22,043 nucleotides of DNA from an uncultured Nocardioides sp. (GTDB lineage: Bacteria; Actinomycetota; Actinomycetes; Propionibacteriales; Nocardioidaceae), in the NCBI RefSeq assembly GCF_946885725.1, contig NZ_CAMPGZ010000048.1, forward strand, positions 1 through 22,043, read 5' to 3'. Each line of letters starts with the position of its first letter. Positions within the stretch are counted from its first letter, which is position 1. Both the position numbers and the translations under genes were made by a program. Shown one piece after another: positions 1 through 22,043 of the stretch. The notes beneath the pieces were generated by a model. That model did not search any database. It was given only the letters and a program-made list of their open reading frames with translations, and was not told the DNA's origin.

Positions 1-36
1 CAGCCCAGACCGGTCAGCCCAGACCGGTCAGCCCAG
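1..36. repeat. 14-bp tandem repeat at the 3' end of the first EEP gene
   Basis: The unit CAGCCCAGACCGGT occurs twice head to tail (1-14, 15-28) and an eight-base third copy begins at 29. The third copy holds the last codons and stop of the EEP gene, so the repeat duplicates the gene's own 3' end, including TGA triplets. Each junction contains the 8-bp palindrome GACCGGTC. The array reaches the window edge and may continue. It looks like slippage or local duplication; a terminator role is not evident because there is no T tract. Confidence 0.8.
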
Positions 37-1107
37 GCCGAGCGTCGCGCGCACCATGTTGTGGTCGGAGGCGATCACGCCGCTGACCTGCCAGGTGTTC
101 GGGTCCCAGTTGGTGACGACCTTCCACTCCCGCACCGGCATGTGGTTGTCGGCCCAGATCCAGTCGATGTTCTGGCCGGCCTTGTGCTGCTCGTTCCAGT
201 AGCCGAAGCCGCGCACGTCTCGCTGGAACTTGTTGGCGGTGTTCATCCAGCCGTTGATCGTGCGCGCCGCGCGCGGGTTGCGGATCGGGTTGACCCGGTA
301 CTGCTGGCCGCGTACGTCGCCGTACCCGGCCTTCTTCATCCGCGGCAGGAACGTCTTGGCCATCGGGGAGTACTTGTGGATGTTGAAGTCACCGGTCGCG
401 ATCACGGGCAGGTCGCGCTTGATGTCGTTGATCCTGCGGATCATCTCGCGCCACTGCTTGCGGCGGATCTTCTCGTTCTTCGACTCCAGGTGCGTGGTCG
501 TGAACAGGAACTTCTGGCCGTTCAGCTTCGACTTCAGCACCGCCCAGCCCATGTGGTCCGGGCTCTGCGAGCTCTTCTGCGCCTTGTACTTCAGCTTGCC
601 CTGCTTGACCAGCGAGACCGTCTGCGTGTTGTAGAGGATCCGGTCGCTGTGGGAGGCGCCGCGGTTCTTCTTCTTGCACTTGTACTGCGTCGACGGCTTC
701 TTGCAGTTGAACGCGTACTTGTTCGTGAGCGCGAACGTGCCGCCCGCCTTGTTCAGCCCGTTGCGCAGGTCGAGGAACTGGTTCTTGCCGTCGACGAGCC
801 GCGACGCGAACGCCTTGCTCGGGTTGACCTCCTGCACGCCGATCACGTCGACGTACTCGCCGAGGATGTTGGCGATCACCTGCGCGCGCCGCTCGCGCCA
901 GGGCCGGATCTCCCCCTGGGCGGTGTCGAGGCTGACGCTGCGCACGTTGTACGACGCCACCCGGAGGTCGACGGTGGCCCGACGAGCCTGGACCCGGGTC
1001 TGGTCCGGCGCCGGCTCACCCGAAGCCGAAGCCGAAGCCGAAGCCGCGAACGCGGAGGCGAGCAGGGACAGGGTGGCCGTGCCGACGGCCAAGCCGATGG
1101 TGCGCAT
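28..1107 (-). CDS. Secreted endonuclease/exonuclease/phosphatase family protein (EEP copy 1)
   Basis: A 359-residue metal-dependent phosphoesterase of the EEP (DNase I/APE1-like) fold, likely exported. Residues 1-30 are an uncleaved-looking signal peptide with an Ala/Ser-rich end. The EEP motifs are in order: YN at 53-54, VQE with the metal-binding Glu93, THLE with His206, GDFN at 239-242 (Asp240, Asn242), IDW with Asp315, and the terminal SDH at 347-349. All catalytic positions expected for the fold are present. The ATG at 1107 follows a GGGAG Shine-Dalgarno five bases upstream. The gene lies 62 nt downstream of a paralogue of similar length on the same strand, so the two may be co-transcribed. 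The substrate cannot be told from sequence: extracellular DNA, RNA, a sphingolipid-type phosphodiester or another phosphoester are all possible for this superfamily. Confidence 0.9.
   Translation of the reverse strand: MRTIGLAVGTATLSLLASAFAASASASASGEPAPDQTRVQARRATVDLRVASYNVRSVSLDTAQGEIRPWRERRAQVIANILGEYVDVIGVQEVNPSKAFASRLVDGKNQFLDLRNGLNKAGGTFALTNKYAFNCKKPSTQYKCKKKNRGASHSDRILYNTQTVSLVKQGKLKYKAQKSSQSPDHMGWAVLKSKLNGQKFLFTTTHLESKNEKIRRKQWREMIRRINDIKRDLPVIATGDFNIHKYSPMAKTFLPRMKKAGYGDVRGQQYRVNPIRNPRAARTINGWMNTANKFQRDVRGFGYWNEQHKAGQNIDWIWADNHMPVREWKVVTNWDPNTWQVSGVIASDHNMVRATLGLG
1022..1045. repeat. Hexanucleotide repeat (GAAGCC x4) in a signal-peptide region
   Basis: Four perfect tandem GAAGCC units (GGCTTC on the coding strand) encode an alternating Ala-Ser run right after the hydrophobic core of the signal peptide of the first EEP protein. 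Because the unit is six bases, copy-number change would lengthen or shorten the Ala-Ser run without shifting frame. Confidence 0.85.
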
Positions 1108-1140
1108 GTGTTCTCCCGAGACTGAACGGTTTCGCGATAG

Positions 1141-1154
1141 AGGGGAGTACCCCT
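1141..1154 (-). promoter_or_regulatory. Short hairpin AGGGG/CCCCT between the two EEP genes
   Basis: Five-base perfect arms AGGGG (1141-1145) and CCCCT (1150-1154) around AGTA. The hairpin is 34 nt upstream of the start of EEP copy 1 and 15 nt past the stop of EEP copy 2. It shares TACTCCC (minus strand) with the larger palindrome upstream of EEP copy 2. It could be an operator or a weak terminator; the stem is short and there is no T run. Confidence 0.3.
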
Positions 1155-1169
1155 TGCTTTACGACCTAC

Positions 1170-2240
1170 TCACGGCAGCCGGAGGGTGGCCCGGACCATG
1201 TTGTGGTTGGACGGGATGACGCCGCTGATCTGCCACGAGCCCGGGTCGTAGTCGACGACCGTCTCGTACTCGAGCACCGGCAGCTCGTTGCTGGCGAAGA
1301 TCCAGTCGATGCTCTGTCCGGCGCGGTCACGGTGGTCCCAGTAGCTGAACCGGCGGACGTCGCGCTGCAGCTTGTTGACCGAGCTGATCCAGGCGTTGAT
1401 GACCTGCTGGGCGCGCGGGTGCTCGAGCTTGGCGACCTTCGGCTGCTGGCCGAGCGCGTCGCCGTACCCGTTGTTCCTCATCGCGGTCATGTACCGCGCA
1501 CCCTGGTCGGACATCTTGTGGGTGTTGAAGTCGCCGGTCACGACGACCGGCAGGTTGCCGCGGATGCTGTTGACCTTGGTGATCAGCTCGTCCCACTGCG
1601 CGCCCCGGATGCTCTCGACCTTGGGCTCGAGGTGGGTGGTGACGAACAGGAACTGGCTGCCGGTCGCGAGGCTGCTCAGCACCGCCCAGCCCATGTGGGC
1701 AGGGCTGGTCTTCGACTTCTGCGCCTTGTACTTCATCGCGCCCTGCGAGACCAGGGACAGCGTGCGCTTGTTGTAGAAGATGCGGTCGCTGTGCGAGGAG
1801 CCCCGGTACTTCGGCTTGCACTTGTACGCCGTGCGGGCCTTCTTGCAGTTGTACGACTTCGCGTTCGTCAGGGCGTAGTACTCGCCGGCCGCGGCCAGAC
1901 CGTTCTTCAGGTCCTGGAACTGCGTCTTGCCCGAGACGAGCCGGGGCGCGAAGACCCGGCTCGGGTTGAGCTCCTGGACGCCGATCACGTCGATGTTCCG
2001 GGAGACGATCTGCCGGGCGATGGCGTCGCGGCGCTCACGCCACGGGCGGAACTCGCCGTCCTTCTTGTCCAGGCTGACGTTGGTGACGTTGTACGTCGCC
2101 ACGCGGATGTCGACCGGCATCCGGGCCGCGGCTTCGGCCCGGTCGGCCGGCCCGGCGGTGACGGTGAGCCCGGCGGCCACGGCGAGCGCGGCGACAGCGG
2201 CCAGCCCACGGGCGAGACGGTTGGTGCGGCCCTGGAACAT
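1170..2240 (-). CDS. Secreted endonuclease/exonuclease/phosphatase family protein (EEP copy 2)
   Basis: A 356-residue paralogue of the downstream EEP gene, with collinear motifs and shared blocks such as the Cys/Lys segment (NCKKART...KCKPKYRG), the SHSDRI motif and HMGWAVL. An N-terminal signal peptide has positive residues followed by an Ala-rich core to about residue 38. Motifs: YN at 50-51, VQE with Glu90, THLE with His203, GDFN with Asp237 and Asn239, IDW with Asp312. The terminal motif is SNH (344-346) where copy 1 has SDH, so a usually metal- or water-positioning Asp is Asn. The start at 2240 is chosen because GGGAGG lies eight bases upstream and the signal peptide begins there; an upstream in-frame ATG at 2285 would add 15 residues with no signal-like character. 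The enzyme may have altered activity or a different specificity. Confidence 0.88.
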   Translation of the reverse strand: MFQGRTNRLARGLAAVAALAVAAGLTVTAGPADRAEAAARMPVDIRVATYNVTNVSLDKKDGEFRPWRERRDAIARQIVSRNIDVIGVQELNPSRVFAPRLVSGKTQFQDLKNGLAAAGEYYALTNAKSYNCKKARTAYKCKPKYRGSSHSDRIFYNKRTLSLVSQGAMKYKAQKSKTSPAHMGWAVLSSLATGSQFLFVTTHLEPKVESIRGAQWDELITKVNSIRGNLPVVVTGDFNTHKMSDQGARYMTAMRNNGYGDALGQQPKVAKLEHPRAQQVINAWISSVNKLQRDVRRFSYWDHRDRAGQSIDWIFASNELPVLEYETVVDYDPGSWQISGVIPSNHNMVRATLRLP

Positions 2241-2296
2241 TCGTGCGTCCTCCCAGACATTCCGCCCGGGACGTGCGTACGGCACACAGCCCGGGC

Positions 2297-2317
2297 ATTA
2301 CTCCCGAAGGGAGTAAT
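2297..2317. promoter_or_regulatory. Perfect 9-bp palindrome upstream of EEP copy 2
   Basis: Arms ATTACTCCC (2297-2305) and GGGAGTAAT (2309-2317) are perfect inverted repeats around GAA. The palindrome sits 57 nt upstream of the EEP copy 2 start and 80 nt upstream of the divergent aminotransferase, in a locally AT-richer spacer. It fits a dimeric repressor operator or a 5'-leader hairpin; which one cannot be told from sequence. No T-rich tail supports termination on either strand. Confidence 0.5.
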
Positions 2318-2342
2318 CGGCAGGAAGGAGGCGCAACTAAAC

Positions 2343-2384
2343 GTGACGTTCGGCTCAAAGGTCTCGTTCTGGTGACGTTGGGCT
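2343..2384. promoter_or_regulatory. 13-bp direct repeat in front of the aminotransferase
   Basis: GTGACGTTCGGCT (2343-2355) recurs as GTGACGTTGGGCT (2372-2384), 12 of 13 bases identical, with starts 29 bp apart (close to three helical turns). The second copy abuts the putative -10 box. This spacing on one DNA face suits a transcription factor binding direct repeats, but no regulator is identified nearby. Confidence 0.4.
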
Positions 2385-2389
2385 AGCGT
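2384..2389 (+). promoter_or_regulatory. Putative -10 box TAGCGT, leaderless start of the aminotransferase
   Basis: TAGCGT fits the actinobacterial TANNNT -10 pattern and ends seven bases before the ATG at 2397, the geometry of a leaderless transcript. There is no Shine-Dalgarno sequence before this ATG. The same hexamer precedes the rhodanese gene on the other strand. Confidence 0.45.
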
Positions 2390-2396
2390 CGGGCCC

Positions 2397-3506
2397 ATGC
2401 CAGCGATCCTCGAGCGCCACCTGTATGGACCAGGCCCGTCGAACCCCTACCCGGAGGCCACCGCGGCCCTCGCCCAGCCGCTGCTGGGTCACCTGGACCC
2501 CGAGTTCCTGCGGATCATGGACGAGACCTGCGAGCGGCTCCGCACCGTCTGGGGCACCGGCAACGCCCGCACCCTCCCGTTGAGCGCGACCGGCTCGGCG
2601 GGCATGGAGGCGGCGTTCGTCAACACGGTGTCCGAGGGCGACGTCGTGGTGGTGGCGGTCAACGGCCTGTTCGGCCAGCGGATGTGCGACGTCGCGGCCC
2701 GCTGCGGGGCCGAGGTGATCGCCGTGGAGCACACCTGGGGCCAGCCGGTCGACGTCGACCGGGTGCTCTCCGCACACGCCTCGCCCAAGGTGATCGCCGC
2801 GGTCCACGCCGAGACCTCGACCGGCGTCCGCTCCGACATCGCCGCGCTCGGCGCCGGCAAGGGCGACGCGCTGCTGCTGGTCGACGCGGTGACCTCGATC
2901 GGCGGCATCGAGCTGCGCGCCGACGACTGGGGCGTCGACGTCGGCTATGCCGGCACCCAGAAGTGCCTCGGCGTGGCACCCGGCCTGGCGCCGTTCACGA
3001 TCAACGACCGCGCGTTCGAGCGGCGGGTCACTCGGCCGCGGTCGTGGTACCTCGACCTCGGCCTGCTCGGCGGGTACGTCGGGGAGGCCAGCGGCAGCGG
3101 CGGGCGGACCTACCACCACACCGCGCCGACCGCGATGGTCGCGAGCCTGCACGCCGGTCTGGGCCGGATCCTCGACGAGGGGCTCGAGCACGTCTGGGCG
3201 CGCCACGAGGAGGCCGGCCGGCTGCTGCAGGAGGGCCTCCAGGAGCGCGGCCTCGAGCTGTTCGCCGCCGAGGGCGCCCGGCTCCCGGAGCTCACCACGG
3301 TCAAGGTGCCCGAGGGCGTCGACTCGGCGGCCGTGCGGAAGGTGCTGCTGGAGCGGCACGGCGTCGAGATCGGTGCGGGTGCCGGGGCCTATGCCGGCAC
3401 GGTCTGGCGGATCGGCCTGATGGGCCACAACGCCCGGCCCGACTCGGTGCTGCTGGTCCTCGCCGCGCTCGACGACGCCCTGGCCGCGGTCGGTTGGAAG
3501 GGCTGA
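2397..3506 (+). CDS. PLP-dependent class V aminotransferase (alanine/serine-glyoxylate aminotransferase type)
   Basis: A 369-residue fold-type I PLP enzyme of the AGXT/serine-pyruvate aminotransferase family. An N-terminal GPGPSNP motif (11-17) opens the protein, a substrate/phosphate loop SATGSAGMEA lies at 63-72, the cofactor Asp163 is in VDAVTSIGG, the Schiff-base Lys189 is in GTQKCLG, and the carboxylate-binding Arg338 is in WRIGLMGH. Length and motif spacing match the family. The likely reaction transfers an amino group from alanine, serine or a ureide to glyoxylate or pyruvate; (S)-ureidoglycine-glyoxylate aminotransferase is an alternative, but no purine-catabolism gene is nearby. The start is an apparently leaderless ATG. 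The S33 peptidase gene begins 4 nt after its stop, so the two are almost certainly one operon, perhaps supplying and processing amino acids. Confidence 0.88.
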   Translation: MPAILERHLYGPGPSNPYPEATAALAQPLLGHLDPEFLRIMDETCERLRTVWGTGNARTLPLSATGSAGMEAAFVNTVSEGDVVVVAVNGLFGQRMCDVAARCGAEVIAVEHTWGQPVDVDRVLSAHASPKVIAAVHAETSTGVRSDIAALGAGKGDALLLVDAVTSIGGIELRADDWGVDVGYAGTQKCLGVAPGLAPFTINDRAFERRVTRPRSWYLDLGLLGGYVGEASGSGGRTYHHTAPTAMVASLHAGLGRILDEGLEHVWARHEEAGRLLQEGLQERGLELFAAEGARLPELTTVKVPEGVDSAAVRKVLLERHGVEIGAGAGAYAGTVWRIGLMGHNARPDSVLLVLAALDDALAAVGWKG

Positions 3507-3510
3507 CCCG

Positions 3511-4764
3511 GTGTCGCTGCGCTCGGAGACCGTGCACGCCGCCGGCCTGCTGCTGGTCGAGCACGAGCTCGACGTACCTCTCGAGCACACCGACCCCGAC
3601 GGCCCCACCATCACGGTCTTCGCGCGCGAGGTCGCCGACCCCGGGCCCGGCGGGCGGGAGCGGCCGTTCCTGGTCTACCTGCAGGGCGGGCCCGGCTCCG
3701 AGGCGCCGCGGCCGACCCGGCTGCCCACCAGCCCGGCCTGGCTCGATCGCGCCCTGCAGGACTATCGCGTGCTGATGCTCGACCAGCGCGGCACCGGCCG
3801 GTCCACCCCGGTCGGCACCCTCCCGGGCCTGACCCCGGCGGAGCAGGCCGCCTATCTGGCCCACTTCCGCGCCGACGCGATCGTGCGCGACTGCGAGGCG
3901 TTCCGCGCCGCGCTCGGCGTCGACACCTGGAGCGTGCTCGGCCAGTCGTTCGGCGGGTTCTGCACGCTCACCTACCTGTCGCAGGCGCCCGGGTCGCTAC
4001 GCGAGGCGCTGTTCACCGGCGGCGTCCCGCCGGTCGGCCGGCCCGTCGACGAGGTCTACGCGACGACGTACCGCACCATGCGCGAGCGCAACCGGCGCTA
4101 CCACGCCACCTACCCGGGCGATCGCGACAGATTGCGCGCGATCCTCGACCGAGCCGCCGCCGGCGAGCTGGTGCTGCCGAGCGGCGACGTGGTCACGCCC
4201 CGCTGGTTCCGCCAGGTCGGCAACGTGCTCGGCATGAGCGATGGTGCCGCGCGGCTGCACTACCTGCTCGAGCTCGACCCGAGCAGCCCCGCGTTCCTGC
4301 ACGACCTCGCGGGCGCGCTGCCCTTCCACGGCCGCAACCCGCTGTACGTCGTGGTCCACGAGGCCTGCTACGCCGACGGCGAGGCGACCCGCTGGTCCGC
4401 GGACCGGGTGATGCCCGACGACTTCCGCGAGGACGACACCCTGCTCACCGGCGAGCACGTGTTCCCGTCGGTCCTCGACGACGTGGGCGAGCTGCGGCAG
4501 CTGCGCGAGGCGGCGCACCTGCTGGCCGAGAAGGAGTGGCCACGGCTCTACGACCCCGACGTGCTCGCGGCCTGCGACGTGCCGGCCGCGGCCGCGGTCT
4601 ACGCCGAGGATCCCTACGTGCACCTCGACTACTCGCTGGAGACCGCCGCGCTGGTGCCGACGCTGCGCCCCTGGGTCACCAACGAGTACGAGCACAACGG
4701 CCTGCGCGTCGACGGCGAGCGTGTGCTCGACCGGCTCGTCAAGATGGCCCGCGGCCAGCTCTGA
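3511..4764 (+). CDS. Proline-iminopeptidase-like alpha/beta hydrolase (peptidase S33)
   Basis: A 417-residue alpha/beta hydrolase that resembles actinobacterial prolyl aminopeptidases. The oxyanion segment QGGPG is at 58-62 (usually HGGPG), DQRGTGRS follows at 91-98, the nucleophile Ser146 is in GQSFGG, and the acid and base are probably Asp367 (AEDPYVH) and His395 (YEHNGLR). The long cap region between 170 and 340 is typical of S33 peptidases. There is no signal peptide, so it is probably cytoplasmic and removes N-terminal proline from peptides. GTG is the start; GGAAGG in the end of the preceding gene serves as ribosome binding site. It is translated directly after the aminotransferase. Substrate specificity beyond the family is inference. 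Confidence 0.88.
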   Translation: MSLRSETVHAAGLLLVEHELDVPLEHTDPDGPTITVFAREVADPGPGGRERPFLVYLQGGPGSEAPRPTRLPTSPAWLDRALQDYRVLMLDQRGTGRSTPVGTLPGLTPAEQAAYLAHFRADAIVRDCEAFRAALGVDTWSVLGQSFGGFCTLTYLSQAPGSLREALFTGGVPPVGRPVDEVYATTYRTMRERNRRYHATYPGDRDRLRAILDRAAAGELVLPSGDVVTPRWFRQVGNVLGMSDGAARLHYLLELDPSSPAFLHDLAGALPFHGRNPLYVVVHEACYADGEATRWSADRVMPDDFREDDTLLTGEHVFPSVLDDVGELRQLREAAHLLAEKEWPRLYDPDVLAACDVPAAAAVYAEDPYVHLDYSLETAALVPTLRPWVTNEYEHNGLRVDGERVLDRLVKMARGQL

Positions 4765-4786
4765 CCGTCGGCCCGATCTGTCGGGA

Positions 4787-4842
4787 GTGGTCTCGACGGG
4801 CTCGACCACCCGACGCCGTCGCGACAGGCTCGACCACCCGAC
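4787..4842. repeat. Degenerate REP-like repeat between convergent genes
   Basis: GGCTCGACCACCCGAC occurs at 4799-4814 and again at 4827-4842, 28 bp apart. The first copy is preceded by GTGGTCTCGAC, so GTGGTC (4787-4792) and GACCAC (4804-4809) form an inverted repeat. From memory, TCGACAGGCTCGACCA-type sequences are common intergenic repeats in several actinobacteria, including Nocardioides; this is not checked here. It lies in the 84-nt gap between the convergent hydrolase and propeller-protein genes, where it may form RNA structure at both 3' ends. Confidence 0.65.
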
Positions 4843-4848
4843 CGGCCG

Positions 4849-5763
4849 TCAGCTGATGCTGAAGACGAAGATGCCGTGGTCGAGCGGGTCCCCTGGCGCC
4901 CGCAGGTCGTAGCCGTCCGAGACCCACATGCGACCCCGCACCATCTCCACCGCGCGGATGTCGACCACGCCCGCGCCGGCGACGTCGAGGGTCCAGCCCG
5001 GCACCAACGTGCGGGACTTCCAGTCGACCAGGCTCACCACCGACGGGCTGCGCGCGACCAGCAGCCCCTTGCCATCACCGGTGAACGACATCCCGGTGAT
5101 GTCGGTCAGGCCCGGGACGGAGATGGGCGACCCGACACCCTTGCGCTTGTAGCGGTACGGCCAGATCGTGCTGCCGACTCCGACGTACACCCGGCGCTTC
5201 CGGGGGTTCCACGCGGCGGCCGTGAAGTCGCTGCCCTTGGGGAGGGGCAGGTAGGAGTCCAGACGGAGCTTGCCGCGCTTCCGCTTCAGCCGGAACGCCG
5301 TCGGCTTCTCGCTGGGCGAGCAGCAGACGCCGGAGAAGACGAACAGCTGGTCCTTCCTCCGGTCGTAGGCCACCGCCTCGAGGTCGTTGATCCGGTGCTT
5401 GCCGGCCTTCTTGCCGTGCTTCTTCCCGCGCTTCTCGCGGTGCACGGCGGCCAGCTCGTCGCGGTCGAAGGTGCGCTTGACCTTGCCGGTGCGGACGTTC
5501 ATCTCGATCAGGAGCTCGCCGTCGTCGTCGACGATCCACAGCGACCGGTCCCGGCGCACGAACGCGGACCCCTCGTTGTCGAGCAGTGACCGCCGACCGC
5601 CCGCGAACGGGGACGTCGGTACGACGCGCAGGAGCTGAACGACGGGGGCGTTGGTGGCCGGCAGGGCGTCGGCAGGTCCTTCGGGGGCGAACATCCCGGC
5701 GACCAGGGAGGCGGCCAGGAGCGGAACGGCAGCCAGACGGACCGAGCGCGGGCGGCGTCGCAT
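4849..5763 (-). CDS. Secreted protein of unknown function, propeller-like
   Basis: 304 residues from the ATG at 5763, which is preceded by GGAGGAGG five bases upstream; a longer frame to 5802 has no such site. Residues 1-34 form a signal peptide (RRR, hydrophobic Ala/Leu core, then an Ala-rich cleavage region). The mature part has repeated short beta motifs of the type LWIVDDDGELL, DQLFVFSG, RRVYVGVGS, GLLVARS and MWVSDGYD, as in beta-propellers such as SdiA-regulated or phytase-like proteins, with acidic D-x-D/G loops. A Lys/Arg/His-rich loop (EKRGKKHGKKAGKHR) and a vicinal Cys pair (GVCCS) stand out. It probably acts outside the cell; no catalytic motif is recognised and no function is assigned. 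It is convergent with the hydrolase gene and follows tetR on the same strand after 89 nt. Confidence 0.78.
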   Translation of the reverse strand: MRRRPRSVRLAAVPLLAASLVAGMFAPEGPADALPATNAPVVQLLRVVPTSPFAGGRRSLLDNEGSAFVRRDRSLWIVDDDGELLIEMNVRTGKVKRTFDRDELAAVHREKRGKKHGKKAGKHRINDLEAVAYDRRKDQLFVFSGVCCSPSEKPTAFRLKRKRGKLRLDSYLPLPKGSDFTAAAWNPRKRRVYVGVGSTIWPYRYKRKGVGSPISVPGLTDITGMSFTGDGKGLLVARSPSVVSLVDWKSRTLVPGWTLDVAGAGVVDIRAVEMVRGRMWVSDGYDLRAPGDPLDHGIFVFSIS

Positions 5764-5799
5764 CGCGACCTCCTCCGGTGGGGGACACACACGGGGTTT

Positions 5800-5826
5800 C
5801 ACCGTCTCCCGAGGCCGCGGACGGTG
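5800..5826. promoter_or_regulatory. 7-bp inverted repeat between tetR and the secreted-protein gene
   Basis: CACCGTC (5800-5806) and GACGGTG (5820-5826) are perfect inverted arms around a 13-base spacer. The element lies 37 nt upstream of the secreted-protein start and 27 nt beyond the tetR stop, both on the minus strand. It could be an operator for the former or a weak terminator for the latter. Confidence 0.3.
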
Positions 5827-5852
5827 CCCATGGCGTCAGTGGGCCATTTGGA

Positions 5853-6410
5853 CTACCGCCCGTTGGTTAGCCCCAGAGCCCTTATCGCCATGGATGTGAG
5901 GAGTGCGTGCATCTGTCCCTCCGGCAGCACCGCGCTGTGCGGTGTGGAGTTGATCAGCCCGAAGATCGCGTGTGCCCGAGCCCGCGCCTCGGGACGACCC
6001 AGGCCCGGTTCAGCCTCCTGCATCCGGCTCGCCCAGAGGTCGACGTACTTCCGCTGCAGCGTGCGCACCTTTTCGCGCGCGTCCGCGGGGAGCGCGTCCC
6101 AGTCCCGGTCCTGGACGACGATCAGCGCCTTGTTGTGCAGAGCGAACTCGACGTGCCACTCGACCAGCGCGGCGAGCGCGCGGAGCGGGTCGCGCTCGCC
6201 CTGCGAGCGGGCCCGGCCGACCTCGAGCAGCTCCTCGCTGATGCGCACCAGCATCTCGGCGAGCATCGCGTCCTTGGACGAGAAGTGCTTGTAGAGCGCG
6301 GGTCCGGAGATCCCGCACGCGGCGCCGAGGTCGGCGACGGAGACGCCGTGGAAGCCGCGGCGGGCGAAGAGCTCGGCCGCGGTCGCGAGGATCTCGTCAC
6401 GACGGCTCAC
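5853..6410 (-). CDS. TetR-family transcriptional repressor, probable regulator of the acyl-CoA carboxylase operon
   Basis: 185 residues. The N-terminal TetR helix-turn-helix is textbook (ILATAAELFARRGFHGVSVADLGAACGISGPALYKHFSSKDAML, 7-50). The helical ligand-binding part from about 60 to 180 resembles the group that controls acyl-CoA or fatty-acid metabolism. The start is GTG at 6410 with no ribosome binding site; TAACCT ends six bases upstream, so the mRNA is probably leaderless. That -10 box lies inside the palindrome at 6418-6435, consistent with autorepression. A matching half-site and -10 box occur at the accD1 start, so the target is probably that operon. In Mycobacterium tuberculosis a TetR gene also lies near accD1/accA1 (from memory). 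The inducer is likely an acyl-CoA of leucine catabolism, which is inference. Confidence 0.9.
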   Translation of the reverse strand: MSRRDEILATAAELFARRGFHGVSVADLGAACGISGPALYKHFSSKDAMLAEMLVRISEELLEVGRARSQGERDPLRALAALVEWHVEFALHNKALIVVQDRDWDALPADAREKVRTLQRKYVDLWASRMQEAEPGLGRPEARARAHAIFGLINSTPHSAVLPEGQMHALLTSMAIRALGLTNGR

Positions 6411-6417
6411 GCCGCGA

Positions 6418-6435
6418 GGTTAACGGACGTTCACC
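6418..6435. promoter_or_regulatory. Probable TetR operator overlapping the tetR -10 box
   Basis: GGTTAACG (6418-6425), GA, CGTTCACC (6428-6435) is an 18-bp palindrome with 7 of 8 paired positions matching. On the minus strand it contains TAACCT (6422-6417), six bases before the tetR GTG. The 12 bases CGAGGTTAACGG at 6415-6426 recur exactly at 7654-7665 before accD1. A second perfect hairpin CCCGCC/GGCGGG (6434-6447) adjoins it. Confidence 0.6.
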
Positions 6436-6549
6436 CGCCCAGGCGGGCCATTGAAGTCCGTTCGGGCCGCTCCGACGATCGAGACGACCATCCGGAGCGA
6501 CGGGGGAGCAGCCGGAACCAGAGTTCAGTCCAGTCGCTAGGGAGGAGTC

Positions 6550-7614
6550 ATGCAGTCAGAGGAGCTTGCCGAACGCATCTTCATGTCGACGTTGGGTGCC
6601 GCGGAGATGGTCAGCGTGCACCTGTGCGAGCAGCTGGGGGTCTACCAGTTCCTGCACGACCACGGTCCCGCCACGGAGGCCGACGTGGCGAAGGCTTGCG
6701 GGATCGCACAGCGCTACGCGCGCGAGTTCCTGGAGCAGCAGGCGGTGGCCGGGTTCCTGACCACCGACGACGCCGACCTGCCCGCCGAGGAGCGTCGCTA
6801 CGAGCTGCCCCGTGAGCACGTGCCCGTGCTCATCGACAAGCACCACGTGCTGCACGCCGCGCCGTTCCCCCGGCTGTTCACCGCGGCAGCGCTGCAGGTG
6901 CCGGCGCTGCTCGAGGCGTACCGCACCGGCGGTGGTGTCCCCTGGAGCGCGTACGGCGAGTGGATGCGGACCGCGCAGGCGGAGGCGAACCGGCCGCTGT
7001 TCCTGGGGCCGCTGGGCACCGAGATGTTGCCGACGCTGTCCGACGTACACCAGCGGCTGACCGACGGCGGCACGGTCGCGGACATCGGCTGCGGCGACGG
7101 CTGGTCGTCGATCGGTATCGCCCGTGCCTACCCGCAGACGCGGGTGGACGGGTACGACGTCGACGCCGCCTCGATCGACGCGGCACGGCGCAACGCCAAG
7201 GAGTACGGCGTGGACGACCGGGTCACCTTCGCGCTCGTCGACGGCGCGTCGGTGCAGACGGACAAGCGCTACGACCTGGTCACGTTCTTCGAGTGCGTGC
7301 ACGACATGCCCGACCCGGTGAGCGTGCTCGCCGGTGCCCGGCGGATCGTCGCGGACGAGGGGACCGTGCTGGTGATGGACGAGAAGGTGGGCGAGAAGTT
7401 CACCGTGCCCTGCGACGAGATCGAGCGGATGATGTACGCCTACTCGTTCCTCGTCTGCCTGCCCGACGGGATGTCCCACCCCGACTCCGCGGGCACGGGG
7501 ACGGTGATGCGGCCGGCGACGCTGGAGAAGTACGCGACCGAGGCGGGGTACACCGGCCTTGACGTGCTCCCGATCGAGCACGACTTCTTCCGGTTCTACC
7601 GGCTCCAGCACTGA
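6550..7614 (+). CDS. Class I SAM-dependent methyltransferase with N-terminal winged-helix-like domain
   Basis: 354 residues. The N-terminal third (about 15-90) is a helical winged-helix-type dimerisation region as in many small-molecule methyltransferases ([23 protein letters not shown]). The Rossmann methyltransferase core follows: motif [13 protein letters not shown] at 176-187, acidic Asp203/Asp205 in [13 protein letters not shown] as motif II, and [11 protein letters not shown] as the motif IV region. It should transfer a methyl group from SAM to a small molecule; the substrate is not apparent. The ATG has a strong GGGAGGAG ribosome binding site. It is divergent from tetR and followed by a hairpin at 7615-7630, which suggests a separate transcript from the carboxylase operon. 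Its placement between repressor and target makes control by the same TetR possible. Confidence 0.85.
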
Positions 7615-7630
7615 CCCGGCACCAGCCGGG
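7615..7630 (+). terminator. Hairpin directly after the methyltransferase stop
   Basis: CCCGGC (7615-7620) and GCCGGG (7625-7630) pair perfectly around ACCA, beginning at the base after the TGA. There is no T tract, as is often the case for high-GC terminators, so efficiency is uncertain. It would separate the methyltransferase transcript from the accD1 promoter 25 nt downstream. Confidence 0.5.
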
Positions 7631-7654
7631 CGGGTCCGGCGGGTGTGGACGGGC

Positions 7655-7676
7655 GAGGTTAACGGTTGCTAACCTC
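7655..7676 (+). promoter_or_regulatory. Operator and leaderless promoter of the carboxylase operon
   Basis: GAGGTTA (7655-7661) and TAACCTC (7670-7676) are perfect inverted arms with an eight-base spacer. Read in the tetR operator register, GGTTAACG (7657-7664), GT, TGCTAACC (7667-7674) matches at 6 of 8 pairs. The right arm contains TAACCT (7670-7675), the same -10 hexamer as tetR, ending seven bases before the accD1 ATG at 7683. No Shine-Dalgarno is present. A repressor bound here would cover the -10 box and transcription start. Confidence 0.65.
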
Positions 7677-7682
7677 CCTCGC

Positions 7683-9293
7683 ATGGCCACCGAGATGCGT
7701 GCGCTCGTCGACGACCTGCGCGAACGGCTCGCGACGGCGCGGCTCGGCGGCAGCGAGTCCGCGCGCAAGAAGCACCTCGACCGCGGCAAGCTGCTCGTCC
7801 GGGACCGCGTCGACCGGCTGCTCGACCCCGGGAGCCCGTTCCTCGAGCTCAGCCCGCTGGCCGCGACGGGCATGTACGACGACGCCGTACCGTCCGCCGG
7901 CATCGTCACCGGCATCGGGCGGGTCAGCGGCCGCGAGGTGGTCGTCGTCGCCAACGACGCGACGGTCAAGGGCGGGACGTACTACCCGATCACGGTCAAG
8001 AAGCACCTGCGCGCGCAGGAGGTGGCCCGCGCCAACCGGCTGCCGTGCGTGTACCTCGTCGACAGCGGCGGGGCGTTCCTGCCGATGCAGGACGAGGTGT
8101 TCCCCGACAAGGAGCACTTCGGCCGGATCTTCTTCAACCAGGCCAACCTGTCCGCGCAGGGCATCCCGCAGGTCGCCGCGGTGATGGGGTCGTGCACCGC
8201 CGGCGGCGCCTACGTCCCGGCGATGTCCGACGAGACCGTCATCGTCAAGGAGCAGGGCACGATCTTCCTCGGCGGCCCGCCCCTGGTGAAGGCCGCGACC
8301 GGTGAGGTCGTCACCGCCGAGGAGCTCGGTGGCGGTGACGTGCACGCCCGGAAGTCGGGCGTCGTGGACCACCTCGCCGACGACGACGCCCACGCGCTGC
8401 GCATCCTCCGGAGCATCGTCGGCACGTTCGAGCCCCCGTCGATTGGTCACGAACCGCATGGTTCGGCGCCGGTTTCTTGCGGTTGGGGACCAAACCGCAA
8501 CGCCCGGCCCCCGGCCGAGGTCGAGGAGCCGCTCGAGGACCCCGAGGGCCTGTACGACGTCGTGCCGACCGACTCGCGCACGCCGTACGACGTCCGGGAG
8601 GTCATCCGCCGGGTCGTCGACGCCAGCCGGTTCCACGAGTTCAAGGCGTTGTACGGCGAGACGCTGGTGTGCGGCTTCGCCAAGATCTGGGGCTACGACG
8701 TCGGGATCGTCGCCAACAACGGGATCCTGTTCAGCGAGTCGTCGCTGAAGGGCGCGCACTTCATCGAGCTGTGCAACCAGCGCGGCATCCCGCTGGTCTT
8801 CCTGCAGAACATCACCGGCTTCATGGTCGGCAAGGAGTACGAGAACGGCGGCATCGCGCGCGACGGCGCCAAGCTCGTCACCGCGGTCGCCTGCTCGGTG
8901 GTGCCGAAGTTCACCGTGGTCATCGGCGGCTCGTTCGGCGCCGGCAACTACGGCATGTGCGGCCGCGCCTACGACCCGCGCTTCCTGTGGATGTGGCCCA
9001 ACGCCCGCATCTCGGTGATGGGCGGCGAGCAGGCCGCGTCGGTGCTCGCGACCGTCCGCCGCGACGGCCTCGAGGCGCGCGGCGAGACCTGGACGGCCGA
9101 GGAGGAGGAGGCGTTCAAGGCGCCGATCCGCGAGCAGTACGAGACGCAGGGCTCGCCGTACTACTCCACCGCCCGGCTCTGGGACGACGGCGTCATCGAC
9201 CCCGTCGACACCCGCCGCGTGCTGGGCATGGGCCTCGCGGTCGCCGCGCACGCGCCGGTGCCCGAGCCCTCCTACGGCGTCTTCCGGATGTAA
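7683..9293 (+). CDS. accD1: Acyl-CoA carboxylase beta subunit, probably 3-methylcrotonyl-CoA carboxylase
   Basis: 536 residues. This carboxyltransferase moves CO2 from biotin to 3-methylcrotonyl-CoA in leucine breakdown. Both crotonase-like halves are present: the N half with [14 protein letters not shown] and [16 protein letters not shown], the C half with [50 protein letters not shown] and [32 protein letters not shown]. The last blocks are very close to mycobacterial AccD1 and mammalian MCCB rather than propionyl-CoA carboxylases. Residues 254-273, in the linker between the halves, are encoded by a double-hairpin element (8441-8500) and look foreign. The start is a leaderless ATG at 7683 in an operator. 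The alpha subunit gene follows 10 nt after the stop. The neighbouring HMG-CoA lyase supports the methylcrotonyl assignment. Confidence 0.93.
8441..8500. repeat. Double-hairpin palindromic element inserted in frame in accD1
   Basis: Two consecutive perfect hairpins: CGAACC (8450-8455) with GGTTCG (8460-8465), and TTGCGGTT (8477-8484) with AACCGCAA (8493-8500). Outer arms TTGGTC (8443-8448) and GACCAA (8488-8493) also pair. The stretch is visibly poorer in GC and in third-position G/C than the gene around it. It is read through in frame as I254 to N273 ([20 protein letters not shown]). The linker from SIV to LYDVVP is longer than I recall for AccD1 homologues. The features fit a REP- or RPE-like palindromic insertion tolerated in an interdomain linker. 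Confidence 0.7.
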
Positions 9294-9303
9294 GGGGATC
9301 CCA

Positions 9304-11196
9304 GTGTTCGAGTCCGTCCTCGTCGCCAACCGCGGCGAGATCGCGCTGCGGGTGATCCGCACCTGCCGCCGCCTCGGCGTGCGCAGCGTCGCGCTGTTCA
9401 CCGATCTCGACGCGTCCGCGCCGCACGTCCGCGAGGCCGACGACGCCGTCCGCGTCCCGTCGTACCTCGACGTCGACGCCGTCGTGCAGGCGGCCGTCGA
9501 GACCGGCGCGCAGGCGGTGCACCCCGGCTACGGCTTCCTGTCGGAGCGGGCGCCGTTCGCCCGCGCGCTCGACAAGGCCGGGATCACCCTGGTCGGCCCG
9601 TCCGCCGAGGTGATGGACGCGATGGGCCGCAAGGACGCCGCGCGCGAGATCGCCGTCGCGGCCGGTGTCCCGGTCGTGCCGCAGGGCGACCAGGCGGCCT
9701 TCCCGATCCTGGTCAAGGCCGCCGCCGGCGGTGGCGGCAAGGGCATGCGGGTCGTCCGGTCCGCCGAGGAGTACGACGAAGCCGTCGCCGCCGCGAAGCG
9801 GGAGGCGGCCGCGGCGTTCGGCGACGACACGATCCTCGTGGAGAAGTACGTCGAGCGCGGCCGGCACGTCGAGGTGCAGGTGCTCGCCGACACGCACGGC
9901 ACCGTGCTGCACCTGTTCGAGCGCGACTGCTCCACCCAGCGCCGGCACCAGAAGGTGCTGGAGGAGGCGCCCGCGCCGACCATCGACGCCGCGCAGCGCG
10001 AGGCGATCACGTCCTCGGCGGTAGCGCTGGCCCGCGAGGTCGGCTACACCAACGCCGGCACCGTCGAGTTCCTGCTCGACGACGTGACCGGCGACTTCTA
10101 CTTCCTGGAGATGAACACCCGGCTCCAGGTCGAGCACCCCGTCACCGAGATGGTGGCGCTCGTCAACGGCCGCAGCCTCGACCTGGTGGAGCACCAGCTG
10201 CGGGTCGCGGCGGGCGAGCCGCTGTCGTTCGCGCAGGACGACGTGGTGCTGACCGGGCACGCGATCGAGGCCCGGGTCTACGCCGAGGACTCGTTCGGCG
10301 GCTTCCTCCCGCAGGCCGGGCGCACGGAGATCGTGCGCTGGCCGGACCGGCACGGCCACGCCCGCGTGGACCACGCCCTCGAGGACGGCCAGGTCGTGTC
10401 GACGGCGTACGACCCGATGCTCGGCAAGGTGATCGTGCACGGCGAGACCCGCGAGGCCGCCCGGCAGGCGCTGGTGCGGGCGCTCGACGAGACCGCGGTG
10501 CTGGGGCTCACCACCAACACCGGCTTCCTGCGCGCGCTGGTCGCGGGCGACGAGTTCCGCGACGCGACGATCCACACCGCCTGGCTCGACACCGCCACGA
10601 TCGAGCCGCCGAGCGAGGACGTCGCCCGCACCATCGCGGCCTGGGTCGACGGCGCCGTGCTCACCGGCGGCGCCCCGCACCCCTTCCAGCTCGACGGCTG
10701 GCGGCACGGCGGCACGCCGGCGCCGGTCGTGGTCGACCTCGACCGCCCGCTGAAGGTCGTCCGCGAGGGCGGCGGCCGCGGCACGGTCGACGGCGTCCGG
10801 GTCGCGCAGGTGTCCGCGGAGCGCCACGAGGTCGTCGCGTTCGTCGACGGCACCCGGCACAGCGCCGTCGTCAACAGCGGCGCCCACGGCGTCGAGGTCG
10901 TGCACCGCGGGCAGCGGTTCGTGTTCACCCGGCCTGACCCGTTCGCCGACCCGGTCGCCGACGCGGGCGACGGCACGATCGCCGCGCCGATGCCCGGCAC
11001 CGTGCTCGACGTCCGCGTCGCCGAGGGTCAGCAGGTCGCCGAGGGCGACGTGCTCGGGGTGATGGAGGCGATGAAGATGGAGCTGTCGCTGAAGGCGCCG
11101 CTCGCCGGCACCGTGACGACCGTCGGCGCCGCGATGGGCGAACAGGTTGCCCTCGGCGCGGTGCTGTTCGTCGTGGAGGGAGAGGCCGATGCGTAG
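9304..11196 (+). CDS. accA1: Biotin-dependent acyl-CoA carboxylase alpha subunit (biotin carboxylase + BCCP)
   Basis: 630 residues. The biotin carboxylase part begins FESVLVANRGEIALRVIRTCRRLG, has the ATP-grasp glycine-rich loop VKAAAGGGGKGMRVV (about 138-152), a HVEVQVLAD block, and the active-site segment FLEMNTRLQVEHPVTE. A middle BT-like region (about 450-550) precedes the C-terminal biotin carboxyl carrier domain with the biotinylated Lys591 in EAMKMELS. It carboxylates its own biotin with ATP and bicarbonate and hands it to the beta subunit. GTG at 9304 is the start, with AAGGGGA upstream; it is 10 nt from the accD1 stop. The 3' end overlaps the HMG-CoA lyase start by eight bases. The partner and the next gene indicate leucine catabolism, though such alpha subunits can serve other carboxylases. 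Confidence 0.94.
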   Translation: MFESVLVANRGEIALRVIRTCRRLGVRSVALFTDLDASAPHVREADDAVRVPSYLDVDAVVQAAVETGAQAVHPGYGFLSERAPFARALDKAGITLVGPSAEVMDAMGRKDAAREIAVAAGVPVVPQGDQAAFPILVKAAAGGGGKGMRVVRSAEEYDEAVAAAKREAAAAFGDDTILVEKYVERGRHVEVQVLADTHGTVLHLFERDCSTQRRHQKVLEEAPAPTIDAAQREAITSSAVALAREVGYTNAGTVEFLLDDVTGDFYFLEMNTRLQVEHPVTEMVALVNGRSLDLVEHQLRVAAGEPLSFAQDDVVLTGHAIEARVYAEDSFGGFLPQAGRTEIVRWPDRHGHARVDHALEDGQVVSTAYDPMLGKVIVHGETREAARQALVRALDETAVLGLTTNTGFLRALVAGDEFRDATIHTAWLDTATIEPPSEDVARTIAAWVDGAVLTGGAPHPFQLDGWRHGGTPAPVVVDLDRPLKVVREGGGRGTVDGVRVAQVSAERHEVVAFVDGTRHSAVVNSGAHGVEVVHRGQRFVFTRPDPFADPVADAGDGTIAAPMPGTVLDVRVAEGQQVAEGDVLGVMEAMKMELSLKAPLAGTVTTVGAAMGEQVALGAVLFVVEGEADA

Positions 11197-12121
11197 CCCG
11201 CAGCTCGTCCGCGACCCGTCGCTGCCCGAGCGCGTCACGATCTACGAGGTCGGCCCGCGCGACGGGCTGCAGAACGAGTCCGCCGTCGTACCCGTCGAGA
11301 CCAAGGCCGCGTTCGTCAAGCGGCTCGTCGAGGCCGGGCTGCCGGTCGTCGAGGCCACGTCGTTCGTGCACCCGCGCTGGGTGCCGCAGCTCGCCGACGC
11401 CGCCGAGCTCGTCGACCGTCTCGTCGAGGACCTCGGTGACACCGCCCGCGAGATGCCGGTGCTGGTGCCCAACGAGCGCGGCCTCGACCGCGCGATCGAG
11501 AAGGGCATGCGGCACATCGCGATCTTCGGCAGCGCCACGGAGACGTTCGCGCAGAAGAACCTGAACCGGTCGCTCGACGAGCAGTTCGCGATGTTCGAGC
11601 CGACCGTGGCCCGAGCCCGTGAGGCCGGGCTCGACGTCCGCGCGTACGTCTCGATGTGCTTCGGCGACCCCTGGGAGGGCGACGTACCCGTCGAGCAGGT
11701 CGTCTCTGTCGGCAAGCGCCTCTTCGACCTGGGCGCGTCCCAGCTCTCGCTCGGCGACACCATCGGCGTCGGCACGCCCGGCCACGTCGTCGCGCTGCTC
11801 GACGCGTTCAACGCCGCCGGCCTCGCCGACGACGTACTCGCGATGCACTTCCACGACACCTACGGCCAGGCGCTCTCCAACGCCATGACCGCGCTGCGCC
11901 ACGGCGTCACGACGTTCGACGCCTCCGCCGGCGGCCTCGGCGGCTGCCCGTACGCCGAGAGCGCCACCGGCAACCTCGCCACCGAGGACCTGGTCTGGAT
12001 GCTGCACGGCCTCGGCATCGGGACCGGCGTCGACCTCGGACGCCTGGTCGCCACGAGCGTCTGGATGGCCGGCGAGCTCGGCCGCCCCAGCCCGTCCCGG
12101 GTCGTGCAGGCGCTGGCCTAG
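11189..12121 (+). CDS. mvaB: Hydroxymethylglutaryl-CoA lyase
   Basis: 310 residues of the HMG-CoA lyase/DRE-TIM family, which splits HMG-CoA into acetoacetate and acetyl-CoA, the last step of leucine breakdown. The signature parts are present: EVGPRDGLQNE with Arg24 and Asp25, VVEATSFVHPRWVPQ, the metal ligands His220 and His222 in MHFHDTYG, and the flexible loop GGLGGCPYAESATGN with Cys253. The ATG at 11189 is chosen because GGAGGGAGAGG lies directly upstream and the product begins at the usual place; an in-frame ATG at 11147 would run 42 bases into the alpha-subunit gene. Stop and start overlap as ATGCGTAG, which implies translational coupling. The enoyl-CoA hydratase and isovaleryl-CoA dehydrogenase usually near such operons are not in this window. 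Confidence 0.95.
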   Translation: MRSPQLVRDPSLPERVTIYEVGPRDGLQNESAVVPVETKAAFVKRLVEAGLPVVEATSFVHPRWVPQLADAAELVDRLVEDLGDTAREMPVLVPNERGLDRAIEKGMRHIAIFGSATETFAQKNLNRSLDEQFAMFEPTVARAREAGLDVRAYVSMCFGDPWEGDVPVEQVVSVGKRLFDLGASQLSLGDTIGVGTPGHVVALLDAFNAAGLADDVLAMHFHDTYGQALSNAMTALRHGVTTFDASAGGLGGCPYAESATGNLATEDLVWMLHGLGIGTGVDLGRLVATSVWMAGELGRPSPSRVVQALA

Positions 12122-12127
12122 CCGGAA

Positions 12128-12201
12128 CATGTAAAGCGGAGTTATTGCGGGTACGCAGCACGCTCGGCGCGCTCGGAGTCGCATTAACACCGCTTTACAT
12201 G
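12128..12201. repeat. 74-bp inverted repeat, MITE-like or terminator
   Basis: Two 22-base arms (12128-12149 and 12180-12201) are inverted repeats with 20 of 22 positions matching, including a perfect outer 12 bp CATGTAAAGCGG/CCGCTTTACATG. A 30-base spacer holds GCTCGG twice. The arms are much richer in A and T than the surroundings. It starts 7 nt after the carboxylase operon stop and ends 31 nt before the first sulfotransferase gene. The size, arm length and composition suit a small non-autonomous mobile repeat; it could also end transcription of the operon. No target-site duplication is obvious. Confidence 0.75.
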
Positions 12202-12219
12202 AGGGTTCGGGCCGACTGG

Positions 12220-12225
12220 CAGAAT
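12220..12225 (+). promoter_or_regulatory. Putative -10 box CAGAAT of the sulfotransferase cluster
   Basis: CAGAAT ends seven bases before the ATG at 12233, matching the leaderless geometry seen at accD1 and the aminotransferase. No Shine-Dalgarno is present before this ATG. No convincing -35 box is visible. Confidence 0.35.
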
Positions 12226-12232
12226 CGCCCGC

Positions 12233-13324
12233 ATGACTCGTCGCGTGTACCTCCACGTCGGGGCGCCGAAGACGGGGACGACGTACCTCCAGGACCGGCT
12301 CGCCGCCAACCGCACCGAGCTGGCGAAGCGCGGGGTGCACTACCCGCTGGGGCTGCACGCGAGCCACTTCAAGGCCGCGCTGGACCTGATCGACCTGTCC
12401 TGGGGCGGTCAGCGGGAGGACGCGCGCGGCGAGTGGGACAAGCTCGTCGACCGGGTACGCCGCCACGACGGGACCGTGATCGTCTCCCACGAGATCCTCG
12501 CGGGGGCGCGGCCGCACCAGGTCCGCAAGGCGATGGCCGACTTCGCCGGGTCCGAGGTGCACCTGGTCTACTCCGCCCGCGACCTGGCCCGGCAGATCCC
12601 GGCCGAGTGGCAGGAGGGCATCAAGCACCGGCGGCGCCGGTCGTTCGGCCGGTTCCTCAGCCAGGTCCAGGCCGCCGAACGGCGGAACCCGAAGCTCTGG
12701 TTCTGGAAGGCGCAGGGCCTCCCCGACGTGCTCTCGCGCTGGGGCGAGGGGCTGCCGCCGGAGCGGATCCACCTGGTGACCGTGCCGCAGCCGGGCGCGC
12801 CGCGCGACCTGCTGTGGGAGCGCTACTGCGAGGCGTTCGGCATCGACCCCGCCTGGGCGCCGACCGAGTCCGACCGCGAGAACGTCTCGATCGGCATCGC
12901 CGAGACCGCGCTGCTCCGCAAGCTCAACCGGCGGCTCAAGCGCGCCGGCCTCCCGGGCGACGACTACCGCCGGATCGTCCGCCAGTTGATGGTTCACGAG
13001 ACCCTCGCGCACCGCAAGGACATGACCCGCGCGACCCTCCCGCCGGTCGCGTACCCCTGGGCCGAGGAGGTCGCCGAGGAGTGGATCGAGTGGGTCAAGG
13101 GCTCCGGCATCCACGTCGTCGGTGACGTCGAGGAGCTCCGCCCGGTCCGGCCCGACCCCGACGCGGTCTGGCGCGACCCCGACAAGCCCCGCCGGCGCGA
13201 CGTCGTCGACGCCGCCGTCGACGCGCTGACCGCCGTCATCCTCGAGGCCGCCAGCCGGCCCGACCCGCAGGACCAGCTCTCGGCCAAGATCGGCCGCGCC
13301 GCCCGACGCCTGCGCGGCCAGTGA
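12233..13324 (+). CDS. Sulfotransferase-like P-loop protein (copy 1)
   Basis: 363 residues, apparently cytoplasmic. The N-terminal VYLHVGAPKTGTTYLQDRL (5-23) is the 5'-phosphosulfate-binding loop of PAPS-dependent sulfotransferases, with Lys13, Thr14 and Thr16. HEIL (86-89) and the strand-plus-loop VHLVYSARDLARQIPAEWQE (109-128) form the second cofactor region, with Arg116 as the likely 3'-phosphate ligand. The later part (WFWKAQGLPDVLSRWGEGLPPERIHLVTVPQPGAPRDLLWERY) is shared with the second sulfotransferase downstream. The acceptor is unknown; cell-surface polysaccharide or lipid is typical for clustered copies. It is the first gene of a tight three-gene operon, its stop overlapping the next start as GTGA. 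The C-terminal tail is short, unlike copy 2. Confidence 0.85.
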   Translation: MTRRVYLHVGAPKTGTTYLQDRLAANRTELAKRGVHYPLGLHASHFKAALDLIDLSWGGQREDARGEWDKLVDRVRRHDGTVIVSHEILAGARPHQVRKAMADFAGSEVHLVYSARDLARQIPAEWQEGIKHRRRRSFGRFLSQVQAAERRNPKLWFWKAQGLPDVLSRWGEGLPPERIHLVTVPQPGAPRDLLWERYCEAFGIDPAWAPTESDRENVSIGIAETALLRKLNRRLKRAGLPGDDYRRIVRQLMVHETLAHRKDMTRATLPPVAYPWAEEVAEEWIEWVKGSGIHVVGDVEELRPVRPDPDAVWRDPDKPRRRDVVDAAVDALTAVILEAASRPDPQDQLSAKIGRAARRLRGQ

Positions 13325-14514
13325 GCGACCCCGCCCGCACCTGGGTCGCGCACCTGCGGTCCGGCGGCACCACCCCCTGGGCCACCTGGGTGCGCTCCCC
13401 AAGCTCCGAGGCCGAGCACGTCGGTCCCGTCCCCGGCGCCGCCCAGCTCGAGGTGGTACGGCGTCTCGCCGAGGCCCGGCCGGCGGGGATGGACCGGGCC
13501 GTGTTCGCCGCGCTCGCGGACCGTGCCCTGCGCCGCTCGGGCGTCGGCCGCGGCCAGCAGGACCTGCCGCTGCTCGTCCCCGGAGGCACCACCGCGACGA
13601 GCTCCGTCGGGGCCCCGCCCACCGACCCGGCCGACGTACCCGTCGAGGAGCTGCTGCGGGTCGCCGTCGGCCTGCTCGCCGACCTGCTGATCGCCGCCGG
13701 GCCGCTCCCCGCCCCGGCCCCACCGCGCCGAAGGCTTCTGACGCGCCGCCGGTTCCACTTGGCCGGCGCGCCCGTCACCGTCGACGCCACCCGCACCTCG
13801 CTGGAACAAGCGGGCGCCGGAGAGGGTGGTTGGTCGCCTGAGGTGCTGCTCGTCGCCCGGCCGCTCGACGTCCACCTCGCCGAGGTCTGGACGACCCGCG
13901 TCCAGCACGGCGCGCCCGTGCGGTGGAGCACCTTCGCCGGGAGGTGGGCCCGCCGCGACGTGCTCCCGCCCTCGGCCGACCTGCCCAGGATCGCCGAGCA
14001 CTGGGCGCCACGCGTCGGGCCGTCCCGCGTGCACGTGCTCGTCGAGCCCACGCCGGCCGACGCCGCCCGCGTCCTCGGCCTCCGCAACGCACCGCCGGAG
14101 CGTGAGGGGCAGGAGGTCCACGACCTCGCGCCGTCCGCAACTGACCTGCTGCGACGGCTCAACCGCAGCCTCAACGTGCGGGTCGGCGACGACGTCCGGC
14201 TCGGCCTGCTGCGCCGCGCCCGCGCGGTACTCCCGCAGCGGAAGTCCCAGCCGCTCGCCCTCCCCGAGCAGTGGCGCGACTGGGCCGAGCGGCGAGCCCG
14301 GGAGGTGGCCGACGCCATCCGCGCCGGTGGCTACCCTGTGCACGGCGATCTCGACGGGATCGCTCCCCGCCACGTCGGCGCCGCCGCCCCGCGACGGTCC
14401 GAGGTGCTCTCCTCGGCGCTGCAGGCCTGCCTGACCCTGGCCGCCGTGCCCGCCGAGGGGCCGGCCGAGGCGACGGACGCGGGCGACCGAGCAGGGGTGC
14501 GAGAGGGACGGTGA
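13321..14514 (+). CDS. Degenerate sulfotransferase-like protein lacking the PAPS loop
   Basis: 397 residues, GTG start overlapping the preceding stop by four bases. The first 130 residues are a separate region with TTPWATWV, PGAAQLEVVRRL and a predicted helical part, followed by Pro/Arg-rich sequence. Residues 176-349 can be aligned by eye with both neighbouring sulfotransferases: VLLVARPLDVHLAEVW with the ARDLxRQIPAEW segment, STFAGRW with SFGRFL, LPRIAEHWAPRVGPSRVHVL with LPDVLSRWGEGLPPERIHLV, LLRRLNRSL with LLRKLNRRL, LPEQWRDWAERRAREVADAIRAGGYPVHGDLDGIAP with the C-terminal part ending GDVEELRP. The N-terminal GAPKTGT loop is absent, so it probably does not bind PAPS. It may be a pseudoenzyme that scaffolds or regulates its neighbours. 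I know no established function. Confidence 0.75.
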   Translation: MSDPARTWVAHLRSGGTTPWATWVRSPSSEAEHVGPVPGAAQLEVVRRLAEARPAGMDRAVFAALADRALRRSGVGRGQQDLPLLVPGGTTATSSVGAPPTDPADVPVEELLRVAVGLLADLLIAAGPLPAPAPPRRRLLTRRRFHLAGAPVTVDATRTSLEQAGAGEGGWSPEVLLVARPLDVHLAEVWTTRVQHGAPVRWSTFAGRWARRDVLPPSADLPRIAEHWAPRVGPSRVHVLVEPTPADAARVLGLRNAPPEREGQEVHDLAPSATDLLRRLNRSLNVRVGDDVRLGLLRRARAVLPQRKSQPLALPEQWRDWAERRAREVADAIRAGGYPVHGDLDGIAPRHVGAAAPRRSEVLSSALQACLTLAAVPAEGPAEATDAGDRAGVREGR

Positions 14515-14521
14515 CCCCCAC

Positions 14522-15736
14522 GTGACGCGCAAGGTGATCCTGCACGTCGGCGCACCCAAGACCGGGACGTCGTACGTCCAGGACCTCCTCTTCTCCCACC
14601 GCGAGGCGCTCGCCGCCGAGGGCGTGCTCTACCCCGCCGACCGGTTCGACGCGCACTTCCTCGCCGCGCTCGACCTGATGGAGCTGCAGTGGGGCGGCCT
14701 CGAGAAGCAGGCCGTCGGCGCCTGGGACCGGCTCGCCGAGCAGGTCCGCGGCTGGGACGGCACGGTGATCATCTCCCACGAGATCCTCGCCACCGCCACA
14801 CCCGCGCAGGTGAAGCGGGCGTTCGAGTCGTTCGGCGACGGCGTCGACGTGCACGTGCTGCTCTCCGCCCGCGACCTGGTCCGGCAGATCCCCGCCGAGT
14901 GGCAGGAGAACGTCAAGCACCGCCGGGTCGTCGGCTACCGCGACTTCCTCGACAAGATCACCGACCCGTCCCGCCGTGGCACCCTCGCGTCGTGGTTCTG
15001 GGGCGTCCAGGAGGTCCCGGACATCCTCGAGCGCTGGGGCGCCCTGCTGCCGCCCGAGCAGGTGCACGTCGTGACCGTCCCGCCGCCCGGCGCCCCGCGC
15101 GGCCTGCTCTGGGAGCGGTTCGCCTCGGTGTTCGGCATCGACGCGGAGAAGTACGCCAAGCCCACCGGCCGCGACAACCCCTCGATGGGCGTGCCCGAGA
15201 CCGCGCTGATCCGCCGCATCAACGAGCGGGTCAACAACGGCGTGCTCGCCAACGAGGACTACCGCCAGTTCGTGCGCGAGCTGCTCGCCCACCAGAACCT
15301 CAGCCGTCGCCGCGACAGCCCGCGCCTGATGCTGCCGCCCGACGTACGCGCCTGGGCCGAGCAGCTCTCCGAGACCTGGATCCAGGTGCTCGCCGACAAG
15401 GGGTACGACGTCGTCGGATCGCTCGACGACCTGCGGCCCGCGCCCGCGTCGGAGGAGGCCGCTTTCGTCGACCCCGACGCGCCTGACGAGCACCTCGTCG
15501 CCGAGGCGTCGCTCGACGCGATCGTCGCGCTGCTGAAGGAGAACGCGCGGCTGCAGGCGTCCGAGAACGCCCTGCGCGAGGACCTGCACGCGATGCACCG
15601 CGAGCTCGACCGCGCCCGCGGCCTGTGGTTCCGGGTCAAGCGACGGCTGGTGCGCGAGGCCGACACGCACCCGCTGCTCGGGCGCGCGCTCTCGGTCTAC
15701 CGCCGGGTGCGCGGGCGCAGCTCGCGGTCGGCGTAG
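14522..15736 (+). CDS. Sulfotransferase-like P-loop protein with C-terminal coiled coil (copy 2)
   Basis: 404 residues from a GTG start 7 nt after the previous stop, with GAGAGGGACGG upstream. It is a clear paralogue of the gene at 12233: VILHVGAPKTGTSYVQDLL holds the PAPS 5'-phosphosulfate loop, ISHEIL and LLSARDLVRQIPAEWQENVKHRR follow, then the WFWGVQEVPDILERWG and PPGAPRGLLWERF blocks. Residues from about 325 form a long charged helix (IVALLKENARLQASENALREDLHAMHRELDRARGLWFRVKRRL), a probable coiled coil ending in a basic tail, absent from copy 1; it may mediate oligomerisation or membrane association. The acceptor is unknown. Its last 40 bases overlap the convergent EcsC-family gene, so the 3' ends of the two mRNAs are complementary. 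Confidence 0.87.
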   Translation: MTRKVILHVGAPKTGTSYVQDLLFSHREALAAEGVLYPADRFDAHFLAALDLMELQWGGLEKQAVGAWDRLAEQVRGWDGTVIISHEILATATPAQVKRAFESFGDGVDVHVLLSARDLVRQIPAEWQENVKHRRVVGYRDFLDKITDPSRRGTLASWFWGVQEVPDILERWGALLPPEQVHVVTVPPPGAPRGLLWERFASVFGIDAEKYAKPTGRDNPSMGVPETALIRRINERVNNGVLANEDYRQFVRELLAHQNLSRRRDSPRLMLPPDVRAWAEQLSETWIQVLADKGYDVVGSLDDLRPAPASEEAAFVDPDAPDEHLVAEASLDAIVALLKENARLQASENALREDLHAMHRELDRARGLWFRVKRRLVREADTHPLLGRALSVYRRVRGRSSRSA

Positions 15737-16392
15737 CGGCCGATCTGCCAGGTCACGAACCCGTCGGTGCCCGCGCCGATCAGGCCGCCGACGACGGGGA
15801 TCCGGCGGCCGACCAGCGTCGCCGCGCGCTTCCCGGCCACCCGGGTGAGCAGCTCGGAGGTGACCTCGGCGGCCATCAGCTGGTCGAGGTGCGGGTCGTG
15901 CGCCGGTGCGGTGGCGATGGCCATCGGCGGCGCCGGGATCAGCTTCTTCTTCACCAGCCGCTGTACGTCGTCCTCGCCGAGGATGACGGCGAGGATCGCG
16001 TTGCGGACCCGCGGGTCGTCGAGGTCGTACCCGCGCAGGTGCGCGATGCCCGCGACCATCCGGCACTGGATCAGCGAGAGCCCGACGATGTTGGCCGGCA
16101 TCGCGACCGCGGCCGTGACCAGCCCGCCGAGGTTGGTGGCGAAGCCCTGCGCCCCGGCGTACCGCACGTGCTGCTCGATGATGTCCTTGATCGCCGCGTC
16201 GACCGCCCCGGGCTGGTCGTAGCCGCCGTGCTCGGCCAGCCGGCGCTCGGCGAGGACGCGCGCGCCCGGCAGCTTGCCGACCCCGTTGATCGCGCGGTGC
16301 AGCGCCTCCTGGATGACGCTGTTGGTCAGCTCGGGCGCGAGCTTGGGCGCGTACGGCCCGATCCGTCCGGCGATCTCCTTGCCCATGCCCAT
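15697..16392 (-). CDS. EcsC-family protein
   Basis: 231 residues resembling the EcsC domain (PF12787), a family named from Bacillus EcsC, whose biochemical role is not settled. The segment FATNLGGLVTAAVAMPANIVGLSLIQCRMVAGIAHLRGYDLDDPRVRNAILAVILG (about 93-148) is the conserved EcsC core with a hydrophobic, membrane-leaning helix pair. VGRRIPVVGGLIGAGTDGFVTWQIGRYAD near the C-terminus is the other hallmark. The ATG at 16392 has GGAGG eight bases upstream; a second ATG six bases further in is a less likely start. It is convergent with and overlaps the second sulfotransferase by 40 bases, and divergent from aat with a 117-nt spacer. Confidence 0.83.
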   Translation of the reverse strand: MGMGKEIAGRIGPYAPKLAPELTNSVIQEALHRAINGVGKLPGARVLAERRLAEHGGYDQPGAVDAAIKDIIEQHVRYAGAQGFATNLGGLVTAAVAMPANIVGLSLIQCRMVAGIAHLRGYDLDDPRVRNAILAVILGEDDVQRLVKKKLIPAPPMAIATAPAHDPHLDQLMAAEVTSELLTRVAGKRAATLVGRRIPVVGGLIGAGTDGFVTWQIGRYADRELRPRTRR

Positions 16393-16496
16393 GTGCGGTT
16401 CCTCCTGCGATGCCCTCTGGTTCGGGGTCTGGCTCGACCCTACTGAGCCGTCACAACGCCGCCGCGGACTTTACGAAAGCCCAGCCACCCGCCCGT

Positions 16497-16502
16497 CACA
16501 AT
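16497..16502 (+). promoter_or_regulatory. Putative -10 box CACAAT of aat
   Basis: CACAAT ends seven bases before the ATG at 16510, the same distance as at accD1, which favours 16510 over the overlapping ATG at 16501. GGAGG lies only two bases from the 16510 ATG, too near to act as a normal ribosome binding site. Confidence 0.35.
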
Positions 16503-16509
16503 GGAGGCC

Positions 16510-17199
16510 ATGCCTGTCGAGCCCGCGCCGTCGCCGTGGATGTTCCCGGACCTGCGCGCGCTCGCCGGCCGCGGGTCCTCCGACGAGCCCGACGACCTCG
16601 TCGCGATGGGCGCCGACCTCGAGCCCGGGACGCTGCTCGCGGCGTACCGCTGCGGGCTGTTCCCGATGCCCGACCCGTCCACCGACCAGATGCTCTGGTG
16701 GTCGCCGGTTCATCGCGGCGTGCTGCCCCTCGACAACCTGCGGGTCTCCCGGTCGCTGCGGCAGTCGGCGACGAAGATGGAGATCCGGGTCGACACCGCG
16801 TTCGTCGACGTGATCACCGCCTGCGCCGACCCGCGCCGCGACAGCGGCTGGATCGACGGCGACATCGCCGCGGCGTACACCCGGCTGCACGACCTCGGCT
16901 GGGCGCACTCGGTCGAGGCCTGGCGCGACGGCGAGCTCGTCGGCGGCCTGTACGGCGTCGCGATCGGCGGGCTCTTCGCGGGCGAGTCGATGTTCCACCA
17001 CGAGCGCGACGCGTCGAAGGTCGCGCTGCTCGGCCTGGTCGACCTGCTCCGCGACGAGCACGCCGACGACCGGCTGCTCGACGTGCAGTGGCAGACCCCG
17101 CACCTGGCCTCGCTCGGCGTGGTCGAGGTGGCCCGTCCGGCGTACCTCGACCTGCTCGCCAAGGCCCTGGAGCTGCCGTTGCCCAAGTCATTCCAGTGA
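16510..17199 (+). CDS. aat: Leucyl/phenylalanyl-tRNA--protein transferase
   Basis: 229 residues from 16510 (232 from the alternative ATG at 16501). The enzyme adds Leu or Phe from aminoacyl-tRNA to proteins with N-terminal Lys or Arg, marking them for ClpS/ClpAP-type degradation. Family signatures are all present: FPD near the start, DLVAMGADLEPGTLLAAYRCGLFPM, MLWWSPVHRGVLPLDNLRVSRSL, TACADPR...GWIDGDIAAAYTRLHDLGWAHSVEAW, GGLYGVAIGGLFAGESMFHHERDASKVAL, and DVQWQTPHLASLGVVEVAR. Its length matches the bacterial family. It seems monocistronic: a strong hairpin follows at 17235-17264 and the EcsC gene is divergent. It has no visible functional tie to its neighbours. Confidence 0.95.
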   Translation: MPVEPAPSPWMFPDLRALAGRGSSDEPDDLVAMGADLEPGTLLAAYRCGLFPMPDPSTDQMLWWSPVHRGVLPLDNLRVSRSLRQSATKMEIRVDTAFVDVITACADPRRDSGWIDGDIAAAYTRLHDLGWAHSVEAWRDGELVGGLYGVAIGGLFAGESMFHHERDASKVALLGLVDLLRDEHADDRLLDVQWQTPHLASLGVVEVARPAYLDLLAKALELPLPKSFQ

Positions 17200-17234
17200 G
17201 GCCTTCGCATGACCCGGACGGGCTATCCCACCTG

Positions 17235-17264
17235 ACCACTCCTGGGCGCTGTGCCCGGGGTGGT
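17235..17264 (+). terminator. Stem-loop downstream of aat
   Basis: ACCACTCC (17235-17242) pairs with GGGGTGGT (17257-17264) at 7 of 8 positions, and the inner GGGC (17244-17247) with GCCC (17253-17256), leaving a five-base loop and one bulged T. The stem begins 36 nt after the aat stop. No T tract follows. Its presence argues against the upstream in-frame GTG at 17251 as the start of the next gene. Confidence 0.5.
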
Positions 17265-17283
17265 ACCCGACTCACACTGGGTC

Positions 17284-17649
17284 ATGGTCGCTTCCGTGCC
17301 CGCCGACCCGCCTCGGCGCTGGCTCCCGCTCATGTGGATGGGCGCGGCGATCCCGACGGTGCTGGTCGCGCTGCTGCTGCTCGCGCTCTCGGAACGGGAG
17401 GACGCGCGCATCGCGGGCTGGGTGCTGGCCGGGCTGGCGGTGTCGGCGGTCGTGCTCGGCGGCTGGCTCACCGGCCGGGGCCGGCACGCGCCCGCGGCGG
17501 TCTCGCTCACGCTGAGCGCGGTGTGGGCGATCGCTGCGGTGCTCCTCTTCCCCACCCAGGACTTCCTCGCCGACAAGCTGCTGGTCTCGGGAGTGCCGCT
17601 CGTGGTGGCGGTCGCGACCGCCGTGGTGGCGCTGCGCGAGCGCCACTAG
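17284..17649 (+). CDS. Small four-helix membrane protein, function unknown
   Basis: 121 residues from the ATG at 17284. Four hydrophobic segments are evident: about 15-37 (LPLMWMGAAIPTVLVALLLLAL), 44-64 (IAGWVLAGLAVSAVVLGGWL), 72-91 (AAVSLTLSAVWAIAAVLLF) and 98-116 (LLVSGVPLVVAVATAVVAL). Short charged loops separate them. I do not recognise a family. The start is chosen because upstream GTG codons in frame (for example 17251) lie inside the terminator-like hairpin and the segment they add is not hydrophobic; CACACT five bases before the ATG is a possible -10 box. It ends four bases before the convergent rhodanese gene. Confidence 0.7.
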   Translation: MVASVPADPPRRWLPLMWMGAAIPTVLVALLLLALSEREDARIAGWVLAGLAVSAVVLGGWLTGRGRHAPAAVSLTLSAVWAIAAVLLFPTQDFLADKLLVSGVPLVVAVATAVVALRERH

Positions 17650-17653
17650 TGCT

Positions 17654-17986
17654 TCAGACGACCTGCGGCGGGTTTCCGGTCTCGCTCACCATCGGCCGGC
17701 CCGCGGCCTCCCAGTCGAGCATGCCGCCGTCGAGGTTGACCGCGTCGTAGCCGGCGTGCGCCAGGTAGGCCACCGCACGGGCCGAGCGCCCGCCGATCTT
17801 GCAGACGACCAGCACCTGCCCTGCGGGTACGTCGGACACCCGCTCCGGCAGGGTCGCCAGCGGGATGTGCACGGCGCCCTCGATGTGACCGTGCACCCAC
17901 TCGATCTCCTCGCGCACGTCGAGGACGGAGAGGCCCTCGGGCAGTGGATCGGGGACGCCGGTGACGGAGACGGTCGGGACGTGCAT
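17654..17986 (-). CDS. Single-domain rhodanese-like sulfurtransferase
   Basis: 110 residues, one complete rhodanese domain. The active-site Cys62 lies in VVCKIGGRSARAV, a six-residue catalytic loop typical of sulfurtransferases rather than phosphatase-type Cdc25 loops. LDVREEIEWVHGHIEGAVHIPL (22-43) and NLDGGMLDWEAAGRPM (84-99) are the other conserved parts. It probably moves sulfane sulfur from thiosulfate or a persulfide donor to an acceptor; the acceptor is unknown. The ATG at 17986 has no ribosome binding site. TAGCGT (18000-17995) eight bases upstream is a plausible -10 box, so the gene can be expressed as a leaderless mRNA besides reading through from the Fpg-like gene. Confidence 0.9.
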   Translation of the reverse strand: MHVPTVSVTGVPDPLPEGLSVLDVREEIEWVHGHIEGAVHIPLATLPERVSDVPAGQVLVVCKIGGRSARAVAYLAHAGYDAVNLDGGMLDWEAAGRPMVSETGNPPQVV

Positions 17987-17994
17987 GTGTCCCA

Positions 17995-18000
17995 ACGCTA
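17995..18000 (-). promoter_or_regulatory. Putative -10 box TAGCGT of the rhodanese gene, overlapping a stop codon
   Basis: On the minus strand TAGCGT runs from 18000 to 17995 and its first three bases are the TAG stop of the Fpg-like gene. It lies eight bases before the rhodanese ATG, as expected for a leaderless transcript. The hexamer is identical to the one before the aminotransferase gene. Confidence 0.4.
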
Positions 18001-18864
18001 CTTGAGCAGCTTGGAGAGCCGACGGTCGGCAAGGGGCTTGCCGCCGGTCTGGCAGGTCGCGCAGTACTGCAGCGACGAGTCGGCGAACGACACCTCCCGC
18101 ACCACGTCTCCGCACACCGGGCACGGCAGTCCGGTGCGCCCGTGGACGGACATGTTCGACTTCTTCTCGCCCTTGAGGTCGGCGGCGGCGAGACCTCGGG
18201 AGCGCTCGACGGCGTCGCCGAGGACGTTCTTGGTGGCGTCGAACAGGGCCTGCAGCCGCTCCCCCTCGATCCCCGACGCCGGCGCGAACGGCGAGATCTT
18301 CGCGGCGTGCAGCAGCTCGTCGGAGTAGGCGTTGCCGATGCCCGCGATGTTGGCCTGGTCGCGCAGCACGCCCTTGACCTGGGCGCGGCCGGCCTTCTGC
18401 AGGATCGCGGAGAGCACGTCGATCGTGAACGCGTCGTCGAGCGGGTCCGGGCCGAGCCGGGCGATGCCGGGCACCTCGGACGGGTCGCGCACGAGGTAGA
18501 TCGCCAGGCTCTTCTTCGTCCCGGCCTCGGTGATGTCGAGCCCCGAGTCGTCGTCGAGCACCACCCGCGCGGCCAGCGGCGACTTGTTCGACGGGCGCGG
18601 CGGGGTCTTCGGCACCTCGTCCTTCCAGCGGATCCAGCCCGCCCGGGCCAGGTGCACCACCAGGTGCAGCCCGGAGACGTCGATGTCGAGGAACTTCCCG
18701 TGCCGGCCGACCCCGTCGACCATCAGCCCGCTGACCGCCGACAGCGGCGGGTCGAAGGTCTTCAGCGCGCTGAACGCCGCGATGTCCACACGCGCGATCG
18801 CCCGGTCCTTGAGGCGACCGGCCAGGTCGAGGGCGAGGCCTTCCACCTCGGGCAGCTCGGGCAC
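17998..18864 (-). CDS. Fpg/Nei-family DNA glycosylase, divergent
   Basis: 288 residues. The family N-terminus PELPEVE follows the initiator, giving the catalytic Pro2 and Glu3; Lys57 sits in RHGKFLDI; the helix-two-turn-helix region has KGVLRDQANIAGIGNAYSDELLHAAKISP with the conserved Asn in GIGNAYSDE. A C-terminal zinc finger has two CxxC pairs (CPVC and CATC) and is followed by a basic tail. This supports a base-excision glycosylase/AP lyase. Oddities: the HLGMSG motif that carries the void-filling Met in E. coli Fpg is HLARAG here (Arg74); the RRF motif has no clear match; and the Arg that normally lies before the last CxxC is not evident (SFADSSLQYC). Lesion range may differ from classical Fpg. 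GTG start at 18864, six bases after TAGGCT, leaderless. Confidence 0.88.
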   Translation of the reverse strand: MPELPEVEGLALDLAGRLKDRAIARVDIAAFSALKTFDPPLSAVSGLMVDGVGRHGKFLDIDVSGLHLVVHLARAGWIRWKDEVPKTPPRPSNKSPLAARVVLDDDSGLDITEAGTKKSLAIYLVRDPSEVPGIARLGPDPLDDAFTIDVLSAILQKAGRAQVKGVLRDQANIAGIGNAYSDELLHAAKISPFAPASGIEGERLQALFDATKNVLGDAVERSRGLAAADLKGEKKSNMSVHGRTGLPCPVCGDVVREVSFADSSLQYCATCQTGGKPLADRRLSKLLK

Positions 18865-18870
18865 TCGGCC

Positions 18871-18876
18871 AGCCTA
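18871..18876 (-). promoter_or_regulatory. Putative -10 box TAGGCT of the Fpg-like gene, overlapping a stop codon
   Basis: On the minus strand TAGGCT runs from 18876 to 18871. Its TAG is the stop codon of the small conserved gene upstream. Six bases separate it from the GTG start at 18864, and no Shine-Dalgarno is present. Confidence 0.4.
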
Positions 18877-19194
18877 GCCAGCGATGGTGCTGCCGTCGGG
18901 GTCTCCGGCGTCGTCCAGATCGTCGTCGAAGTCGTCGTCCCAGGCGTCGAAGGCCGACTCCAGCAGTCCCCGGTGGTGGTCGTACGACGTGGCCAGCCCG
19001 CCGCGCAGCACGTCGATCAGCTGCGGCACCTCCTCGACGCGCAGCCGGAACGAGCCCGCGCACGTCGGCCCGCGCCACAGGGACAGCACCACCACGTCCG
19101 CCTCGGGGTGCCAGGACACCCGCATGCCCCGCCCGTCACCGCGCGCGTCGAGGAACACCTCGCCGGACGACGGGAGCGGAGAAGGTCGCCACAT
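18874..19194 (-). CDS. Small conserved protein of unknown function
   Basis: 106 residues from the ATG at 19194 (MWRPSPLPSSGEVFLDARG). A mixed alpha/beta core (MRVSWHPEADVVVLSLWRGPTCAGSFRLRVEEVPQLIDVLRGGLA) is followed by a strongly acidic tail (DAWDDDFDDDLDDAGD). I recall proteins that begin MWRPSPLP as a conserved actinobacterial family without known function, which is why I prefer this start; a GTG at 19230 would add 12 residues. GAGAAT six bases upstream of 19194 fits a leaderless -10 box. The gene is nine bases upstream of the Fpg-like gene on the same strand, so the two, with the rhodanese, are probably partly co-transcribed. Confidence 0.75.
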   Translation of the reverse strand: MWRPSPLPSSGEVFLDARGDGRGMRVSWHPEADVVVLSLWRGPTCAGSFRLRVEEVPQLIDVLRGGLATSYDHHRGLLESAFDAWDDDFDDDLDDAGDPDGSTIAG

Positions 19195-19261
19195 GAGCGC
19201 ATTCTCGTCTTCCGGAGTGACCGCTGTCACGAAACCGGCCGCGTCTTTGCTTCGCTACGAC

Positions 19262-19308
19262 TCGCTAGCGAAATCTAAGGAATCCGCTAGAAGGGCGGAT
19301 AGATTCCT
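19262..19308. promoter_or_regulatory. Palindrome-rich promoter region of the ATPase gene
   Basis: TCGCTAGCGA (19262-19271) is a perfect 10-bp palindrome. AGGAAT (19278-19283) pairs with ATTCCT (19303-19308), and ATCCGC (19282-19287) with GCGGAT (19295-19300). The -10 candidate TAGATT (19300-19305) lies inside the second inverted repeat, six bases before the GTG at 19312. The segment is clearly richer in A and T than the genes on either side. It looks like a regulated, leaderless promoter. Confidence 0.5.
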
Positions 19309-19311
19309 CGC

Positions 19312-20505
19312 GTGGACCCCGTCCGGAACCCCTACGCCCCCGGCGCCGGCCAGCGCCCGCCCGAGCTGGCCGGTCGCGACCGGGAGCTCACGCAGTTCGA
19401 GGTGACGCTCGAACGCGTCGCCGCGGGCCGCCCCGAGCGCTCCATGGTGCTCTCCGGCCTGCGCGGCGTCGGCAAGACCGTGCTGCTCAACGCGCTGCGC
19501 TCCCAGGCGGTGAAGCGGGCGTGGGGGACCGGCAAGATCGAGGCGCGCCCCGAGCAGTCGCTGCGGCTGCCGCTGGCGCAGGCCGTGCACGCCGCGGTCC
19601 GCGACATGGCGCACCGGCACCGCGACCCCGACCGCGTCGACGCGGTGGCCGGCGTGCTCAAGTCGTTCGCGCTGCGCACCCCGCTCGAGGACCGCAAGGG
19701 CATCCGGTGGACCCCGCCGGTCGACGTACCCGCCGCCAAGGGCCGCGCCGACTCCGGCGACCTCGAGCTCGACCTGGTGGAGCTGTTCACCGACGTCGCC
19801 GACCTCGCCCAGGACCTCGGCGTCGGGGTCGGGCTGTTCGTCGACGAGATGCAGGACATCTCCACCGCCGAGCTCGCGGCGCTGTGCGGCGCCTGCCACG
19901 AGATCAGCCAGCAGGGCGCCCCGCTGGTCGTGGTCGGCGCCGGCCTGCCACACCTCCCGGTCGCGCTGGCCGCGAGCAAGTCCTACGCCGAGCGGCTCTT
20001 CCGGTACGTCGTCGTCGACCGGCTGCCCCGCGAGATGGCCGACCGCGCCCTGCTGGTGCCGGCGAGCACCGAGGACGTCGACTACGCGCCGGACGCGCTC
20101 GACGAGCTCTACCGGCTCACCGACGGCTACCCGTACTTCGTCCAGGCCTACGGCAAGGTCACCTGGGACTACGCGGTCGAGTCGCCCATCCAGGTCAGCG
20201 ACGTGCACGAGGCCGCGCCCGAGGCGGAGGCGGAGCTGGCGGTCGGGTTCTTCGGCGCCCGCTACGACCGGGCCACGCCGGCCGAGCGCGACTACATGCG
20301 CACGATGGCCGAGCTGGGCGCCGACAACGACGACGGCTCGGTGACCACCGCCGACATCGCCTCGTCGCTCGGCCGCAAGCCGCAGAGCCTGAGCCCGGCC
20401 CGCGACGGGCTGATCAAGAAGGGGCTCGTCTACTCCTCCGAGCGTGGCACCGTGGCCTTCACGGTGCCGCACTTCGGCAAGTTCCTCCGCACCCAGCACG
20501 CCTGA
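19312..20505 (+). CDS. AAA-type ATPase with C-terminal winged helix
   Basis: 397 residues. Walker A GLRGVGKT (49-56) follows a LAGRDREL segment (19-26) typical of AAA_16/archaeal-type ATPases. Walker B is GLFVDEMQD (174-182), and VVVGAGLP (206-213) is a sensor-like strand. RLTDGYPYFVQAYGKVTWDYA (268-288) is the lid-type helix seen in Orc1/Cdc6-like and STAND-type ATPases. The C-terminal part from about 318 (RDYMRTMAELGADNDDGSVTTADIASSLGRKPQSLSPARDGLIKKGLV) is a winged helix that may bind DNA. It might couple ATP hydrolysis to DNA or protein remodelling; the role is unknown. The gene has a leaderless-type GTG start. Nine bases after its stop begins the HTH_42 gene, so they form an operon. Confidence 0.82.
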   Translation: MDPVRNPYAPGAGQRPPELAGRDRELTQFEVTLERVAAGRPERSMVLSGLRGVGKTVLLNALRSQAVKRAWGTGKIEARPEQSLRLPLAQAVHAAVRDMAHRHRDPDRVDAVAGVLKSFALRTPLEDRKGIRWTPPVDVPAAKGRADSGDLELDLVELFTDVADLAQDLGVGVGLFVDEMQDISTAELAALCGACHEISQQGAPLVVVGAGLPHLPVALAASKSYAERLFRYVVVDRLPREMADRALLVPASTEDVDYAPDALDELYRLTDGYPYFVQAYGKVTWDYAVESPIQVSDVHEAAPEAEAELAVGFFGARYDRATPAERDYMRTMAELGADNDDGSVTTADIASSLGRKPQSLSPARDGLIKKGLVYSSERGTVAFTVPHFGKFLRTQHA

Positions 20506-20514
20506 GGAGGCCGC

Positions 20515-21606
20515 ATGGCCACGCTGACCGACCGCGAGGTGGCTCGCTGGCGGCTGCGCACGCAGCGCCTCGCCGCCCCGCACGCCGAGGACGCGGCTGC
20601 CGTCGTCGAGCACCTGCTCTGCGTCCAGGCCGAGAACGTCGGCCAGACCGCGTGGGCCGTCGCCGCCCGCACCGCGACGCCCGACGCCGCCGACCTCGAC
20701 GCCCTGGTCGCCGACGGGCGGGTGGTCCGCACCCACGTGCTCCGGACGACCTGGCACTACGCGCGTGCCGAGGACATCGGCTGGCTGCTCGAGCTCACCG
20801 AGCCGCGGGTGCGGCGCACCATCCGGAAGGGCCTCATCGCCGCCGGCGACTTCGACGACCAGCGGATCGACCGGATGACCGGGATCGTGCTCGACACCCT
20901 GGCCGCCGCCCCCGACCGCACCCGCGACGAGCTCGCGGAGGCGCTCGGGGCCGAGGGGCTCGACCCCGGCGGCTACGCGCTGATGCTGCTGCTCGCCGAC
21001 CTGGAGCTGCGGCGGCTCGTCGTCAGCGGCCGCCCGCGCGACGGCGTGCACACCTACGCCCGCTACGAGGACAGGGTCCCCGCCCGGTCTTTCGACCGCG
21101 ACGAGGCGCTGGCGACGCTCGCGCTGCGCTACGTCACCGGGCACGGCCCCGCGACCCTCGACGACCTCGTCTACTGGGCGACGCTCACCCGCGGCGACGC
21201 CAAGAAGGGCCTGGCCGCGGTGCAGGACCAGCTGGAGTCGTTCGAGCACGACGGCCGCACCTACTGGCACGCGCCGGGCGACGAGCCGCCGGCGCCCGAC
21301 GCCACGGTCGAGCCGCGCGGGCACCTGCTGCTGATCCTCGACGAGCTCTACCGCGGCTACCAGGACAGCCGGATGGTCCTCGACGGCGCGGGCCGGGTGC
21401 CGCGCGGCCGCGAGACCGCGATCGGCATGGCCGTGGTCGACGGCCAGATGGTCGCCAAGATGAAGCGCACCGTCACCGCCCGCAAGGTGCGCTTCGACCT
21501 CACGCCGTACGACACGCTCCGGGACGGCGACCGGGACGCGCTCGACGAGGCGGCCCAGCGCTACGCGGCGTTCCTCGGCGTCGAGCGAGAAGTGATCGTG
21601 AGCTAG
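20515..21606 (+). CDS. Winged-helix DNA-binding protein of the HTH_42/AlkZ-like family
   Basis: 363 residues of the HTH_42 (PF06224) group that includes the crosslink/alkylation glycosylases AlkZ and YcaQ. Family features are the N-terminal WRLRTQRLA, the LLCVQAEN segment (34-41), VRTHVLRTTWHYARAEDIGWLLEL (72-95), the middle winged helices (RYVTGHGPATLDDLVYWATLTRGDAKKGL) and the C-terminal GHLLLILDELYRGYQDSRMVL with a beta domain to the end. AlkZ has a catalytic Q-x-Q pair; here Q38-A-E40 is found, so the second Gln is Glu. It may thus be a DNA-binding relative or a glycosylase with changed chemistry. The ATG has GGAGG five bases upstream. It ends one base before the convergent last gene. Confidence 0.85.
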   Translation: MATLTDREVARWRLRTQRLAAPHAEDAAAVVEHLLCVQAENVGQTAWAVAARTATPDAADLDALVADGRVVRTHVLRTTWHYARAEDIGWLLELTEPRVRRTIRKGLIAAGDFDDQRIDRMTGIVLDTLAAAPDRTRDELAEALGAEGLDPGGYALMLLLADLELRRLVVSGRPRDGVHTYARYEDRVPARSFDRDEALATLALRYVTGHGPATLDDLVYWATLTRGDAKKGLAAVQDQLESFEHDGRTYWHAPGDEPPAPDATVEPRGHLLLILDELYRGYQDSRMVLDGAGRVPRGRETAIGMAVVDGQMVAKMKRTVTARKVRFDLTPYDTLRDGDRDALDEAAQRYAAFLGVEREVIVS

Positions 21607-21607
21607 C

Positions 21608-22043
21608 TCAGAAGCCCATCCGCTCGCGCTGCCGGGCCAGCCAGTCGACGTACACCGGGAACCGCCACCGCTCCGCGAGCTCCACGGCCCGGTCCGCCCA
21701 CGCCCTGGCCCGCTCCAGGTCGCCGCACGTGGCCGCGGCCAGCGCGGCATACCCGTCCACCGGCCCGACCATCATCGCCACGCCGCCGTTGGCGGTCCGG
21801 CCGAGGTAGGGCTCGAGCTGGTCCAGCGCCCGGCGGGCCAGGCCGGGGTCCTGCGCCACCGCGGCCGCCTCGGCCTCGAACGAGTAGGACAGCAGGGACT
21901 GCCAGGTCTGGTCCTCCTCGTGGTACTGCCAGCGCACCAGCGCCCGCCGGAGCTCCTCGACCTCGCGCGCGCGGGCCAGCACCGCGTGCGCGAACGGGAA
22001 CGACATCGACTGGTGGGTGAGGAACGGGACCATCGGGACGTAC
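21608..22043 (-). CDS. C-terminal part of a helical-repeat (TPR-like) protein, probable ATPase-type regulator, truncated by the window
   Basis: About 144 residues are visible; the frame is open to the last base, so the 5' part is outside the window, and the ATG at 22033 is probably internal. The visible part is all helix, with paired helices of TPR character (PFAHAVLARAREVEELRRALVRWQ, SYSFEAEAAAVAQDPGLARRALDQLEPYLG, AALAAATCGDLERARAWADRAVELAERWRFP) and ends RERMGF. C-terminal regions like this occur in actinobacterial SARP/BTAD or LuxR-type large regulators. No DNA-binding or ATPase motif is in the visible part, so the family is inference. Confidence 0.7.
   Translation of the reverse strand, partial: YVPMVPFLTHQSMSFPFAHAVLARAREVEELRRALVRWQYHEEDQTWQSLLSYSFEAEAAAVAQDPGLARRALDQLEPYLGRTANGGVAMMVGPVDGYAALAAATCGDLERARAWADRAVELAERWRFPVYVDWLARQRERMGF

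What the first reader, a model, noticed from the sequence alone, without database searches (positions are those of the whole stretch)
8441..8500. A double-hairpin palindromic element translated in frame inside accD1
Two adjacent perfect hairpins (6-bp and 8-bp stems) plus a pairing outer arm fill a 60-bp stretch of accD1 with lower GC and atypical codon choice. The 20 encoded residues fall in the linker between the two carboxyltransferase halves, where an insertion is tolerable. This resembles palindromic elements that enter genes in frame in Rickettsia, but I know of no such case for actinobacterial AccD1. The mRNA hairpins could also slow ribosomes between the domains.
Basis: partly seen in the sequence, partly recalled or inferred. 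Interest (0 to 1): 0.72.

Follow-up and report, generated by a model that had tools for sequence, protein, structure and literature searches.

The report
Mobile palindromic repeat inside accD1
A short palindromic DNA repeat known from other places in Nocardioides genomes sits in reading frame in the loop between the two halves of a metabolic enzyme, and copies of the same repeat flank the gene of an unstudied nuclease-like protein that may be what spreads it.

Summary
Window 8437-8499 is a 63-bp pair of 22-bp palindromic units starting 41 bp apart. It matches the consensus of 28 fetched dyads at 44 of 55 columns; the next place in the window scores 29. Two unit variants occur in 33 and 37 of 215 Nocardioides genomes, controls 0. 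Of 40 sampled places 35 are intergenic; others are in frame in linkers, notably fused CobIJ (12 of 20 linkers read). Among 120 AccD1 homologues 7 carry the element. New here: dyads flank a fast-evolving, unannotated gene, usually beside pafA, whose predicted fold joins an AbiEi-like part to a Vsr/I-Bth0305I-like nuclease. 42 of 48 unit-bearing genomes have this gene, against 60 of 215 overall, and copies cluster near it. The Y1 domain of RAYT transposases is in 1 of 215. It works like REP-RAYT with a different candidate enzyme. Mobilisation by that enzyme is inferred, not shown.

The parts
7683..9293 (+). accD1/mccB-like gene (acyl-CoA carboxylase carboxyltransferase subunit) that hosts the element
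8437..8499 (.). whole element: dyad of two 22-bp palindromic units, 63 bp = 21 codons, translated in frame
   Evidence: 44 of 55 informative columns of the dyad consensus, next place 29; consensus from 28 dyads
8437..8458 (.). first palindromic unit (degenerate)
8459..8477 (.). 19-bp spacer with a central GGCGCC; unit starts are 41 bp apart
   Evidence: core-to-core spacing 40 or 41 in 40 of 42 counted near the nuclease-like genes
8478..8499 (.). second palindromic unit
8450..8465 (+). 6-bp stem, 4-nt loop
8477..8500 (+). 8-bp perfect stem, 8-nt loop

Best explanation
SHOWN by comparison: the stretch is one copy of a dispersed 63-bp palindromic dyad (a REP/REPIN-like element) of Nocardioidaceae. 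It lies in frame in the interdomain linker of AccD1, where extra codons without a stop are tolerated. Other copies lie in frame in the linker of a fused CobI-CobJ-like protein. SHOWN as association: dyads of the same kind flank, on both sides, a rapidly evolving gene that is usually just upstream of pafA. Its predicted protein combines an AbiEi-like N-terminal part with a Vsr/I-Bth0305I-like nuclease domain. Copies cluster around that gene and occur mostly in genomes that have it. INFERRED: this protein recognises the palindromic unit (probably through the AbiEi-like part), cuts at or near it, and the element is copied to new places during repair or replication, with a preference for nearby DNA. 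Selection removes copies that break genes, so what remains is intergenic copies and in-frame copies in linkers. Likelihoods: in-frame copy of a dispersed element about 0.95; the nuclease-like protein is what spreads it about 0.6.
Against: No activity is shown. Six unit-bearing genomes lack the gene by my cut: G016, G025, G174, G177, G180, G181. G180 has a piece cut at a contig end and in G177 and G181 no PafA was found either, but G025 has 16 unit copies, 12 of them at 4.50-4.71 Mb around pafA, and no nuclease-like gene was found there. With the 19-mer, genomes without the gene also have matches: G062 (4), G177 (13), G181 (16) and eight with one. 18 of the 60 genomes with the gene have neither unit variant, and 6 of 60 loci show no shared flank word of 10 bp. 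Three remoter members that also lie beside pafA (L219, L226, L237) show no clear dyad. The counts ignore kinship of the genomes. The gene is mostly in one place, so it does not itself hop. No target-site duplication was established. Clustering is not general: 1 of 13 in G082, 0 of 2 in G161, 0 of 3 in G171 lie within 100 kb. The longest shared flank word is direct in 16 and inverted in 31 loci, not always inverted. Pfam barely recognises the protein (of 40 members: AbiEi_1 in 4, best E 0.00068; DUF559 in 1, E 0.0038).
Confidence: 0.72

Rival explanations
1. The protein is an AbiEi-type DNA-binding regulator; the palindromic dyads are its operators (own promoter and a regulon), and the copy in accD1 is a stray or weak operator.
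For: AbiEi-like N-terminal part; a dyad lies upstream of the gene in many loci; palindromic dyads resemble dimer sites.
Against: In many loci a dyad also overlaps the 3' end of the gene. Copies form arrays with a 41-bp period in G082 and G157, cluster around the gene in several genomes and sit inside coding linkers. A nuclease domain is not needed for a regulator.
Confidence: 0.15
2. The dyads are spread by some other factor (host repair, replication slippage, an unknown transposase); the nuclease-like gene is merely one favoured landing place or a passenger.
For: Six unit-bearing genomes lack the gene by my cut; G025 keeps 16 copies without it.
Against: 54 of 60 loci share a word of 10 bp or more between both flanks; remoter paralogues carry different flanking dyads, and the two tested recur in some of their own genomes; the Y1 domain was not found in 214 of 215.
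Confidence: 0.2
3. Not a mobile element: a chance palindromic, AT-richer stretch in a fast-diverging linker.
For: Stem count and RNA fold are not beyond chance; the linker varies widely in length.
Against: 44 of 55 consensus columns with the 41-bp unit spacing, window mean 15.4, sd 3.1; dispersed copies.
Confidence: 0.02
4. The insert is functional in AccD1 (a regulatory loop, or mRNA hairpins that pace translation between domains) and is kept for that.
For: Four near relatives (P0001-P0004) keep it in frame.
Against: RNA fold z -0.25; neighbouring lineages have other inserts or none at the same place, and the residues differ between carriers.
Confidence: 0.06

Closest known systems
REP / REPIN elements with RAYT (TnpA_REP) tyrosine transposases ('REPtrons')
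   Same: Short palindromic units in dyads and arrays, mostly extragenic; gene flanked by the units; co-variation of gene and unit; gene evolves faster than neighbours; gene stays in place; in four species REPs accumulate near the gene within about 200 kb (passages of PMC2817692). Intragenic REPs are also reported (passages of PMC3733652).
   Different: Candidate enzyme is not a Y1/HUH transposase (PF01797 in 1 of 215) but an AbiEi-Vsr-like protein. No GTAG or CGTC head in 28 dyads. Lineage is actinobacterial; that 2010 survey found suitable RAYTs only in gammaproteobacteria.
Rickettsia palindromic elements (RPE)
   Same: Palindromic repeats translated in frame inside unrelated genes (passages of the review PMC10969869).
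   Different: RPEs are given as about 150 bp in the passages seen, which name no enzyme; here 63 bp, mostly intergenic, with a linked gene.
Vsr / EDxHD homing endonucleases (I-Bth0305I)
   Same: Predicted fold of residues 184-284. That homing genes are mobile and paired with a cut site is recalled.
   Different: Here joined to an AbiEi-like part, the gene mostly stays in place, and the repeated thing is the palindrome, not the gene.
AbiEi antitoxins (type IV toxin-antitoxin)
   Different: Fused to a nuclease-like domain; an AbiEii partner gene was not searched for.

Membership tests
REP/REPIN element | short palindromic unit, often in dyads or arrays | tested here: met
   22-bp unit, 40-41-bp spacing, arrays in G082 and G157
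REP/REPIN element | many copies per genome, mainly extragenic | tested here: met
   up to 69 matches of one unit variant in one genome (G169); 35 of 40 sampled places intergenic by a home-made caller; below the >100 copies said to be usual for REPs (PMC2817692)
REP/REPIN element | GTAG (or CGTC) head | tested here: not met
   0 of 28 dyads; the window's own first unit begins CGTC
REP-RAYT system | Y1/HUH tyrosine transposase (PF01797) linked to the repeat | tested here: not met
   1 of 215 genomes, not a unit carrier
REP-RAYT system | associated gene flanked by two copies that co-vary with it | tested here: met
   54 of 60 loci share a flank word of 10 bp or more; for the nuclease-like gene, not a RAYT; longest word inverted in 31, direct in 16
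Rickettsia palindromic element | in-frame insertion into coding genes | tested here: met
   AccD1, CobIJ-like, UDG-superfamily and MFS genes
Rickettsia palindromic element | sequence relation to RPE families | not tested
   no RPE sequence was fetched
Vsr/EDxHD nuclease | Vsr-like fold | tested here: met
Vsr/EDxHD nuclease | DNA cleavage | not testable with these tools
   invariant E187, D219, E230, D232, H236 in 40 sequences are only suggestive
AbiEi antitoxin | AbiEi fold and Pfam match | tested here: inconclusive

The most novel reading that the evidence does not exclude
A second, enzymatically unrelated kind of REP system exists in actinobacteria. AbiEi-Vsr-type proteins, each lineage with its own palindromic dyad on both flanks, spread those dyads locally and across the chromosome. 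In-frame linker insertions such as those in AccD1 and CobIJ are the protein-level footprint, so these repeats repeatedly supply new linker sequence to core enzymes.
Probability: 0.55. Interest if true: 0.88.

Novelty: new variant of a known kind. Interest (0 to 1): 0.76.

Why it matters
REPs are a common kind of bacterial repeat, and CGTC-tagged REPs, for example, apparently lack a dedicated transposase (abstract passage of PMC3733652). A repeat family tied to a non-HUH nuclease-like gene would mean that REP-type spread arose more than once with different chemistry, and gives a pair that can be tested in vitro at once. It also shows a traceable source of new interdomain linker sequence in conserved enzymes.

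Tried and rejected
Hairpins as RNA structure: fold z -0.25, stem count near chance, Rfam gave one chance-level match (E 0.79) outside the element. Second copy in the window: none; the only other match is the reverse strand of the same place. Source genome: not held. Twelve genomes behind Nocardioidaceae and other loci had no match to the 19-mer at up to 2 mismatches. Nuclease-like gene near pafA in G025 and G016: none found; a gene that looks like an FAD oxidoreductase (recalled, no family search) lies there. RAYT as mobiliser: rejected. CGTC-tagged REP family: the window unit starts CGTC, but 0 of 28 dyads have that head. The paralogue pattern GGTGGCGGCANATNNCA found nothing in G093 and G075 although G093 was chosen for such flanks, and gave one match each in G065 and G076 and two, both beside the gene, in G091. 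AACTGGTCGATGGATG in G073 matched only beside the gene. The second repeat family of other AccD1 linkers (TTTCGAGAC..CAACCACC) gave 3 matches in 1.61 Mb of 80 loci, reversed control 0, and a related form 0; it was not followed to an enzyme. Literature: in the listings (titles and abstract starts only; two searches listed nothing) no paper appeared that links DUF559, Vsr or AbiEi proteins to REP-like repeats. Passages were read of PMC2817692, PMC3733652 and PMC10969869, and outline with abstract of PMC8266576; no paper was read whole. The library lacks most subscription journals and holds no bioRxiv preprints.

Full report
WHAT IS IN THE WINDOW. accD1 (7683-9293, +) lies between a methyltransferase gene (6550-7614) and genes for a biotin carboxylase subunit (9304-11196) and an HMGL-like protein (ORF 11147-12121). 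Its closest named homologue is from Nocardioides iriomotensis, 92%, so the source is probably a Nocardioidaceae. No whole genome is held for it. Composition is odd: GC3 0.50 against 0.968.

THE LINKER. Of 7999 AccD1 homologues scored, 120 are listed. 110 linkers could be delimited by script; 46 have 23 residues, the rest 22 to 56. Seven of 120 carry residues like those of the window (P0001-P0004, P0088, P0115, P0118; read by eye; the expression labelled only 5 and failed to delimit 10 linkers). At DNA level 30 Nocardioides loci were fetched and 27 linkers read; 2 of 27 (L112, L115, same linker) carry the element, and several others carry different repeat-like inserts, by eye. In the 80 loci, linkers outside Nocardioidaceae that the script could delimit are 37-38 residues on the script's anchors; many proteobacterial ones were not delimited. 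On a tree of 146 AccD1 rows made without the linker (3 of 149 rows dropped), 9 carriers need 7 changes of state; shuffled labels need 8.8 on average and 7 of 500 shuffles were as low; starred branches force only 2. So several origins are likely, not proven.

THE ELEMENT. Searching 215 Nocardioides genomes with the first arm (19-mer, up to 2 mismatches) gave 46 genomes with a match and one control match. Two 22-bp unit variants, up to one mismatch, gave 33 and 37 of 215, controls 0. Twenty-eight dyads from fetched loci give a 63-bp consensus. The window matches it at 44 of 55 informative columns at 8437 on both strands; next best 29. Its best single dyad match is 51 of 63. Of 40 places sampled away from the nuclease-like gene in six genomes (38 loci), a home-made GC-frame caller put 35 between genes and 5 inside genes. 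The five are the linker of a protein with two tetrapyrrole-methylase domains in three genomes (fused CobI-CobJ by recall; Pfam run on one of the three), an N-terminal part of a UDG-superfamily protein and a stretch of an MFS protein. For CobIJ, 28 genomes were searched, 25 had a match, and 20 linkers were read: 12 with the dyad in frame (one degenerate), 6 without an insert of this kind, 2 with a different repeat. Interdomain linkers are thus recurrent landing places, or the places where landing is survived.

THE ASSOCIATED GENE. Seven of the 30 loci (L089, L091, L092, L094, L096, L105, L108) have the match at the end of a gene whose last codons and stop are made by the element. The protein (about 325 aa) is unnamed or 'hypothetical' in most listed sources, twice 'very-short-patch-repair endonuclease'. 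Sixty of 215 genomes have a close member (my cut, E about 1e-79 or better); 190 of 215 have any match. In 60 loci the 5' and 3' flanks share an identical word of 10 bp or more in 54, against 10 with a coding-region control (18 duplicate loci dropped). In 20 remoter paralogues it is 12 against 1, but with other words, i.e. other dyads. One such word has 10 matches in its own genome G044, 2 in G073 (beside the gene), and none in 14 others; another has 25 in G061 and 4 in G027 (misses under Tried and rejected). A PafA motif lies downstream in 49 of 60 close members and 3 of 20 paralogues; these three show no clear dyad. In 4 of 6 loci printed the upstream gene is the proteasome alpha subunit, by sequence recalled; one has another gene and one was not resolved. 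Of 30 genomes searched for PafA, most chosen for lacking the gene, 28 gave loci; none has a nuclease match within the fetched stretch (1.5 kb upstream), and the prcA-pafA gap is 9-124 bp in 9, 224-984 bp in 5 and not measured in 14.

LINKAGE AND COEVOLUTION. 48 genomes have a unit of either variant; 42 of them are among the 60 with the gene (not corrected for kinship; 18 of the 60 have neither variant). In 11 genomes treated as one chromosome (for six of these the rounded genome size stood for contig length; listings are cut per genome), 33 of 89 elements lie within 100 kb of the gene, 3.5 expected; the share runs from 5 of 5 (G164) to 0 of 3 (G171), and two single contigs were counted apart. 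The nuclease-like protein is less alike than PafA (first 250 residues at most) in all 990 pairs of 45 loci, 56% against 97%. These are the traits reported for RAYTs: flanking REPs, co-evolution, fast change, and in some species accumulation near the gene (passages of PMC2817692). The Y1 domain of RAYTs is found in 1 of 215 genomes, one without units.

VERDICT. In-frame copy of a dispersed palindromic dyad: firm. Partner gene: firm as association. Mobilisation by that protein: inferred, about 0.6. It works like a REP system; it is not a member of the RAYT system, because the defining enzyme was tested and not met, nor of the GTAG/CGTC REP superfamilies (head not met).

Noticed in passing
L111, L116, L024 (AccD1 linkers); L324, L325 (CobIJ linkers): A different repeat family (TTTCGAGAC .. 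CAACCACC or its inverse, by eye) also lies in frame in the same two interdomain linkers.
   Followed up: partly
P0082: AccD1 linker with head-to-tail TGSTTRQ-like repeats.
   Followed up: no
L221, L222, L228-L231, L233-L235, L238: Remoter paralogues of the nuclease-like gene have flanking repeats of their own, often as inverted dyads and differing between lineages (by eye).
   Followed up: partly
L291, L293, L284, L292 upstream of pafA: Four genomes without the nuclease-like gene beside pafA have a gene there on the opposite strand that looks like an FAD oxidoreductase (recalled, no family search).
   Followed up: no
G025:C1:4501520-4708403: 12 of 16 unit copies lie within about 200 kb around pafA in a genome without the nuclease-like gene: perhaps a relic of a lost copy.
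   Followed up: partly
L262, L264 (G082): Further in-frame copies in an MFS transporter and in the N-terminal part of a UDG-superfamily protein.
   Followed up: partly
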